Under the pieces are notes generated by a model that ran no database searches, had not been told where the DNA came from, and was given only the letters and a program-made list of their open reading frames with translations. Shown one piece after another: positions 1-64,000 of a stretch of DNA of 64,000 nucleotides (positions are counted from its first letter, which is position 1; each line of letters starts with the position of its first letter). The stretch comes from Asanoa sp. WMMD1127 (GTDB lineage: Bacteria > Actinomycetota > Actinomycetes > Mycobacteriales > Micromonosporaceae), in contig NZ_JARUBP010000001.1 of the NCBI RefSeq assembly GCF_029626225.1, positions 6,696,001-6,760,000 on the forward strand. Direction: 5' to 3'. Made by a program: the position numbers and the translations under genes.

Positions 1-208
1 TCGGGCCGGGGATGCTCTCGGCGTAGGAGTAGTACTGCTTGTCCTGCACCTGGCAGAAGTAGGGCCCGTAGAACAGCTCCTGGAAGCAGATGACCTTCGC
101 GCCCTGTGCGGCGGCCTGGCGGGCGTACTCCTCGTGCGCCTTGATCATCGACTCTTTGTCGCCGGTCCAGCTCGTCTGCACCAGCGCCGCGCGGATGTTG
201 TCCGCCAT
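1..208 (-). CDS. Carbon-nitrogen hydrolase (nitrilase family), 5' part only
   Basis: The first 69 codons of a nitrilase-superfamily amidase; the rest lies beyond the window edge. The N-terminus reads MADNIRAALVQTSW and is followed by AKVICFQELFYGPYFC, where the Glu of FQEL is the first residue of the Glu-Lys-Cys catalytic triad of this family. The sequence style matches beta-ureidopropionase / N-carbamoylputrescine amidase enzymes, which hydrolyse N-carbamoyl amines in pyrimidine or polyamine breakdown; which of the two cannot be decided from the fragment. The ATG is well supported by a GAGGAGG ribosome site about 5 nt upstream. It is transcribed leftward; the gene to its right also points left, with about 100 bp between them. 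Confidence 0.85.
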   Translation of the reverse strand, partial: MADNIRAALVQTSWTGDKESMIKAHEEYARQAAAQGAKVICFQELFYGPYFCQVQDKQYYSYAESIPGP

Positions 209-306
209 CGGAACCTCCTCGTCCCAGGCCAGCGTGAATCCGTTCAGCCTATGACCGAGGGCGGCCTTCCGACAGGTTCTCAGAGCCCCAGCGTGGCGGG
301 GTCCGG

Positions 307-987
307 CTAGTCTCTCCGTTCGCCGGGCATCCAGACCGCGGCGTCGTGGGCGAAGACGACGGCCCGGGGGTCGAGCTCTTTCAACCTGTCGATCCATCGC
401 GGGTACGGAATGCCCGGCTCGGCGCCGGCCAGCACGTCCCGCCCGTAGGTGGTGGCGTCGTCGCGGGCCTGGCCGGCGAGGATGACCGTGCCGTCGGGGC
501 CGCGGACGGCCACGGACTGGTGCCCGTCGGTGTGGCCCGGGGTCGGGATGATCCAGACGCCGGGCCACAGCTCGGTCTCGCCGCTGGTCTCGACGTAGTG
601 GACGCCGGCGAAGTCGACCAGCTCCGGCAGCGTGTAGTCGGTGGTGCTCCGGGCCGTGGCCAGCTCGTCGCGCTGCACGACGATCGGGGTCCGCGGGAAG
701 GTCGGGTTGCCGCCGCAGTGGTCGAAGTGCAGGTGGCAGTTGACGATCATGGTGATGTCGTCGTGGGTGACACCGGCGGTTCGCAGGGCGTCGGCGAGGG
801 GCCGGCGCGTCGGGCGGTAGTGGGCGTCGGTGTCCGGATGCGCGCCCATGCCCGTGTCGAACAGGAGCAGACCCTCGGGACGGCGCACGAGGTACGCGTA
901 CAGCGGCTCGACCCTGGGGTGGGAGGCGCCGGCCTCGTCCGCGGGGCGGACGAAGTGACCGAGGTCGAGCCGGCGGACGTCTCCCAC
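307..987 (-). CDS. MBL-fold metallo-hydrolase (lactonase-like)
   Basis: A 226-residue metallo-beta-lactamase-fold hydrolase. HLHFDH at residues 85-90 is the HxHxDH metal motif, PTPGHTDGH (H152) supplies the next histidine, and FAHD near 212-215 the last. The family includes N-acyl homoserine lactonases and related lactone or thioester hydrolases; the substrate is unknown here. One oddity is that the usual Asp of the bridging-metal motif after the PGH block reads AGQARDD, so Gln 173 occupies the common Asp place and a nearby Asp may substitute. The GTG start at 987 is chosen because AAGGA lies 8 nt upstream; the open frame continues much further but reads as antisense of the next gene. It is divergent from the ankyrin gene across about 50 bp. 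Confidence 0.8.
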   Translation of the reverse strand: MGDVRRLDLGHFVRPADEAGASHPRVEPLYAYLVRRPEGLLLFDTGMGAHPDTDAHYRPTRRPLADALRTAGVTHDDITMIVNCHLHFDHCGGNPTFPRTPIVVQRDELATARSTTDYTLPELVDFAGVHYVETSGETELWPGVWIIPTPGHTDGHQSVAVRGPDGTVILAGQARDDATTYGRDVLAGAEPGIPYPRWIDRLKELDPRAVVFAHDAAVWMPGERRD

Positions 988-1038
988 GTTCTTGATCCTT
1001 GCACGGTGTGTGTGGGCGCGGTGTGTTTGGCTTGTCGG

Positions 1039-1434
1039 GTGACGGACGGACTCGACGACGCGACGCTGGCGTTCGCCCACCGGATGTTCGACCTGGCGCG
1101 GGCCGGTTCGACCGACGAGCTCGTGGCGCAGGTCGACGCGGGGCTCCCGGTGGACCTGACCAACGACAAGGGCGACACGCTGCTGATCCTGGCGGCCTAC
1201 CACAACCATCCTTCGACGGTGGCGGGGTTGCTGGCGCGGGGTGCCGACCCGGACCGGGCCAACGACCGTGGTCAGACGGCGCTGGCGGCCGCCGTGTTCC
1301 GGCAGAACGCGGTGTCGGTGCGGGCGCTGCTGTCGGCGGGGGCGTCACCGGCGGCGGGTGGTCCGTCGGCGCTGGACACGGCCGCGTTCTTCAAGCTGCC
1401 GGAGATGGCTTCGTTCCTGCGGGGTGAGTCGTGA
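1039..1434 (+). CDS. Ankyrin-repeat protein
   Basis: A 131-residue protein made almost entirely of ankyrin repeats, for example DNKGDTLLILAAYHNHP followed by DRGQTALAAAVFRQN. Such short bacterial ankyrin proteins act as cytoplasmic protein-protein interaction modules; there is no signal peptide or membrane segment. The GTG at 1039 (VTDGLDDATLAFAHRM) is the best start, but the ribosome site is weak and an upstream GTG cannot be excluded. The stop overlaps the GTG of the DUF3500 gene by 4 nt (GTGA), so the two are almost certainly co-translated and may work together. The open frame extends far upstream only because it runs antisense to the MBL gene. Confidence 0.8.
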   Translation: MTDGLDDATLAFAHRMFDLARAGSTDELVAQVDAGLPVDLTNDKGDTLLILAAYHNHPSTVAGLLARGADPDRANDRGQTALAAAVFRQNAVSVRALLSAGASPAAGGPSALDTAAFFKLPEMASFLRGES

Positions 1435-2369
1435 GCGATCTCGCGACGTCGATGGTGGCGGCGGCTGCGGAGCTCGTGTCGCTGGTCGGCGCGCCGCTGC
1501 CGTACCCGTTCGACGACTCCGGGCGGCGGTGGATCGAGTACCGGCCGCGCACCCGGCCCGGGGTCGCGCTGGCGACGCTGGACGTGCCGGCCCGCAAGGC
1601 GGCCTACCGGCTGCTGGCGACGGGGTTGAGCCCGCACGCGTACGCCCAGGCGTTGGCGATCGTGTCGCTGGAGGAGGTGCTGGACCGGGCCGAGGGGTTC
1701 GTCCGGGGGCGGCATCTGGAGGACTACTGGGTGTCGGTGTTCGGGACGCCGTCCTCCTCGGCGCCCTGGTCGTGGCGGTTCGAGGGGCATCACCTGTCGG
1801 TGTCGATGACGGTGGTCGGGTCTGCGGTTTCGCCGGCGCCGGTGTTCTTCGGTGCCAACCCGGCGCGGGTCGGCTACGGCGCGCACACCGTGTCGCGGCC
1901 GCTGGCGCCGGAGGAGGACGTGGCGTTCGCGCTGCTGGCGGCGCTGTCGCCGACGGAGCGGTCGCTGGCCGTGGTGGCCGACGAGCCGCCGGCGGACATC
2001 GCGAGCGGCACGTCGCCCTCCGCCGGCTTCCTCGAGCCGGCCGGGGTTTCGGCGACGTCGCTGAACCCGGCGGCGGGGGCGCTGCTCGCGTCGCTGGTGG
2101 AGGTCTACCTCGACCGGTTGCCGTCGTCGCTGGCCGAGTCGTTGAGCCCGTCGCTGGAGTCGTTGCGGTTCGCGTGGGCGGGGCCGGAGCGGGTGGGGGT
2201 GCCGGTCTACTACCGGGTGCAGGCGTCGGACCTGTTGATCGAGTACGACAACACGGCCGGGGGCAACCACGCGCACACGGTGCTGCGGCGGCCGTCGGCC
2301 GACTTCGGCGCCGATCTGCTGGCCGAGCATCGGCGGGCGTACCACCTCGGGGTTAACCCGGGCGGCTGA
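1431..2369 (+). CDS. DUF3500 domain protein
   Basis: A 312-residue protein that fits the DUF3500 family by its conserved blocks: a mid-protein WRFEGHHLSVSMTVV segment and the late LIEYDNTAGGNHAHTVLR segment. The family has no firmly assigned biochemical role; the histidine-rich blocks suggest a metal or ligand site, which is inference. No signal peptide or membrane helix is visible. The GTG start overlaps the stop of the ankyrin gene (GTGA) and has GGGGTGAG just upstream. The pairing with an ankyrin protein suggests a partner relationship. Confidence 0.75.
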   Translation: MSDLATSMVAAAAELVSLVGAPLPYPFDDSGRRWIEYRPRTRPGVALATLDVPARKAAYRLLATGLSPHAYAQALAIVSLEEVLDRAEGFVRGRHLEDYWVSVFGTPSSSAPWSWRFEGHHLSVSMTVVGSAVSPAPVFFGANPARVGYGAHTVSRPLAPEEDVAFALLAALSPTERSLAVVADEPPADIASGTSPSAGFLEPAGVSATSLNPAAGALLASLVEVYLDRLPSSLAESLSPSLESLRFAWAGPERVGVPVYYRVQASDLLIEYDNTAGGNHAHTVLRRPSADFGADLLAEHRRAYHLGVNPGG

Positions 2370-2474
2370 GTCCGGGCGTCGATCGTGTGGTTATGTCGTC
2401 TCCGCGCCGCGTGGGCGCTTTGGTTGTGTTCAATGGCTTAGTCCCGCTGGTGTCGCGCGTGACGGAGCTGCCCC

Positions 2475-2870
2475 ATGCCTACTACGCAGACCTCCCCTGT
2501 GCCCGAATGGCAGTTGACCCCGCGTGCCCGCACGACCTTCATCGGCGTGATCGTCGGCGCGGTGGTGGTGATCGTGCTGGGCAGCATCTGGATGGCGTAC
2601 GACGTGCAGGTCCGGCAGGATCCCGGGCTGCGCGCCTGCGGGTCCTTCGCCCGGCGGGCGTCGGTCGAGCTGAGCGAACGCGAGTACCAGGAGCTGCGCT
2701 CGATGTTCGCGCGCTCGACGAAAACGGCACTGCGCGAACACGGCGTACGCGCGATCGAAGCCGGCGTCGTGACCCGCGGCCCGGTGCTGGTCGCGGTGGT
2801 CCACCCGACGGAGTCGGAGGCCGCGGCCCTGCGAGCGGCCTGCGTGCGCGAGGGGGCGCTGCCCCGCTGA
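2475..2870 (+). CDS. Small single-pass membrane protein
   Basis: A 131-residue protein of unknown function. Residues about 20-42 (TFIGVIVGAVVVIVLGSIWM) form one transmembrane helix after a short polar N-terminus, and the remaining 85 residues form a soluble domain, presumably outside the cell, containing two cysteines (LRACGSF and RAACVRE) that could pair. The ATG has GGAG 7 nt upstream. It lies 7 bp before the TIGR03089 gene in the same direction, so the two are probably one transcript. I do not recognise a family. Confidence 0.75.
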   Translation: MPTTQTSPVPEWQLTPRARTTFIGVIVGAVVVIVLGSIWMAYDVQVRQDPGLRACGSFARRASVELSEREYQELRSMFARSTKTALREHGVRAIEAGVVTRGPVLVAVVHPTESEAAALRAACVREGALPR

Positions 2871-2877
2871 CGGTAGG

Positions 2878-3612
2878 GTGACCGCCGTGGACGTGGTGTC
2901 GTATGCGGATCCGCTGCTGAGCTTCTACGACGACGCGACCGGCGAGCATGTGGCGCTGTCGGCGGTCGAGCTGGGCTCGTGGGCGGCCCGCTCGGCGGCG
3001 CTGCTGACCTCGGGCTGCGGCCTGGGCCCGGGCAGCACGGCGGCGTTCGTCCTGCCGCCGCACTGGCAGACCGCCGCGGCCCTGTTGGGCGCCTGGTCGG
3101 CGGGCGTCTCGGTGTCGTTCCGCCTGGGCGCGACGGCCGGGTTGCCGGTGCTCGCCGTCGATTCCGGGGAGCCGCTGTCGGCGGTCTTCGTGTCGCGGGG
3201 GCAGCTGGACGACTGGCTCGTGGACGTGCCGGCGGCGACCCACCGCTTCCTGCTTGACGTGGGCGACGAACGGCGCCCGGTGGCGACGCCGCCGGACTAC
3301 CGCGAGTTCCTGACGGCGCTGTCGACGCACACGTCGTCCCCGGACCCGGAGGTGTCACTGCGGGCGACGGATCCGGCGAGCGTGGACGGGACGACGTATG
3401 CGCAGTGGGGAGCTCTCGCGGCGGAGATCGCCTCGCGGGCGTCTCTGTCGCCCGGGGACCGTCTGCTGGTCGACGCGTCGGAACACGAGCATCCAGTGAA
3501 GTGGTTGCTGGCGCCGCTGTCAGCCGGCGCTTCGGTGGTGCTGTGTGCGAACCTGGACCGCTCGCGGCTGGACAGCCGCATGGCCGCAGAACGCGTCACC
3601 CACGTCCTGTAG
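2878..3612 (+). CDS. TIGR03089 family protein (short acyl-CoA synthetase-like)
   Basis: A 244-residue protein resembling the N-terminal region of AMP-binding enzymes; it fits the TIGR03089 family found in Actinobacteria. It has no recognisable P-loop-like (S/T)GTTG motif, so it is probably not a full adenylating enzyme; its role is unknown. Blocks such as STAAFVLPPHWQTAAALLGAWSAG and the LSPGDRLLV segment are typical. The start used is GTG at 2878; a second in-frame GTG at 2887 is possible. The stop codon TAG at 3610-3612 lies in the first unit of the 27-bp array, so the end of the gene and the repeat are fused. Confidence 0.75.
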   Translation: MTAVDVVSYADPLLSFYDDATGEHVALSAVELGSWAARSAALLTSGCGLGPGSTAAFVLPPHWQTAAALLGAWSAGVSVSFRLGATAGLPVLAVDSGEPLSAVFVSRGQLDDWLVDVPAATHRFLLDVGDERRPVATPPDYREFLTALSTHTSSPDPEVSLRATDPASVDGTTYAQWGALAAEIASRASLSPGDRLLVDASEHEHPVKWLLAPLSAGASVVLCANLDRSRLDSRMAAERVTHVL

Positions 3613-3919
3613 GTCGCGGTCGGCGCGGTGGGGCTGTAGGTCGCGGTCGGCGCGGTGGGGCTGTAGGTCGCGGTCGGCGCGGTGCGGCTCTAGATCGCGG
3701 TCGGCGCGGTGCGGCTCTAGATCGCGATCGGCGCGGTGCGGCTCTAGATCGCGATCGGCGCGGTGCGACTCTAGATCACGATCGGCGCGGTGCGACTCTA
3801 GATCGCGATCGGCGCGGTGCGACTCTAGATCGCGATCGGCGCGGTGCGACTCTTGATCGCGGTCGGCGCGGCGGGGCTATAGGTCGCGGTCGGCGCGGTG
3901 CGGCTCTAGGTCGCGATCA
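3610..3919. repeat. 27-bp tandem repeat array filling a convergent gene gap
   Basis: Eleven 27-bp units plus a partial one, with phases at 3610, 3637, 3664 and so on to 3907. The core is GGTCGCGGTCGGCGCGGTG at the edges, drifting to CTAGATCGCGATCGGCG in the middle units, where GATCGCGATC is a perfect palindrome. Six units contain TCTAGA and a seventh CTAG, a tetranucleotide usually scarce in bacterial DNA. The array starts on the TAG stop of the gene to the left and ends on the TGA stop of the DUF2231 gene arriving from the right, so it exactly bridges two convergent genes. Most units carry in-frame stops, so it is non-coding. Confidence 0.95.
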
Positions 3920-4552
3920 GGCCCGGCTGGGGCCGTCGGCGCCCAGGCCGCCGAGGCCCGCGAGGCCCGGGCGGATTTCGGCGGTCAGGTCCATGTCGGC
4001 GGGCTCGGGCTGACGGAAGTTCATGCCGGCCCGCTGGGCGGCGCGGTTGGTCGCGTACACGGTGCCTGATCCGTCGGCCGCAGGTGTCGCGACCAGGCGG
4101 CGTCCGGCGGGGCCGGAGCGGTCGCCGGCCATCGTCCCGAAGCGGCGCATCAGGCCCGCGCCGAGGCGAATGCCGAGCACCCCGACACCGAGCGCCAGGA
4201 TCTCCATGATCACCATCGGTACGCTGGCCAGCGGATGACCACTGCCCGCCCGCATCAGGCAGACAACCAGGAAGATGCCGGCCATCGCGGCGTTGACCGC
4301 GTTGAACGTGATCACGTCGCGACGCACCGGCCCGGCCGGCACGTCCCACAGGTCGATCATCCCGGCGACCATGGTCAGCGCGGTCGCCACCAGTCCGGCG
4401 ACGGCCGTCCAGTAGCCAACCTCGCCGACGATCGACGGCGCGCCGACGAGCCGCCCGACGTCGAAGACGACGGCGCACACGAACAGTCCGACGGGAAAGG
4501 TCATCAGCACCGGCTGGATCGGATGGCCGGAGATCCGAAGGCGGGTATCCAC
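3917..4552 (-). CDS. DUF2231 integral membrane protein
   Basis: A 211-residue membrane protein with the DUF2231 signature start DTRLRISGHPIQPVLMTFP and four predicted helices across residues 15-140 (around FPVGLFVCAVVFDVG, GYWTAVAGLVATALTMVAG, FNAVNAAMAGIFLVVCLM and PMVIMEILALGVGVLGI), then a cytoplasmic tail of about 70 residues. Family function is not established; the domain occurs in membrane proteins, sometimes with redox or cytochrome components. GTG at 4552 is preferred over the GTG four codons upstream because GGAGG lies 5 nt before it, inside the longer version. Its stop codon sits in the last partial unit of the 27-bp array. Confidence 0.8.
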   Translation of the reverse strand: MDTRLRISGHPIQPVLMTFPVGLFVCAVVFDVGRLVGAPSIVGEVGYWTAVAGLVATALTMVAGMIDLWDVPAGPVRRDVITFNAVNAAMAGIFLVVCLMRAGSGHPLASVPMVIMEILALGVGVLGIRLGAGLMRRFGTMAGDRSGPAGRRLVATPAADGSGTVYATNRAAQRAGMNFRQPEPADMDLTAEIRPGLAGLGGLGADGPSRA

Positions 4553-4740
4553 GAGCTCCTCCACCCCATTTGGTCGAGGTCAGGGTGCCACGCGGCATTA
4601 CCCGAAACGCCCGGACGAAAACCCACGTCGCCCGATTCACCCGATCGATACGGCTTGAGCAGTGTTAGCGCCATCCGTTCGGGCTCGCCACTTCAGCCAG
4701 CCGTGTCGTCCACTGCCGACGGTCGCCGTCCGCCGTCCGG

Positions 4741-4800
4741 CGCGGGCGGCGGTCAGCTGGCGCGAGCGGCGGTCAGCTGGCGCGAGCGGCGTCAGCTCGC
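4741..4800. repeat. 20-bp tandem repeat, three copies, over a stop codon
   Basis: Three near-identical 20-bp units, each ending GGTCAGCTGG or a variant of it (CGCGAGCGGCGGTCAGCTGG in the middle copy). The last copy (one base shorter) contains the TGA stop of the GAF-ANTAR gene at 4792-4794 on the minus strand, and the other copies repeat the same AGCTGACC context downstream of it. The array therefore looks like duplication of the 3' end of that gene. It is too short to have clear coding potential. Confidence 0.85.
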
Positions 4801-5535
4801 GCGGGCGCGGTCCTCGGCCGAGCGGACCAGGCGGCGGGCGACGTCCTCGACCGGGATGGAGAGGGCCGTCGACGCGCCGCGCAGGACGTCGAGGGCCTCG
4901 GCCGGCGGGCAGCGGCGCTGCATCATGACGACGCCGATCGCCTGGCCGATCACCTCGCCGGAGGCGAGCGTGTCGGCGAGGTCGCTGGGCACGGAGTCAC
5001 GCCGGTCCCGCTCGCGTACCGCCGCCAGCAACAACCCCGCGTGCTCGGCGAGGAGCATGGCGGTCAGCTGGGCGCCTTGGCCGAGGATGTCGGGCTGGCA
5101 CGCGTACAAGCTGATCGACCCGAGCACCTGGTCGTCGACGTCGACCGGGGCGGCCAGCACGGCGCACGCGCCGTAGGTCACCGCCCGCGGCGTCCACTCG
5201 GCCCAGCGCGTCTCGGTGGTCAGATCGTCGGCGAGGATGACCTCACGCTGCCGGATGGCGCTCATGGCCGGCCCGTCCGCCGCGTACTGCAGTGAGTCCA
5301 ACCGCCGCGCCCGCCGGTCCGAGGCGGCGACGCTGGCCGGCTCCCCCGCCCGCAGCAGGGTGACGCTCGACCACGACACGCCCGGCAGCGCGTGCCGGCT
5401 GGTCTTGGCGAGGTGGTCCAACGCCTCCTCGAGGTCGTTGCTGGCCAACAGCCCAGCGGTCAGTTCCCGGAGCAGGGCCGCGGTCTCCACGGCCACCAGA
5501 CTGATCGGATCCCCGCCCGTACCCGGACCCGCCAT
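4792..5535 (-). CDS. GAF-ANTAR transcription antiterminator
   Basis: A 247-residue two-domain regulator. Residues about 20-170 form a GAF sensor domain, and residues about 185-242 (ASGEVIGQAIGVVMMQRRCPP and following) form a C-terminal ANTAR RNA-binding domain with the usual three-helix spacing. ANTAR proteins bind paired RNA hairpins and prevent premature transcription termination, so this is a cytoplasmic, ligand-controlled regulator. The ATG at 5535 has GGAGG 9 nt upstream, and I reject the longer frame, which reads back through the 41-bp array. No partner histidine kinase is adjacent. The array of hairpin-forming repeats lies upstream on the same strand (see findings). Confidence 0.88.
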   Translation of the reverse strand: MAGPGTGGDPISLVAVETAALLRELTAGLLASNDLEEALDHLAKTSRHALPGVSWSSVTLLRAGEPASVAASDRRARRLDSLQYAADGPAMSAIRQREVILADDLTTETRWAEWTPRAVTYGACAVLAAPVDVDDQVLGSISLYACQPDILGQGAQLTAMLLAEHAGLLLAAVRERDRRDSVPSDLADTLASGEVIGQAIGVVMMQRRCPPAEALDVLRGASTALSIPVEDVARRLVRSAEDRARAS

Positions 5536-6246
5536 ATCGGTTGTCCTCCCCCCGCACCGCGAGCCCGAAGGGCCCCCGTTGCGCGTCGCGCGCGCCCGGC
5601 GAATACCCGGGTCACGCACCTCCACGCCATCCTGCCCGCCCCGAGATCCAGGCGGGCAGCTTCCAGGGCGCTCTGCGCCCAACATCACCAACTCACCCCG
5701 CAACGTAGTCCACGCCCGAACGTCCGAATCCGGTCTCACGCCCTCGCCCGCCGCGGCCCAGGCGCGCAGCGGCTGAAGGTCCGTTATCCATCGCGCGAGG
5801 CCGCGCGCGGCGGCAGCCTCGGGTCCATTGGGCATCGCCCTGCGGCGCATGCGGCGGCCTCGGCAACGCCGAGCACCGCCCCGCGGCACACGCGGCAGCC
5901 TCGGCAACGCCGAGCACCGCCCCGCGGCACACGCGGCAGCCTCGGCAACGCCGAGCACCGCCCCACGGCGCACCCGGCGGCCTCGGAAACGCCGAGCATC
6001 GCCCCGCGGCACACGCGGCAGCCTCGGGGCAACGCCGAGCATCGCCCCGCGGCACACGCGGCAGCACGGCGACGCTCAGCATCGCCGCGCGGCTCGCCTC
6101 AGCAAGCTGAGCCCCGCAACCAGACCTGGCGCCAGGCCGGCGGGCGGGAACGCACAGACCAACCAGCCATCGGCTTGTCCCGCGCCCCGCACCGCTCCAG
6201 CGGTCAGCGCGAACGAGCCTGTCGCCGGCGTCGTCGCTCCCCCGGC
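5536..6246. other. 710-bp gap without a gene
   Basis: Between the start of the ANTAR gene and the stop of secA2, both on the minus strand. The central 290 bp hold the 41-bp array. The stretch 5536-5810 presumably contains the ANTAR promoter, but no clear -10/-35 pair was found. 6102-6246 shows nothing recognisable. Open frames here arise from the repeats. Confidence 0.7.
5811..6101. repeat. 41-bp tandem repeat array with hairpins, seven copies
   Basis: Seven units at 5811, 5852, 5893, 5934, 5975, 6016 and 6059, the last degenerate. The period is 41 bp, except for one 2-nt insertion in the sixth unit. The best copies contain CTCGGCAACGCCGAG, a 6-bp stem with a 3-nt loop, and a second short dyad, CCGCG-TGTGC-CGCGG on the minus strand. 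In a leftward transcript most units could fold into two small hairpins in series. The period is not a multiple of three and the indel shifts frame, so it is not coding. Confidence 0.95.
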
Positions 6247-8556
6247 CTAGCCGCCGTTGGCGCCGGAGCTGAGGCGGCGGCCGACGGCGGCGATGAGGCG
6301 GTCGAGCTCCGAGCCGAACGGGTTGTCGTGCACCAGGTAGGTCCACGTCGCGCTCGGCCGCACCAGCGTCTTGTCGTCGGGCGCCCAGTCCTTGTCGAAC
6401 TCGTTCTCCTCGAACGTCTCGACCGTGCGCTCCTCGATCCGCGGGATCAGGGCGTTGAACGCCGGCACCGCGGCCCGGTGGAACTCGTCGAGCGGGTCGA
6501 GGCGGCCGAGGGCGCGTAGGTGGACGCCCTCGCGTACCTCGGACAGCTCCGCCAGGTGCTCGGCCCACAACCGGTCGATGTGGTAGAGCGCGATCGACCG
6601 CGCCACCCGCGGCAGCAGCTCCTCGTCGAGCTCGACCAGCTCCTCGGCCTTCTCGGGGCTGCGCTTCTTGAGCATGTCGGCGGTCACGTCGGTGGTCAGC
6701 ACCCGCTCGCGGCGCTCGGAGAGCGCCTTGCGCTGCTGCTCGATCACCACGCTGTATCGCCAGGTGTTGCGGTGGATCTCGTGCTGCACGCCCTCGGAGA
6801 CCCGCTGCGCGTGCTCGACCGCGTAGTCGACCTGCTCGTCGGTGACGAGGCCGTCGAAGTTCATCCGCGGCGAGGCCGGGATCGCGTCGGGCGCGTTGCG
6901 CTGGATCAGGTCGTCTTCGAGGCTGACGAAGAAGGCCGAGGCGCCCGGGTCGCCCTGCCGGCCGGCGCGACCACGCAGCTGGTCGTCAACCCGCCGGCTG
7001 TGGTGCCGACCGCCGCCGAGCACGTAGAGGCCGCCCAGCTCGGCGACCCGCTCGCGGTCGGACTGGTCGCTGCCACCCAGCCGGATGTCGACACCGCGGC
7101 CGGCCATCTGGGTCGACACGGTCACGGCGCCGAACTTGCCGGCCTCCGCGATGATCGCGGCTTCCTCGTCGTCGTTCTTCGCGTTGAGCACGTTGCACGG
7201 GATGCCGGCCGCCTCGAGCGCCTTGGCCAGGCTCTCCGACTCCTTGACGTCGAGCGTACCGACCAGGACCGGACGGCCCTTCTCGTGGCTGAGCGCGATC
7301 TCGGCGACGAGGGCGTCTTCCTTCTCCTGCCGCGTCGCGTAGATCCGGTCGGACTCGTCGACCCGGATGCAGGGCGTGTTGGGCGGGATGACCGCGACCT
7401 CGAGCTCGAAGTATTCGCGGAGCTGCTCGCCCACCAGCACGGCCGTCGCGGTCATGCCGCAGACCGTCGGGTAGAGGGCGATGTAGGCCTGCACCGTGAT
7501 CGTGCCGAGAACCTCGCCCTCGGCGGTGGCGTCGAGGCCTTCTTTGGCCTCCACCGCGGCCTGCAGGCCGTCGGGCCAGCGGCGGCGCTGCGCGACGCGA
7601 CCGCGCATCTCGTCGACCAGCTCGACCGCGCCGTTGCGCACGATGTAGTCGACGTCGCGGTGCAGCAGCGCGTGCGCGTGCAGCGCGACGTTGACGGCCG
7701 AGAGCTGCTCGACGTGCTCGTCGTCGTAGAGGTCGATGCCGCCGAGCTTGCGCTCGACCACCGCCAGGCCGGTGCTCGTGAAGGCGACGCTGCGCCCGTC
7801 GTCGGCGATCTCGTAGTGGCGCCCGGCCCGCAGGCCCTTGACCACTCCGGCGGCGACGTGCACCGGGTCCTGCTCGCCCGGCACCGCGCCGGCGAGCACC
7901 ATGGGCACCCGCGCCTCGTCGATCAGGATGGAGTCGGCCTCGTCGACGATGGCCGTCGCGAGCGCGGTCTGCACCCGGTCGTCGATGTCGACGACCAACT
8001 GGTCGCGTAGGTAGTCGAAGCCGGCCTCGCTCACCGACGCGTAGGTGACGTCGCTCGCGTAGGCGGCGCGTCGCTCCTCGGGCGTCGAGGACTCGGTGAC
8101 CCAGCCGGCCGAGAGGCCGAGGAGCTTGTAGACGGGAGCCATCCACTCGGCGTCACGGCGGGCGAGGTAGTCGTTGACGGTGAGCACGTGGACCGGGCCG
8201 TTGTTGCTGCGCACATGCCCGTACGCCGCGATCGCCGCGGTCAGGGTCTTGCCCTCACCGGTGGCCATCTCGGCGACGCTGCCGCCGAGCATCGCCAGCA
8301 CGCCGAGGAGCTGGACGTCGTAGGGCCGCTCGTCGAGGGCGCGACGCGCCGCCTCACGGCCGATCGCGCAGATCTCGGCGGGCTGGGTGGCCTCGCCGGC
8401 GCGCTCGGTCAGGGCCGCGTCGTCGAGCTCCTTGAGCTCGTCTTCGAGCGCCTCGATGTCGGGCAGCACCTTCTGCAGCGGCGCGAGGTCGACCGTCGTG
8501 CCGGGCCGCTGGAGGAACCGCTGCGCCCTGTTCTTCAACCGCTGCATGACTCCCAT
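6247..8556 (-). CDS. secA2: Accessory Sec translocase ATPase SecA2
   Basis: A 769-residue SecA-type preprotein translocase ATPase. It has Walker A ATGEGKT at 98-104, DEAD-type Walker B VDEADS at 204-209, the preprotein crosslinking region after it, and helicase motif VI QMAGRGVDIRLGG. It is shorter than housekeeping SecA (about 900 residues) and ends SSGANGG without the C-terminal linker and zinc-binding cysteines, both features of actinobacterial SecA2, which exports a small set of substrates. It works at the membrane with SecYEG. Start ATG 8556 or 8547 is not decided by a clear ribosome site. No substrate gene or SecY2 is adjacent, so its cargo cannot be inferred. Confidence 0.9.
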   Translation of the reverse strand: MGVMQRLKNRAQRFLQRPGTTVDLAPLQKVLPDIEALEDELKELDDAALTERAGEATQPAEICAIGREAARRALDERPYDVQLLGVLAMLGGSVAEMATGEGKTLTAAIAAYGHVRSNNGPVHVLTVNDYLARRDAEWMAPVYKLLGLSAGWVTESSTPEERRAAYASDVTYASVSEAGFDYLRDQLVVDIDDRVQTALATAIVDEADSILIDEARVPMVLAGAVPGEQDPVHVAAGVVKGLRAGRHYEIADDGRSVAFTSTGLAVVERKLGGIDLYDDEHVEQLSAVNVALHAHALLHRDVDYIVRNGAVELVDEMRGRVAQRRRWPDGLQAAVEAKEGLDATAEGEVLGTITVQAYIALYPTVCGMTATAVLVGEQLREYFELEVAVIPPNTPCIRVDESDRIYATRQEKEDALVAEIALSHEKGRPVLVGTLDVKESESLAKALEAAGIPCNVLNAKNDDEEAAIIAEAGKFGAVTVSTQMAGRGVDIRLGGSDQSDRERVAELGGLYVLGGGRHHSRRVDDQLRGRAGRQGDPGASAFFVSLEDDLIQRNAPDAIPASPRMNFDGLVTDEQVDYAVEHAQRVSEGVQHEIHRNTWRYSVVIEQQRKALSERRERVLTTDVTADMLKKRSPEKAEELVELDEELLPRVARSIALYHIDRLWAEHLAELSEVREGVHLRALGRLDPLDEFHRAAVPAFNALIPRIEERTVETFEENEFDKDWAPDDKTLVRPSATWTYLVHDNPFGSELDRLIAAVGRRLSSGANGG

Positions 8557-8608
8557 GGACGCAAACGGTACCCGGAGGATGCCTCGATGCGGAGCCCCGG
8601 CACGGGCC

Positions 8609-8641
8609 TGTGGACAACTGTTCGAAACTGCCTGTGGACAA
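8609..8641. promoter_or_regulatory. Pair of DnaA-box-like sites
   Basis: TGTGGACAA occurs at 8609-8617 and again at 8633-8641, the reverse complement of TTGTCCACA, the favoured actinobacterial DnaA box. The spacing is 24 bp and the orientation the same. They lie in the 101-bp gap upstream of secA2 and downstream of the dehydrogenase gene. No dnaA, dnaN or AT-rich unwinding region is nearby, so a titration or regulatory role is more likely than an origin. Confidence 0.5.
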
Positions 8642-8657
8642 CCGACCTGATCTTGGT

Positions 8658-9752
8658 TCAGACGCGCAGAATCACCTGCAGCTCCTGGCGTCTGCGGTCG
8701 GCGAGATCGACGAGCAGGTCAGCCGCCGACTCGAAGGGCACGACCGCCGACACCAGGTGCTGACGGATCAGCGCGCCCCAGTCAGAACGGAGCAGGTCGA
8801 TGGTTTCAGCGGAGAGGCGGTCCCGGTCCCAGGCATGGGCGAGGCCGCGCGGCACCCGTCCGATCTGCGCACAGCGCAACGAAAGTCCGTTGTGATGGAA
8901 CTCCTCGCCGAGCCGCACCGCGTCCGCGCCCGCCTGGTAGAAGGCGAGGTCGACGACGGTGCCCTGCGGACGCAGCAGACGCAGCGCGAGCTGCAGCGCG
9001 AACGCCTGACCACGGCACTGGAAGACGACGTCGGCGCCACGGTCGGCGGCGGCGTGTCGCCAGCGGGTCTTCAGCACCACCGCGGGGTCCTCATCGCCGT
9101 CCGGGTCCAGCACGTCGAAGCCCAGCGCGGCCGCGACGGCCCGGCGCTCCGGGGTCGGGTCGATCACCACCACCGAGGCGGCGCCGTGATGACGGGCGAG
9201 GGCGGCGGTGAGCAGGGCGACCACGCCGGCACCGAGCACCGCGATCCGCCGGCCGCGCACCCCGTCGCCCAGGTCCCGCACGTCGCCGTTGGTCAGGTCG
9301 GCCGCCGCGTGCAACAGGCCGTTGGCGCAGATCGGCCCCATGTGGGCGGCATAGACGCCGAGCATCGGATCGAGGTCGTCCGGGAGCGGCACGACCCGAT
9401 CGACGAGCGGATCACCGAGGTACGCCGTGCGGTGCCCATAGGTCATCGCCACCAGCGCGCCCTCGGCGACGGCCGGGGTCCGACTGGTCGCGACCCGCCC
9501 GACCTCCATGTAGCCGAGGCGCTCCACCGGGTACGGCGAGGCCGAGTCGCCCGGCTCGAACAGGCCCAGTTCGGCGTTCCAGGTTGATCCGAGATAGGGG
9601 TTGGTGCCTTTGACGTAGCTCAGCTCGGTGCCGGCCGACACACCGGTGAAGACGGTCTCGACGCGGAACGTGCCGGGTCGCACCGGCTCGGCCGCGACGT
9701 CCCGGACGTCCACCTTTCCCGGCCCGGTCACCACCACCACGCGGTCACTCAT
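8658..9752 (-). CDS. MDR-superfamily (alcohol dehydrogenase-like) oxidoreductase
   Basis: A 364-residue medium-chain dehydrogenase/reductase. The Rossmann nucleotide motif is VLGAGVVALLTAALA near residue 170, followed by VVVIDPTPERR. The catalytic-zinc motif of typical members (GxCGxDxH) is replaced by GVSAGTELSYVKG, as in BchC-type and other zinc-independent members, so it is probably not a classical alcohol dehydrogenase. The substrate is unknown, but a sugar or polyol derivative is plausible from context. Its ATG overlaps the stop of the upstream Gfo/Idh gene by 8 nt, so the two oxidoreductases are translated together. They are divergent from gpgS and a GT4 gene. Confidence 0.8.
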   Translation of the reverse strand: MSDRVVVVTGPGKVDVRDVAAEPVRPGTFRVETVFTGVSAGTELSYVKGTNPYLGSTWNAELGLFEPGDSASPYPVERLGYMEVGRVATSRTPAVAEGALVAMTYGHRTAYLGDPLVDRVVPLPDDLDPMLGVYAAHMGPICANGLLHAAADLTNGDVRDLGDGVRGRRIAVLGAGVVALLTAALARHHGAASVVVIDPTPERRAVAAALGFDVLDPDGDEDPAVVLKTRWRHAAADRGADVVFQCRGQAFALQLALRLLRPQGTVVDLAFYQAGADAVRLGEEFHHNGLSLRCAQIGRVPRGLAHAWDRDRLSAETIDLLRSDWGALIRQHLVSAVVPFESAADLLVDLADRRRQELQVILRV

Positions 9753-11319
9753 CGGCCGATCCACCGTCTCCGGTCGACGGGTTGGTGGCTGCCGCCGGCG
9801 CGCCCTGCGCGTCGCTGGCGGGACTCGCCTCCGTTCGAGTTGCCGGGATGGGCGGCGCCGGCGCGCTCTGGGCGTCGCTGGCGGGGCTCGCCGCTGTTCG
9901 GGGCGCCGGGATGGGCGGCGTCGCCGGCCGGCCCGGCTCCGGGGGCGCCGTTGATCCTGCCGGCGCTGGTGCCCAAGGTGCTGCCGGTGGGGCCTGCGGT
10001 GCCGGCGGCGCCGATGGCATCGGCGCGACCGGCGGCATGCTCGGCATCGGTGGCATGGCCGGCATGGGCGGCATCGCCGGCATCGGCGGCAGCGCGGATG
10101 CGGGCGAGGACGCTGGCGACGCTGCTGAGGCCGGCGACGCGATCGTTGCCGGCGAAGCACCTGAGGCCGGCTGGGTGAGCGTGGGCGTCGCGGGAGTCGC
10201 AGGTCTCCCGGCGTACACGGCGGGCGCGGCGGACCCGGCGGGCGCGGCGGACCCGGCGGGCACGGCGGCCGGCGAGGCGGCGGGCACGGCGGCCGGCGAG
10301 GCGGTGGGCGAGGCGGCGGGCGAGGCGGCCGGCGAGGCGGCGGGCGCGGCGAGGGTCACGACCTGGCCGGTGCGGGCCGACTCGGCGATGGCGCAGGTGA
10401 CGCGGTGGGTCTCGAGGGCCTCGGCGTACGGGACGCGGATGTCATCGCCGATGCCGCGGACCGCATCGACGAAGGCGCGGTCGACCGCTACCCGGGCCGC
10501 GTCCGGATCGCCCGGGATGCGGCGTTCCTGTCCGGTGCTGTCCCGGACGACCAGCTCGTCCTCGCCCACGAAGAGGGCCAAGCCCTCGGCCAGGATCTCG
10601 AGACCGGCCCGCTGCTTCCAGCCGAGCACGCAGGTCGAGCTCACCGTGCCGACGGCGCCGCTGGCGAAGATCAACGTGGCGGCGGTGGCGGCGTCCACGT
10701 CGGCGTCGGGCACGGGGGGCGGCGTGCCGGTGCCGGCGGCGTACACGGCGCGCACGTCGCCGACCAGCGCGCGGGCCAGGTCGACCACGTGCGCCGCCTG
10801 CTCCACCACCGGCCCGCCGGACCGGTCGGACCGCACCCACCACGCGACGGGAGGCACCTTGTCCCACCAGACGCCGTTGACGAGCCGCACGGGGCGGTCG
10901 GCCAACAGCTCCGCGGCGCTGCGTACGACATCGAGGTATCGCCAGTGATGACCGACCGCGGTCAGCGTGCCACGTCGGGCGATGTCCGCAGCCAGGGCGG
11001 TCGGCACGGTGAGGTCGACCCCGATCGGCTTCTCGACGAACAGGGCCGCGCCGGAAGCCAGGACCGCCTCTTCGGCATGGCCGTGGGCGAATGGGGGAAC
11101 ACACACGTACACGGCATCGGGTTCGAGCGAGAGGAGACCTGCGGCATCGGGGAACGCCGGCGCACCGAGCGTCGTGGCCAGGGCTTCGGCCGCGGGCGCC
11201 ACGACATCGGTCACACCGACGATCTCCACATCGGCGAAACCGGACAAGACGCGCGCATGCCGCTGAGCCACATTGCCCGCACCGATCATCCCGATCCGGC
11301 ACTTTTCGCTGAACGCCAT
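9745..11319 (-). CDS. Gfo/Idh/MocA oxidoreductase with long Ala/Pro/Ser tail
   Basis: A 524-residue protein. Residues 6-322 are a standard Gfo/Idh/MocA NAD(P)-dependent sugar oxidoreductase: Rossmann motif IGMIGAGNVAQRH, the conserved EKP at 96-98, and the catalytic-domain GGPVVEQAAHVVDLAR block near 168-183. Residues 324-524 are an added low-complexity tail, first ASPAASPAASP-type repeats, then Met-Pro runs (PPMPAMPPMPAMPP) and TEASPASDAQ-type repeats. The family is normally 330-390 residues. ATG at 11319 is chosen over upstream in-frame codons because AAAGG lies 7 nt before it. It overlaps the dehydrogenase gene by 8 nt. The tail may be an expansion of gene-end repeats or a linker; no function is known. 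Confidence 0.82.
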   Translation of the reverse strand: MAFSEKCRIGMIGAGNVAQRHARVLSGFADVEIVGVTDVVAPAAEALATTLGAPAFPDAAGLLSLEPDAVYVCVPPFAHGHAEEAVLASGAALFVEKPIGVDLTVPTALAADIARRGTLTAVGHHWRYLDVVRSAAELLADRPVRLVNGVWWDKVPPVAWWVRSDRSGGPVVEQAAHVVDLARALVGDVRAVYAAGTGTPPPVPDADVDAATAATLIFASGAVGTVSSTCVLGWKQRAGLEILAEGLALFVGEDELVVRDSTGQERRIPGDPDAARVAVDRAFVDAVRGIGDDIRVPYAEALETHRVTCAIAESARTGQVVTLAAPAASPAASPAASPTASPAAVPAASPAAVPAGSAAPAGSAAPAVYAGRPATPATPTLTQPASGASPATIASPASAASPASSPASALPPMPAMPPMPAMPPMPSMPPVAPMPSAPPAPQAPPAAPWAPAPAGSTAPPEPGRPATPPIPAPRTAASPASDAQSAPAPPIPATRTEASPASDAQGAPAAATNPSTGDGGSADE

Positions 11320-11621
11320 AAACCGACCTTTCATCTCGAATGTCTGCGCCACACCGGTTACTTTTGCCACTGGCGTATGCGGATCAAACATCTGATATGT
11401 GGCGGACATCGGGAACCATCGACACTTCCTGCGTCATCAAACGTTCACACAGATGAGTGGGCAAGGCGCAATTCGATGATCAGTATGTGTAAAAGCGGGC
11501 GTGGTTTGGTTCGGGCAAACCGGGGAAATGGAACGCGCTTGCCGCGGCGCAACGAAGCACGACGGAGCGCAAGGGCACAGCAGAACTGAAGGCACAGCGG
11601 ATCGCGTCTGGGGGTGTGCCT
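11320..11621. promoter_or_regulatory. Divergent promoter region with a dyad
   Basis: About 300 bp between the leftward oxidoreductase pair and the rightward glycosyltransferase genes, visibly richer in A and T than the surroundings. It must contain promoters for both directions. The clearest dyad is GGTTTG-7-CAAACC at 11503-11521, a possible operator placed about 100 bp before gpgS. No confident -10/-35 pair was assigned. Confidence 0.4.
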
Positions 11622-12647
11622 GTGTGGCACTCGCGAACAACCGTCTCACCAGTGGTCGAGGCCTGGTCGACCTATCGCACCGGCTCGGCGGGGCAATGGA
11701 CGCCGCGCCAACTCGTGGCCGCCAAACGCGGCACGACAGTCAGCGTGGTCATTCCCGCGCGTAACGAAGAAGCGACAATCGGTGCGATTGTCGCCACCAT
11801 CCGACAGCAGCTGGTCGAACGGGTGCATCTGGTCGACGAGCTCATCGTGGTCGACTCCCGGTCGTCCGACGCGACCGCCCGGGTGGCGGCCGCGGCCGGC
11901 GCCCACGTGGTCAGCCAGGACCAGATGACCCGCGGCCTGCCGCGGCTCGAGGGCAAGGGCGACGCGCTCTTCGCCGGTCTGGTGGCGGCCAGCGGCGACG
12001 TCGTCGCGTTCGTCGACGGTGACCTCGAGGACTTCGACGCCCGGTTCGTCACCGGGCTGGTCGGGCCACTGCTGACCGACCAGAGCGTCGGCTACGTCAA
12101 GGGCTTCTACCACCGCGGCCTGCACCACTCGGCCGGCGTGGTCGAGGCCGACGGCGGCGGCCGGGTCACCGAGCTGACCGCGCGGCCGCTGCTCAACCTG
12201 TTCTGGCCGGAGCTGTCCGGGTTCGTGCAGCCGCTCGCGGGCGAGTACGCGGGCCGCCGCAAGCTGCTGGAGCAGCTGCCGTTCGTCTCGGGCTACGGCG
12301 TCGAGATCGCGATGCTGATCGACCTGCTCGAGCTGGTCGGCCTCGACGCGCTCGCCCAGGTCGACCTCGGCGAGCGGCGCCACCGGCACCAGAGCACCGA
12401 GGCGCTCGGCCGGATGTCGGCGCAGATCATGCACACCGTCTGGGTACGCCTCCAGCGCCAGGGCTGGGTCACCGCCGACACGCAGCCCTCGCCACTGCTC
12501 ACGCAGTTCCGCCGCGGCGGCACCGACGCGCTCCCCAACCTCGACCGGGAGATCGTCGTCAACGACGTCTCGGTCCAGGAGCGCCCGCCGCTACGCGAGA
12601 TGGCCGACCTGGCCTCCCGCCGACGGCGCAGCCGGGTGGCGGCATGA
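11622..12647 (+). CDS. gpgS: Glucosyl-3-phosphoglycerate synthase
   Basis: A 341-residue GT2/GT81-type glycosyltransferase that transfers glucose from a nucleotide sugar (UDP- or ADP-/GDP-glucose) to 3-phosphoglycerate, the first step toward glucosylglycerate and methylglucose polysaccharides. The sequence follows mycobacterial GpgS: start of the fold VSVVIPARNEEATIG, DELIVVDSRSSDATA, metal motif VAFVDGDLEDF (Asp-Gly-Asp), RVTELTARPLLNLFWPEL, GEYAGRR and GYGVEIAMLIDL. GTG 11622 has GGGGG 7 nt upstream, better than the GTG two codons earlier. Its stop overlaps the ATG of the repeat ORF (ATGA), which in turn overlaps a GT4 gene. No phosphatase GpgP was found in the window. Confidence 0.88.
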   Translation: MWHSRTTVSPVVEAWSTYRTGSAGQWTPRQLVAAKRGTTVSVVIPARNEEATIGAIVATIRQQLVERVHLVDELIVVDSRSSDATARVAAAAGAHVVSQDQMTRGLPRLEGKGDALFAGLVAASGDVVAFVDGDLEDFDARFVTGLVGPLLTDQSVGYVKGFYHRGLHHSAGVVEADGGGRVTELTARPLLNLFWPELSGFVQPLAGEYAGRRKLLEQLPFVSGYGVEIAMLIDLLELVGLDALAQVDLGERRHRHQSTEALGRMSAQIMHTVWVRLQRQGWVTADTQPSPLLTQFRRGGTDALPNLDREIVVNDVSVQERPPLREMADLASRRRRSRVAA

Positions 12648-13018
12648 GCGGGACAGCCGCACACCGCGGCCGCCACGCCACGCCGCATGGCGGCACTAGC
12701 CGGCTCCGCCGCGCCCGCGCCCCACGCGGCGCCAGCGGGATAGCCGGACCGCACGGCCGCCACACCATGCCGCACGGCGGCACGAGCCAACTCCGCCGCG
12801 CCCGACGCGGCGCCAGCGGTAGAGCCGCACAGGCCGGCCGCCACACCATGCCGCACGGCGGCACGAGCCAACTCCGCCGCGCCCGACGCGGCGCCAGCGG
12901 TAGAGCCGCACAGGCCGGCCGCCACACCATGCCGCATGGCGGCACGAGCCGGCTCCGCCGAGCCAGCGGGATAGCCGGCCGGCCGCAAGCCGTCAGCCTC
13001 AGCGGGGTGCCGGCATGA
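12644..13018 (+). CDS. Possible Arg/Gly/His-rich repeat protein (coupled ORF)
   Basis: A 124-codon frame built of four repeats, of which the two central ones are 27 residues (GRHTMPHGGTSQLRRARR then GASGRAAQA). The first is two residues longer, so every length difference keeps frame. Its ATG overlaps the gpgS stop and its TGA overlaps the GT4 start, both as ATGA, which is how real operon genes are joined here. Against it: the composition is extreme (Arg, Gly, Ala, His), there is little hydrophobic core, other frames over the array are open too, and no homologue is recognised. It may be an expressed disordered basic protein, or only a repeat that keeps ribosomes moving between the two enzymes. 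Confidence 0.4.
   Translation: MSGTAAHRGRHATPHGGTSRLRRARAPRGASGIAGPHGRHTMPHGGTSQLRRARRGASGRAAQAGRHTMPHGGTSQLRRARRGASGRAAQAGRHTMPHGGTSRLRRASGIAGRPQAVSLSGVPA
12669..12999. repeat. 81-bp tandem repeat array, four copies
   Basis: The block GCCGCCACACCATGCCG recurs at about 12756, 12837 and 12918 with 81-bp spacing, and a diverged first copy begins near 12669 at a distance of about 87 bp. The middle two copies are nearly identical. Units contain GCCGCG...CGCGGC dyads. The array occupies almost all of the space between gpgS and the GT4 gene, and differences between units are multiples of three. Confidence 0.93.
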
Positions 13019-14160
13019 CCTTCACCGTGCTGGTCAACGCCGGCCCATGGCTCCCCGTCCCACCGAAGGGCTACGGCGGCATCGAGAACATCGTGGCGAC
13101 GCTCGTGCCGGAGCTGCGCCGGCTCGGCGTCACCGTCGTGCTCGCCTCGGTCGGCAGCAGCACCGAGCCGGTCGACGAGCTGCTGGCGCCGTACCCGGAC
13201 GGGCAGTTCGGTTGGCTTCAACGCCCCTACAACCAGGCCAACGGAGTGGCCACCGCGCATCAGGCGGCGGTCGTCCGGACCGTGCGGGAGCGGGACGACA
13301 TCGACCTGGTGCACGACCATGTCGAGGCGATCGGGCTGGCGATGCTGGCCGCGATGGAACCGACCGCCACGCCCGTCCTGCACACGCTCCACTGGGACCT
13401 GGGCAAGCATCCCGAGCTCTACGGCGAGTTCGACGGCGGCGGCCGGGTCAGTGTCAACGGCGTCAGCGCCGCACAGCTGAGGAGGGCGCCGCGCGCACTT
13501 CGCGCGCACGCCATAGGCCACGTCCACCTGGCCACTCCCCTCGCCGTCGACGCCGAGAAACGACCTCTCCCCGACCGCGCCGAGCACGTCGTGATGCTCG
13601 GCCGCATCACCCCCGGAAAAGGCCAGGACCTGGGCGTACGCCTCGCGCACGAAGCCGGTTTCGACCTCGTGCTGGCCGGCCCGGTCGGCCCGCACAAGCA
13701 ACCCGACGACCTCGCCGAGGCCCTGCGCGACCCCGCCGCGGCGAGCAACCCCGACGTCCGGTTCTGGTGCGAGCAGGTGGCGCCGTACGTCGACGGCAGC
13801 CGGGTCCGTTGGGTCGGCACGCTGTCCGGCGCCGACCGCGACAACCTGGTCGCCGAGGCCCGCGCCATGCTCGCCCCGCTGCGGTGGGAGGAGCCCGGCG
13901 GCACGTTCGTGGTCGAGTCGCTGGCCCTCGGCACCCCAGTGGTCGCCACGGCCCGCGGCTGCCTGCCCGAGCTGATCGAGCACGGCCGCACCGGCCTGCT
14001 CACCAACTCCGAAGAGGAACTGGCCGACCTCGTGCTCGCCGCCGGCAAGCTCGACCCGGCCGAATGCCGCCAGGAAGCCGCGCGCCGCTTCACGCCGCGG
14101 GTGATGGCGGAGCGCTACGTCGAGCTCTACGAGGAGGTGGCCGGTCGCCCGGTCGGGTGA
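13015..14160 (+). CDS. GT4-family glycosyltransferase
   Basis: A 381-residue GT-B fold retaining glycosyltransferase. The N-terminal acceptor domain has the GGIENIV loop (residues 20-26) and DLVHDHVEAIG. The C-terminal domain has LGRITPGKGQDL and the donor-binding EEPGGTFVVESLALGTPVVA segment, whose two Glu residues (EPGGTFVVE) form the family's E-x7-E motif. The sugar donor and acceptor are not determined. Position directly after gpgS suggests it extends or uses a glucosylglycerate-related or other glucan product; this is inference. Start ATG overlaps the stop of the repeat ORF, with GGGGTGCC just upstream. Confidence 0.85.
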   Translation: MTFTVLVNAGPWLPVPPKGYGGIENIVATLVPELRRLGVTVVLASVGSSTEPVDELLAPYPDGQFGWLQRPYNQANGVATAHQAAVVRTVRERDDIDLVHDHVEAIGLAMLAAMEPTATPVLHTLHWDLGKHPELYGEFDGGGRVSVNGVSAAQLRRAPRALRAHAIGHVHLATPLAVDAEKRPLPDRAEHVVMLGRITPGKGQDLGVRLAHEAGFDLVLAGPVGPHKQPDDLAEALRDPAAASNPDVRFWCEQVAPYVDGSRVRWVGTLSGADRDNLVAEARAMLAPLRWEEPGGTFVVESLALGTPVVATARGCLPELIEHGRTGLLTNSEEELADLVLAAGKLDPAECRQEAARRFTPRVMAERYVELYEEVAGRPVG

Positions 14161-14189
14161 TCTTCACGGCGATTCATTCACGGGCGATC

Positions 14190-14201
14190 ATCAGCGCTGA
14201 T
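14190..14201. promoter_or_regulatory. 12-bp palindrome upstream of a membrane protein gene
   Basis: ATCAGCGCTGAT is a perfect palindrome located 45 bp before the next ATG, in an 86-bp relatively A/T-rich gap after the GT4 gene. It could be an operator or chance; no regulator is implied by context. Confidence 0.25.
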
Positions 14202-14246
14202 CAATACACTGGGTGAACACGGCCTGACGCAAAGTGGTGGTCAGCG

Positions 14247-14777
14247 ATGAGCGACACGGTCTTCTATCACTCCGGACCAATCGTGACGGGCCGCGTCGTG
14301 CGGCTGATGCCGGGGTACGCCCGCGAGATGAAGGTAGGCCAGCCGGCCCTCGTCGTGGTCCTCGCGGCCGCGACCGTGGGCCGGCTCATCGGCCGCGCGA
14401 TCCTCTCGGTCCTCCAGGCCGGCACCCGCGGGGGCGCGCCCCGGCGCTGGCGAGAGCTGCGCAAGGCCCCCGAGTTCCTGGTGACCCCGCTGCGCCTGCG
14501 CGACGGCGCCGGCCGCCTCTGCGAGGTCGAGATCCACGGCCATCTGCCGCAGAGCGCCCTGGAACCGTCCGACCACATCCAGATCACGGTCACGCGCCAG
14601 AAGGACCGCACGATGCCGCCCAAGGTGGAACGCATCGTCAACATCACGACGGGCCAGCTGCTGCGCCCCCGCATCCCCACCCTGTGGTCCCACATCGGCC
14701 CGGCCCTGCTCCTGCAGGCGTTCCTCGGCCTGTCCCTGTTCGGCGTGGTGGCCGCCGCCTACGCCACCACCCGCTGA
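14247..14777 (+). CDS. Hypothetical membrane protein
   Basis: A 176-residue protein of unknown family. Two hydrophobic stretches are visible: residues about 33-58 (ALVVVLAAATVGRLIGRAIL, moderately hydrophobic) and a clear C-terminal helix about 153-173 (LLLQAFLGLSLFGVVAAAYA). Between them is a beta-rich soluble segment (FLVTPLRLRDGAGRLCEVEI, then DHIQITVTRQK) resembling a small OB- or lipid-exposed domain, though that is a guess. ATG 14247 follows GTGGTGG. It is convergent with the GCS2 gene across 34 bp. Confidence 0.7.
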   Translation: MSDTVFYHSGPIVTGRVVRLMPGYAREMKVGQPALVVVLAAATVGRLIGRAILSVLQAGTRGGAPRRWRELRKAPEFLVTPLRLRDGAGRLCEVEIHGHLPQSALEPSDHIQITVTRQKDRTMPPKVERIVNITTGQLLRPRIPTLWSHIGPALLLQAFLGLSLFGVVAAAYATTR

Positions 14778-14811
14778 CCGCCACGAACGCCGCCGAGCGC
14801 GATGCCGAGGG

Positions 14812-16290
14812 CTACGGGAGCGGCCACTCGTGGACCGGCTCGTTGCTGTGCATCAGGGGGACGTAGCGCCGCACCACCTCGCGGAGGGCCTCGCGGCGGT
14901 CCAGGTTGCCTTCGACCTCGAGGTGGTGGAGGGTGTCGACCTGCCAGCTCGCGCCGTTGCGGCCCAGCAGGCACCGCTGCTCGATGATGCCCAGCAGGCG
15001 GTCGCGCTCCTCGGACGCCAGGCCCCAGCGGTCCAGCCCCTCGGACGCCAGCGGCAGCAGGCGGCGCAGGACGAGCTCGGTCACCGGCAGGTAGCCGAGC
15101 CCCGGCCAGAAGACCTGGGCGGCGATCCCGTTGCGGGCGCAGTTGTGGAAGTTCTCCTCCGCCGCGCTGAAGGACATCTGCGACCACAAAGGACGGTCGG
15201 ACTCGGCCAGCGTGCGTACGACTCCGAAGTAGAACGCCGCGTTGGCGATCGTGTCGATGACCGTCGGGCCCGCCGGCAGGACCCGGTTCTCGACGCGCAG
15301 GTGGGGGCGGTTGCGCACCACGTCGTAGATCGGGCGGTTCCACCGGTAGATGGTGCCGTTGTGCAGGCGCAGCTCGGCCAGCGTGGGCGTGTCGCCGTTG
15401 GCCAGCGCCTCCGCCGGATCCTCCGGGTCGCAGATCGGCAGCAGCGCCGGGAAGTAGCGGACGTTCTCCTCGAACAGGTCGAACACCGAGGTGATCCAGC
15501 GTTCGCCGAACCAGACCCGCGGGCGTACGCCCTGCGCCTTGATCTCTTCCGAACGGGTGTCGGTGGCCTGCTCGAACAGCGGGATCCGGGTCTCGCGCCA
15601 CAGCTCCTTGCCGTAGAGGAACGGCGAGTTCGCGCCCAGCGCGACCTGGACGCCGGCGATGGTCTGTGCGGCATTCCAGTAGGACGCGAACTGCGCGGGC
15701 GACACCTGCAGGTGGAACTGGGTCGACGTGCAGGCCGCCTCGGGCGCGACCGTGTCGGCGGTCGTGTTGAGCCGCTCCACGCCGTCGATCCGGATCGTCA
15801 GGTCCTCGCCGCGGGCCGCGAAGATCTGCTCGTTGATCAGCGCGTAGCGCGGGTTCGCCGACAACGACTCGACCGTCAGGTGGCTCTGCCGCAGCGTCGG
15901 CAGGATGCCGACCATGACCATGTGCGCGCCGACCGCGCGCGCCTTGTCCTCCGCGGCGTTCAGCGAAGCCCGGATGTCGGTCTCGAACTCGGCCGAGCCG
16001 CGCGCCCCGAGCCGCCGCGGCGACACGTTGATCTCCACGTTGAACTGGCCGAGCTCCGTCTGGAACGCCGGGTCGGCGACGGCGGCGAGCACGTCGGCGT
16101 TGCGCATCGCCGGGTCCGCCGAGTCGTCGATGAGGTTGAGCTCGATCTCCATGCCGGTCAGCGGCCGCTCGAAATCGAAGCGTGCCTCGCGCAGCATCTC
16201 CGCGAACACGTCGAGACAGCGGCGCACCTTCTGCCGGTAGCGCGCCCGGTCTTCGCGGGTGAACTCCCGCTGGTCGACCTCTTCGCCCAT
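14812..16290 (-). CDS. GCS2-type glutamate-cysteine ligase / carboxylate-amine ligase
   Basis: A 492-residue ATP-dependent ligase of the GCS2 family (COG2170-like, long actinobacterial form). Signature elements are LTGMEIELNLID near 45, ELGQFNVEINVSPR near 80-95, the STQFHLQVSP block and the NRPHLRVENRVLPAGPT block late in the protein. These enzymes join an amino acid carboxylate to an amine; many are annotated as glutamate-cysteine ligases. Actinobacteria mainly make mycothiol rather than glutathione, so the real substrate is uncertain (ergothioneine precursor, glutathione or another gamma-glutamyl compound). ATG 16290 is chosen as MGEEVDQREF. It is divergent from the MatB-like gene across 145 bp, which should hold both promoters. 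Confidence 0.8.
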   Translation of the reverse strand: MGEEVDQREFTREDRARYRQKVRRCLDVFAEMLREARFDFERPLTGMEIELNLIDDSADPAMRNADVLAAVADPAFQTELGQFNVEINVSPRRLGARGSAEFETDIRASLNAAEDKARAVGAHMVMVGILPTLRQSHLTVESLSANPRYALINEQIFAARGEDLTIRIDGVERLNTTADTVAPEAACTSTQFHLQVSPAQFASYWNAAQTIAGVQVALGANSPFLYGKELWRETRIPLFEQATDTRSEEIKAQGVRPRVWFGERWITSVFDLFEENVRYFPALLPICDPEDPAEALANGDTPTLAELRLHNGTIYRWNRPIYDVVRNRPHLRVENRVLPAGPTVIDTIANAAFYFGVVRTLAESDRPLWSQMSFSAAEENFHNCARNGIAAQVFWPGLGYLPVTELVLRRLLPLASEGLDRWGLASEERDRLLGIIEQRCLLGRNGASWQVDTLHHLEVEGNLDRREALREVVRRYVPLMHSNEPVHEWPLP

Positions 16291-16435
16291 CAGTCACCGC
16301 CCGTAGGAGAGGGATCACCCCCATGTACCCACAAAGCTCCCACGACACGCGGTCCACTGGAAGGGTTACGGGCGGTTGTCCTCGAACTACGGCCCGGCGC
16401 GGACGGCCCGGCGCCCGTGTGGCAGCGTTGACCGG

Positions 16436-17824
16436 GTGTCCCTCCTGCCCGCCCTGACCGGCACCGGAGCCGCCGGAACCGACCGACCCGACGCGGTCCG
16501 GTTCGGTGACGAGGCCGTCTCCTTCGCCGACCTGGCCGGCCGCGCCGGCGCCGTCGCCCGCCGCGTCGCCGGCGCCCGGGCCGCCGCCGTCCTCGCCACC
16601 TCCACCGTGGACACCGTCGCCGCGGTCCTCGGCGGCCTCGCGGCGGGCGTGCCCATCGTCCCCGTCCCACCCGACGCCGGGCCGGGCGAGCGCGACCACA
16701 TCCTCCGCGACTCCGGCGCCGACCTCCTCCTCAACGCCGACGCCGCGCCGCCGGGCATCGAGGCGGTCCCGGCCCCGCGGGACAGCGCGCCCTGGCCCGA
16801 CCCCGAGGCGACCGACCGCACCGCGCTCGTCCTCTACACCAGCGGCACGACGGGCAAGCCCAAGGGCGTCCCGATCACCGGCACCGCGATCGCCGCCTGC
16901 CTCGACGGCCTGGCCGACGCCTGGGACTGGACGCCGGACGACCGTCTGGTGCACGCGCTGCCGCTCTACCACGTACACGGCCTGGTCCTCGGCGTCCTGG
17001 GCCCGCTGCGCACGGGCAGCCGCCTGCACCACACCGGCCGGCCCCGCCCGGACCTGCTCGCCGCGGCCGGCGGCAGCCTCTACTTCGCCGTGCCCACGAT
17101 CTGGCACCGCGTGGTCGCCGACCCGGACGCCGCGCGCGCCTTGCGGGGCGCGCGCCTCCTGGTCTCCGGCAGCGCCGCCCTCCCCGCCGGCGTCTTCGCG
17201 AAGCTGCGTGAACTGACCGGCCAGGCCCCGGTCGAGCGCTACGGCATGACGGAAACGCTCATCACGGTCGCCACCCGCGCCGACGGTCGCCGAGCGCCGG
17301 GCGCGGTCGGCATCCCGGTCAAGGGAGTCGAGACCCGCCTGGTCGACGAGGCCGGCCACCCGATCGCGCACGACGGCACGACGCCGGGCGCGCTGGAGAT
17401 CCGCGGGAGCACGGTCTTCGCCGGCTACCTGGACCGGCCGGACGCGAACCGGGCCGCGTTCACGGCCGACGGCTGGTTCCGCACCGGCGACGTCGCCACG
17501 ATCGACGGCGAGGGCGTCCACCGCATCGTCGGCCGCGCCTCGACGGATCTCATCAAGACGGGCGGCTACCGGGTCGGCGCCGGCGAGATCGAGGACGCCC
17601 TGCTCACCCACCCGGCCGTGCGCGAGGCCGCGGTGGTCGGCCGGCCCGACGACGACCTGGGCCAGCGCGTCGTCGCGTACGTAGTGGCCGACGCCGTGGC
17701 CCCGGACGTGCTGGTCCAGCATGTGGCCGCCACGCTGTCGGCACACAAGCGCCCCCGCGAGGTGGTCTTCGTCGACGCCCTCCCCCGCAACGCCCTCGGC
17801 AAGGTCCAGAAGCACCGCCTCTGA
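16436..17824 (+). CDS. matB: Malonyl-CoA synthetase-like acyl-CoA ligase
   Basis: A 462-residue AMP-forming acyl-CoA synthetase close in sequence style to Streptomyces MatB, which activates malonate and methylmalonate for fatty acid and polyketide synthesis. Motifs: P-loop YTSGTTGKPKG at 134-144, WTPDDRLVHALPLYHVHGLVLG, the ERYGMTET adenine-binding block, GWFRTGDVA and the C-terminal catalytic lysine region PRNALGKVQKHRL. It is shorter than general fatty acyl-CoA ligases, as MatB proteins are. GTG 16436 (VSLLPALTG) is used; the frame is open further upstream without a better start. No polyketide genes are nearby. Assignment to malonate rests on similarity only. Confidence 0.78.
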   Translation: MSLLPALTGTGAAGTDRPDAVRFGDEAVSFADLAGRAGAVARRVAGARAAAVLATSTVDTVAAVLGGLAAGVPIVPVPPDAGPGERDHILRDSGADLLLNADAAPPGIEAVPAPRDSAPWPDPEATDRTALVLYTSGTTGKPKGVPITGTAIAACLDGLADAWDWTPDDRLVHALPLYHVHGLVLGVLGPLRTGSRLHHTGRPRPDLLAAAGGSLYFAVPTIWHRVVADPDAARALRGARLLVSGSAALPAGVFAKLRELTGQAPVERYGMTETLITVATRADGRRAPGAVGIPVKGVETRLVDEAGHPIAHDGTTPGALEIRGSTVFAGYLDRPDANRAAFTADGWFRTGDVATIDGEGVHRIVGRASTDLIKTGGYRVGAGEIEDALLTHPAVREAAVVGRPDDDLGQRVVAYVVADAVAPDVLVQHVAATLSAHKRPREVVFVDALPRNALGKVQKHRL

Positions 17825-17877
17825 CCCCGCAGGCAACACCCGTCAGCCCCCCGGCCGGTCACGGCTCCGGCGGCGCA

Positions 17878-20469
17878 TCATCGCCGGTGTCGGCGTTCCC
17901 GGACGGCCCGCTCGACCGCCTCGGTGGCGGCGCCGTCGCCGGGTGACACCGCGGCGGGGAGCGCGAGCACCATGGTCAGGCCGCCGCCGTTGGTGGTCTC
18001 CGGCACGAGCGTGCCGCCCATCGCCTCCGCGAGGCCGCGGGACAGCGCCAGCCCGAGGCCGACGCCGTTGTGGTTGTCGCGATCGCCCATCCGCTGGAAG
18101 GGGACGAACACCTTGTCGCGGTCCGGCTCCGGGATGCCCGGGCCGTGGTCGACCACCCGCAGCTCGACCCGGTCGTCCTGGTAGCGGGCCGTGACCTGGG
18201 GCGGCCGGCCGGGCGGGCTGAACCGCAGCGCGTTGGCGATCAGGTTGACCAGGATCCGCTCGAGCAGGCCCGGGTCCGCGGCGACGGCCGGCAGGTCGGC
18301 GGTGAGGTCGGACCGCACCACCAGGCCGTTCGGGCCGAGCTCGTCCAGCGCCCGGGGCACCGCGTCCTCCAGGCCGATCTCCGCGAGGGTCACGCCGAGC
18401 GCGCCCGCCTGGAGCCGGCTCAGGTCGAGCAGGTTGTCGACGAGGCGGCCGAGCCGCACGAGCGACTCGTTGGCGGCGGCGAGCAGTTCGTCGCGGTCCT
18501 CGTCGGAGAACGCCACCTCCTCGCCGAGCAGGCTGTCGACGGCGGCCTTGGCGGAGGCCAGGGGTGTACGCAGGTCGTGGCTGACCGCCGCCAGCAGGGC
18601 GGTCCGCATCCGGTCGGCCTCGGCCAGCGGGCGTGCCTGGGCCGCCTGCTCGGCGAGCCGCTCGTGCCGCAGGGCGACGGCGGCCTGCGCCGCGAACGCC
18701 TCGATCAGCCGGCGGTCGGCGGCCGCCGGGGTCCGCCCGCGCAGCGCGAGCACGAGGCTGTCGTCGACGGCGACCTCGGTCTGCGCTTCGCCGGGCGCGC
18801 AGCACGGCGGTCCGCCGACGCTGGCGGCGACGTCCCAGGACTGCGGGCTGCGTTGCCGGTCCGGGCGCTCGCCGGCGCCGGTGCGGCGCTCCAGCAGCGT
18901 CACCGTCTCGAGCCCGAACGTCTCCCGCAACCGCTCCAGCAGTGCGGTGAGCGGCCCGGTGCCGCGCAGCACGCTGCCGGCCACCGTGGAAAGGGTCTGC
19001 GCCTCGGCGCTGGCCTGCGCGGCCTCGCGGGTGCGGCGGGCCGCCACGTCGACGATCCACGACACGGCGGCCGCGATGGCCACGAAGACGGCCAGCGCCA
19101 GGATGTTCTCGCGCTCGGCGATCGTCCACTGGTTGGTCGGCGGGGTGAAGAAGTAGTTGAGCAGGAGGGACGCCCCCACCGCGGCGAGCAGCGCGGGCCA
19201 GATGCCGCCGACGAGGGCGATGCCGACGACCGCGGCCAGGAACAGCAGCATCTCGCTCGGCAGCGAGAGGTCGGGACGCAGCGGGAGCAGCGCGCCGGCG
19301 AGCGCGGGCAGGCCGGCGAGCACGAGCGCGAAGCCGATCAGGCGGCGCCGGGGCGAGAGCGCGGGTGCCGGCACCGCGAGGCGGCCGCGGCCGACCTCGG
19401 GGTGCGGCACCAGGTGCACGTCGATCGCGTCCGAGCGGGCCGACGTGGTGACGCCGACGCCCGCGGTGACCAGCTGGGCGAACCGCCCGCGCCGGCTGAC
19501 GCCTAGGACGAGCTGGGTGGCGTTGACGCCGCGGGCGAAATCGAGCAGGGCGCGCGGGATGTCGCCGCCGACCACCTGGTGGAAGCTGCCGCCCAGGCTC
19601 TCCACGAGGAGGCGCTGCTTGGCCAGCAGGGCGGGGTCGGCGCCGGTCAGCCCGTCGGAGTTGGCGACGTGCACCGCCATCAGGTCCGTGCCCTTGCCGC
19701 GGGCCGCGATCCGGGCGGCGCGCCGGATCAGCGTGTCGCCCTCGGGACCGCCGGTCACGGCGACGACGACGCGTTCCCTGGTCTCCCAGGTCTTGCCGAT
19801 CCCGTGCGCGTCCCGGTAACGCTCGAGCTGCTGGTCGACCTTGTCGGCGAGCCAGAGCAGGGCCAGCTCGCGCAGCGCGGTCAGGTTGCCGACCCGGAAG
19901 TAGTTGCCGAGCGCGGCGTCGATCTTGTCCTTGTGGTAGATGTTCCCGTGCGCCATCCGCCGGCGCAGCGCCTCCGGTGTCATGTCGACCAGCTCGACCT
20001 GGTCGGCGGCGCGCACGACGCTGTCGGGCACGGTCTCCCGTTGGACGATCCCGGTGATCTGCTCGACCACGTCGTTGAGCGACTCGAGGTGCTGGACGTT
20101 CACCGTGGACAGCACGGTGATGCCCGCGTCGAGCAGCTCCTGGACGTCCTGCCAGCGCTTCTCGTTGCGCGATCCGGGCACGTTGGTGTGCGCGAGCTCG
20201 TCGACGAGCGCGACCTCCGGCCGCCGGGCCAGGACGGCGTCGACGTCGAGCTCGGTGAAGGAGGCGCCGCGGTACTCCGCCGTGCGGCGCGGCACCACCT
20301 CCAGGTCACCGATCATCCGGGCGGTGAAGGCCCGGCCGTGCGTCTCGACGAGGCCGACGACCACGTCGGTGCCACGCTCGATCCGGCGTCGCGCCTCGTC
20401 GAGCATGGCCACCGTCTTGCCGACTCCCGGGGCGGCCCCGAGATAGATGCGCAGTTCTCCGCGTGCCAT
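17878..20469 (-). CDS. kdpD: Osmosensitive K+ channel histidine kinase KdpD
   Basis: An 863-residue sensor kinase. Order of domains: N-terminal KdpD P-loop domain (GAAPGVGKT at 11-19), Usp-like domain around 230-350 (VVVAVTGGPEGDTLIRRAA), four transmembrane helices of the DUF4118 type about 370-470, a GAF-like linker, HisKA with SHDLRTPL (His 631) and HATPase with NLIANALRFSPPG and GVGLGLALS. All kinase motifs are intact. KdpD phosphorylates KdpE to induce kdpFABC at low K+ or high osmolarity. It starts 23 bp after kdpC and ends the operon: the gene beyond it is convergent matB, so kdpE is missing from its usual place. Confidence 0.93.
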   Translation of the reverse strand: MARGELRIYLGAAPGVGKTVAMLDEARRRIERGTDVVVGLVETHGRAFTARMIGDLEVVPRRTAEYRGASFTELDVDAVLARRPEVALVDELAHTNVPGSRNEKRWQDVQELLDAGITVLSTVNVQHLESLNDVVEQITGIVQRETVPDSVVRAADQVELVDMTPEALRRRMAHGNIYHKDKIDAALGNYFRVGNLTALRELALLWLADKVDQQLERYRDAHGIGKTWETRERVVVAVTGGPEGDTLIRRAARIAARGKGTDLMAVHVANSDGLTGADPALLAKQRLLVESLGGSFHQVVGGDIPRALLDFARGVNATQLVLGVSRRGRFAQLVTAGVGVTTSARSDAIDVHLVPHPEVGRGRLAVPAPALSPRRRLIGFALVLAGLPALAGALLPLRPDLSLPSEMLLFLAAVVGIALVGGIWPALLAAVGASLLLNYFFTPPTNQWTIAERENILALAVFVAIAAAVSWIVDVAARRTREAAQASAEAQTLSTVAGSVLRGTGPLTALLERLRETFGLETVTLLERRTGAGERPDRQRSPQSWDVAASVGGPPCCAPGEAQTEVAVDDSLVLALRGRTPAAADRRLIEAFAAQAAVALRHERLAEQAAQARPLAEADRMRTALLAAVSHDLRTPLASAKAAVDSLLGEEVAFSDEDRDELLAAANESLVRLGRLVDNLLDLSRLQAGALGVTLAEIGLEDAVPRALDELGPNGLVVRSDLTADLPAVAADPGLLERILVNLIANALRFSPPGRPPQVTARYQDDRVELRVVDHGPGIPEPDRDKVFVPFQRMGDRDNHNGVGLGLALSRGLAEAMGGTLVPETTNGGGLTMVLALPAAVSPGDGAATEAVERAVRERRHRR

Positions 20470-20492
20470 GTCCCGGAACCGCCCCGCCTCCG

Positions 20493-21395
20493 TCAGCGAC
20501 CCGAAAGCTCGCGGTCGAGTGCCATGTTGAGTCGGAGCACGTTCACCGCGGGCTCACCCATGAAGCCCAGCGCCCGGCCCGTGGTGTTCTCCTCGACCAG
20601 CTCGCGCACCGCCGCCGGGTCCACGCCGCGCTCACGCGCGACCCGGGCCACCTGGAGCTGCGCGTACTCCTCGCTGATCTGCGGGTCGAGACCGGAGGCG
20701 CTCGCGGTCACCGCGTCCGCGGGCACGGCCGGCTTCGCCGGAGCGTCGCCGCGGATCGGGACGAGCACGCCACCCGAGTAGTCCTCGCCGGGCTTGGCGG
20801 CCTCGACCGTGACGCCCTGGTAGGTGGCGATGAACGGCGTCGCGGGTGCGGCCTGGTTGACGCTGACGGCCCGGGTCACGGTGCCGGTCAGGCCCTCCGA
20901 GTAGTAGACGCGCAGGACCGCGCCGACGCCGTCCGCGGTGCAGAACGGGCGGGCGCCGGAGACGCCCTCGCGCTCGCCGACCTCGACGCTGCGCGCGCAG
21001 ACCTGCGTGAGCAGGCTCTGCGAGCCCTCGTCCGGGTTGCCCTCCTCGTCCACCGCGCCGGGGACCGGCAGGGTGTCCTCGATGCTCTCCGGACCCAGGT
21101 TCGACGCGGACGTCGAGGTCGGGTCGTAGCCGTCACCCGCGGCGGACGGACGTGACTGGAAGTACGTCAGGACCGCGTTGCCGTCGGCGTCGGTGAACGA
21201 CTGGCCGATCAGCGAGCTGCCGACGTCCTTGCCGTCGGCACCCTGCACGATCGAGCCGTTCGCGTTGTCGCGCAGGCCGGGGAGCTGGGCGACGCCGAAC
21301 ACCACGAAGGGGTACGCGAGGCCCAGGATGACGGTGAACACCAGGACGGCGCGCAACGCCGCCAGATGCTGTGAGATCCAGGAAGGAAGGCGCAT
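20493..21395 (-). CDS. kdpC: Potassium-transporting ATPase subunit KdpC
   Basis: A 300-residue KdpC, with one N-terminal membrane helix ([20 protein letters not shown], residues about 13-33) and a large extracytoplasmic domain ending [19 protein letters not shown] and [13 protein letters not shown], the conserved family end. At 300 residues it is about 100 longer than E. coli KdpC; the extra part lies mid-protein (around [16 protein letters not shown] to the [12 protein letters not shown] segment), an insertion common in actinobacterial forms. KdpC stabilises the KdpA-KdpB complex. The ATG overlaps the kdpB stop by ATGA, showing tight coupling. Confidence 0.93.
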
Positions 21396-23521
21396 CAGAA
21401 GATCCCTTGGACGATCAGGTCGATGATCTTGATGCCCACGAACGGGACGACGATCCCGCCGAGGCCGTAGATCCATAGGTTGCGGGTCAGCAGCTTGGAC
21501 GCGCTGCTGGGCCGGTAGCGCACACCGCGCAGGGCCAGCGGGATCAGCGCGATGATGACCAGCGCGTTGAAGACCACCGCCGACAGGATCGCCGACTCCG
21601 GACTGCTCAGCTTCATGATGTTGAGCGCGTCCAGGCTCGGGTAGATTCCCGCGAACATGGCCGGGATGATCGCGAAGTACTTCGCGATGTCGTTGGCGAT
21701 CGAGAACGTCGTCAGCGCGCCCCGGGTGATCAACAGCTGCTTGCCGATCTCGACGATCTCGATCAGCTTCGTCGGGTCCGAGTCGAGGTCGACCATGTTG
21801 CCGGCCTCCTTCGCGGCCGACGTGCCGGTGTTCATCGCGACGCCGACGTCGGCCTGCGCGAGCGCGGGCGCGTCGTTGGTGCCGTCACCGGTCATGGCGA
21901 CCAGGCGGCCGCCCTCCTGCTCCTTCTTGATCAGCGCCATCTTGTCTTCGGGCTTGGCCTCGGCGAGGAAGTCGTCGACGCCGGCCTCGTCCGCGATGGC
22001 CTTCGCGGTGCGCGGGTTGTCACCCGTGATCATGACGGTACGGATGCCCATGCGGCGCATCTCGTCGAACCGCTCCCGCATGCCGGCCTTGACGACGTCC
22101 TTGAGGTGGACGACGCCCAGGGCGCGGGCCGCCTGGCCCTCGACGTGTTCGGCCACGACCAGCGGGGTGCCACCGGAGCCGGAGATCGCGTCCACGGTGT
22201 CGCCGACCTGCTCGGTCGGGTGGCCGCCGTTCTCGCGTACCCACTTCATCACCGCGGACGCGGCGCCCTTGCGAATCCGCCGGTCCGTGAGGTCCACACC
22301 GGACATCCGCGTCTCGGCGCTGAACGGCACGAACTGGGCGTGCGGCACCAGGCCTTCCTCGCGGGCCCGCAGGCCGTAGTCCTGCTTGGCCAGCACGACG
22401 ATCGAGCGGCCCTCGGGCGTCTCGTCGGCGAGGCTGGACAGCTGGGCCGCGTCCGCGAGGGTCTCCGGTGTGACGCCCGCGACGGGCAGGAACTCCGACG
22501 CCTGCCGGTTGCCGAGGGTGATCGTTCCGGTCTTGTCGAGCAGCAGCGTGTTGACGTCGCCCGCGGCCTCGACGGCACGGCCCGACATGGCCAGCACGTT
22601 GCGCTGGACGAGGCGGTCCATGCCGGCGATGCCGATCGCGGACAGCAGGGCCCCGATCGTGGTCGGGATCAGGCAGACCAGCAGCGAGACGAGCACGATG
22701 CCGGAGATGCCGTTCGCGTTCAGCGCCAGCGTGTCCGGCGCCGCGCCCTGGAAGGCCTTGGCGAAGATCGCCATCGGCTGGAGCGTGACCGTCGCGAACA
22801 GGAAGATGACGGTCAGCGCGGCCAGCAGGATGTTGAGCGCGATCTCGTTGGGGGTCTTCTGGCGGGAGGCACCTTCGACCAGGGCGATCATGCGGTCGAT
22901 GAAGCTCTCGCCCGGCTTCTGGGTGATCTTGACGACGATCCGGTCGGACAGCACCTTGGTGCCGCCGGTGACCGCGCTGCGGTCGCCGCCCGACTCCCGG
23001 ATGACCGGTGCCGACTCACCGGTGATCGCCGACTCGTCGACGCTGGCGATGCCCTCGACGACGTCACCGTCGCCGGGGATCGTCTGGCCGGCTTCGACGT
23101 AGACGATGTCGCCCAGCCGGAGCGCGGAGGCCGCGACGGACTCCTCGCGGTAGCGGGTGCGGTCCTGACCCGGCGTCCATTCGACGAGCCGCAGCGCGAT
23201 GGTGTCGCGCTTGGCCGCCCGCAGCGTGGCCGCCTGGGCCTTTCCGCGGCCTTCGGCGACCGCCTCCGCGAGGTTCGCGAAGACCACGGTGAGCCAGAGC
23301 CAGACGGTGATCAGCCAGGCGAACAGCGACGGGTCGCCGATGGCCAGCACGGTCGTGAACACCGCGCCGATCTCGACGATGAACATGACGGGGTTGCGCC
23401 ACAGGGTGCGCGGATCGAGCTTGGCAAGCGCGTCGGGCAACGACTTCCAGAGCTGTTGGGGGTCGAGCAGGCCGCCGCCGATCCGGCGCGGCGCGCCGGC
23501 CGGTGTGGTCGTGACAGTCAT
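21395..23521 (-). CDS. kdpB: Potassium-transporting P-type ATPase subunit KdpB
   Basis: A 708-residue class IA P-type ATPase that energises K+ uptake through KdpA. It has the actuator TGES motif ([15 protein letters not shown]), the phosphorylation site [12 protein letters not shown], the nucleotide-domain block and the hinge [17 protein letters not shown], and three groups of transmembrane helices, the last ending near the C-terminus. Start ATG 23521 (MTVTTTPAG) is preferred to the ATG two codons upstream because AAAGGA lies 8 nt before it. Spacing to kdpA is 26 bp. The chain is complete, without visible frameshift. Confidence 0.95.
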
Positions 23522-23547
23522 CTCCATTATCCTTTGTGGACGGCGGC

Positions 23548-25203
23548 TCAGAGGCCTTCGGCCAGCGGGCCGAGAGCGAGGGCGGGCAGGAAGGTCAGCG
23601 CGACCAGGATCACGGTGACGCCGACGAGCATCGCGACGAACAGCGGCTTGTGCGTCGGCAACGTGCCCTTGGACTCCGGCACCGGCTGCTGGCTGGCCAG
23701 GGATCCGGCCAGGCCGAGCACCATGATGATCGGCAGGAACCGGCCGAACAGCATCGCGAGACCGAGCGCGGTGTCCCACCAGCCCGTGTTGACGGTGATG
23801 CCGGCGAACGCGGAGCCGTTGTTGTTGGCCGCCGACGTGAACGCGTACAACACCTCGGAGAAACCGTGTGGCCCGACGTTCAGCATCGTCATGTGGTTGT
23901 CCGTCGCCATCGCCGCGGCCACGCCGGACAGCACCAGCAGCGGCGTGATCAGGAAGTAGATCGACGCGAACTTGATCTCGCGAGCACCGATCTTCTTGCC
24001 CAGGTACTCCGGAGTCCGGCCGACCATCAGGCCGGCGACGAAGACGGTGATCACGGCGAGCACGAGCATGCCGTAGAGACCCGCGCCGACACCGCCCGGC
24101 GCCACCTCACCGAGCATCATGTTGAACATCGGCATCATGCCGCCGAGCGCGGTGTAGGAGTCGTGGAACGAGTTGACCGCACCGGTCGACGTCAGTGTGG
24201 TTATCGAGGCGAAGGTCGCGGAGTTCGAGACGCCGAACCGCATGTCCTTGCCCTCGAGCGCGGCGCCGACCGCGTGCGGGACCGTCCCGGCGCCACCGAT
24301 CTCGAACACGTTGGTCAGGGCGATGCTGGCGATGGCCAGGATGCCCATCACGGCGATGATGGCGTAGCCCTGCCGGTTCTGGCCGACCATCCGCCCGAAC
24401 ACCCGGGGCAGCGACACCGGGATCAGCAGGATGAGGAACAGCTCGATCCAGTTGGTCCAGCTCGTCGGGTTCTCGAACGGGTGCGCGCTGTTGACGTTCA
24501 TGTAGCCGCCACCGTTGGTGCCGAGCTCCTTGATGACCTCCTGGCTGGCCACCGGCCCGCCGGTGATCGTCTGGGTGCCGCCGGTCAACGTGGTCACGTC
24601 GTGGCCGCCGGAGAAGTTCTGCACCGCTCCGCCGATGATCAGCACGATCGCGCCGAGGACGGCGACCGGCAGCAGGACGCGCAGCGTGATCCGGGTCAGG
24701 TCGACCCAGAAGTTGCCGAGCTCGTTGGTCCGACGGCGGGCGAAACCGCGGACGAAGGCCACGGCCACCGCGATGCCCACGCCGGCGGAGACGAAGTTCT
24801 GCACCGCCAGGCCGGCCATCTGCGACAGGTGGGTCATGGTCGACTCACCCGAGTACGCCTGCCAGTTCGTGTTGGTCACGAAGGAGACGGCGGTGTTCCA
24901 GGCGATGTGGTTGGTGACGCCGGGGAAGTCCGGGTTCGGCCACAGCACGTTCTGGAGGCGGAGCAGCCCGTAGAGGAACAGGAGCGAGATCGCGGAGAAG
25001 GCGAGCAGGCTGCCCGCGTACGCCTTCCAGCTCTGCTCGCCCTCGGGGTTGACGCGGAGCACTTTGTAGATGCCCCGCTCGGCCACCGAGTGACGGCTGC
25101 CGACGACCACGCGGTACATGTAGTCGCCGAAGTACCTGTAGGCGACCGCCAGAACAGCGACCAGCGAGAGGATGAACACCACGCCCGCGGCAGTCATGCT
25201 CAT
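23548..25203 (-). CDS. kdpA: Potassium-transporting ATPase potassium-binding subunit KdpA
   Basis: A 551-residue membrane channel-like subunit related to SKT K+ transporters, which binds and selects K+. Conserved segments include [55 protein letters not shown] (selectivity-loop region) and a late [10 protein letters not shown] segment. About ten hydrophobic helices are spread over the full length. Start ATG 25203 overlaps the last base of kdpF (TGATG), with a second in-frame ATG two codons later. It is regulated with the rest of the kdp operon. Confidence 0.95.
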
Positions 25204-25292
25204 CAGAAGCGCTCCGGGAACAGCAGGGCGGCGAACAGGAAGACCGCCAGCGCGGCCGAAACGATCAGGCCGATCAGGTTGACGGCGCTCAC
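25203..25292 (-). CDS. kdpF: KdpF, small subunit of the Kdp ATPase
   Basis: A 29-residue single-helix peptide, [20 protein letters not shown] followed by AALLFPERF, which ends with the FPERF-type terminus of KdpF. KdpF stabilises the KdpABC complex in the membrane. GTG start at 25292; the stop shares one base with the kdpA ATG. The start overlaps the stop of another tiny ORF (GTGA), so translation of three small starts is coupled in series. Confidence 0.88.
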
Positions 25293-25372
25293 AGCTTCGA
25301 CACCCCCCGCACGACCAGTCCGAGGATGGCGAAGCACGCCACCGTCACGAGTACCAGCAGCACGTCAATCAC
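25289..25372 (-). CDS. 27-residue membrane peptide at the head of the kdp operon
   Basis: A second tiny ORF directly before kdpF: 27 residues, [20 protein letters not shown] then VRGVSKL, one hydrophobic helix followed by a short basic end. It has its own ribosome site (GGAG, 8 nt before the GTG) and its stop overlaps the kdpF start by 4 nt (GTGA). The orderly coupling supports translation. Similar small ORFs may exist ahead of kdpF elsewhere, but I cannot verify. It could be an accessory subunit, a regulatory peptide, or a duplicated KdpF-like element. Confidence 0.65.
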
Positions 25373-25624
25373 GTGCGTAACTCCTATTCATCGAATCGAG
25401 GGCAGCCTGGACGTCGGACAGGCGCCAGAAGGATGAAATCCGCTCTGATTCGGTCGCGGAACGGGTCGCGACGACTTCCATACGCGGCCCGACGCTTTCT
25501 TGACGCGTTCGCTACGCGGCGGTGACCGGCACCACGCGCGGAGCGAGCACGCCGGGCGGCTGGCGTACGGGTTCCGGCGCGCGGATGAAGTCCGGCACGG
25601 TGATGGGTTGCGGCCGGCGGGACG
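25373..25624. promoter_or_regulatory. Presumed kdp promoter region
   Basis: A 250-bp gap upstream of the kdp small ORFs and downstream of a hypothetical gene on the same strand. It should hold the kdp promoter. GGAGTT at 25379-25384 is the ribosome site of the first small ORF. No convincing KdpE-type direct repeat or riboswitch fold was identified by eye. Confidence 0.35.
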
Positions 25625-26482
25625 TCAGACCTCGGCGAGCCCGCGGGCGCCGAAGGTCTCGATCCGCTCGCGGACGAGCTCGCCGCGGGTGTTCAGGTCG
25701 CGGACATAACGCACCACGCACTCGAATCCCGAGGGAAACCTGCGGTGGTACGCCGCCATCTCCTCGAGGTTGTCGAACGCGGCTCGGGCCGTGGCCAGCG
25801 TGCCGAGCCCGTGGGCGCCGGCAAACACGAGGAACGAGATCAGTTGCCCGGTCGGCTGTCGCCGGTCGGCCCGGACGACGATGCCGTGCTCGACGGTCGT
25901 CGAGCCACTCGGCACCTCGGGCCGGAGGTCGCGGATGCCGTGGTACTCGTCGAGACGCGAGTCCCACACGGTGTTGCGGCCGCCGCGCGTCACGTGGCGG
26001 TAGCTGCAGCCCAGCCGCTCGGTGAGCGCCCGGGTACGCGGGTTGACGTCGTCGCCGCCGATCAGCACGAGGTTGCGCCCTTCGGCTGCGCCGCTGCCGG
26101 CATCGATGACCGAGAGGACGTGCGGCATGCCGGCCTCGTCCAGCCGGCGGTTGATGTACATCAACGCCTGCAGGTCGCCCAGCCCGATCAGACCGGAATT
26201 CTCCTGTGCGTCGAGGTGGTTCGTCAGGCGTTCGCCCAGTTTCCGACGGTCGTCCGGGCTGAGGACGTCACGGAAGAGCTCGTCAACGGCTTCCGCATCG
26301 AGCAGCACATCGGCCTGGAGGCGGCCGACCGCGAAGGAGCATCGGTCGCCCGAGAAGGGCTGCCAGAAACGGCGCGGGCCGCGGAACCGGTAGCGCCGGG
26401 CCGCCGCCTGCCACGCCAGGCCGACGAGAAAGCCGATGAACGCGGCGACCAGGTTGATCGCCACGTCGAACCACGCGTCCAC
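25625..26482 (-). CDS. Membrane-anchored protein of unknown function
   Basis: A 285-residue protein. Residues about 5-27 (FDVAINLVAAFIGFLVGLAW) form an N-terminal membrane anchor, followed by a basic stretch and a cytoplasmic domain. The domain contains NLVLIGGDDVNPRTRALTERL (a Rossmann-like phosphate-loop style segment) and LISFLVFAGAHGLGTLATARAA, a Gly/His/Thr block that looks like a second ligand site. The overall appearance is of a nucleotide- or ligand-sensing fold, but I cannot name the family. GTG 26482 has GGAG 6 nt upstream. It lies upstream of kdp on the same strand and just after a GNAT gene. Confidence 0.65.
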   Translation of the reverse strand: MDAWFDVAINLVAAFIGFLVGLAWQAAARRYRFRGPRRFWQPFSGDRCSFAVGRLQADVLLDAEAVDELFRDVLSPDDRRKLGERLTNHLDAQENSGLIGLGDLQALMYINRRLDEAGMPHVLSVIDAGSGAAEGRNLVLIGGDDVNPRTRALTERLGCSYRHVTRGGRNTVWDSRLDEYHGIRDLRPEVPSGSTTVEHGIVVRADRRQPTGQLISFLVFAGAHGLGTLATARAAFDNLEEMAAYHRRFPSGFECVVRYVRDLNTRGELVRERIETFGARGLAEV

Positions 26483-26516
26483 TCGGCGCTCCTCCCCAGC
26501 GTCGGATGGGTCCTGG

Positions 26517-27011
26517 CTACGTCAGTCGGTGTGCGAACTCCTGCTCGTGCCGGCCGTCGGGAAGCGGACCCTCCCGCCCCGTCGGCGCGTAGCCGTGCGA
26601 CTCGTAGAGGCGCAGCGCGGCGTCGTTGCCGCGGACGACCCAGAGGCCGAGGGTGGTCTCGCCGCAGCCGCGGGCATAGGCCTCGGCGTAAGCCAGCAGG
26701 TCCTTGCCGATGCCCTGCTTGCGACTGGGCGGGTCCACCCACATCGCCTCCAGATGGAGGCGGGGAGACTCGTCCGGGTAGTTCGCGACCCGTCCCAGCC
26801 CGACCGCGACGTCGCCGGTCCAGGCGATGAACCAGTGTGACCGCTCGCAGGCCGCCATCCAGTGCGCCCGCGACCAGGACGCTGGCTCGCCGGGCTCGGA
26901 GAGAAACGCCATGGGCGACTCGTTGAGCGCGCGGATCCGAATGTCCCGCAGGTCGCGCCAACTCTGCGGGGGCACCGGTGTGACGGCGGGTCGCGCTGGT
27001 GTGCTGCTCAA
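26517..27011 (-). CDS. GNAT-family N-acetyltransferase
   Basis: A 164-residue acetyltransferase. The acetyl-CoA motif A is LHLEAMWVDPPSRKQGIGKDLL, containing the R/Q-x-x-G-x-G/A-like RKQGIG pyrophosphate loop, and motif B is LRLYESHGYAPTGRE. Substrate unknown (could be a small molecule or a protein amino group). The TTG at 27011 (LSSTPARP) is chosen because GGAG lies 7 nt upstream; a longer frame exists but has no better signal. A 34-bp gap separates it from the membrane-anchored protein gene, so the two are likely co-transcribed. Confidence 0.78.
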   Translation of the reverse strand: MSSTPARPAVTPVPPQSWRDLRDIRIRALNESPMAFLSEPGEPASWSRAHWMAACERSHWFIAWTGDVAVGLGRVANYPDESPRLHLEAMWVDPPSRKQGIGKDLLAYAEAYARGCGETTLGLWVVRGNDAALRLYESHGYAPTGREGPLPDGRHEQEFAHRLT

Positions 27012-27353
27012 ACCTCGTCTCCGCTCAGTAGGGCTGCCAAACAAACGCCGCCCAGGACCGCCGGATACGGCTCGGCCGGCGAATGCACACGGACTGTGCA
27101 CACCACCCCACTGAGAGCGATCGATTCATGGCCACCATTAGAAACCTTGGAGCGCTCTCCGTCCAGACCCGCCGTCGCACACCGTGTGCGGTCCGCGCAA
27201 GGCCGCGACGCCTCAACCGGATGGGTTGTCAGCCGGTCGCTCTTCGAATGACCGCCTTCGCGTCGATCGGGTGGGGTGGAGACGCTTGTCGGGGGTCACG
27301 GTCCGTACGAGAGTGCGTGGTGGCCGGCATCGGTCCGGCGACAGACTGCGACG
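27012..27353. promoter_or_regulatory. Divergent promoter region with two related dyads
   Basis: A 342-bp gap between the leftward GNAT gene and the rightward lipoprotein gene. Two inverted repeats with similar half-sites are present: TGCACA-5-TGTGCA at 27084-27100, and CGCACAC-C-GTGTGCG at 27176-27190. They share a GCACA/TGTGC core and lie about 90 bp apart, which fits two binding sites for one regulator. Otherwise no gene or clear promoter motif is seen. Confidence 0.4.
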
Positions 27354-27953
27354 ATGACGAATCGAGGCGTGGTGGCGCGGATGGTGGCCGTCGGCGCGGC
27401 GGTGGTGCTGGTCGCCGGGTGTGGCAGCGCGACACCGACCAGGCCCGTCGACGCCGCCCTGCCCGTGCCGACCGGGATCGCGGCCGTCGAGCAGACGCCG
27501 GAGGCGGTCGAGCCGAGCGCGACCGAAGCGGCGCCGGCCGCGCCCGTTGTCGAGACGAAGATGGTCAAGGAGACCAAGCGGATCGCGTACGCGACCCGGA
27601 CCGTCAAGGACGCGACGCTGGCGTCCGGCACGAAGAAGGTGCGCACCAAGGGTGTCGCCGGGCAGCGGACGCTGACCTACGAGGTGACGCTGACCGACGG
27701 GAGGCAGACCGCCAAGAAGCTGGTGAGCGACGTCGTCACCCGCAAGCCCGTCACCCAGGTGGTCGCCGTCGGGACGAGGACCGCGACCCGCGAGTGCGAC
27801 CCCAACTACAGCGGCTGCGTGCCGATCGCGTCCGATGTGGACTGTGCCGGCGGGAGCGGCAACGGGCCCGCCTACGTCAGCGGGCCGGTCAAGGTCATCG
27901 GCGACGACATCTACGGCCTGGACAACGACGACGACGGCTACGGCTGCGACTGA
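27354..27953 (+). CDS. G5-domain lipoprotein with calcium-binding-like C-terminus
   Basis: A 199-residue surface lipoprotein. The signal sequence MTNRGVVARMVAVGAAVV ends in a lipobox LVAGC with Cys 23 as the lipidated residue. Residues about 70-145 form a G5 domain (VETKMVKETKRIAYATRTVK and TYEVTLTDGRQTAKKLVSD), a fold that binds wall sugars in resuscitation factors and related proteins. The C-terminal 50 residues (CDPNYSGCVPIASDVDC, ending GLDNDDDGYGCD) form a Cys/Asp-rich excalibur-like module, probably calcium-binding. The ATG at 27354 is chosen because it begins the signal peptide. The stop is 1 bp from the convergent treZ stop. Confidence 0.85.
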   Translation: MTNRGVVARMVAVGAAVVLVAGCGSATPTRPVDAALPVPTGIAAVEQTPEAVEPSATEAAPAAPVVETKMVKETKRIAYATRTVKDATLASGTKKVRTKGVAGQRTLTYEVTLTDGRQTAKKLVSDVVTRKPVTQVVAVGTRTATRECDPNYSGCVPIASDVDCAGGSGNGPAYVSGPVKVIGDDIYGLDNDDDGYGCD

Positions 27954-27954
27954 C

Positions 27955-29700
27955 TCAGGCGAGAGCGACGATCACCGCGGACTCGGCCGGGAGCTGCACC
28001 CCGTCGCGCATGACCGTCGCGCCCGTTTCCGTGGCCAGCAGGACCGAGCGGATGAAGCCCGGCAGGGTGATGCGTTGCGGCTTTCCGGCCAGGTTGGCCG
28101 CGACCGCCACCCCGCCGCGGTGCATGACCAGCCACTGGTCGCCGTGCGTTACCTCGATCTTGTCGAGGCGCGGGTCGGACAGGTCCGGGTGCGACTTCCG
28201 CAGCGCGATCAGGCGGGTGTAGAAGGCCAGCAGCTCCGCGTGCTCCGGCTTGTCGATCTCGGCCCAGTCCAGGCGCGACCGCAGGTAGGTGGCCGGGTCC
28301 TGCGGGTCCGGCACGTCGCCCTCAGGCCAGCCGTGCGCGGCGAACTCGCGGCGCCGGCCCGTGACGACCGCGGCCGCGAGCTCCGGCTCCGGGTGGCTGG
28401 TGAAGAACTGCCACGGCGTCGTGGCGCCCCACTCCTCGCCCATGAACAGCATCGGGGTGAACGGCGCCGTGAACAGCAGCACCGCGCCCACGCGGAGCAG
28501 GCCCGGCGACAGCGACGCCGTCAGCCGGTCGCCGACCGCGCGGTTGCCGATCTGGTCGTGGTTCTGGAGGTACGCGACGAAGCGGTGACCCGGCACGCGG
28601 GAGCGGTCGACCGGCCGCCCGTGCACCCGCTGGCGGAACGACGACCACGTGCCCGCGTGGAAGAACGCCCCGGTCAGCACGTCCGACAGCGTCTGCAGCG
28701 ACCCGAAGTCGGCGTAGTAGCCCTGCCGCTCCCCCGTCAGCAGCGTGTGCAGCGCGTGGTGGGCGTCGTCGTTCCACTGCCCGGTCAGGCCGTAGCCGCC
28801 ACCCTCGCGCGCGGTGATCAGCTTCGGGTCGTTGAGGTCGGACTCGGCGACCAGCGACAGCGGCCGGCCCAGGTGGGTCGAGAGCGTGTCGACGGCGACC
28901 GCCAACTCCTCCAGCAGGTGGGTGGCGCCGCGGTCGACCAGCGCGTGCACGGCGTCGAGCCGCAGCCCGTCGACGTGATAGTCGCGCAGCCAGGACACCA
29001 CGCTGTCGACGATGTAGGAGCGGACCTCGCCCGACAGCGGCCCGTCGAGGTTGACGGAGGCGCCCCAACTGTTGCCGGGGCCCTCGGACAGGTAGGGGCC
29101 GAACATCGGCGCGTAGGCCCCCGAAGGGCCGAAATGGTTGTAGACGACGTCGAGGACCACCCCCAGCCCACGCTGGTGGCAGGCGTCGACGAAACGCTTG
29201 AGGCCGTCGGGCCCGCCGTAGGACTCCTGCGGCGCGAACCAGCAGACCCCGTCGTAGCCCCAGTTGTGGTCGCCGTTGAACGCGCCGACCGGCAGCAGCT
29301 CGACCAGGTCGACGCCGAGGCGGACCAGGTGATCGAGGCGCTCGATCGCCGCGTCGAACGTGCCCTCGGGCGTGAACGTGCCGACGTGCAGCTCGTAGAG
29401 CACGCTGCCGGGCAGTTGCCGACCGGTCCAGCCGCCGTCCGACCAGGCGTAGGCCGACTGGTCGTAGACCCGGCTGAAACCGTGCACGCCGGCCGGCTGC
29501 CACGCCGACCGCGGGTCGGGCAGCGCCTGCTCGTTGTCGTCCAGCACGAACGCGTAGTCGGTGCCGGGCCCGGCGGACGGCACGTCGAGCGTCCACCAAC
29601 CGGCCCGCGCCGGGTCCCGCGAGAGATCGAGGTCATCGCCGGCCGAGAGGCGCAGCCGCACCCGGGACACGTCCGGGGCCCACACGGAGAACACAGTCAC
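27955..29700 (-). CDS. treZ: Malto-oligosyltrehalose trehalohydrolase TreZ
   Basis: A 581-residue GH13 enzyme that releases trehalose from malto-oligosyltrehalose, the last step of the TreX-TreY-TreZ route. Motifs: N-terminal beta domain VWAPDVSRVRLRL, then in the barrel VLDVVYNHFGPSG, nucleophile region GLRLDAVHALVD, acid/base VAESDLNDP and QNHDQIGNR. The GTG start overlaps the stop of treY by 4 nt (GTGA). Full length for the family. Cytoplasmic. Confidence 0.93.
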   Translation of the reverse strand: MTVFSVWAPDVSRVRLRLSAGDDLDLSRDPARAGWWTLDVPSAGPGTDYAFVLDDNEQALPDPRSAWQPAGVHGFSRVYDQSAYAWSDGGWTGRQLPGSVLYELHVGTFTPEGTFDAAIERLDHLVRLGVDLVELLPVGAFNGDHNWGYDGVCWFAPQESYGGPDGLKRFVDACHQRGLGVVLDVVYNHFGPSGAYAPMFGPYLSEGPGNSWGASVNLDGPLSGEVRSYIVDSVVSWLRDYHVDGLRLDAVHALVDRGATHLLEELAVAVDTLSTHLGRPLSLVAESDLNDPKLITAREGGGYGLTGQWNDDAHHALHTLLTGERQGYYADFGSLQTLSDVLTGAFFHAGTWSSFRQRVHGRPVDRSRVPGHRFVAYLQNHDQIGNRAVGDRLTASLSPGLLRVGAVLLFTAPFTPMLFMGEEWGATTPWQFFTSHPEPELAAAVVTGRRREFAAHGWPEGDVPDPQDPATYLRSRLDWAEIDKPEHAELLAFYTRLIALRKSHPDLSDPRLDKIEVTHGDQWLVMHRGGVAVAANLAGKPQRITLPGFIRSVLLATETGATVMRDGVQLPAESAVIVALA

Positions 29701-32009
29701 GGCGCCACCACGGGTTCGGCGGGGGTCAGCAGGGCGACCGGATAGCGGCCCAGCAGGTCCGCCATTGGCACCCGACGACCACTGTAGACCTCTCCCGTGA
29801 ACGAATCAGTAAAACGCCGCGAAGACGCGGAGTCATCGGGAACGGACGGAAGGCTCAGGTACGTGTCGCCCCAGCCGCCCCGCAGCGACAGCCCGACCGG
29901 CAGCCGGGTGGCCACCGCGATCGCGCCGCCCCGGTCGAACGCGACGACGTGGTCCGCCGCCGGCCCGAACGCCGGCACCTGCCGGTACGACGAGAACAGC
30001 GACGGCTGGTCGCGGCGCAGCCGCAGCGTCCGCGAGACCACCAGCAGTTTGGCCGCCCCGGTCTCGTCGATCGGCGGCAGCCACCCCTCGTCGAGCCGGC
30101 CCAGCAGCGCCGCCCGCTCGCCGAAGTCCACCGGCCGCCGGTTGTCGGGGTCGACCAGCGAGTTGTCCCACAGCTCCGTGCCCTGGTAGACGTCGGGCGC
30201 CCCCGGCATGGTCAGCTGCACCAGCTTCTGGCCGAGCGCGTTGGACCAGCCCGCCGGCGTGATCTCACCGGCGAAGGTCGACACCGACGACGCCAGCGCC
30301 GGGTCGTCGTAGATCGCGTCGACCACCGCGTGCAGGGCCGTTTCGAACGAGGCGGACGGCGACGCCCAGCTCGTCGACACCGACGCCTCCCGGGCCGCCT
30401 TCTCCACGTACGCGTGGAGCCGTTCCCTGGAAATCGGCCAGGCGCCGGCGACCGTCTGCCAGAGCAGGTGCGCGAAGGCCGGGTCCGGCAGCGGCGCCGC
30501 GGCCATCCACTGGCTCAGCGCCCGTTCCCACCGGTCCGGCACCTCGGAGAGCACCGCCAGCCGGGCCCGCACGTCCTCGCCGCGCTTGGTGTCGTGCGTC
30601 GACAGCGACGTCATCCCGCGCGGCCAGGAGCGCTGACGGCGCGCGGCGGCCCCGTGGAACTCGCCCAGCCCGACCCCGAACCGTTCCGGCGCCCCGCCGA
30701 CCTCGTTGAGGGCGACGAACCGGGTCCACCGGTAGTAGGCCGTGTCCTCCACGCCCTTGGCCATCACCGCACCGGTCAGCTGGCTGAACCGCTGGCCCAG
30801 CTCGTCGGCCGGGTCGCGCAGCCGGGCGGTGAGCGCGTCCAGCGTCGGGATCAGGTCGGGTCGCCGCCGACCGGCCTCGGAGCGGGCGCGGGCGAGGTGG
30901 CGCAGCCCGTCGGACCCGTAGGACCGGTAGACCGGGAAGTTGGCCGCCAGCTCGGCGAGCCCGGCCGCGGCGTCCGGCAGCTCCGGGGTCAGCGCTGAGA
31001 GCCGGCGCAGCTCGGCCGGGAAGAGCCGGTGCGCGGCCTCGAGCTTGCAGGCGTGGGTGAGCTCGGGCCACGACACGGTGACCCCGGTCAGCGACGTGTC
31101 CAGGGCGGTGAAGGCCCGTTCGCCGGCCGGGTCGACGAACAGGCCGCAGACCTCGCGCAGGGCGTCGTACCCCGTGGTCCCGTCGACCGGCCAGGCCGGG
31201 GGCAGCTCCTCGCCATATTCGAGGATCTTCTCGACGACCAGCCACGCGTCCGGGGCGGCGGAGCGCAGCCGGGCGAGGTAGCCCACCGGGTCGCGGAGCC
31301 CGTCGGGGTGGTCGACCCGGAGGCCGTCGACGTCGCCGGCCGTGACCCAGCGCAGCACCTCGGCGTGCGTCGCGTCGAACACCGCCGGGTCCTCGACCCG
31401 CAGGCCGGCCAGGTCGCTGATCGCGAAGAACCGGCGGTAGTTGAGCTCGCTGTCGCCGCGCCGCCAGCCGACCAGCTCGTAGTGCTGCCGGGCGTGCACC
31501 TCCCGCGCGGTCCCGGCGCCGGTGCCGGGCGCGATCGGGTAGCGGTGCTCGTAGTAGTGCAGCTCCCCGTCCTCGACCTTGAGCGCGTCGAGGTCGCCGT
31601 CGTGGCCGAGCACCGGGACCAGGATCCGGTCGCGGGACCAGTCGATGTCGAACCAGTCGGCGTACGCGGAGTCCCGCCCGTGCTCGAGCACGTCCCACCA
31701 GGCCGGGTTGGCCGCGGGCACCGCGATACCGGCGTGGTTGGGCACGATGTCGACGACGAAGCCGAGCCGGGCCAGGCGCAGCGCGGCCACCAGCCGTCGC
31801 CGGCCCGCCTCGCCGCCGAGCTGCGGATTGGCCTCCCGGTGGTCGACCACGTCGTAGTTGTGCGCCGAGCCGGGCGCCGCCGTCAGCAGCGGCGCGCTGT
31901 AGAGGTGGCTGGCGCCCAGGTCGGCGAGGTAGCCGGCGATGGCCGCCGTGTCGTCGAAGGTGAAGTCGGGGCGGATCTGGACGCGGTAGGTCGCGGTCGG
32001 CGTCGCCAT
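29697..32009 (-). CDS. treY: Malto-oligosyltrehalose synthase TreY
   Basis: A 770-residue GH13 enzyme that converts the reducing-end alpha-1,4 linkage of a maltodextrin to alpha,alpha-1,1, forming malto-oligosyltrehalose. Motifs: start TATYRVQIRPDFTFDD, VVDIVPNHAG, nucleophile GLRVDHPDGLRDP, acid/base WLVVEKILEYGEELP, and STHDTKRGEDVRARL. Length is normal for TreY. ATG at 32009, 10 bp after the treX stop. It is the central gene of a three-gene operon transcribed leftward. Confidence 0.93.
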   Translation of the reverse strand: MATPTATYRVQIRPDFTFDDTAAIAGYLADLGASHLYSAPLLTAAPGSAHNYDVVDHREANPQLGGEAGRRRLVAALRLARLGFVVDIVPNHAGIAVPAANPAWWDVLEHGRDSAYADWFDIDWSRDRILVPVLGHDGDLDALKVEDGELHYYEHRYPIAPGTGAGTAREVHARQHYELVGWRRGDSELNYRRFFAISDLAGLRVEDPAVFDATHAEVLRWVTAGDVDGLRVDHPDGLRDPVGYLARLRSAAPDAWLVVEKILEYGEELPPAWPVDGTTGYDALREVCGLFVDPAGERAFTALDTSLTGVTVSWPELTHACKLEAAHRLFPAELRRLSALTPELPDAAAGLAELAANFPVYRSYGSDGLRHLARARSEAGRRRPDLIPTLDALTARLRDPADELGQRFSQLTGAVMAKGVEDTAYYRWTRFVALNEVGGAPERFGVGLGEFHGAAARRQRSWPRGMTSLSTHDTKRGEDVRARLAVLSEVPDRWERALSQWMAAAPLPDPAFAHLLWQTVAGAWPISRERLHAYVEKAAREASVSTSWASPSASFETALHAVVDAIYDDPALASSVSTFAGEITPAGWSNALGQKLVQLTMPGAPDVYQGTELWDNSLVDPDNRRPVDFGERAALLGRLDEGWLPPIDETGAAKLLVVSRTLRLRRDQPSLFSSYRQVPAFGPAADHVVAFDRGGAIAVATRLPVGLSLRGGWGDTYLSLPSVPDDSASSRRFTDSFTGEVYSGRRVPMADLLGRYPVALLTPAEPVVAP

Positions 32010-32019
32010 CCCCGGCTCC

Positions 32020-34137
<2,118 letters not shown>

Positions 34138-34164
34138 GTGACGCGAGCCTCCTGTGGTGTACGA

Positions 34165-34195
34165 GCGGCACCGGCCGGGTCCCGGCCGGTGCCGC
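34165..34195 (-). terminator. Strong hairpin between gltA and treX
   Basis: A perfect 15-bp inverted repeat: GCGGCACCGGCCGGG at 34165-34179, one base, and its exact complement at 34181-34195. It lies about 90 nt downstream of the citrate synthase stop and 28 nt upstream of the treX start. No T-tract follows, so it is a terminator-like stem, possibly an attenuator or RNA-stability element at the treX leader. Confidence 0.7.
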
Positions 34196-34286
34196 CTATT
34201 GCCCCACCGACGGTAGCGTCAATCCTGCGAAGGCGTCCGGTGACGACCTTCACCGCGCAATTTGCCGGATCTTGTGCAGATTACCG

Positions 34287-35570
<1,284 letters not shown>

Positions 35571-35707
35571 CAGGTCCTCGCTTTTGACGGGTGGGGGGAT
35601 GTCGCATCGTTGTTACGCCTCAGTACAACGGTAATCGTTTAGCATGATCGGCCGGAATCACGCCCTGGTCCCCGTTGGCGAGGGATTTACCACACCCTGG
35701 AACGCCA

Positions 35708-37765
35708 TTATGCGTTCGGCAGTCGCCGCAACCCGTCGCCGGTGACCTCGTAGACTGCCACGTCGTTGCTCCCGGGCCGGAAGAGACCCTCGTCGGGGAC
35801 CAGCGCCGCGAACCGCCGGCCCTGCTTGTCGGCCCAGGTCGCCTGGGTGACGGCGCCGATCCGGCCGTTGATCGCGATCGCCAGGGGCGTGCCGTCGCGC
35901 ACCGCGCCGGGCAGCTCACCGTAGACCAGCGCGGGGAGCACGCCGGTGTCCGGCGCGACGTCGGCGAACGCGGAGGCATTGTCGATTTTCACCCGCGGGC
36001 CGGTGGTTTCGCTGACCCTGTGCGCGTCGACGGGCTGTCCGATCAGTTCCGGGTGGATCCGGGGCGCCATGTGCGGACCGGCCCGGCCGGTGATGATCTT
36101 CTGGAATGTTCCGGTATCGGAGACGTTAACCGGTTTGCCGGGGACGTCGCTGTAGGTGTGGTCCGGGGTGTTCCGCGGCGAGGCGGACGCCGGGCGCCCG
36201 TCGACCTCCCACGGCACCGAGACGCCGGCGAGCTCGGCCACCGTCGGCAGCAGGTCGACGTGCTGCCAGTTGCGGTCGTCGACCGCGCCGGCCGCCTGCG
36301 CCGGGGTCCGGACGAACAGCGGCACCCAGAGCACCTCCTCGGGCGAGGCGTCGACGGCGCCCATCCCCCGGCCCTGGTGGTTCATCGTGAACGAGACGCC
36401 GTGGTCGGCCGTCACGATCAGCGCGGCCCGGTCCCACAGCCCGGTCTGCTTCATCCGGTCGATCATCTTGCCGACCAGCCGGTCCGTGTAGCCGACCTGG
36501 GCCAGGTGGCGGTCGCGGGCCGTCTCGACCCAGCCGGGCCCGTCGAGCGGGAAGTCCTCCGGCGCCTCGTACCGCGTGCCGGACGGCAGGTAGTTCCACG
36601 GCGTGTGCGGCATCAGCAGGTGCAGGAAGTGCAGCTTCGGGCGCGGCGTCGGGGTCAGCCCGTCGAGGAACGAGGTGAACCGGGACGGCTGGTTGTCGTC
36701 GAGGCTGTCCCAGCGGAACTTGGGGTCGCCGGGCGCCACGCCGGAGCGCGCCTCGGCGAGGGTGTCCTCGCGGTAGGACGCCTCGGGATCGCTGGCCGGC
36801 TCGTCGCGCGGCGAGGCGATCTGGCGGAACAGGCCGGCCACCTCGCGCAGCAGCGCCGGCAGCCCGCCGGGCCGGTCCCGCCGCTCTTGGGCGTCACACT
36901 CGGCCGGCGGGCACAGCTCGGTGATCGTCTCCTGCACGTCGGTGTCGTAGGTTCCGCCGAGCAGGGTGAACAGGTTGTCGGGGTAGGCCGCGTAGTGCGG
37001 CGCGACCTCCTTGGCCGGGTGGCGGCCGGTGAGCATGGCCGGCATCGCGTAGGGGGTCCAGCCGCTGACACCGGTCGCGTTGCGGTACCAGGTGGAGCTG
37101 TCGGCCAGCGCCGCGATGTTCGGGTACTTCGCCTTGTCGATCCGCCCGTCCGGGCCCAGCAGGCTGACCAGCGGGAACTCGTCGAGCATCAGCATGACGA
37201 CCGGCGGGTGGCTGTCCCTGGTCTGCGTGACGTCGGCCCGGGCCTTGAGCGCGGCCGAGGGCAGCACGACGGCCGAGGTCGGCGACGCGAACGCGAACAG
37301 GGCCACGAACACCAGCGGGCCGATCGCCGCGATCCGCATCAGCTGGCCCGGGACGCGCCAACGCCAATAGGCGTACGCGATGCCGGCGCCGACCGCGACG
37401 CCGAGCGCGGCCAGCGGTAGGCCGCGCATGGGCAGGAGCTGCTTGCCGAACTGCACGGCGATCGCGGCCACCAGCAGGCCGACCGTGGTCGCGTGGGTGA
37501 TCCGGCGGGTGCGCGCGCCGACCAGCCCGGTGAGCGCACCGAGTGCCCAGAGCGCCAGCGGCGGCACGACCGTGACCAGGGCGACGAGCAGCAGGATCTC
37601 GCCCCGGCCGGCGCCGTAGAACAGGAAGAAGTCGGGACTCTGGCCGGTGACGTCGAGCAGGGGCTGGGCGATGGCCAGGCCGCACAGGGCCAGGATCTCC
37701 AGCAGCGGGGCGATCTCGCTCTTGGCCCAGGTCCGTACCCGTTTGCGGGGCTTCTCGTCAGTCAC
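35708..37765 (-). CDS. Sulfatase/alkaline-phosphatase-fold membrane enzyme
   Basis: A 685-residue integral membrane protein. The first 165 residues have four or five helices (for example EIAPLLEILALCGLAIAQPLL, EILLLVALVTVVPPLALWALG). The soluble rest has the sulfatase fold: PVVMLMLDEFP (metal Asp), TPYAMPAMLTGRHPA (nucleophile region, probably the Thr of MLTG) and ALIVTADHGVSF (metal Asp/His). This resembles phosphoglycerol or phosphoethanolamine transferases and LTA-synthase-like enzymes, which modify envelope polymers. The product is unproven. Its GTG start overlaps the methyltransferase stop by 8 nt, so it belongs to a three-gene operon. Confidence 0.8.
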   Translation of the reverse strand: MTDEKPRKRVRTWAKSEIAPLLEILALCGLAIAQPLLDVTGQSPDFFLFYGAGRGEILLLVALVTVVPPLALWALGALTGLVGARTRRITHATTVGLLVAAIAVQFGKQLLPMRGLPLAALGVAVGAGIAYAYWRWRVPGQLMRIAAIGPLVFVALFAFASPTSAVVLPSAALKARADVTQTRDSHPPVVMLMLDEFPLVSLLGPDGRIDKAKYPNIAALADSSTWYRNATGVSGWTPYAMPAMLTGRHPAKEVAPHYAAYPDNLFTLLGGTYDTDVQETITELCPPAECDAQERRDRPGGLPALLREVAGLFRQIASPRDEPASDPEASYREDTLAEARSGVAPGDPKFRWDSLDDNQPSRFTSFLDGLTPTPRPKLHFLHLLMPHTPWNYLPSGTRYEAPEDFPLDGPGWVETARDRHLAQVGYTDRLVGKMIDRMKQTGLWDRAALIVTADHGVSFTMNHQGRGMGAVDASPEEVLWVPLFVRTPAQAAGAVDDRNWQHVDLLPTVAELAGVSVPWEVDGRPASASPRNTPDHTYSDVPGKPVNVSDTGTFQKIITGRAGPHMAPRIHPELIGQPVDAHRVSETTGPRVKIDNASAFADVAPDTGVLPALVYGELPGAVRDGTPLAIAINGRIGAVTQATWADKQGRRFAALVPDEGLFRPGSNDVAVYEVTGDGLRRLPNA

Positions 37766-39176
37766 GCCGGACGCCCGCGATCAGGGTGCGGCTGCCACCG
37801 GGCAGCGTCTCCCTTTGCGCGATGTCGAAGCGCTCGCCGAGCAGCCGGACGAACGTGTCCACGTGGTAGTCGGGGAAGAGCCCGTCGGGCTTGTTGGCCA
37901 GCAGGCGCCGGGCCATCGGGTCCTCGGCGTGCACGAACTCGACGACGACCGTGCGGCCCATGCCGGTCAGCCAGTCGACGATGCCCGGCAGCGGCACGTT
38001 GCGGCCGATCGCCAGGTGGTGCACGAGGGCCAGGGCGAGCGTGACGTCGGCCCGGGCCGCCCGGGCCGCGAAGCCGGCCCGCTCGACGCCGCCCCAGCCG
38101 CCGCCCGGCGACGGGTCGGCGAGGTCCATCACGATCGGCAGGATCCGCTTGTCGCCCTCGGCGCGCAGCTGGCGGTAGAGCGTGTCGACCACGGCGGGGT
38201 CGGCCTCGACGGCGACCACGTGCTCCGCCTTGGCCGCGGCCTGGCGGGAGAAGATGCCGTCGTTGGCGCCGAGGTCGAGCACCAGGCGCGTCGTCGCCGC
38301 GGCGGACAGGGCCTGGTCGACGAACCGCTGCTTGGCCGCCCGGTCGTCGTCGGAGTAGCTGCAGGTCTCGCGGTAGCCGCCCCAGTGCGTGGCCGGCGGG
38401 GCCCAGTCGAGCTTGTCGACGAGCTTGGTCATCGCGCGGACGGCGGCCAGCACCAGCTCGCTGTTGAAGCCGGCGTCGCGCAGCTGCTCGCGGACGGCCC
38501 CCGTGCTCCGGTCGGCGTTGCGCGACTGGACGCTGTCGTGCAGGTGGACGTGCTTGAGCACGCCGGCCGCCAGCCGCTTGGTGCCACCGAGCAGGCGGCG
38601 CATCTGGGCGGGCTCGATGCCGTCGATCTGGGCCCGCAGCAGCGGCCGCGGGTCGAGGTCGAGGTGGGCCTGCAGCATCAGCGGGTAGAGCAGCGTCTGG
38701 CAGAACTGGCGGTAGCCGGCCCACGGCTCGCCGGGCTTCGCGGGCTCGAACGAGCCGACGTCGATGAACTCCGGCGCGGCGCCCCGCCACTGCAGGTTGT
38801 AGGCCGAGCCGTCCTTCATCGTGAAGCCGGCCTTGAGCGCTTCCTGGAGGAGCTCGAGGTGGAGCCGGGCGGCGTCCTGCCGCATCGCGTGCGACCACTC
38901 GTAGGGATAGCTCACGAACGGCAGCGGCGCGTGCCGCAGCGTGGCGCTCCAGGTGCCGGGCGCGCCGGGCAGCTCGCGGTCGACCTCGTCGGTCGCGGTG
39001 ACCGTGCCGTCGGCCTGGGTGCGGGCGAAGAAGTCGCTGGCACGCAGCGCCTTCCAGTCCTGGGCGGCCTGCGCCCCCAGCCCGCGCAGCACCTCGCCGT
39101 CGGCGTGGAACACACGGGTCTGGGGGTCGCGGAAGGAACCCGGCTCCGCGTGCGGCCGGGTGTGTTCTGGTGTCAC
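37758..39176 (-). CDS. SAM-dependent methyltransferase (class I) in a polymer operon
   Basis: A 472-residue protein. The C-terminal half contains a class I methyltransferase motif, RLVLDLGANDGIFSRQAA, with the following VVAVEADPAVVD. The N-terminal half (starting VTPEHTRPHAEPGSFRDP) has YEWSHAMRQDAARLHLELL and FIDVGSFEP and looks like a separate, substrate-recognition region. Acceptor unknown; adjacent genes point to an envelope polymer. GTG 39176 is chosen since AAGGA lies about 10 nt before it. It starts 7 bp after the small membrane protein and overlaps the sulfatase-fold gene by 8 nt. Confidence 0.8.
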   Translation of the reverse strand: MTPEHTRPHAEPGSFRDPQTRVFHADGEVLRGLGAQAAQDWKALRASDFFARTQADGTVTATDEVDRELPGAPGTWSATLRHAPLPFVSYPYEWSHAMRQDAARLHLELLQEALKAGFTMKDGSAYNLQWRGAAPEFIDVGSFEPAKPGEPWAGYRQFCQTLLYPLMLQAHLDLDPRPLLRAQIDGIEPAQMRRLLGGTKRLAAGVLKHVHLHDSVQSRNADRSTGAVREQLRDAGFNSELVLAAVRAMTKLVDKLDWAPPATHWGGYRETCSYSDDDRAAKQRFVDQALSAAATTRLVLDLGANDGIFSRQAAAKAEHVVAVEADPAVVDTLYRQLRAEGDKRILPIVMDLADPSPGGGWGGVERAGFAARAARADVTLALALVHHLAIGRNVPLPGIVDWLTGMGRTVVVEFVHAEDPMARRLLANKPDGLFPDYHVDTFVRLLGERFDIAQRETLPGGSRTLIAGVRRD

Positions 39177-39183
39177 CGAACGC

Positions 39184-39393
39184 TCAGTCCTTGTCGGCCG
39201 TCGCCGGCGTGGTGGTCTCCGCCGCCGGCGCGCTCGTGGCACTGGACTCAGCTGGCGTCTTGCGGCGGAAAACGCTGGTCAGCCGCCGCCAGTAGAGCTT
39301 CGCGGCGACCACGACGCCGGCCGTGCCGGCCACCACCGCCTGCACGATCAAGCTGCCCGACCCAGCGTCCAGGTAGGCCAGATGAGGCTCCAT
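39184..39393 (-). CDS. Small membrane protein of a polymer-modifying operon
   Basis: A 69-residue protein with the pattern MEPHLAYLDAGSGSLIVQ then AVVAGTAGVVVAAKLYWRR: a short DAGSGSL motif, one membrane helix and a basic flank, then a Thr/Ala-rich tail. This motif appears in small proteins next to surface-polymer methyltransferase or sulfatase-type genes. It may be an assembly or anchoring subunit. ATG 39393 is preferred over the longer frame because GGGAGGAG lies upstream and the conserved part begins there. Confidence 0.75.
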   Translation of the reverse strand: MEPHLAYLDAGSGSLIVQAVVAGTAGVVVAAKLYWRRLTSVFRRKTPAESSATSAPAAETTTPATADKD

Positions 39394-39670
39394 CCGCCCG
39401 TCTCCTCCCTCGTCGCACCCACGCGTCATCAACCGCCCCCGCGGTCGCGCGCGGTGTTTGTCTGCCCCGGTCCTCCCCGGCACCGCGTCATCGCGAAGAC
39501 CACGCCTGTTTCCCACCGTGACAGGAGTTAGTCATGTGCCGTGCCCCGACCCTACGCTTGAGATCGGATTAGCGCAGCGTCCGCAGCGTACCGTCTGATG
39601 TGTTTTGTCCGGCATGTGCGGGTCCGATTCGTTCAAGACCTGAGGCCGCGGCCGGGCCTACGGTGCGGTC
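39394..39670. other. 277-bp divergent gap
   Basis: Between the leftward three-gene operon and the rightward VOC gene. It must hold a promoter for each direction. Sequence is moderately A/T-enriched near 39530-39600, but no clear motif, repeat or small gene was found. Confidence 0.5.
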
Positions 39671-40060
39671 ATGACATTGCGAATCGATCTTTTCGGGCTG
39701 GTCGTGGCCGATATGGCGCGGTCGTTGGCGTTCTACCGTGCCCTCGGGTTGGCGATTCCGGCGTCCGCCGACAAAGAGCCGCACGCCGAGGTCGCGCTGC
39801 CCGGCGGGCTGCGGCTCGCCTTCGACACGGTGGAGACGATCCGGTCGTTCGACCCGAAATGGCAGGCGCCGACCGGCTCGGCGCGGACCGCGATCGCGTT
39901 CCGGTGCGACTCACCGGCCGAGGTCGACGAGGTCTACGCGCGGATGACGGCGGACGGCTGGGACGGCGGCGTCGAGCCCTTCGACGCGTTCTGGGGTCAG
40001 CGCTACGCGACGCTGCACGACCCGGACGGCAACGGCGTCGACCTGTTCGCGGCGCCCTAG
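39671..40060 (+). CDS. VOC-family (glyoxalase-like) protein
   Basis: A 129-residue vicinal-oxygen-chelate protein. The typical beta-alpha-beta-beta-beta halves are MTLRIDLFGLVVADMARSLA (N half) and the C half ending RYATLHDPDGNGVDLFAAP, with DPDGNGVDLF the conserved family end. It lacks obvious full metal ligand assignment, so it may be a small-molecule binding or resistance-type protein rather than a glyoxalase. The TAG stop shares the CTAG at 40057-40060 with the stop of the convergent AraC gene. Confidence 0.82.
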   Translation: MTLRIDLFGLVVADMARSLAFYRALGLAIPASADKEPHAEVALPGGLRLAFDTVETIRSFDPKWQAPTGSARTAIAFRCDSPAEVDEVYARMTADGWDGGVEPFDAFWGQRYATLHDPDGNGVDLFAAP

Positions 40061-40743
40061 TCGACGAGGTCGCTCAGTGTGACACCGGCCAGGGCGCGCA
40101 CGTCGCGGGACAGGTGCGGCTGGTCGGCGTAGCCGGCGTCGGCGGCCGCCGTGGCCTTCGGCGCACCGGCGCGGAGCAGGGCCAGCGCCCGGCGCAGCCG
40201 CAGGATGCGGGCCAGGGTCTTGGGGCCGTAGCCGAACAGGTCGCGGCTGGCCCGGTGCAGGTGGCGCTCGGTGAGACCGAGGCCGGCGGCGGTCTCCCCC
40301 ACGGTGCGGCCGGCGGCCAGCGCCGCCGTGATCGCCCCGGCTCGCCGGTCGGGACCGCCGACGGCGGCCAGGCGCGCGGCCGCGACCCGGTCGAGCAGGT
40401 CACCGGGGTCGTCGCCGCCCATCCGCTCCTCGATCTCGCGCACGGTCGCCGCCGGCCAGACGGCGTCGAGCCGGACCCGCTGGTCGGTGAGCGCGGCGGC
40501 CGGGACGCCGTAGACCGCGGGGCCGGTGCCGGGTGGGAAGCGCAGGCCGACGATGCGCTCGCCGGCGGTCAGGGTGGCCAGCGCGGCGGTGGTGTCGGGG
40601 CCGGCGATGACCAGGCCGGTGCGGCTCGACCAGATCAGGTCGGTGCAGCCGTCGGGCAGGATGCGGGCCTGGCGCGCGGCGGGCACGGTGCGCCGCCAGA
40701 TGACTCCGCCGGTGCGCGGGGCGCGGGACTCGTGCGGGCTCAT
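40057..40743 (-). CDS. AraC-family transcriptional regulator
   Basis: A 228-residue regulator. The C-terminal half has two helix-turn-helix units typical of AraC proteins (GRTVGETAAGLGLTERHLHRA, then ATAAADAGYADQPHLSRDV). The N-terminal half (ARQARILPDGCTDLIW, a conserved DGCxDLIW block) is a ligand-sensing domain of a type common in short actinobacterial AraC regulators. It is convergent with the VOC gene, with both stops overlapping in CTAG. The target is unknown; the VOC gene is a reasonable guess. Confidence 0.82.
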   Translation of the reverse strand: MSPHESRAPRTGGVIWRRTVPAARQARILPDGCTDLIWSSRTGLVIAGPDTTAALATLTAGERIVGLRFPPGTGPAVYGVPAAALTDQRVRLDAVWPAATVREIEERMGGDDPGDLLDRVAAARLAAVGGPDRRAGAITAALAAGRTVGETAAGLGLTERHLHRASRDLFGYGPKTLARILRLRRALALLRAGAPKATAAADAGYADQPHLSRDVRALAGVTLSDLVD

Positions 40744-40773
40744 GGTGGGGATGCTCGCATCCGGGTACGACAG

Positions 40774-40956
40774 TCAGTCGTCCTCGCGGGCGCGGTTGTC
40801 CCCGTTGTTCCTGCCGGCGCCGAGAGCGATGCCGATCGCCAGGCCGATGCCGATTCCCGCGCCGATGCCGATGGCGATGTTGTCGAACACCGTCAGGCCG
40901 AGCACGATGCCGATGGCCAGGCCGATCGCGATGCCGGATCCCATGGTGCGGGCCAT
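40774..40956 (-). CDS. Small glycine-zipper membrane protein
   Basis: A 60-residue protein with two Gly/Ile-rich hydrophobic segments (SGIAIGLAIGIVLGLTVF, and IAIGIGAGIGIGLAIGIALG), i.e. glycine-zipper helices that pack tightly, and a charged tail NGDNRAREDD. No function is assigned. It lies between the AraC gene and the two-component pair, all on the minus strand. The start fits the first ATG. Confidence 0.6.
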   Translation of the reverse strand: MARTMGSGIAIGLAIGIVLGLTVFDNIAIGIGAGIGIGLAIGIALGAGRNNGDNRAREDD

Positions 40957-40998
40957 GTCTGTTTCGTACCCGGTGGACCCGTTTCACAAACGCGGCCA

Positions 40999-42648
40999 TC
41001 AATCAGGGCGGGCAGCGTCCGGATTAGCGGCATCCGCGAACAGCGGCAGGCGTACGGTGAAGGCCGTCCGGCCCGGCTCGCTGGCGACCGTGACCTCGCC
41101 GCGGTGGGCGCCCACGACGGCGGACACGATGGCCAGGCCGAGGCCGGTGCTGCCGGCGCCCGCCCGCGACCGGGACGAGTCCCCGCGGGCGAACCGGTCG
41201 AAGACCTCCCCCTGCAGCTCCGGCGGGATGCCCGGACCGTCGTCGGTGACCGTCAGCAGGGCGCTTCCGTCGTCGGTGGTCAGTCCGGTGACGACGGTGG
41301 TGCCGGGCGGAGTGTGCACACGGGCGTTGGCGAGCAGGTTGGCGAGCACCTGGTGCAGGCGTGGGCCGTCGCCGCGGACGAGGATCTCCTCGGTCGGCAG
41401 ATCCAGGCGCCAGTGGTGGGCGGGACCGGCCACGTGGGCGTCGCCGACGACGTCGAGGACGGTGGCGGTCAGGTCGACGGCGTCGGCCTCCAGCGGGCGG
41501 CCGGCGTCAAGTCGCGCGAGCAGCAGCAGGTCGTCGACGAGGCTGGTCATCCGGGCGCTCTCCGACTCGACGCGGCGGATGGCGTGGGCGACGTCGGCGG
41601 GCACGGGGCCGGGGTTGCGGCGGGTCAGCTCGGCGTACCCGCGGATGGCGGCCAGCGGGGTGCGCAGCTCGTGGCTGGCGTCGGCGACGAACTGGCGTAC
41701 GCGGGTCTCGCTGGCCTGGCGCGCCTCGAGCGCGTCGCCGACGTGGGTGAGCATCCGGTTGAGGGCGGCGCCGACCCGGCCGACCTCGGTGTCGGGGTCG
41801 GTGTCCTGCTCGGGCACCCGCATCGGGAGCGCGACCTCGCCCCGGTCCAGCGGCAGGGCGGTGACCTGGGCGGCGGTGGCCGCGACGCGTTCCAGCGGGC
41901 GCAGCTCACGGCGGACGACGAGGGCACCGGCGCCGCCCGCGAGCAGCAGGGCAGCGAGGGCGATGGCGGCCTCGATCAGGACGAGGTCGCGGACCGTGTC
42001 GTCGACGGCGTCGAGCGGGAGTCCGATCACGACGGTGCGGCCGCTGTCGTCGCGCGCGGCCAGCCGGTACTCGCCGAGGGTAGCCAGGTCGCGGGTGTGG
42101 GCGCGACCGTCGGCGGGGACGCTGGCCAGGGCGGCGTGGGCCGCTGCGGGCACGGCGAGGATCTCGGTGGTGGAGTCGGGGTCGCGGCGGCCGGACAGCG
42201 CGACGGCGCCGTCGTTGACGACGGCGGCGAGGGTGTCCGGGGGTTGGCCGTTGATGGCGGGGCCGACATCGACCCAGTCGTACGGCGGGGGTGGCGGGTC
42301 CGGCGGTCCGCCGCGGCGGGGCGGGGGTGGGCCGTTGCCTTGGCCGTCCGGTGGCCGGTCGCCGTCGGGGGGCGGTCGGTCGCCGTCGGGTGGCCGGTCC
42401 GGGCGCACGCCGGCCGGGGGCAGGCCGGCCCGCTGCGCAGTGGCGGTGAGCTGGCGGTCGACCTGGCCGATCAGGGATTCGCGCAGGGCGATCGTGGTGA
42501 TCGTGCCGGCGGTGAGCAGGACGATCGCCAGCAGGGCGATCAGGACGACGAGCAGCCGGGCGCGCAGGGTGCGCCGGCGTCTGCCACGAGGCGCCGGAGG
42601 CGCCGGGGAGGGCGCCTCCGGCGGCTCAGTCGGCGGGCTTGAGGACAT
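40999..42648 (-). CDS. Two-component sensor histidine kinase
   Basis: A 549-residue membrane kinase. A basic N-terminus leads to the first helix (RLLVVLIALLAIVLLTAGTI), an extracytoplasmic domain of about 120 residues that includes a striking Pro/Asp/Arg-rich stretch (VRPDRPPDGDRPPPDGDRPP onward), and a second helix (DLVLIEAAIALAALLLAGGA). HAMP, HisKA with SHELRTPL (His 326), and HATPase with LLANARVHTPPG, DDGPGIPPE and STGLGLAIV follow. The start overlaps the response regulator gene by 23 bp, so the pair is one transcript. The signal is unknown. Confidence 0.9.
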   Translation of the reverse strand: MSSSPPTEPPEAPSPAPPAPRGRRRRTLRARLLVVLIALLAIVLLTAGTITTIALRESLIGQVDRQLTATAQRAGLPPAGVRPDRPPDGDRPPPDGDRPPDGQGNGPPPPRRGGPPDPPPPPYDWVDVGPAINGQPPDTLAAVVNDGAVALSGRRDPDSTTEILAVPAAAHAALASVPADGRAHTRDLATLGEYRLAARDDSGRTVVIGLPLDAVDDTVRDLVLIEAAIALAALLLAGGAGALVVRRELRPLERVAATAAQVTALPLDRGEVALPMRVPEQDTDPDTEVGRVGAALNRMLTHVGDALEARQASETRVRQFVADASHELRTPLAAIRGYAELTRRNPGPVPADVAHAIRRVESESARMTSLVDDLLLLARLDAGRPLEADAVDLTATVLDVVGDAHVAGPAHHWRLDLPTEEILVRGDGPRLHQVLANLLANARVHTPPGTTVVTGLTTDDGSALLTVTDDGPGIPPELQGEVFDRFARGDSSRSRAGAGSTGLGLAIVSAVVGAHRGEVTVASEPGRTAFTVRLPLFADAANPDAARPD

Positions 42649-43375
42649 ACCCGGCGCCGCGCAACGTGTGGATCATCGGTGCGCGCCCGGCGTCGATCTT
42701 CTTCCGCAGGTACGAGATGTAGAGCTCCACGACGTTTGCCTGCCCGCCGAAGTCGTAGTTCCACACCCGGTCGAGGATCTGGGCCTTGCTGAGCACCCGC
42801 CGCGGGTTGCGCATCAGGAACCTCAGCAGCTCGAACTCCGTGGCGGTCAGTGCGACCAGGCTACCGGCGCGGCGCACCTCGTGGGAGTCCTCGTCGAGGG
42901 TGAGGTCCCCGACGGTGAGCACGGCCTCCTCGCGCGCGCTGACCCCGACGCCGGCGCGCCGCAGCAACGCCCGCAGCCGCGCCACCACCTCCTCGAGGCT
43001 GAACGGCTTGGTCACGTAGTCGTCCCCTCCGGCGGTCAACCCGGCGACCCGGTCCTCGACGGCGTCCCGCGCGGTCAGGAAGAGCACCGGAACGTTGGGC
43101 GCGTGCACCCGCAGCCGCCGCATCACCTCGAGCCCGTCGAAGTCGGGCAGCATCACGTCGAGCACCACGACGTCGGGCGTGAACGCCTTGGCGGCGTTGA
43201 CGGCCTCGGTGCCCGAGCCGGCGGCCCGCACCTCCCAGCCCTCGTAGCGGAGCGCCAGCTGCAGGAGGTCGGTCAAGGTCGGCTCGTCGTCGACGACGAG
43301 CACCCTGATGGGCGCGCCGTCGAGCCGCCGAAAGTCCGCCAGCCGCCCATCCCCGATCGTGACCATGCGCCCCAT
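42626..43375 (-). CDS. OmpR/PhoP-type response regulator
   Basis: A 249-residue regulator. Receiver domain from about residue 22: IRVLVVDDEPTLTDLL, phosphoacceptor VVLDVMLPDF with Asp 73, and DYVTKPFS with Lys 123. The C-terminal winged helix ends in YISYLRKKIDAG and LRGAGYVLKPAD. It resembles actinobacterial TcrX/PhoP-like proteins but the target is unknown. ATG 43375 (MGRMVTIGDG) has AAGG 8 nt upstream; a second ATG three codons later is possible. Overlaps the sensor kinase gene by 23 bp. Confidence 0.92.
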   Translation of the reverse strand: MGRMVTIGDGRLADFRRLDGAPIRVLVVDDEPTLTDLLQLALRYEGWEVRAAGSGTEAVNAAKAFTPDVVVLDVMLPDFDGLEVMRRLRVHAPNVPVLFLTARDAVEDRVAGLTAGGDDYVTKPFSLEEVVARLRALLRRAGVGVSAREEAVLTVGDLTLDEDSHEVRRAGSLVALTATEFELLRFLMRNPRRVLSKAQILDRVWNYDFGGQANVVELYISYLRKKIDAGRAPMIHTLRGAGYVLKPAD

Positions 43376-43591
43376 CGTCCCGACCTTCCCTGTGCCTCCC
43401 TTAGCCGTTCCCTGTGTACCACCTGTGCGCCCGCTAAGCGCACCCACCAATGGGGACAGTTGGTCGCCCGCACGCCGCCACCCCCGCCGAGCCGCCGAGC
43501 GTTGGGCTTGTCGCGCGGGCATGGCTTGATGCGTCAGCGAATTTGTCCGGCGGGAGCGACGGTCCGGACCACCGCGGGCCCGGGCCCTGGT

Positions 43592-44191
43592 TCATGGGTG
43601 TTCCGGGACGACGGCGGTGAAGAGGGCGACGACGGAGTCGCGGAGGCCGGCGAAGGAGCCGCCGGGTTCGCCGCTGGGGCCGACCACGTCGAGCATGAGC
43701 TCGTTGATGCCGCCGACGAGGGCGAGCGCCATCGGTGGGGTGAGGGGCGCGATCCGGGGGTTGGTGGTGCGGGCGGTGTCGACCAGGTCGACGAGGGTCT
43801 GGGCGAACTCGCGTTGCATGCGCTGGCGCATCCGGTAGGCACGGACGCCGGCGGCCTGCATCTCGACGACCACGGCGCGGTTGACGGGGAGCAGCGCGTC
43901 GAGGGTGCCGAGGTAGGCGTCGGTGAGGGCGCGGACGCGGTCGGGCCAGGGCTGGTCGACGGCGCCGGCGCTGCGGAGGGTGGCCATGATCCGTGTGCAG
44001 GCGTCGCCGTAGAGGGCCATCAGGCACTCCTCCTTGTCGGCGAAGTGCTCGTAGAAGGTGCGTTTCGAGACGCGCGCGTTGGCGACGATGTCCGCGATGG
44101 TGGTCGCGGCGTAGCCTTTCTCGGCGACGGCGTTGGCGAGGGCGAGCTCGAGGCTCGCGCGGATGTCGGCTGCGGTGCGCGGGGCGGTCAT
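43592..44191 (-). CDS. TetR-family transcriptional repressor
   Basis: A 199-residue regulator. The N-terminal helix-turn-helix is AEKGYAATTIADIVANARVSKRTFYEHF, typical of TetR, with an all-helical ligand domain after it. ATG 44191 (MTAPRTAADIRAS) has GGAGG 8 nt upstream. It is divergent from the monooxygenase gene across 42 bp, so it almost certainly represses that operon and its own gene from the shared control region. The inducer could be the monooxygenase substrate. Confidence 0.9.
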   Translation of the reverse strand: MTAPRTAADIRASLELALANAVAEKGYAATTIADIVANARVSKRTFYEHFADKEECLMALYGDACTRIMATLRSAGAVDQPWPDRVRALTDAYLGTLDALLPVNRAVVVEMQAAGVRAYRMRQRMQREFAQTLVDLVDTARTTNPRIAPLTPPMALALVGGINELMLDVVGPSGEPGGSFAGLRDSVVALFTAVVPEHP

Positions 44192-44233
44192 GGGTGTCGC
44201 CTCCGTCGGAGTGCTCGTGGAGGTGAGCCGATC

Positions 44234-45712
44234 ATGGACGCCGACGCTGACGCCGCGCCCGCATCGTCCCGGCACACCCGGATCGCCGTCGTCGGCGCGG
44301 GCTTCGGCGGGATCGCGGCAGGCCTGCGGTTGCGCCGGGCCGGGCACACCGACTTCCTGATCTTCGATCGCGGGGCGGAGGTGGGCGGCACGTGGCGCGA
44401 CAACACGTACCCGGGTTGTGCCTGCGACGTGCCGTCCCACATGTATTCATTGTCGTTCATGCCGAACCCCGGGTGGAGCCGCAGTTTCTCGGGGCAGGCG
44501 GAGATCTGGGCGTACCTGCGGGGCTGCGCGGCCGAGCTGCGCCCCCGGTTGCGGCTGCGGCACGAGGTCCGGGGCGCAGCGTGGGTCGGCGATCGGTGGG
44601 TCATCGACACCTCTTCGGGTCAGTACACGGCGGAGTTCCTGGTCGCCGCCGGCGGGCCGCTGTCGGAGCCGGTGGTGCCCGCCCTTCCTGGTTTGAGCGC
44701 GTTCGCGGGCACGACGTTCCATTCGGCCCGCTGGCGCCACGATCTGGACCTGCGCGGCCGGCAGGTGGCGGTGATCGGCACGGGCGCGTCGGCGGTGCAG
44801 TTCGTGCCCCGGATCGCGCCGTCCGTGGGCGGCCTGGCGTTGTTCCAGCGCACCGCGCCGTGGGTGATGCCCCGCCGCGACCGTGACCTCACCGCGCGCG
44901 AACGCCTGGCCTTCGCCCGCGTGCCGGCGCTGCGGCGCCTCGCCCGGGCGGGCGTCTACTGGGGACGCGAGCTGGCGGCGTTGGGTTTCCTGCATCCGCC
45001 GCTGGTCGGCCTGGCCGAGCGGGCGGCCCGGCGCCACCTCGCGGCGTCGATCACCGACCCGGCGCTGCGGCGGGCGCTGACGCCGTCGTACCGGTTGGGC
45101 TGCAAACGCGTGCTCCTCTCGGACGACTTCTATCCCGCGCTCAACCGGCCGAATGTCACGCTGGTCACCTCGCCGATCACCGGCGTGACCCGCGACGCGC
45201 TCGTCACCGCGGACGGTGTCGCTCATGCCGCTGACACGATCATCTTCGGGACCGGGTTCCAGGTGACCGATCCGCCGTTGGCTTCCGTTATCCGCGGTGT
45301 TGACGGCCGCACGCTGGCTCAGGCGTGGGACGGGAGCATGCGCGCGTACCTCGGGTCGTCGGTCACCGGCTTTCCCAACCTGTTCCTGTTGCTCGGCCCG
45401 AACACCGGCCTGGGCCATACGTCGGTCGTGTTCATGATCGAGTGCCAGCTCGACCACCTGTTGGGCTTGCTGCGGCATGTTGGGCGCTCGGGTGGCGGGG
45501 CGTGGGAGCCGACGCCGGCGGCCCAGGCCCGCTATGTCGACTTCGTCGACCGCCGGATGGCGGGGACGGTGTGGCAGTCGGGCGGGTGCCACAGCTGGTA
45601 CCAGGACCGCACCGGCCGTGTTTCCGCCCTCTGGCCTGGGCACACGTGGTCGTACTGGCTCCGGACTCGGCGCTTCGACGTTGACGCCTATCGCCGGGTC
45701 GCGGTTTCGTGA
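44234..45712 (+). CDS. Baeyer-Villiger-type flavin monooxygenase
   Basis: A 492-residue FAD/NADPH monooxygenase. FAD Rossmann motif VVGAGFGGIAAG (about 20-31), GGTWRDNTYPGCACDVPSH region, the Baeyer-Villiger fingerprint FAGTTFHSARW, and the second nucleotide site VIGTGASAVQFVP. The last fingerprint residue after the Trp is Arg where Pro or Asp is usual. It probably inserts oxygen into a ketone, or hydroxylates. It matches the type of mycobacterial MymA-like and cyclic ketone enzymes. GGAGG lies 10 nt before the ATG. It is divergent from the TetR gene; SDR and hydrolase genes follow. An extremely long open frame that reads in from the left is antisense to other genes. Confidence 0.88.
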   Translation: MDADADAAPASSRHTRIAVVGAGFGGIAAGLRLRRAGHTDFLIFDRGAEVGGTWRDNTYPGCACDVPSHMYSLSFMPNPGWSRSFSGQAEIWAYLRGCAAELRPRLRLRHEVRGAAWVGDRWVIDTSSGQYTAEFLVAAGGPLSEPVVPALPGLSAFAGTTFHSARWRHDLDLRGRQVAVIGTGASAVQFVPRIAPSVGGLALFQRTAPWVMPRRDRDLTARERLAFARVPALRRLARAGVYWGRELAALGFLHPPLVGLAERAARRHLAASITDPALRRALTPSYRLGCKRVLLSDDFYPALNRPNVTLVTSPITGVTRDALVTADGVAHAADTIIFGTGFQVTDPPLASVIRGVDGRTLAQAWDGSMRAYLGSSVTGFPNLFLLLGPNTGLGHTSVVFMIECQLDHLLGLLRHVGRSGGGAWEPTPAAQARYVDFVDRRMAGTVWQSGGCHSWYQDRTGRVSALWPGHTWSYWLRTRRFDVDAYRRVAVS

Positions 45713-45817
45713 GCGCTGATCGCGGCGGGCGCGTCGCGGCTTCGGCTGGCGAGGCCGTCTGTCGCGGCGGCGGAGGCCGGGCATGCGTCGTAGGCTCCCC
45801 CTCACCGAGGTGATCGC

Positions 45818-46681
45818 ATGAAAGACAGCGTCCTGTTCATCACCGGCGCCGCCCGCGGCATCGGCGCGCACACCGCGCGGCTGGCCGTGGCGCGCGGCGC
45901 CCGCGTGGCCCTGGTCGGCCTCGAGCCAGACCTGCTCGCCGACCTGGCCGCGTCGTTGGGCGACGCCGCGCGCTGGTTCGAAGCCGACGTGACCGACCAG
46001 GCGGCGCTCGACGCCGCGGTCCGCGGCACGGTCGAGGCGTTCGGCGGCATCGACACCGTCGTCGCGAACGCCGGCATCGCCAACCGCGGCACGATCGCGG
46101 TCGGCGACCTCGAGGCGCTCGTCCGCACCATCGACGTCAACCTGATCGGCACCGTCCGCACGGTCGGCGCCACGGTCGCGGCGGTGTCCGCCCGCCGCGG
46201 GTACTACCTCCTCGTCTCCTCCGCCGCCGCCTTCGCGGCGTTGCCTGGCATGTCCGGTTACTGCGCGGCCAAGGCCGGCGTCGAGCACTTCGGCAACGCC
46301 ATCCGCCTCGAGCTCGCCCACCGCGGCGTCGCGGTCGGCACCGCCCACATGACCTGGGTCGACACCGACATGGTCCGGGACGTCAAGGACGACCTGCCCT
46401 CCTTCCGCGCCGCCCTCGACCGCATGCCGGGCCCGTTCGGCCGCAGCGTGCCGGTCGAACGCTGCGCGGCCGCGTTCGTCGATGCGATCGCCCGCCGCCG
46501 GCGCCGCGTCTACGTGCCGCGCTCGATCGTCCTGGCCGCCGCCGCCCGTACGGTCGCCAACGGCCCCCTCGGTGGCTGGGTCAGCCGCCGCGCGGCCGCC
46601 ACGTCGGTGCCGGAGCTGGAGGAGCAGCTGCACGCCCTCGGCCGCGGCTACGGCCGCAACACGGCGCCCCAGACGAGATGA
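45818..46681 (+). CDS. Short-chain dehydrogenase/reductase
   Basis: A 287-residue SDR. NAD(P) motif LFITGAARGIGAHTA, the NAG motif (VVANAGIANRG), catalytic Ser in LLVSSAAAF and YCAAKAG with the Tyr-x-x-x-Lys pair. The C-terminal extension VYVPRSIVLAAAARTVANGPLGG is typical of SDRs acting on lipids or ketones. Preceded by GGTGATCGC about 105 bp after the monooxygenase stop, and its stop overlaps the hydrolase start (ATGA). Together with its neighbours it likely forms a catabolic unit: alcohol to ketone (SDR), ketone to ester (monooxygenase) and ester cleavage (hydrolase). Confidence 0.88.
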   Translation: MKDSVLFITGAARGIGAHTARLAVARGARVALVGLEPDLLADLAASLGDAARWFEADVTDQAALDAAVRGTVEAFGGIDTVVANAGIANRGTIAVGDLEALVRTIDVNLIGTVRTVGATVAAVSARRGYYLLVSSAAAFAALPGMSGYCAAKAGVEHFGNAIRLELAHRGVAVGTAHMTWVDTDMVRDVKDDLPSFRAALDRMPGPFGRSVPVERCAAAFVDAIARRRRRVYVPRSIVLAAAARTVANGPLGGWVSRRAAATSVPELEEQLHALGRGYGRNTAPQTR

Positions 46682-47484
46682 CCGCGGTCGACCTCGTCCA
46701 CGAACGCCGCGGCTCGGGGCCGCCCCTGGTGCTCCTGCACGGCATCGGGCACCACTGGCGCGCCTGGGAGCCCGTGCTCGACCTCCTGGCCGCACACCAC
46801 GACGTGATCGCCGTGGACCTCCCCGGCTTCGGCCGCTCCCCCGTGCCCGCGGCCGGCGTCACCGGCATGCCAGGTCTGGTGAATGCCTTGGCATCGTTCA
46901 TCACCTCCCTCGGTCTGGCCCGCGAAACCCTGCCGCACGTGGCCGGCAACAGCCTGGGCGGCGCGATCGCGCTCGAGCTCGCCGCCGCCGGCCACGTCGC
47001 CTCCGCCACCGCGCTGTCCCCGGCCGGCTTCGCCAGCGCCGGCCAGCTCCGCTACGCGGTGGCCGTGCTCACCGCCCACCGTCTGGTCTCCCGCCTACCC
47101 ACCCCTCTCGTACGCGCCGTGCTCCGCTCCCCTCGCCTACGCGCCGCCGCGTTCGGCATGCTCCTGTCGCGCCCGGGCCAGATCACGGTCGAGCGCGCCG
47201 TCGCCGACTCGCTGGCCCTGCGGCACGGGCCGGCGTTCCGGTCGGTCGCCCGCGCCAGCCGCGGCTACGCCTTCACCGGCGCGCCGACGGTGCCGGTCAC
47301 CATCGCGTGGGGCACGCGGGACCTGATCCTGCGGCCCCGCCAGGCCGCCGTCGCCCGGCGCGGACTGCCCAACGCCACCCACGTCGACCTGCCCGGTTGC
47401 GGCCACGTCCCGATGAGCGACGACCCAGACCTCGTGGCCGACCTGATCCTCACCACCACCGGCGCCAAACAACCCCCTTCCTGA
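46678..47484 (+). CDS. Alpha/beta hydrolase (esterase-like)
   Basis: A 268-residue alpha/beta hydrolase. Oxyanion region LLHGIGHHWRAWEPV, nucleophile elbow GNSLGGAIALEL (Ser), Asp in AWGTRDLILRP and catalytic His in LPGCGHVPMSDDP. Probably hydrolyses an ester or lactone, consistent with a Baeyer-Villiger product made by the first gene of the operon. ATG overlaps the SDR stop. The gene is followed by a long repeat array. Confidence 0.88.
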   Translation: MTAVDLVHERRGSGPPLVLLHGIGHHWRAWEPVLDLLAAHHDVIAVDLPGFGRSPVPAAGVTGMPGLVNALASFITSLGLARETLPHVAGNSLGGAIALELAAAGHVASATALSPAGFASAGQLRYAVAVLTAHRLVSRLPTPLVRAVLRSPRLRAAAFGMLLSRPGQITVERAVADSLALRHGPAFRSVARASRGYAFTGAPTVPVTIAWGTRDLILRPRQAAVARRGLPNATHVDLPGCGHVPMSDDPDLVADLILTTTGAKQPPS

Positions 47485-47566
47485 AACCTCACGTCCGCCG
47501 GACCCGCGACCCCGGTCGTGGGCCCGCACCGGCGACGCTGCCGCCCCGACGCAGGTCGGGCCGACC

Positions 47567-47876
47567 CGACGCGGCCGAGCGACCCCGACGCGGCCGAGCG
47601 ACCCCGACGCGGCCGAGCGACCCGACGCGGCCGAGCGACCCGACGCGGCCGAGCGACCCGACGCGGCCAGGCGACCGGGCGCGGCCGAGCGACCGGGCGC
47701 GGCCAGGCGACCGGGCGCGGCCGAGCGACCGGGCGCGGCCAGCTCGGGCGGGCGCGGCCAGCTCGGGCGGGCGCGGCCAGCTCGGGCGGGCGCGGCCAGC
47801 TCGGGCGGGCGCGGCCAGCTCGGGCGGGCGCGGCCAGCTCGGGCGGGCGCGGCCAGCTCGGGCCGGCGTGGCCGAC
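47567..47876. repeat. 18/19-bp tandem repeat array, about 16 copies
   Basis: The gap 47485-47938 holds no gene; most of it is this array. The left part repeats GCGGCCGAGCGACCCCGAC or 18-bp versions of it, the middle switches to CCGGGC spacers, and the right part repeats GCGCGGCCAGCTCGGGCGG with an exact 19-bp period (GCTCGGG at 47742, 47761, 47780, 47799). Lengths of 18 and 19 bp are mixed, so frame is not kept. The array ends about 60 bp before the ltrA-like gene; promoter elements, if any, are in that last part. Confidence 0.95.
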
Positions 47877-47938
47877 ACACGGCGTGACCCGCCGCGTGCG
47901 CGTACCCTCGCCGCTTCCGCCTGTGAAAAGGTGCCTGC

Positions 47939-49129
47939 GTGACGACTGCCTCAGGCCGCCGCTGGTACCGGCCCATGCGAGCCAGGTCTTCGACCGAGGC
48001 GCATCGTGCCTCGACGCCGTTGGAGCTGTTCTTCGACCTGTGTTTCGTGGTGGCGGTCGCGCAGGCGGCGGTGTTGATCGAGCACGCGGTCGAGGAGCAC
48101 CACTTCGGCCATGGGATCCGCTCCTACGCCATGGTGTTCTTCGCCATCTGGTGGGCCTGGATGAACTTCACCTGGTTCTCCTCGGCCTATGACTCCGACG
48201 ACGACGTCTTCCGCCTCACGGTGCTGGTGGCGATCGTCGGCGCGCTGATCATCGCGGCCGGCATCCCGCGGGCCTTCGACAACGACGACTTCCTGATCGT
48301 CGCGATCGGATATTCGGTGATGCGGTTCGCCAACGTCGGCCAATGGATCCGGGCTGCGGTCTCGGATCCGCAGCACCGCCGCACCGCCACGCGCTATGCC
48401 ATCGGGATCGTCGTCGTCCAGGTCGGCTGGTGGCTGCTCCTGTTGGTGCACGGGAGCGGCTTCTACTGGCTGTTCCTCGGCCTGGTCGTGGCGGAGCTGC
48501 TGATCCCCGTGTGGGCCGAGCGAACGGGCATGACCGAATGGCACCCGGGTCACATCGCCGAACGCTACGGCCTGTTCACCCTGATCGTGCTCGGCGAGGC
48601 GGTGCTGGCCGCGTCGCTCGCCTTCGAGAGCGGACTCGGATCGGGCGCCGACGCCGAGCTGATCTGGCTCGCGGCGGCCGGGATCATCATCGTCTTCGCG
48701 ATGTGGTGGCTTTACTTCGACCGCGAGAGCATGCCGAAGCCACGGTGGAGCTTTCTGTGGGGGTACGGCCACTACCTGATCTTCAGCTCGGCCGCGGCGG
48801 TCGGCGCCGGCGTCGCTGTCAACGTCGTTCACCGGACCGGCGAGGCGCACATCTCCGACCTGGCGGCGGGCTACGCGATCGCGATCCCGGTCGCGGTCTA
48901 CACCGTGTGCGTGTGGGGCCTGCACTTCCTGCCGCATGAGCGTGGCCTCCTTCTCCTGACGCCGCCGGTGGGGGTGGTGCTGATCCTGTTGGCGCCGCTC
49001 GTGCCCGCCACACCGCAGGTGATCGCGGTGCTGCTGGCACTCGTGGTGGCGGTAACCGTAGTCCTCACAAGACGCGCCCTCGCGTTATCCACAGATGAGA
49101 GTTATCCACAGGCCGAAAGCTCCGATTGA
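47939..49129 (+). CDS. LtrA-family (low temperature requirement A) membrane protein
   Basis: A 396-residue membrane protein of the LtrA family. Characteristic segments: ASTPLELFFDLCFVVAVAQ near the N-terminus, WWAWMNFTWFSSAYDSDD, WHPGHIAERYGLFTLIVLGEAVLAAS, and about ten further hydrophobic helices (for example LLLLVHGSGFYWLFLGLVVAELL). The biochemical role is unknown; LtrA was named from a Listeria cold-growth phenotype. GTG start 47939 with AAGG 7 nt upstream. The 3' end contains one TTA leucine codon, rare in such GC-rich genes, within a DnaA-box sequence. Confidence 0.85.
   Translation: MTTASGRRWYRPMRARSSTEAHRASTPLELFFDLCFVVAVAQAAVLIEHAVEEHHFGHGIRSYAMVFFAIWWAWMNFTWFSSAYDSDDDVFRLTVLVAIVGALIIAAGIPRAFDNDDFLIVAIGYSVMRFANVGQWIRAAVSDPQHRRTATRYAIGIVVVQVGWWLLLLVHGSGFYWLFLGLVVAELLIPVWAERTGMTEWHPGHIAERYGLFTLIVLGEAVLAASLAFESGLGSGADAELIWLAAAGIIIVFAMWWLYFDRESMPKPRWSFLWGYGHYLIFSSAAAVGAGVAVNVVHRTGEAHISDLAAGYAIAIPVAVYTVCVWGLHFLPHERGLLLLTPPVGVVLILLAPLVPATPQVIAVLLALVVAVTVVLTRRALALSTDESYPQAESSD
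49085..49110. promoter_or_regulatory. Pair of perfect DnaA boxes
   Basis: TTATCCACA at 49085-49093 and again at 49102-49110, both matching the classic DnaA box, 17 bp apart, in the last codons of the LtrA-like gene. They lie 30-60 bp before the pentapeptide protein gene. Two perfect boxes so close are unlikely by chance in DNA this GC-rich. No origin gene set is near. Confidence 0.55.
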
Positions 49130-49141
49130 CCGATCGATGGG

Positions 49142-50488
49142 ATGCTGTCCGCCGTGGCAGATCCCAAGCGCACCGACGACCTTCGTGTGATGCCGTGGTG
49201 GTACGTGCTCGTCGGCGTGCTCCTCGCCATCGCCCTCGGCTGGCTGGTCATCGACTGGCTGCTCGGCGAGGCCAACCGCGCGAGCGGCGTCGACGCCCGC
49301 GCCACGCTGCGCGTCGACGCCATCCGCACCGGCCTCACCGTCGTCGCCGGCACCGGCGGCGGCCTGGCCCTGCTGCTCGCCGCGCGCCGCCAGTGGCTGA
49401 GCGAGCGGGCGCAACGCCACCAGGAGTTCACCGGCGCCCGCGACCACACCCACCGCGAGCGCGTCCAGGCCCACACCGAGAAAGCGCAGGAGGAGCAGAC
49501 CCGCCTCACGGAGTACGACGCGACGGAGCGCCGGGTCACCGACCTGTTCACCAAGGCGGTCGAGCTGTTGGGCAGCGACAAGCCGGCGGTCCGGCTCGGC
49601 GGCCTCTACGCGCTGGAGCGCCTCGCCCAGGACAACACCGGCCAACGGCAGACGGTGGTCGCGGTGGTCTGCGCCTACCTACGCATGGGCCATGACGGCG
49701 ACCACGAGGACGAGGTACGCCGCAGCGCTCAGCGTCTGCTCACCCGCCACCTGCACGCCGACGTCCCGGACAGCCACTGGCCGGAGGTACGGCTCGACCT
49801 GGCGGAGACGCGGCTGGTCGACTTCGACGCGAGCGGCTGCACCCTCGTCGAAGCCGACTTCACCGGTGCCCGCCTCACCGGCACCACCCGCTTCGTCGAC
49901 GCCAAGGCCCAGGGCCGGTTGACGTTCGCCCGCGCCACGTTCGACACGGTCACGTTCCAGGGCCTGCACGCGTCGGGCGACCTGATCCTCGACGACGTGA
50001 CCGTCGAGGGCGAGGCGACCTTCGACCGCGCCGAGTTCGGTGGTGAGGTCTCCGCCCGGCGGGCTCGTTTCGGGTCCGCGTCGTTCGTGGAGGCGGTGTT
50101 CGACAAGACGGTGAACCTCGACCACGCCGGGTTCGAAGAGGCGACGTCGTTCCGGTCCGCGACGTTCCACAGTGGCCTCTCGATCGAGCGGGGCACGTTC
50201 GAGGCTGACGCCAGCTTCCGGTCCACGACCTTCGAGGACATGGCGTTCTTCCGCTGGACCGCCTTCCACGGCGACGCCTACTTCGACAACGCCGACTTCC
50301 AGGGCGCTGTCAACCTCGCCCGGTCCGAGTTCCACGGACGCGCCCGCTTCGACAACACGGCGATGCGGCGCCGTCCCAACATCGACCACGTCCGGGCCGC
50401 CGCCGACCAGAACCACATCTGGCCGACGGGCACGGAAACCGAGAAGGAGAGCGACAACTGGATAGTGCTGATCGATCGACGCGCCTAG
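49142..50488 (+). CDS. Membrane-anchored pentapeptide-repeat protein
   Basis: A 448-residue protein. Two N-terminal helices (residues about 18-42, VLVGVLLAIALGWLVIDWLL, and about 62-82) are followed by a coiled, charged linker (HTHRERVQAHTEKAQEEQTR) and a conserved LLGSDKPAVRLGGLYALERLA block common in actinobacterial pentapeptide proteins. From about 215 on, right-handed beta-helix repeats of the A(D/N)LxF type occur (VEADFTGARLTG, FDRAEFGGEVSARRARFGSA). Function is unknown; it may interact with membranes or partners. Start ATG 49142 or GTG 49154, undecided. A palindrome GCGCCTAGGCGC covers its stop codon at 50481-50492. Confidence 0.82.
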   Translation: MLSAVADPKRTDDLRVMPWWYVLVGVLLAIALGWLVIDWLLGEANRASGVDARATLRVDAIRTGLTVVAGTGGGLALLLAARRQWLSERAQRHQEFTGARDHTHRERVQAHTEKAQEEQTRLTEYDATERRVTDLFTKAVELLGSDKPAVRLGGLYALERLAQDNTGQRQTVVAVVCAYLRMGHDGDHEDEVRRSAQRLLTRHLHADVPDSHWPEVRLDLAETRLVDFDASGCTLVEADFTGARLTGTTRFVDAKAQGRLTFARATFDTVTFQGLHASGDLILDDVTVEGEATFDRAEFGGEVSARRARFGSASFVEAVFDKTVNLDHAGFEEATSFRSATFHSGLSIERGTFEADASFRSTTFEDMAFFRWTAFHGDAYFDNADFQGAVNLARSEFHGRARFDNTAMRRRPNIDHVRAAADQNHIWPTGTETEKESDNWIVLIDRRA

Positions 50489-50519
50489 GCGCAACCGCGG
50501 AATGCCCGCATCAGATGAT

Positions 50520-50547
50520 GCGCCGCGCGGCGGACACACCGCGGCGC
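50520..50547. terminator. Possible bidirectional hairpin
   Basis: GCGCCGCG at 50520-50527 and its complement CGCGGCGC at 50540-50547, 12-nt loop, 30 bp after the pentapeptide gene in a 232-bp convergent gap. Very GC-rich DNA makes such stems common, so this is a weak call. The rest of the gap has nothing recognisable. Confidence 0.3.
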
Positions 50548-50720
50548 GCGCGACCGGCCGGTGAGCAGCGCCCGGCCACTACGGGCGAGCCGGCCCCAGC
50601 GCGGGTTGCCGACCAGCACCGGGTCGGCGACCGCACGCTGAGACCACAGACGCGGATCGCGCGGTCCGCGCACGCCGAACCGCACGCCGTGCGCCCCCGC
50701 CGCACGCCGCGACAGCGGCG

Positions 50721-51311
50721 TCAGGTTCGGAGGCGGGAACGCGGCCCGAACCGTCGTGCGAGGGCGAAGCCTCCACCGGCGACAGCGGTCACGATGCCCA
50801 GCGCCGACAGCAGCGCGAGCGCCGTGCGACCGCCTCCGGACTCCGCAGGCTGTGCCGCGGCGGCAACACCGACCACCAGCGTCGCGTCACCGGCCCGCCC
50901 GTCGTCACACTCGGCCACCACGTCGTAGCTGCCGGGCGCAGCGTCGGCCGGGATCTGATAGGCGACACGGAAGGCACCCGGTCCCCCAGCCGGATGCGGC
51001 GCCAGCGGGAGCTCGGGCGGCCCACCGAACGGCGTGACGTTGACACTGGCCGACGTCGCGCGGGCCCCGCACCAGACGTCGATCGTCGTCTTCCGACCGG
51101 GCACCGACTTCGGCGCGAACACGGTGGCGTCGGCCGGCGCCTCGCGAGCGGCAGCCCGGTCCGCCGCCGCGGCCGGCACGGCCCGCCCGACCAGGCCGGA
51201 AGCCGCCAGCGCCGCGCTGGCCAGCATGACGAGAGACGCCAGCGGCACACCGACACGCACGCGGTCGAGCCTCCCACCCGAGCCACCCCGGCCGCCCAGA
51301 CTTCGCCGCAT
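50721..51311 (-). CDS. Secreted protein with C-terminal membrane anchor
   Basis: A 196-residue protein. A signal peptide (VPLASLVMLASAALAASG) follows a basic, Gly-rich N-terminus. The middle is an Ig-like beta-sandwich (VFAPKSVPGRKTTIDVWCGA and VAYQIPADAAPGSYDVVAECDDG) with two Cys that could bridge. A C-terminal helix (ALALLSALGIVTAVAGGGFAL) and basic tail RRFGPRSRLRT anchor it; no LPXTG-type sortase motif is visible. ATG 51311 with GGTGGA 7 nt upstream is preferred over the ATG four codons earlier. Function unknown, surface-exposed. Confidence 0.72.
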   Translation of the reverse strand: MRRSLGGRGGSGGRLDRVRVGVPLASLVMLASAALAASGLVGRAVPAAAADRAAAREAPADATVFAPKSVPGRKTTIDVWCGARATSASVNVTPFGGPPELPLAPHPAGGPGAFRVAYQIPADAAPGSYDVVAECDDGRAGDATLVVGVAAAAQPAESGGGRTALALLSALGIVTAVAGGGFALARRFGPRSRLRT

Positions 51312-51839
51312 GACGCCATCCACCCCCAGCGCGTACCCGCTAGCCCCAGGAGATCAGAAATTCCGCATCAGCCGCCCTTTTCGGGCATTCCGGCGCCTCG
51401 CCGAGACGCTCCAGTTAGGATCATCAGCCCGTGACCACGCCAGCACCGAGAGCGGACGCCGACGATCGGCAAATGCGGCACAAGCTATATACCCGGCTCA
51501 TCGTCCAGACGGGACGATATGGCCGCACCAGCGCCATGAACGCCAGGCCACCAACAGGCGACCGATAGACGCCAGGCCCACCCCCGCCTCGTACACCCGG
51601 CGACCGCTACTCCCCCATTCGACCGACCCAGCGGCATGGGCCCCGATTGAGGGTGGACGCTTCCGAACTGCCAGGCTTGTCCGCGTGTGCATGGATTAAA
51701 CGGACAAGCCGGTATGGCACCTTGCCGGCCCGAGCCCTCCCACGGTCGTCCCGCCTGCCCACCTGACCGACGACCAGATGTGGCGCAGACCACAAAAGTG
51801 GCAGGTCAAAGTGGTGCGAGCCCTGTCTAACCTCTTCGG
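51312..51839. promoter_or_regulatory. 528-bp divergent gap with inverted repeats
   Basis: Between the leftward secreted protein and the rightward wall-lysis-type gene. No gene is seen. Two clean inverted repeats stand out: ATCGTCC-5-GGACGAT at 51500-51518, and a 10-bp perfect one, GGCTTGTCCG at 51674-51683 with CGGACAAGCC at 51701-51710. The second may be an operator or a leader hairpin. I looked for a cyclic-di-AMP riboswitch, often found before actinobacterial wall-lytic genes, and could not recognise its conserved core. Confidence 0.45.
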
Positions 51840-52811
51840 GTGCCGCGCAAGGAAATAGGAAAACATCGACATGACGGAAATCGCCCCACTACCCGTTCGG
51901 TTGAGGTCACCCCAGGCGGACAGCCGATCGGACGTCACAGGAGAGAGCTCGAGTCGAGTGAGCTGAGCAAGCTCCGTACCCGGCTCCAACCGATATTCGC
52001 GACCCCCACCGCGCGTATCGGTCTCGTCGCAGGACTCGCGTGCTGCCTCGGCCTCGCGGCCGCGGTGGAGACCCGCGACGCGAACGAGCCGGCCCGGGCC
52101 GTCACCTCGGTGGCGGCGGCGGAGCAGGCGGCGGCGCGAGCCGCGGCCGAACGGTCACTGGCCGAGACGCAGCAACGCGCGTCCCGGTCCAACGCCCGCG
52201 AAGCCCTCACCCCCGCACAGTCCCCCACGTCCACCCCCACCCCGACGCCGACGGCCACTACCCCCAAGGCCCCGGCGCCCACCAAGACCAAGACCCCCAC
52301 CCGCAAGCCAACCCCCCGCACCACCACGACGAAGAAGGCCAGCACCGCGACGGCCACCAAGGCGAAGGCCGCCGTCGTCGCGCCGGTCGCCGGCCTGACG
52401 CAAGCCCAGATGAACAACGCGGCGACGATCGTCAAGACCGGCGTCAGCATGGGCATCCCGGAGCGCGGCCTGATCGTCGCGATCGCCACCGCGATGCAGG
52501 AGAGCACGCTGCGCAACCTGGCCAACACCGGGCTGCCGGAGTCGCTCAACTACGCCAACGAGGGCACGGGCTACGACCACGACTCGGTCGGGCTCTTCCA
52601 GCAGCGCACCAGCACCGGCTGGGGCACGGTCCAGGAGCTCATGACGCCCTCGATCGCGGCGTCGAAGTTCTTCGCCGCACTGCAGCAGGTGTACGGCTGG
52701 CAGAACATGTCCATCGCCGGCGCCGCCCAGGCGGTGCAGGTGTCCGCGTTCCCGGACGCGTACGCCCAGCACGAGTCGGCCGCCACCACGGTGGTCGAGG
52801 CGTTGATCTGA
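51840..52811 (+). CDS. Lysozyme-like wall protein with Pro/Thr/Lys linker
   Basis: A 323-residue exported or membrane-tethered protein. A cytoplasmic basic N-terminus (GRHRRELESSELSKLRTRLQ) leads to one helix (ARIGLVAGLACCLGLAAAV), a coiled Ala/Glu-rich part and a long Thr/Pro/Lys linker (around residues 126-175) that may cross the wall. The C-terminal domain, about 185-323, resembles a lysozyme/transglycosylase-type fold: GIPERGLIVAIATAMQESTL with a likely catalytic Glu, then YDHDSVGLFQQR and a late WQNMSIAGAAQAVQVSAFPD. GTG 51840 is the only start in frame near the helix. Probably cuts or binds peptidoglycan. Confidence 0.75.
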   Translation: MPRKEIGKHRHDGNRPTTRSVEVTPGGQPIGRHRRELESSELSKLRTRLQPIFATPTARIGLVAGLACCLGLAAAVETRDANEPARAVTSVAAAEQAAARAAAERSLAETQQRASRSNAREALTPAQSPTSTPTPTPTATTPKAPAPTKTKTPTRKPTPRTTTTKKASTATATKAKAAVVAPVAGLTQAQMNNAATIVKTGVSMGIPERGLIVAIATAMQESTLRNLANTGLPESLNYANEGTGYDHDSVGLFQQRTSTGWGTVQELMTPSIAASKFFAALQQVYGWQNMSIAGAAQAVQVSAFPDAYAQHESAATTVVEALI

Positions 52812-52825
52812 CCCGAGCACGCATG

Positions 52826-52859
52826 ACGACCCGGGCGGCCCACTGGTCGCCCGGGTCGT
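52826..52859. terminator. Bidirectional terminator hairpin
   Basis: ACGACCCGGGCG at 52826-52837 pairs exactly with CGCCCGGGTCGT at 52848-52859, with a 10-nt centre that adds further pairs. It lies in the 60-bp gap between two convergent genes (lysozyme-like protein and the DivIVA-like protein), so it can end both transcripts. A short T pair follows on the plus strand. Confidence 0.75.
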
Positions 52860-52871
52860 TCCGTCGCAGGG

Positions 52872-55127
52872 TCAGCGAATCACCGAGGTGCGCCGCCCCC
52901 GAAGCCGCGGCCACTTGCCCTTGCCCTGCTTGCCGTCGTCCGCCGCTTCCTCATCACCGGGTACGGCCGACCGGGGCGCCTTCGGATCCACCGGCGCCGC
53001 GGGCGGGGCCTCCCGCCCGTCGCCACCGTCGGGCGCGCCGGGCCGCAGCGACGGCAACCCCCCGGTCCCCGCCGTCTCGCCGACCGCGGAGCTCAGCCCG
53101 TTGTCGCCCACATCGGCCTTGGCCGACAACCCACTCGGACCCGGCGGTACGCCCTGCGCGTCACCGTCACCGGCCGCGCCCCCGCTCGACCCGCTTCCGC
53201 GCCGCTTCCCGCCCTTCGCCGCCCCTGGGGCGCCGGTATGACCAGATGGGCTGCTGTCGGCGTTCTCAGCCGCCTTGCCGTCGCCGGACCGCTTCCCGCG
53301 GCCGCCCTCGGCCGAACCGCTGTCGCCGGCCGCCTGGCCGCCGCCCTGCCGCGCGCCGTTGTCACCGGGACGCCCACCACCGGGAGAACGCCCGGCCGCG
53401 TTACCCGACCGCCCAGCCGGCGCAGCCTTGGGCGCCGGCCCGTTGCCACCGTTGGTCGTCGGCGCCGGCGCCCGCCCGGTGATCGGCACCCCGGTACGTC
53501 CGCTCTGCCCCGCCCGCGCAGCGCTCCCGTTGCCGGGCGTGGCCACCCGACCCGCGGCCGGTCCGGCCCCGTTCCTGTCGGCCGCCGCCCCGCCTGGCTG
53601 AGCGCCTGTCCCATCGCCGCGCTGGCCGGAAGCCGCGCCGCCTGGCTGACCGCCGGTCCCATCGCAGCTCTGGCCCGCACCGTTCGCGGACTTCCCCACG
53701 AAGCCGTTCGAACCCGCCTGCCCGCTGGAGGTGGCCGCGGCCGACCCGGCCGCCGGCGCCTTGCCCGCACCCGGCTCGTTCGCCTGGCCATTGCCACGGC
53801 TCGAATCGGCCTGGCCCTTGCCCGCACCACCGGCGGCCGGGCCTGATGCCGATGAGCCCGCAGCGCGCGGCTTGCCGCCGTCGCCCTGGGTGCGCCCAGG
53901 AGCCGCACCCGCCGAGGCGGGACCAGCCGCAGGAGACTTCGCCGCGCCGGGAGCGCCCGCCGCCGAGGACTGACTACCGTTGGCACCCGCCGAGCCAGCA
54001 GGACCCTGCCCACCCGAGGCCCCCGTCGAACCACCAGCCGGCGACTTCGCCGCGCCAGAAGCGCCCGCCGCTGAAGGCTGGCTGCCATTGGGGCCCGCTG
54101 GACCCCGCGCACCCGACGTACCAGCGGCCGACTTCGCCGCGCCGGGCGCGCCCGAGCCCCGCGGGCCGGCGCCGTTGCCGGCGTCCGACCCTGCCGGCGA
54201 CTTCGCGGCCGGCTTGCCTCCGGTCGCGGTGGGTGGCTTGCTGGTGCTGCCGGGCACGCCGGCGCGCCCCGTCGCCTTCTGCGCGGCACCGCCGCCGCCG
54301 GACGCCGGGCCGGCGTGGCTGCCCTTCGCAGGAGAGACGTCCTTGGCCGACCCGCCCTTGCCGCGCCCCTTGCCCAGCAACCCGCCCTTGCCGAACAGGC
54401 CGCCGGCCTTGCCCTCCTTCGAGTGCGACGACTCCGGCGCCGCAGCGCTCGGAGCCGACCCGCTGATCGGCGCGGCGTTGTGCACCGGTGCCACCTCGCC
54501 GTTGACGGGGGTGGGCGCCGGGCGACCGGCCGCAGCAGCGTCGTGCCGTGCCGCCGCCGCGTTGCCCTGCACTGCGGGCTTGCTCGCGTCGTGGTGGCCG
54601 CCGCCGTCGTTGCGCTGGGTGCCCGCACCCGCGCGAGACCCCGCCGCGGAGGAGGCTCCGGCATTCGAGGGGGCTTTGGCCGGGGAAGCGGGGGCCGCGG
54701 CGGGCTCGAACGTGATCGTGGAGAGGACCTGGTCCGCGTTCTCCTCGCGGCGGCGACGGGCGGCCAGGGCGAGCTCGAAGTCGCGGCGGGCGTTCACCGC
54801 GTCGTGGTAGGCCTCCGCGCGGATCCGCTGGGCGTCCTCGCGGGCCTTGGCCACCACCTCCCGCGCCTCGGCGATGATCTCGGCCGCCTCTTCCTCGGCC
54901 AGCATGACCATCTGCTGTACGCGGGCCGTGTTCCGGTATACCGCGGGGCGCGAGCGCAGCATCTCGTGCAGGCGTTCGGCTTCGGCGCGGACCATGCCCA
55001 GTTCGACCCGCATCGTGGCGGCGCTCTCAGCCTGCGCGGTGGCGCTCGCGAGCTGCTCGCCCAGGTCCAGAAGGCAACTGTCGACCTCGTCGCGGTCGTA
55101 GCCGGATTCGACGATGGAGAAGTCCAT
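52872..55127 (-). CDS. DivIVA-like coiled-coil protein with giant disordered tail
   Basis: A 751-residue protein. Residues 1-140 are a DivIVA-type module: MDFSIVESGYDRDEVDSCLL (membrane-binding start), coiled coil with YRNTARVQQMVMLAEEEAAE and RIRAEAYHDAVNARRDFELA. Residues 141-751 are an Ala/Gly/Pro/Ser-rich disordered tail with recurrent phrases such as GAPGAAKSPA and GKGGLLGKGRGKGG, ending in a basic WPRLRGRRTSVIR. DivIVA relatives mark curved membranes and poles and recruit wall-synthesis factors. Typical actinobacterial members have shorter tails. ATG 55127 with GGGGGCGAG a few nt upstream. The role of the tail is unknown; condensate formation or long-range tethering is speculative. Confidence 0.82.
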   Translation of the reverse strand: MDFSIVESGYDRDEVDSCLLDLGEQLASATAQAESAATMRVELGMVRAEAERLHEMLRSRPAVYRNTARVQQMVMLAEEEAAEIIAEAREVVAKAREDAQRIRAEAYHDAVNARRDFELALAARRRREENADQVLSTITFEPAAAPASPAKAPSNAGASSAAGSRAGAGTQRNDGGGHHDASKPAVQGNAAAARHDAAAAGRPAPTPVNGEVAPVHNAAPISGSAPSAAAPESSHSKEGKAGGLFGKGGLLGKGRGKGGSAKDVSPAKGSHAGPASGGGGAAQKATGRAGVPGSTSKPPTATGGKPAAKSPAGSDAGNGAGPRGSGAPGAAKSAAGTSGARGPAGPNGSQPSAAGASGAAKSPAGGSTGASGGQGPAGSAGANGSQSSAAGAPGAAKSPAAGPASAGAAPGRTQGDGGKPRAAGSSASGPAAGGAGKGQADSSRGNGQANEPGAGKAPAAGSAAATSSGQAGSNGFVGKSANGAGQSCDGTGGQPGGAASGQRGDGTGAQPGGAAADRNGAGPAAGRVATPGNGSAARAGQSGRTGVPITGRAPAPTTNGGNGPAPKAAPAGRSGNAAGRSPGGGRPGDNGARQGGGQAAGDSGSAEGGRGKRSGDGKAAENADSSPSGHTGAPGAAKGGKRRGSGSSGGAAGDGDAQGVPPGPSGLSAKADVGDNGLSSAVGETAGTGGLPSLRPGAPDGGDGREAPPAAPVDPKAPRSAVPGDEEAADDGKQGKGKWPRLRGRRTSVIR

Positions 55128-55237
55128 TAGCTCGCCCCCAGGTAGCCAGTCGTATCCCCTCCCGGCCATCCTCCCGAGGCATTACCCCGTTTCGGGCCGT
55201 TTCGCGGAATTAAATCCACATTGGCCCGCGGGGGCGG

Positions 55238-55579
55238 CTACGTGTCGATGTCGTCGCTCAACAGCGTGTCCAGCCCACTGATCTTGAGTACGCGCGCCAC
55301 GACTCCCCGCGCGCCGGTCAGCCGCAGGGAGCCCCCGGCAGCCGAGCTGAGGTGATGACCGCGGATGAAGGCCGACATTCCGGTTGAGTCACAGAACGTC
55401 ACAGCCCGAAGATCGATAACGATCAGGGTACGGCCGTCGCCGAGCACCTCGTCGATGCGCTCACCAAGGTACGGCGCGGTGCTCAGGTCGAGCTCGCCGG
55501 CCAACCGCAGCACCACCACATCGGGCCGGTCGTCCCGGCTGACCGTCAATGTGACGGGGGCGTCGTCAATCGTTGCCAC
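55238..55579 (-). CDS. STAS-domain anti-sigma factor antagonist
   Basis: A 113-residue STAS protein. VVLRLAGELDLSTAPYLGERID and IDLRAVTFCDSTGMSAFIRG are the core; Ser 65 in CDSTG is the phosphorylation site in this family. Such proteins bind anti-sigma factors when unphosphorylated and release a sigma factor. No anti-sigma or sigma gene is adjacent. The GTG start at 55579 has no clear ribosome site; a TATATC-like element lies just upstream, so a leaderless transcript is possible. Confidence 0.88.
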   Translation of the reverse strand: MATIDDAPVTLTVSRDDRPDVVVLRLAGELDLSTAPYLGERIDEVLGDGRTLIVIDLRAVTFCDSTGMSAFIRGHHLSSAAGGSLRLTGARGVVARVLKISGLDTLLSDDIDT

Positions 55580-55862
55580 CTAGCAAGGATATAGCTCAGC
55601 AGGCCGCGCCGCGCCCCGGGTACGACCACCAGATTACGCACCCACCGAGGACCGGACCCCGGTAACCGACCAACCACTTCGGACCAGGCACGAAACCCGC
55701 CGCCCACACCCCGATAGCGGACGCGAGGCGACCGGATTCCCCGTCTCGCGGCACCCAAACGTCCAACCAAGACGCGGTCCCCACGGCCAGCCACAGAGAG
55801 CGACCATCAGCGACGGGCGACGGACAAAGCCTCGACGTGCGACACCGCGGCATCGAGATCAA
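55580..55862. other. 283-bp gap before the STAS gene
   Basis: Between the 3' end of ppgK and the STAS gene, both on the minus strand. It has a mild Asn/Asp-type codon mix but no frame that looks like a gene. The STAS promoter is presumably at the left end (see TATATC just upstream of 55579). No repeat or hairpin was noted. Confidence 0.5.
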
Positions 55863-57776
55863 TCAGGTGGACCGCTTCGCGGCCTTGCGCGTCGCCGTCT
55901 TGCGCACCGGGCTCGTCGCCCTGGCCGACGACGGCGTCCGGCGCGCCGCGCTGGTCGTCTTGCGCGCGGCGCTCGTGGACTTGCGGCCCGAGGTGGACTT
56001 GCGCGCGCCTGCGGACTTGCGCCCCGCGCCGCCGCGGGCGGTGCTGGCCTTGCGGGCCGTGCCGGACCGGCGGGCCGGCCCGGTGGACGCCTTGCGCGGC
56101 GCGGTCGACTTCCGGGCGGTCGTCGACGTGCGGGTCGCCGGCGCCTTGCGAGCCGCCGACTTGCGTGGCGTCGACGCCTTACGGCCGCTCGACTTCCGCG
56201 CCGACGTCGACTTGCTCGCCGTCGACTTCCGAGGCGCGGCCGACGCGCCGGCCGTCGACTTCCGGGCCGAGGTGGACCTGCTCGCCGTCGACTTCCGAGC
56301 CGACGTCGACTTACTCGCCGCCGACTTCCGAGCCGACGTCGACCTGCCCACCGTCGACTTACTCGGCGTGCCAGCCTTACTCGCCGTCGACTTGCGCGGC
56401 GCGGCCGCCTCGCTCGCCGTCGACTTCCGCGGTATACCGGCCCTACTCGCCGTCGACTTCTGCGGTGTACTGGCCCTGCTCGCCGTCGACTTGCGCTGCG
56501 TGCCAGCCCTACTCGCCGCCGACTTCCGCGCGGACGTCGACTTGCGCACCGTCGACTTACTCGGCGTGCCAGCCTTACTCACCGCCGATTTGCGCGCCGA
56601 CGTGGACCTGCTTCCCGCCGACTTGCGTGGCGTGGCCGCCTTGGTCGCCGTCGACCTGCTCGCCGACGCGGACTTGCTCGCGGACGTGGACTTCCGCGCC
56701 CCAGTCGACTTCCGCGCCCCAGTCGACTTCCGCGCCCCGGCCGACTTGCTCGCGCCAGCCGACCTGCTCGCGCCACCCGACTTGCTCGCCGTCGAAGCCT
56801 TGCTCGCCGACGAAGCCCTGCGCGGCGACGTCGACTTCCCCGCCGAAGCCTTGCTCGGCGATGTCGACTTCCCGGCCGCCGTGGCCTTGCGACCACTCGA
56901 AGCCTTCCGCGGCGTCATCGACGTGGCCGCCGCGCGGCCGGGGCCCGAAGCCGCCTTGCGGGCCGTGGAAGCCTTGCGCGGCGCCGACTTGCGGGCCTCC
57001 CCACCGCCCGCCGCCCCGTCGCCGACCATGCGCCCGTCGCGCGCCTGCGGCGTCGCCAGCGCCGCGCCGATGATCCCGGCGTTGTTGAGCAGCATCGCCG
57101 GCACGACGGGGGTCTCGATGTCGAGGCGGGACAGGAAGTTGTCGGACTTGCGGCTCACGCCACCACCCACGATGAACAGGTCAGGGCTGAGCAGCTGCTC
57201 GAGGTGCTGCAGATACTTGCGTACCCGCTTGGACCAGGCGCCCCAGCCGAGGTCCTCCTCCTGGCGCACGCGGGCGGCCGCACGCTTCTCGGCGTCGACG
57301 CCGTGCATCTTGATGTGACCGAACTCGGTGTTGGGCACGAGCTTGCCGTCGATGAAGACGGCGCTGCCGATGCCGGTGCCGAACGTCAGCATCACCACCT
57401 TGCCCTGGTGGCCCTTGCCGGCGCCGAACGCCATCTCGGCCAGGCCGGCCGCGTCGGCATCGTTGATCAGCGCGACCGGGCTGCCGATCTCCTGCGAGAA
57501 GAGTTTGGCGCCCTCGGTGTTCATCCACGACTTGTCGACGTTGGCCGCGGTGCGCACAACGCCGTTCTGGATCACGCCAGGGAACGTGATCCCGACCCGC
57601 TCGGGGCTGGAGCCGAAGTGGCGGACCACCTCACCGACGGCCGATACGACGCTCTTCACGTTGGAAGGCTGCGGCGTGTCCACCCGGAAGCGTTCGCCGA
57701 CGAGCTCGCCGCGCTTGATGTCGACCAGCGCGCCCTTGATGCCCGAGCCGCCGATGTCGATGCCGATAAACGCCAT
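55863..57776 (-). CDS. ppgK: Polyphosphate glucokinase fused to histone-H1-like tail
   Basis: A 637-residue protein. Residues 1-243 are a polyphosphate glucokinase of the ROK family, which phosphorylates glucose with inorganic polyphosphate (or ATP): phosphate loop IGIDIGGSGIKGALVDI, VALINDADAAGLAEMAF with the catalytic Asp 106, VMLTFGTGIGSAVF, NTEFGHIKMHG and SPDLFIVGGGVSRKSDNF. From about residue 258 to the end is a 380-residue Lys/Arg/Ser/Thr/Ala tail built of short imperfect repeats such as ARKSTASK and SKAGTPSKST, like bacterial histone-H1-type domains. There is no stop or frameshift between the parts. Family enzymes are usually 250-270 residues. The tail could hold polyphosphate or DNA. 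Confidence 0.88.
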   Translation of the reverse strand: MAFIGIDIGGSGIKGALVDIKRGELVGERFRVDTPQPSNVKSVVSAVGEVVRHFGSSPERVGITFPGVIQNGVVRTAANVDKSWMNTEGAKLFSQEIGSPVALINDADAAGLAEMAFGAGKGHQGKVVMLTFGTGIGSAVFIDGKLVPNTEFGHIKMHGVDAEKRAAARVRQEEDLGWGAWSKRVRKYLQHLEQLLSPDLFIVGGGVSRKSDNFLSRLDIETPVVPAMLLNNAGIIGAALATPQARDGRMVGDGAAGGGEARKSAPRKASTARKAASGPGRAAATSMTPRKASSGRKATAAGKSTSPSKASAGKSTSPRRASSASKASTASKSGGASRSAGASKSAGARKSTGARKSTGARKSTSASKSASASRSTATKAATPRKSAGSRSTSARKSAVSKAGTPSKSTVRKSTSARKSAASRAGTQRKSTASRASTPQKSTASRAGIPRKSTASEAAAPRKSTASKAGTPSKSTVGRSTSARKSAASKSTSARKSTASRSTSARKSTAGASAAPRKSTASKSTSARKSSGRKASTPRKSAARKAPATRTSTTARKSTAPRKASTGPARRSGTARKASTARGGAGRKSAGARKSTSGRKSTSAARKTTSAARRTPSSARATSPVRKTATRKAAKRST

Positions 57777-57847
57777 GAATTCACGTTACGCCCGGTACGG
57801 GCGTTGCGCAGGGATTCCTCACGGACCACTCAGCGCTCCGGTCCAGC

Positions 57848-59995
57848 TCAGGACAGGGGTGGCGGCGTCAGTTTGCGCTTATCCACAGTGGATTCGGAAG
57901 TGCGGCTGTAGCGCCGCTCGCCGGCATTCGCCCGCCGGCTGCCGACCCAGGTCGCGGCCGGTGGCTGCCCGCCGACGTCCCGCGGCGCCCGGGTGCCCGC
58001 GTCGGCCGAGGGAGGCGGGACCGACGCATCGTCGTGCGGCGGCACCGTGTCATGGTCCCCGGCGCGCGACTCGTCGAGCACCTCGCCGACGATCTCGGTG
58101 GCATCCTCGCCGGAGGACTCGGTCGTCGCGACCTCCGCACCGTGCGCCGCCGCGCTCTGCGTCGACACCCCTGCCACCAGCCCACCGGCCACGGCGCCGC
58201 ACCCGACCGCGGTGGCGCCGCCGATCACGCCGGCATGCGAGTGGCATCCACCGGTAAAGGCAGCACGGACCCGAGCCCCCAACCCCGGCGCACCCGCTCC
58301 AGCCGCACCCGCGCCAACGGCACCTGCACCAGCGGCACCCGCGCCGACCGCCCCGGCACCAGCCGCACCCGCTCCAGCCGCACCCCCGCCTGCCGCACCC
58401 GCGGCCGGCCGAGGCCCGGCGCCGAGCAGATGACCGTAAGCCCCGACCGGCAGGCTCGCGAAGGTAGGCGCCACGCCGTCCCCGGACCCATGCCCGGCGC
58501 CAAGTAGGTGGCCATAAGCCCCGACCGGCAAGCTCGCGAAGTAGGGAGCAGGACCGCCACCCGTCTCCGGCAGCACCACCGGCGCCGACCCGGGCCCGCC
58601 CAGCGGAGGCGGCCCCGCCGACAGCGGCCGACCGCCGGGCGCCGGCTCCATCAGCCGCCGCGACGGCGGACCCAACGGCGGCGACGGCGTCGCGAACTCC
58701 GGCGCCGCCCCGGCCGCCGTGATCGGTCCGGGATACCCACCGGGCCCGACATCCGCCGCACCCGACGGCACAGCCACCCCACCGTCCATCGAAGCCATCG
58801 CCGGCGACGCACCTCGCCGCGGCAAAGACGGAGCGGCCGAGCTGCCAGCGGACCCCGAGGACAGCGCCGGGACCGCCACACCAAGGCCAGGACCAACACC
58901 AACACCCACCGGCGACCGACGCCCGGCCTCCTCCGCCTCGGCCGAGCCCTCGTCCGCCGCCGCCTCCTCACGCACGGCGTTGCGGATCGCGAACTCCAGC
59001 GCCGCCAACAGCAGCAGGTCGATCAGCAGCGCCGGGATGGCGGCGAACTGGTACACCGCGAACTCGAACACGCGGGTCAGCAGCAGGTCGATCAGCACGG
59101 CCCGCTGCAGCCACCGGTACCCCGTCACCCGTCGCTTCTGCCGCAGCCGCACCAGGCCCCAGACCACGCACGCGGCCGAGACCAGCGCGGACGCGCCGCC
59201 GACCGCGGTCGGCACGGGGTCGGTGAACCGGAGCACGACGTCGGCCCCGGCCTCCCGGGCCAGCAGCGCCGCGACGATCAGCAGGGAGATCGCCAGCGTC
59301 ACCACCGTCTGGATCAGCAGCACCACGATCGTCGCGATCATCGCCGGCCGGGTACGCAGCGCCCGCGCGATCCGGGCGGCCACGCGCGTGCCCATCTGGC
59401 TCACGTCGTACTTCTCGGCCCGGCCCTTCGGGATCTGGTGCACGAGGGCGGTCGCCGCGTCGGTGCCCGGCAGGCCGCCGGCCGCGTGCAACCGGCGCAG
59501 CGCCATCTCCCGCGAGTGGTCGGTCATGCCGTTGGTGACGCCGGCGGCGGCCGTGGTCAGCGCGGCCGCGTAGAGCTCACGGTCGCTGAGCGGGCGCCGC
59601 CCGTGCAGGGCGTGGATCCCGAGGACCAGCAGGACGATCACCACGTACATGATCGCGATGCTGGGGGTGAAGAAGTAGTCGTTGTCGGTGGTCAGGAACT
59701 TGCCGACCTCGTCGATGAACAGGCCGAACCCGACGCCGGCCAGGAACGACCCCAGGGGTCTGATCACCCGCCCGTTGAACGACAGCAGTCCCATCACGCC
59801 GACGGCCATCAGCAGGCCACCCCAGAGGACGTGCGCGATGTGCAGCCCGTCGCCGCCGAGGCGCGGATAGCCGGTGATGAACAGGGCGAACCGGATGGCC
59901 AGCACCGTCGCCACGGCGACGACGATGAACTCCATCAGCAGGGGCACGGCATTGGCGGCTCGCGGGAGCCCCCAGCGCACCAGGCGATCGCCCAC
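57848..59995 (-). CDS. Polytopic membrane protein with low-complexity tail
   Basis: A 715-residue protein. The first 345 residues have about nine helices in two groups (VVAVATVLAIRFALFITGY; AIMYVVIVLLVLGIHALH; MIATIVVLLIQTVVTLAISL; LVSAACVVWGLVRL; LLIDLLLLAALEFAIRNAV). The rest is a Pro/Gly/Ala-rich tail with a duplicated phrase, FASLPVGAYGHLLGAG (two copies), AGAGAVGAGAAGAG-type repeats and a short hydrophobic segment near the end (GGATAVGCGAVAGGLVAGV). Family not recognised. GTG 59995 is a choice; the open frame runs further upstream. It is 37 bp downstream of the CPBP gene, on the same strand. Confidence 0.7.
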   Translation of the reverse strand: MGDRLVRWGLPRAANAVPLLMEFIVVAVATVLAIRFALFITGYPRLGGDGLHIAHVLWGGLLMAVGVMGLLSFNGRVIRPLGSFLAGVGFGLFIDEVGKFLTTDNDYFFTPSIAIMYVVIVLLVLGIHALHGRRPLSDRELYAAALTTAAAGVTNGMTDHSREMALRRLHAAGGLPGTDAATALVHQIPKGRAEKYDVSQMGTRVAARIARALRTRPAMIATIVVLLIQTVVTLAISLLIVAALLAREAGADVVLRFTDPVPTAVGGASALVSAACVVWGLVRLRQKRRVTGYRWLQRAVLIDLLLTRVFEFAVYQFAAIPALLIDLLLLAALEFAIRNAVREEAAADEGSAEAEEAGRRSPVGVGVGPGLGVAVPALSSGSAGSSAAPSLPRRGASPAMASMDGGVAVPSGAADVGPGGYPGPITAAGAAPEFATPSPPLGPPSRRLMEPAPGGRPLSAGPPPLGGPGSAPVVLPETGGGPAPYFASLPVGAYGHLLGAGHGSGDGVAPTFASLPVGAYGHLLGAGPRPAAGAAGGGAAGAGAAGAGAVGAGAAGAGAVGAGAAGAGAPGLGARVRAAFTGGCHSHAGVIGGATAVGCGAVAGGLVAGVSTQSAAAHGAEVATTESSGEDATEIVGEVLDESRAGDHDTVPPHDDASVPPPSADAGTRAPRDVGGQPPAATWVGSRRANAGERRYSRTSESTVDKRKLTPPPLS
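57879..57887. promoter_or_regulatory. Single perfect DnaA box
   Basis: TTATCCACA lies inside the 3' end of the polytopic membrane protein gene. A single box is weak evidence, but it is the third place in the window with a perfect or near-perfect DnaA site. Confidence 0.3.
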
Positions 59996-60032
59996 GATTT
60001 CTTCGTACCAAATGCGAGTGAGATTCGCGGCA

Positions 60033-60719
60033 TTAACCCGAAATGGTCCAGAGCACCGCACCCAGCACGTACGCGAGGCCGTTCGTCGCCCAGTGCAGCC
60101 CGATCGGCGCGAGCAGACTCCCCGACCGCCACCGCAGCACCGCCAGCACCAGCCCCGCCAGCACGGTGACCACCACCGCCGAGACGGTCACCGCGAACGC
60201 CGCCGAACCGTAGACCTCGCCGACCACCCGGTTGTTGCCGCCGAGCCCGAGCGACGGCAGCACGTGCCACAACCCGAACAGCACGGACGAGACCCAACAG
60301 GCCCACCACGGCCCGCGCAGCCGGGCGACCATGCCCCAGACCACGCCGCGGAAGGCGACCTCTTCCAGCAGCACGGTCCCGACCGGCACGCCGACCAGCG
60401 CGGCGAACAACGCGCCGCCCACGCCCAACCGGGCCCGCTGGTCGAGAAAGGCGTCGCGTCCGGCAGGCACCGCCAGGGCCAGCAGGTAGACCACCAGCAC
60501 GAGCACCGCGGCGACCAGCGCCCACCGCGCTCCACGCCGCCACGAAGCCCGCGCCAGACCAAGATCAGCAAGCGACAGTCCGGCCGCCCGGGCCAGCCCG
60601 AGGAGCACCAGGACCTCCACCACCGAGATCCACGGGTACGCCCACGCGAGCGCGACATTGTTGAGGTAGTTCGCGACGCCGAGCACCGCGACCACCGCCA
60701 CCAACCACCGAACCCGCAC
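60033..60719 (-). CDS. CPBP (CAAX-type) intramembrane protease-like protein
   Basis: A 228-residue polytopic protein of the CPBP family. Motif 1 is LLEEVAFRGVVWGM (Glu 119, Glu 120, Arg 124), motif 2 is FGLWHVLPSLG (His 152) and motif 3 is IGLHWATNGLA. These are the metal/catalytic residues of intramembrane abortive-infection/CAAX proteases. The GTG start (VRVRWLVAVVAVLG) leads directly into the first helix. Substrate unknown. Located 37 bp upstream of the large membrane protein gene, so the two may be expressed together. Confidence 0.85.
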   Translation of the reverse strand: MRVRWLVAVVAVLGVANYLNNVALAWAYPWISVVEVLVLLGLARAAGLSLADLGLARASWRRGARWALVAAVLVLVVYLLALAVPAGRDAFLDQRARLGVGGALFAALVGVPVGTVLLEEVAFRGVVWGMVARLRGPWWACWVSSVLFGLWHVLPSLGLGGNNRVVGEVYGSAAFAVTVSAVVVTVLAGLVLAVLRWRSGSLLAPIGLHWATNGLAYVLGAVLWTISG

Positions 60720-60800
60720 GCAGACCAGTGTCGGGGGGTTGGCACAGGTCGCGCGCGGGTTCGGCGTCCCTGAAGTCAGGGTGTCAGCGCGGCAGGACGG

Positions 60801-61268
60801 TCACTTCCAGTCGTGGCCACCACGAGGGCCGTGACCGCCGCCCCAGCCGGCGCCACCGCCCGGGAACACGCCCTTCTCGGCGGCGGCGATGATCGCGTCG
60901 GCCTGGGCCTGGGTCAGCTTGCCGTCCTTGACCGCCTCGGCGAGCCTATCCTTCAGCTGGTCGGCCCGCTGCGTCTTCGCGTCGGCCGCGACCTCCTTCT
61001 GGGCCTTGGCCAGCGCGTCGGCGACCTTGTCCTGGTCGATGCCGAGCTCCTTGGCCAACGCGGCCGCCAGCTTCTCCTGGCGGTCCTCGCGCGCCTGCTT
61101 CGCCTTCTCCTGCCAGTCCTTGCCCTGGTCGGCGGAGGCGGACGACGACGAGGACGGCGCCGGTGACGGGCTGTCGTCGCCGGCCGCGAAGGCCGGCACG
61201 CTGATCCCGATCGCCAGAACGCCGGCGGCGCCGGCACCCACCAGCGCGATCTTCCTGGGTACTCGCAT
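60801..61268 (-). CDS. Secreted helical protein with Gly/His-rich end
   Basis: A 155-residue exported protein. Signal peptide MRVPRKIALVGAGAAG then VLAIGISVPAFAAG with an AxA-type cleavage site near residue 28. The mature part is a Ser/Pro-rich start, an Ala/Lys/Glu/Gln-rich helical region with LAKELGIDQDKVADALAKAQ and a KLTQAQADAIIAAAEKG segment, similar to small repeated helical modules of secreted actinobacterial proteins, and a Gly/Trp/His tail. Family not named; no enzyme motif. ATG 61268 is chosen because the signal peptide starts there. Confidence 0.78.
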   Translation of the reverse strand: MRVPRKIALVGAGAAGVLAIGISVPAFAAGDDSPSPAPSSSSSASADQGKDWQEKAKQAREDRQEKLAAALAKELGIDQDKVADALAKAQKEVAADAKTQRADQLKDRLAEAVKDGKLTQAQADAIIAAAEKGVFPGGGAGWGGGHGPRGGHDWK

Positions 61269-61372
61269 GAATCCAACTCCAGATCGTTGAGGGGACCCGG
61301 AGCACTCTGCGTCACGTCGCTGGGGGAAACATTGGTCCTAGCTAGCAGTTTCCTGACAATCTCGACAGCGAC

Positions 61373-63247
61373 CTATGTGCCGACGGTGATCTCGATCCGC
61401 CAGCGGTCCAGCGTCCCGGCGTCGTCCTGTGACGCGTCGGTGACCCGGAGCAGCCAGGTGCCCGCGACCGGCTGCCCGACCATGGGTGCGAGCGCCGACG
61501 GCGGCTCGGTGTCGAGCTCGAGGTGCAGGTTCCGGCCGGTACGCACCCGGTCGTGCAGCACGGCCCGCCGGCCCGTCGGCGAGAGCAGCACGATCCGCAG
61601 GTCACCGGCGAACGGATGGGTGATGTCGGCCTCGAAGGTCATCGACCGGACCGTGCCCGGCGAGTCGAACGTGATCGTGTCGGCCACGCCGCCGGAGCCG
61701 CCGTCGGGGATCGACACCCGGGGCTCGGACTTGCCGACCACCGTGGCGCCGGCGTCGCCGACCTCGCCCACGTTGAAGCCGATCACCGTGCCGGGCGCGC
61801 TCACGTCGGAGATGGTCAGCCCCGACTCCGTGCCGTCCCAGCGGCGGGTCGCCGGCCGGGTGCCGTGCGAGGCCGCGGTGCCCTCGACCCGGCCGAACAG
61901 GTCGCCGCCGTCGCCCTGGTTGACGTTGGCCTCGAGGTCGAGGTGCCCGTCGGCCTGCAGCAACGCGCACTGGTAGTGCTGCTCCCGGGTGCCCTGCTGG
62001 AACTCGTTGGAGCCGCGGGTGTCGCAGTGGTAGACGGCCAGCCCGCTCGACGGCAGGTGCTGGTCGAACCCGGCGCGGGACCGGTTCTCCACCAGGAAGT
62101 ACTCGTTGTCGAGCCCCGTCGACCACTTCAGCACGGTGTCGTAGTCGCCCTGCTTCGCCTCGAACCGGCCTCCGACGTTGAGGTCGACCTCGGTGCCGGC
62201 CCAACCCACGAGCTGCCGCAGGTACGCGCTGACGGGCGCGGGCGTCTTGCCCCGGTCGAGGTGGTTGCCGGCGCCCATCACGCAGTACATGCCGACCCCG
62301 GCGCTCTTGAAGTCGTCGCCCTCCCGCTCCGCCAGCCCGTAGTCGTAGAGGTCCGGGAAGCGGCAGAGCATGTGGCCGGCCTCGTGGCAGAACGTGCCGA
62401 TGCTGAGGTCCTCGGCCCGCCGGCCCGCGCTGGTGACGATGTAGAGCTCGGTGCGGACACCGTTGTATTCCTTGCGGTGCACGAAGTTGTGCGGCCAGAG
62501 GTCGCCTTTGTATTCGGTCTGGCCCGCGTACATGATGCACAGCGAGTCGACGATGCCCTCGTCACACGAGTCGAAGCGGGACAGGTCGACGCCGGCGTCG
62601 AGGGCGAGCTGGATCGCCTCGGGCACCAGCAGCCCGTCGGTGTTGGCGTAGGCCAGCCGGGGCCGGCTCATCCGGAACGGCCCGACGACGACGTTGCTGA
62701 AGTCGAGGCGCCCGGTCGACATGGTGCGGAAGTAGCCACGGACCGAACCGGCATTGCCCCCACCGGCGTACGCGTCGGCGTTGAGCAGCCCGTCGACCTC
62801 GGCGGCGCCCACCGCGGCCGGGGTGTCCGGGAAGTCGACGAGGATGGTCAGCCCGGTGACGGCGCCCGAGCTGAGCCGCCGCCCGGGCAGCAGGCCGCCG
62901 CTCGGGCCGAAGGTCAGGAACTTCTCGCGCCCGCCGGCCGCCTCGCCCGGCGGCACCATCGCCTCGTGCCGGGCCTTGACCCGGTTGTTGCGGACCTCCG
63001 TGGCCTCGTGCAGGTGCCGCTGGACCCCGGCGGGCGGCGGGCCGGCGTCGATCCGCCGCCCGGTCGAGGCGAACGAGCCCCCGTCGACGTCGGCGTAGCA
63101 GTAGGCCCCGGCCTCGTGGTCGTAGACGGCGGTGTAGCCGTCCGGCGTCTCGTACCGCGCGTACATCTCGTCGCCGAGCACCACCAGGGCGACGTCGTCG
63201 CCGTCCCGCTGCTGGAACCGTAGGGTCTCGCCGAAGATCGCGCTCAC
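61373..63247 (-). CDS. M6-family metalloprotease with P-domain-like C-terminus, no signal peptide
   Basis: A 624-residue protein. The zinc site is HEAGHMLCRFPDLYD, His 288, Glu 289, His 292 and the later Asp of the M6 (immune inhibitor A-type) family. Residues about 350-450 contain the NxDxxE-like block around GGDLFGRV. The C-terminal about 120 residues (ITFDSPGTVRSMTFEADITHPFAGDL to AGTWLLRVTD) look like a P/homoB domain. M6 enzymes are normally secreted, but here the protein starts directly with VSAIFGETLRFQQRDGDDV. A stop codon lies only seven codons upstream in frame, so no signal peptide is present. Possible intracellular or non-classical export. Confidence 0.82.
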   Translation of the reverse strand: MSAIFGETLRFQQRDGDDVALVVLGDEMYARYETPDGYTAVYDHEAGAYCYADVDGGSFASTGRRIDAGPPPAGVQRHLHEATEVRNNRVKARHEAMVPPGEAAGGREKFLTFGPSGGLLPGRRLSSGAVTGLTILVDFPDTPAAVGAAEVDGLLNADAYAGGGNAGSVRGYFRTMSTGRLDFSNVVVGPFRMSRPRLAYANTDGLLVPEAIQLALDAGVDLSRFDSCDEGIVDSLCIMYAGQTEYKGDLWPHNFVHRKEYNGVRTELYIVTSAGRRAEDLSIGTFCHEAGHMLCRFPDLYDYGLAEREGDDFKSAGVGMYCVMGAGNHLDRGKTPAPVSAYLRQLVGWAGTEVDLNVGGRFEAKQGDYDTVLKWSTGLDNEYFLVENRSRAGFDQHLPSSGLAVYHCDTRGSNEFQQGTREQHYQCALLQADGHLDLEANVNQGDGGDLFGRVEGTAASHGTRPATRRWDGTESGLTISDVSAPGTVIGFNVGEVGDAGATVVGKSEPRVSIPDGGSGGVADTITFDSPGTVRSMTFEADITHPFAGDLRIVLLSPTGRRAVLHDRVRTGRNLHLELDTEPPSALAPMVGQPVAGTWLLRVTDASQDDAGTLDRWRIEITVGT

Positions 63248-63476
63248 CGGACACCGCCTTCACCTGTGGACGGCCCGACGCTAGACCGGCGGGAGCGTGA
63301 CGGCAGTCACGGATCGGACATCGACGGTGACACCACCCCGGCGGACGGCGCTGACCGTTTCGAGCGACCCCGCGCCACAGTGCGGTTCGGACCGGGCCGC
63401 TAAGGTTGCCCGGGGGGAGGGCACGGTCTTGCCCTGGCGGGGCGTACCACCTCGCAACACGGGGTACGGAGGCATG
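63248..63476. promoter_or_regulatory. Divergent promoter region with a dyad
   Basis: A 229-bp gap between the leftward M6 protease and the rightward Ser/Thr kinase. CGTGAC-4-GTCACG at 63296-63311 is a clean dyad, placed about 50 bp before the protease start and 165 bp before the kinase. No -10/-35 pair was assigned. It could be an operator for either gene. Confidence 0.35.
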
Positions 63477-64000
63477 ATGCTCAATCCGGGCGACGCGCTT
63501 GGCGGGCGCTACCGGCTCGAGGAGCCCATCGCCAGCGGCGGCATGGGCGAGGTCTGGCGCGCCATCGACGAGATCCTCGGTCGGACCGTCGCCGCCAAGG
63601 TGCTCCACCCCCGAGCGGTCGGCGACCCGGGCTTCAGCGCGCGCTTCCGCGGCGAGGCCCGCACCATGGCGACCCTGCGCCACCCCGGCGTGGTCGACGT
63701 CTACGACTTCGGCGAGGACACCGACGGCGACGGCAAGCCCGTCGTCTACCTGGTCATGGCGTTCGTCGACGGCGAGCCCCTGTCGCAGCGGATCAAGACG
63801 GCCGAGCGGCTCAGCGCGGGCGAGACGATGGCGATCGTGGCCCAGACCGCCCACGCGCTGCAGGCCGCCCACGAGGCCGGCGTGGTGCACCGCGACGTCA
63901 AGCCCGGCAACCTGATCGTCCGCCCCGACGGCCAGGTCGTCCTGGTCGACTTCGGCGTCGCCCGCTCCGCCGAGGCGGCCAGCCTGACCGGCGTCAACGA
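63477..64000 (+). CDS. Ser/Thr protein kinase, N-terminal part
   Basis: The first 174 codons of a eukaryotic-type Ser/Thr kinase, cut by the window edge. Glycine loop IASGGMGEVWRA, ATP lysine in VAAKVLHP, catalytic loop VVHRDVKPGNLIV and DFGVARSAE. The part seen matches actinobacterial Pkn kinases that often have PASTA or other sensor domains further downstream, beyond the window. ATG 63477 is used; the ATG just before (63474) is also possible. GGAGG lies 4 nt upstream of the chosen start. The gene has no visible partner in the window. Confidence 0.85.
   Translation, partial: MLNPGDALGGRYRLEEPIASGGMGEVWRAIDEILGRTVAAKVLHPRAVGDPGFSARFRGEARTMATLRHPGVVDVYDFGEDTDGDGKPVVYLVMAFVDGEPLSQRIKTAERLSAGETMAIVAQTAHALQAAHEAGVVHRDVKPGNLIVRPDGQVVLVDFGVARSAEAASLTGVN

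Follow-up and report, generated by a model that had tools for sequence, protein, structure and literature searches.

A long polycationic tail on the polyphosphate glucokinase of Asanoa, conserved in the genus and matched in another order: a candidate substrate tether

In the soil bacterium Asanoa (Micromonosporaceae), the polyphosphate glucokinase (PpgK) phosphorylates glucose at the expense of polyphosphate, a chain that is both long and negatively charged. The gene considered here lies in a stretch of 64,000 nucleotides (hereafter the window) that is part of a 7.97-Mb Asanoa genome. The gene, its parts and its neighbors are the following:

55863-57776, minus strand: ppgK open reading frame, 637 aa, ATG start, zero inner stops
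57051..57767, minus strand: PpgK catalytic domain (ROK-fold polyphosphate glucokinase), residues 4-242, delineated by NF045942, 1woq and pLDDT
57003..57050, minus strand: short linker from the domain to the basic part, roughly residues 243-258, placed by sequence and by pLDDT below 50 from residue 248
55866..57038 (stop codon 55863-55865), minus strand: polycationic, repeat-rich C-terminal tail, residues 247-637, recognized by composition, repeats, predicted disorder and presence in 6/6 Asanoa genomes
56184..56753, minus strand: repeat region with 33/66-bp units (11/22 aa), the unit and length varying between species
56040..56201, minus strand: tail core (residues 526-579), conserved and collinear across the six Asanoa species
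55238..55579, minus strand: STAS-domain protein downstream of ppgK (Pfam STAS, 67.5 bits), adjoining it in 6/6 Asanoa; context only
57848..60061, minus strand: upstream neighbor, 71 bases from ppgK, 737 aa, membrane-like, no Pfam match, present in 6/6 Asanoa; context only
52872-55169, minus strand: 765-aa protein two genes from ppgK, with a long Gly/Ala/Ser-rich low-complexity C-terminus and no Pfam match at 0.01

The upstream neighbor combines a hydrophobic N-terminal half with an Ala/Gly/Pro-rich C-terminal half. The 765-aa protein has what we take to be a DivIVA-like, coiled N-terminus, and this N-terminal part lies beside ppgK in the other five Asanoa genomes as well (in part only in G088). 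At the 46 loci compared outside Asanoa, where the flanks are of differing length, the sole match to any neighbor is a 36% STAS match.

The intact catalytic domain claimed by the first-pass annotation is borne out: the NCBIfam equivalog model NF045942 (polyphosphate--glucose phosphotransferase) matches residues 4-242 with 338.9 bits, against a cut-off of 250, and covers profile positions 3-241 of 242, a full-length match above the curated threshold that places the protein in the PpgK family. The closest solved relative of the domain is 1woq chain A (E 9.3e-85), and residues D7, G9, G10, N105, D106, E151 and H154 are invariant (n=10 sequences); we take these conserved sites to be the DIGG phosphate loop, the N-D pair and the E..H sugar site. 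In the AlphaFold model, built from a 10-sequence alignment, pLDDT is mostly >80 up to about residue 240, and ROK is the sole Pfam match on the whole protein, the tail being without any. By these sequence criteria, the catalytic part is an ordinary, intact polyphosphate glucokinase.

What follows the domain is far less ordinary. It had been proposed that the domain runs on without a stop into a Lys/Arg/Ser/Thr/Ala tail longer than the enzyme itself, and this is confirmed, with about 390 tail residues and a frame that is open in 6/6 Asanoa. The 391 residues past position 246 include K 48, R 52, S 89, T 50, A 88, G 32 and P 18, with D and E together accounting for 4 and hydrophobic residues for 8 of the 391, so that K+R make up 26% and the net charge is +96; GC3 is 0.90 in the tail and 0.935 in the domain. 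The basic part proper starts near residue 262, behind the short linker that contains D, G and E, and beyond residue 260 there is a single acidic residue, E456. Because of this near-absence of acidic residues, the acidic polyphosphate-binding motif known as PASK, defined in excerpts of PMC12345225 by 75% D/E/S/K in 20 residues, is not expected in the tail; the polyphosphate-binding CHAD domain (PF05235) is absent from the PpgK protein by Pfam, and PADLOC gave no match. Beyond residue 250, the model shows pLDDT of 30-40 and no secondary structure, and the tail is accordingly predicted to be disordered. The label 'histone-H1-like' that the tail had been given holds for composition and predicted disorder, given that the tail is long, basic, of low complexity and poor in acidic and hydrophobic residues, but does not hold for sequence profiles: the Hc2 model NF038052 scores the whole protein at 19.7 bits and the isolated tail at 21.5, far below its cut-off of 135, and Pfam finds nothing, which leaves the tail outside the HC2 family (PF07382, NF038052).

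All six Asanoa genomes encode the tail, with 391, 292, 271, 289, 281 and 605 residues after position 246, a net charge of +76 to +156 and 0-4 acidic residues per tail; the PpgK domain is 90% identical in Asanoa ishikariensis, hainanensis, iriomotensis and siamensis. Each of the 12 tandem-repeat rows found in 55500-57800, a good number of them overlapping, has a period divisible by 3, and the best-matching DNA shifts of the Asanoa tail repeats are multiples of three throughout. The best period itself is 11 aa in the present tail; four other species have 6 or 12 aa, and G088 has 29 or 58 aa. Different repeat units thus go with a similar composition across Asanoa, and therefore much of the tail was rebuilt species by species. 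Outside the core, it may be bulk charge rather than exact sequence that is kept, since period and length vary by species while the composition stays similar.

So could the tail be simply a nearly neutral, GC-rich minisatellite that happens to be in frame and is tolerated, its charge following incidentally from the repeat codons? In favor of this explanation are tandem repeats whose units differ from species to species, the large length range (271-605 aa) and the existence of another GC-rich array of this genome that is open in several frames (L178). The substitution pattern points the other way. For the core, pooled over 15 species pairs, pS is 0.377 and pN 0.073, and the resulting pN/pS of about 0.19, a simple count on sequence that is GC-rich, repetitive and partly alignment-dependent, is close to that of the PpgK domain over the 15 species pairs (pS 0.313, pN 0.057, pN/pS 0.183). 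In this frame test the core gives pN/pS of 0.18 when read as encoded, and four of the five other frames give 2.4-63; the fifth, antisense frame gives 0.31, but is not an independent control because it has wobble positions in common with the real frame and the ratio is low for the domain, too (0.36). The possibility that the tail is a reading-frame artefact is rejected by this frame specificity. In the closest Asanoa pair, pN/pS is 0.258 for the whole tail over 270 codons, and 0.274 on either side of the core. D or E is involved in 0 of the 38 amino-acid changes of this pair, where 7-10% would be the mutational expectation from the codons used; by itself, such avoidance is a weak sign of charge conservation (probability about 0.015-0.06 by simple arithmetic). 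Among the core columns, K/R are invariant in 15/18 and S/T/A in 17/29, and conservation of the basic residues is suggestive only. As judged from these comparisons of coding sequence, the tail is translated, and purifying selection acts on its core as on the enzyme domain. Constraint at this level, both in the core of six species and across the whole tail of the closest pair (0.26 when rounded), the retention of the tail without a stop in 6/6 Asanoa genomes and in 7/7 genomes of the second genus described below, and the occurrence of a single acidic residue past tail position 14 among about 2,050 tail residues from six species all speak against the tolerated minisatellite, which we regard as quite unlikely.

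The phyletic distribution of the tail is sharply bounded. In a Micromonosporaceae sample of 300 genomes out of a larger group, genera other than Asanoa contribute 114 PpgK rows at E < 1e-70, two of which are interrupted by an internal stop (G009, G094) and one of which lacks the first 27 residues (G025); the split gene G217 is additional. The tail is absent from the 12 non-Asanoa family members with open frames over 324 aa, which end 1-47 residues past the aligned domain; the remaining non-Asanoa frames have space for at most about 82 residues, and 24 of these that were read end within 10-36 residues. Of 121 family genomes, the six Asanoa alone match the tail core (E 3e-22 to 1.7e-12, the next match being at E 0.0027); in its own genome, where 150 of 441 candidates were scored, the tail retrieves no sequence but itself at E <= 1e-5. 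Thus, the comparison with other Micromonosporaceae that the first-pass annotation called for has a divided outcome: the tail is found in 6/6 Asanoa and in no other genus sampled, so that a family-wide feature is rejected for those genera. Absence from close relatives, which had been named as fatal to a functional reading, is nevertheless not the case, considering the six Asanoa genomes, the purifying selection on the core and a similar tail in a second genus. Because PpgK as a rule lacks a long tail, as the 114 family rows attest, the tail is not needed for catalysis.

At greater distances, a phylum sample of 396 genomes gave 89 rows above the cut-off, 88 besides the Asanoa query, and no long tail was found in any of the 19 with frames >=333 aa, the other rows having space for at most about 88 residues. 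A long open frame turned out to be a mostly misleading proxy for a tail, the extra length lying upstream of the match where the upstream part was fetched. Among the 88 loci taken for long frames (16 from the family, alongside which G088 was taken to complete an Asanoa tail and G217 as a split gene, 20 from the phylum, 32 from the class and 20 from family f91), there is one true long basic tail, at L121. Three other loci were dropped or not counted as basic tails: L071 (G217) for its split frame, L221 (G1064) with 224 residues of mixed charge (K+R 0.12, D+E 0.11), and L225 (G1153) with 73 mildly basic residues (K+R 0.15, D+E 0.08). Short charged ends also occur: the PpgK of a distant actinobacterium (L080, G582) ends in 27 residues that include the short Lys/His tail KKKHHHHKH, and that of L083 in an Arg-rich stretch of 25. 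In family f92 (L122, L125, L129, L138), PpgK ends in similar Arg-rich stretches of 30-31 aa (K+R 0.29-0.30), perhaps a third, minimal basic extension.

The basic tail of L121, 255 residues long, is the one case among 32 class loci (231 of 394 genomes in the class sample match, and among the matches listed there are 29 new loci with frames >=349 aa, to which three shorter ones were added). It led to genus g381 of family f91, which belongs to the same class as Asanoa but to another order, and in which PpgK carries a tail in 7/7 genomes (L141-L147), of 172, 404, 327, 251, 269, 254 and 250 residues. These tails contain R 33-73, K 2-10 and D+E 0-2, for a net charge of +34 to +73, and are built of Arg/Thr/Ser/Gly as against Arg/Lys/Ser/Ala in Asanoa. 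Much as in Asanoa, a variable stretch of repeats lies between conserved blocks, N-proximal on one side and C-terminal on the other. Constraint on the g381 tail is uneven: pN/pS is 0.23 in the N-proximal block and 0.46 in the C-terminal one, and it reaches 0.58 over the whole proximal stretch, with 0.29 in the domain. Family f91 has matches in 110/150 genomes, with 111 rows, 6 of them from g381; no basic tail was found in the 23 frames >=350 aa read among the 105 rows outside g381, which take in L221 and L225 with the ends given above, and the other 82 have space for up to about 108 residues.

Do the tails of the two genera share an ancestor? The Asanoa core and the g381 blocks have 12/29, 10/22 and 10/20 identities, which is the chance level (shuffled means 11.3, 10.1 and 9.0). 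Whole-tail comparisons of Asanoa with L146, L143 and L147 score above every single-residue and 3-residue-chunk shuffle, and the score is reached by 1, 0 and 1 of 60 shuffles in 5-residue chunks and by 12, 0 and 6 of 60 in 8-residue chunks, respectively. On this sequence evidence, the tails are probably convergent, with remote common descent of the repeats possible because some of the chunk-shuffled tails reach the alignment score. What is new here, as far as sequences tell, is a variant PpgK with a long basic tail that is conserved throughout one genus and unexpectedly matched in another order. No description of a long tail on PpgK was found in the literature searched, with most subscription journals outside that search; the excerpts of PMC12696579 contain no mention of one, and the partial sources retrieved for Asanoa together with polyphosphate included none on topic.

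To place the tail in its genomic context, other basic stretches have to be considered. Because HMMER discounts low complexity, a composition scan was run over 1,267,264 bases (~16% of the genome), comprising 60 stretches of 20 kb, one of them chosen for HU, together with the window and, for a second time, the HU locus. The scan flagged 56 segments of 80 residues. Six of these, with K >= 11, were accepted by eye and represent five proteins, HU being hit twice; the other 50 (K 0-3) were judged to be shadow frames or unresolved repeats, not checked singly, so that an Arg-only tail of the g381 kind would be missed. One scanned stretch, L178 (G000:C1:4200001-4220000), holds long Arg/Gly/Pro-coding tandem repeats that are open in several frames on both strands. 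The accepted Lys-containing H1-like stretches belong to HU, Ku (173 bits), a DksA/TraR zinc-finger protein, PpgK and a stand-alone HC2-like protein:

L201 19255-19998, minus strand: stand-alone H1-like protein, a 248-aa frame rich in K/T/A (HC2 48.4 bits, cut-off 40)

PpgK is the sole metabolic enzyme among the five proteins with at least 11 Lys per 80-residue segment in the 1.27 Mb scanned. With regard to polyphosphate, the genome encodes PPK1 and two PPK2, with a CYTH-CHAD protein following ppk1, and no basic tail was found on the PPK1 or PPK2 frames. The gene of HU with its H1-like tail (L093 1501-2079) lies ~5 kb from ppk1 (L094), at G000:C1 about 3.532-3.539 Mb, a polyphosphate and nucleoid gene neighborhood.

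Nucleoid tethering is the main rival to a polyphosphate tether. In that case, the tail would be a DNA anchor that places PpgK on the nucleoid, or bridges polyphosphate granules to DNA, and so ties glucose phosphorylation to chromatin or to nucleoid-associated granules. All other accepted Lys-containing stretches in the scanned 1.27 Mb sit on HU, Ku, the DksA-like protein and the H1-like protein, and the closest precedent, AlgP, is thought to bind DNA too (PMC9239181, in excerpt). However, these extensions differ from that of PpgK: the stretches of HU, Ku and the H1-like protein are K-dominated, with 19-22 Lys per 80-residue segment, against 11 in the PpgK tail, where R and K are about equal and arranged in short R-K-S/T units. 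An Asanoa tail has just 1-8 S/T-P-basic-basic motifs, and it is not obvious what a glucokinase would need DNA for. Taken together, these considerations make the DNA anchor fairly unlikely in our estimation.

Yet another possibility is that the tail is a regulatory switch in which R/K-K-S/T sites are phosphorylated by Hanks-type kinases, or lysines are acetylated, so that the charge is cancelled and the substrate released. The Asanoa tails contain 14-36 [RK]K[ST] motifs each, and in Streptomyces the CobB1 deacetylase acts on HupS, according to excerpted literature; the 2-10 Lys of the g381 tails, though, make lysine modification unlikely to be common to both lineages. We consider such a switch decidedly improbable; it is, in any case, not mutually exclusive with a polyphosphate tether. 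Finally, basic disordered regions can bind RNA. The tail might accordingly serve as a tag for RNA, ribosomes or condensates, or as an extension that aids solubility, any polyphosphate binding being incidental, and seven polyphosphate-binding proteins of E. coli are ribosome- or translation-linked (excerpts of PMC12345225), but this leaves unexplained why the same enzyme is tailed in two separate lineages and appears very improbable indeed.

In the hypothesis that we favor, the tail would tether PpgK to the very polymer it consumes, polyphosphate. According to excerpts of PMC9239181, the bacterial proteins with a known polyphosphate interaction are few, and little is understood of what the granules contain and how they are organized. 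Under this scenario, the C-terminus of an ordinary polyphosphate glucokinase was extended into a long disordered polycation that would bind the polyanionic substrate of PpgK itself, with two possible consequences: the chain could stay attached to the tail between rounds of transfer, which would confer processivity, or the tail could park PpgK on polyphosphate granules, where stored phosphate would be spent on glucose in place. We infer polyphosphate as the ligand of the tail and an effect of binding on catalysis or localization because the domain is complete, the tail is present in 6/6 Asanoa, its core is constrained and g381 carries a tail on the same enzyme; because the lone metabolic enzyme with an accepted Lys-containing H1-like stretch in the scanned 1.27 Mb is one that handles a polyanion; and because there are precedents in AlgP, actinobacterial TopA and E. 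coli PPX. That the polyphosphate makers of this genome, PPK1 and the two PPK2, lack a basic tail counts against the tether, as does the fact that DNA and RNA are also bound by polycations. Holding of polyphosphate with processivity, granule attachment and a nucleoid link, the three roles originally put forward, would each be compatible with the sequence data. All things considered, we judge a polyphosphate tether, whether for processivity or for granule anchoring, about equally apt to prove right or wrong. The more elaborate proposal, that PpgK evolved long H1-like polycation tails at least twice, as substrate tethers that turned a soluble kinase into a processive, granule-anchored one, is offered tentatively, as somewhat more apt to prove wrong. 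If true, it would imply a general route for targeting a metabolic enzyme to polyphosphate stores without a folded polyphosphate-binding domain. Should the simpler tether hypothesis hold, it would also provide a natural module for fixing enzymes onto polyphosphate. A selected polycation tail on a polyphosphate consumer in two lineages makes a concrete test of processivity and granule attachment possible.

How does this protein compare to known systems? The solved enzyme 1woq, an inorganic polyphosphate/ATP-glucomannokinase, has a catalytic domain homologous to PpgK residues 3-241, but its chain of 267 residues, with the match ending at residue 258, is without a long tail, unlike the Asanoa PpgK. 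The HU, Ku and DksA-like proteins of the same genome have low-complexity basic extensions with high GC3, as PpgK does, but are nucleic-acid or transcription proteins with K-dominated stretches, and that of the DksA-like protein precedes its zinc finger. The g381 enzymes share with Asanoa the PpgK domain followed by a basic low-complexity tail of 172-404 aa, and differ in residue usage and in conserved blocks that are at chance identity across the lineages. Topoisomerase I of actinobacteria is, like PpgK, an enzyme that works on a polyanion and has an H1-like C-terminal extension, in which Lys repeats give processivity; unlike PpgK, its substrate is DNA, the Streptomyces repeats span about 70 aa and are followed by two acidic residues, and the extension is general in actinobacterial TopA (all from excerpts of PMC7398561). 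Among enzymes of polyphosphate, the N-terminal ~300 residues of E. coli PPX have been defined as quasi-processive (PMC3411833, in excerpt), and the P. shermanii glucokinase works in both a processive and a non-processive manner, going by a title cited in PMC4252912. A simple charge model would be hard to square with E. coli YihI, whose polyphosphate gel shift is abolished by Lys-to-Arg changes (excerpts of PMC12345225), while the tails described here are half or mostly Arg. The closest likeness is to AlgP of Pseudomonas aeruginosa, which sits on polyphosphate granules and whose H1-like C-terminus is needed for granule spacing. As portrayed in excerpts of PMC9239181, it resembles the PpgK tail in being H1-like, predicted-disordered and basic, with a 154-aa KPAA repeat region and a net charge of +55 for the protein; the likeness is by description only, and AlgP differs in its KPAA lysine repeats and in an N-terminal helical domain of unknown function in place of a glucokinase. 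By analogy with what has been proposed for AlgP, one and the same PpgK tail could bind both polyphosphate and DNA.
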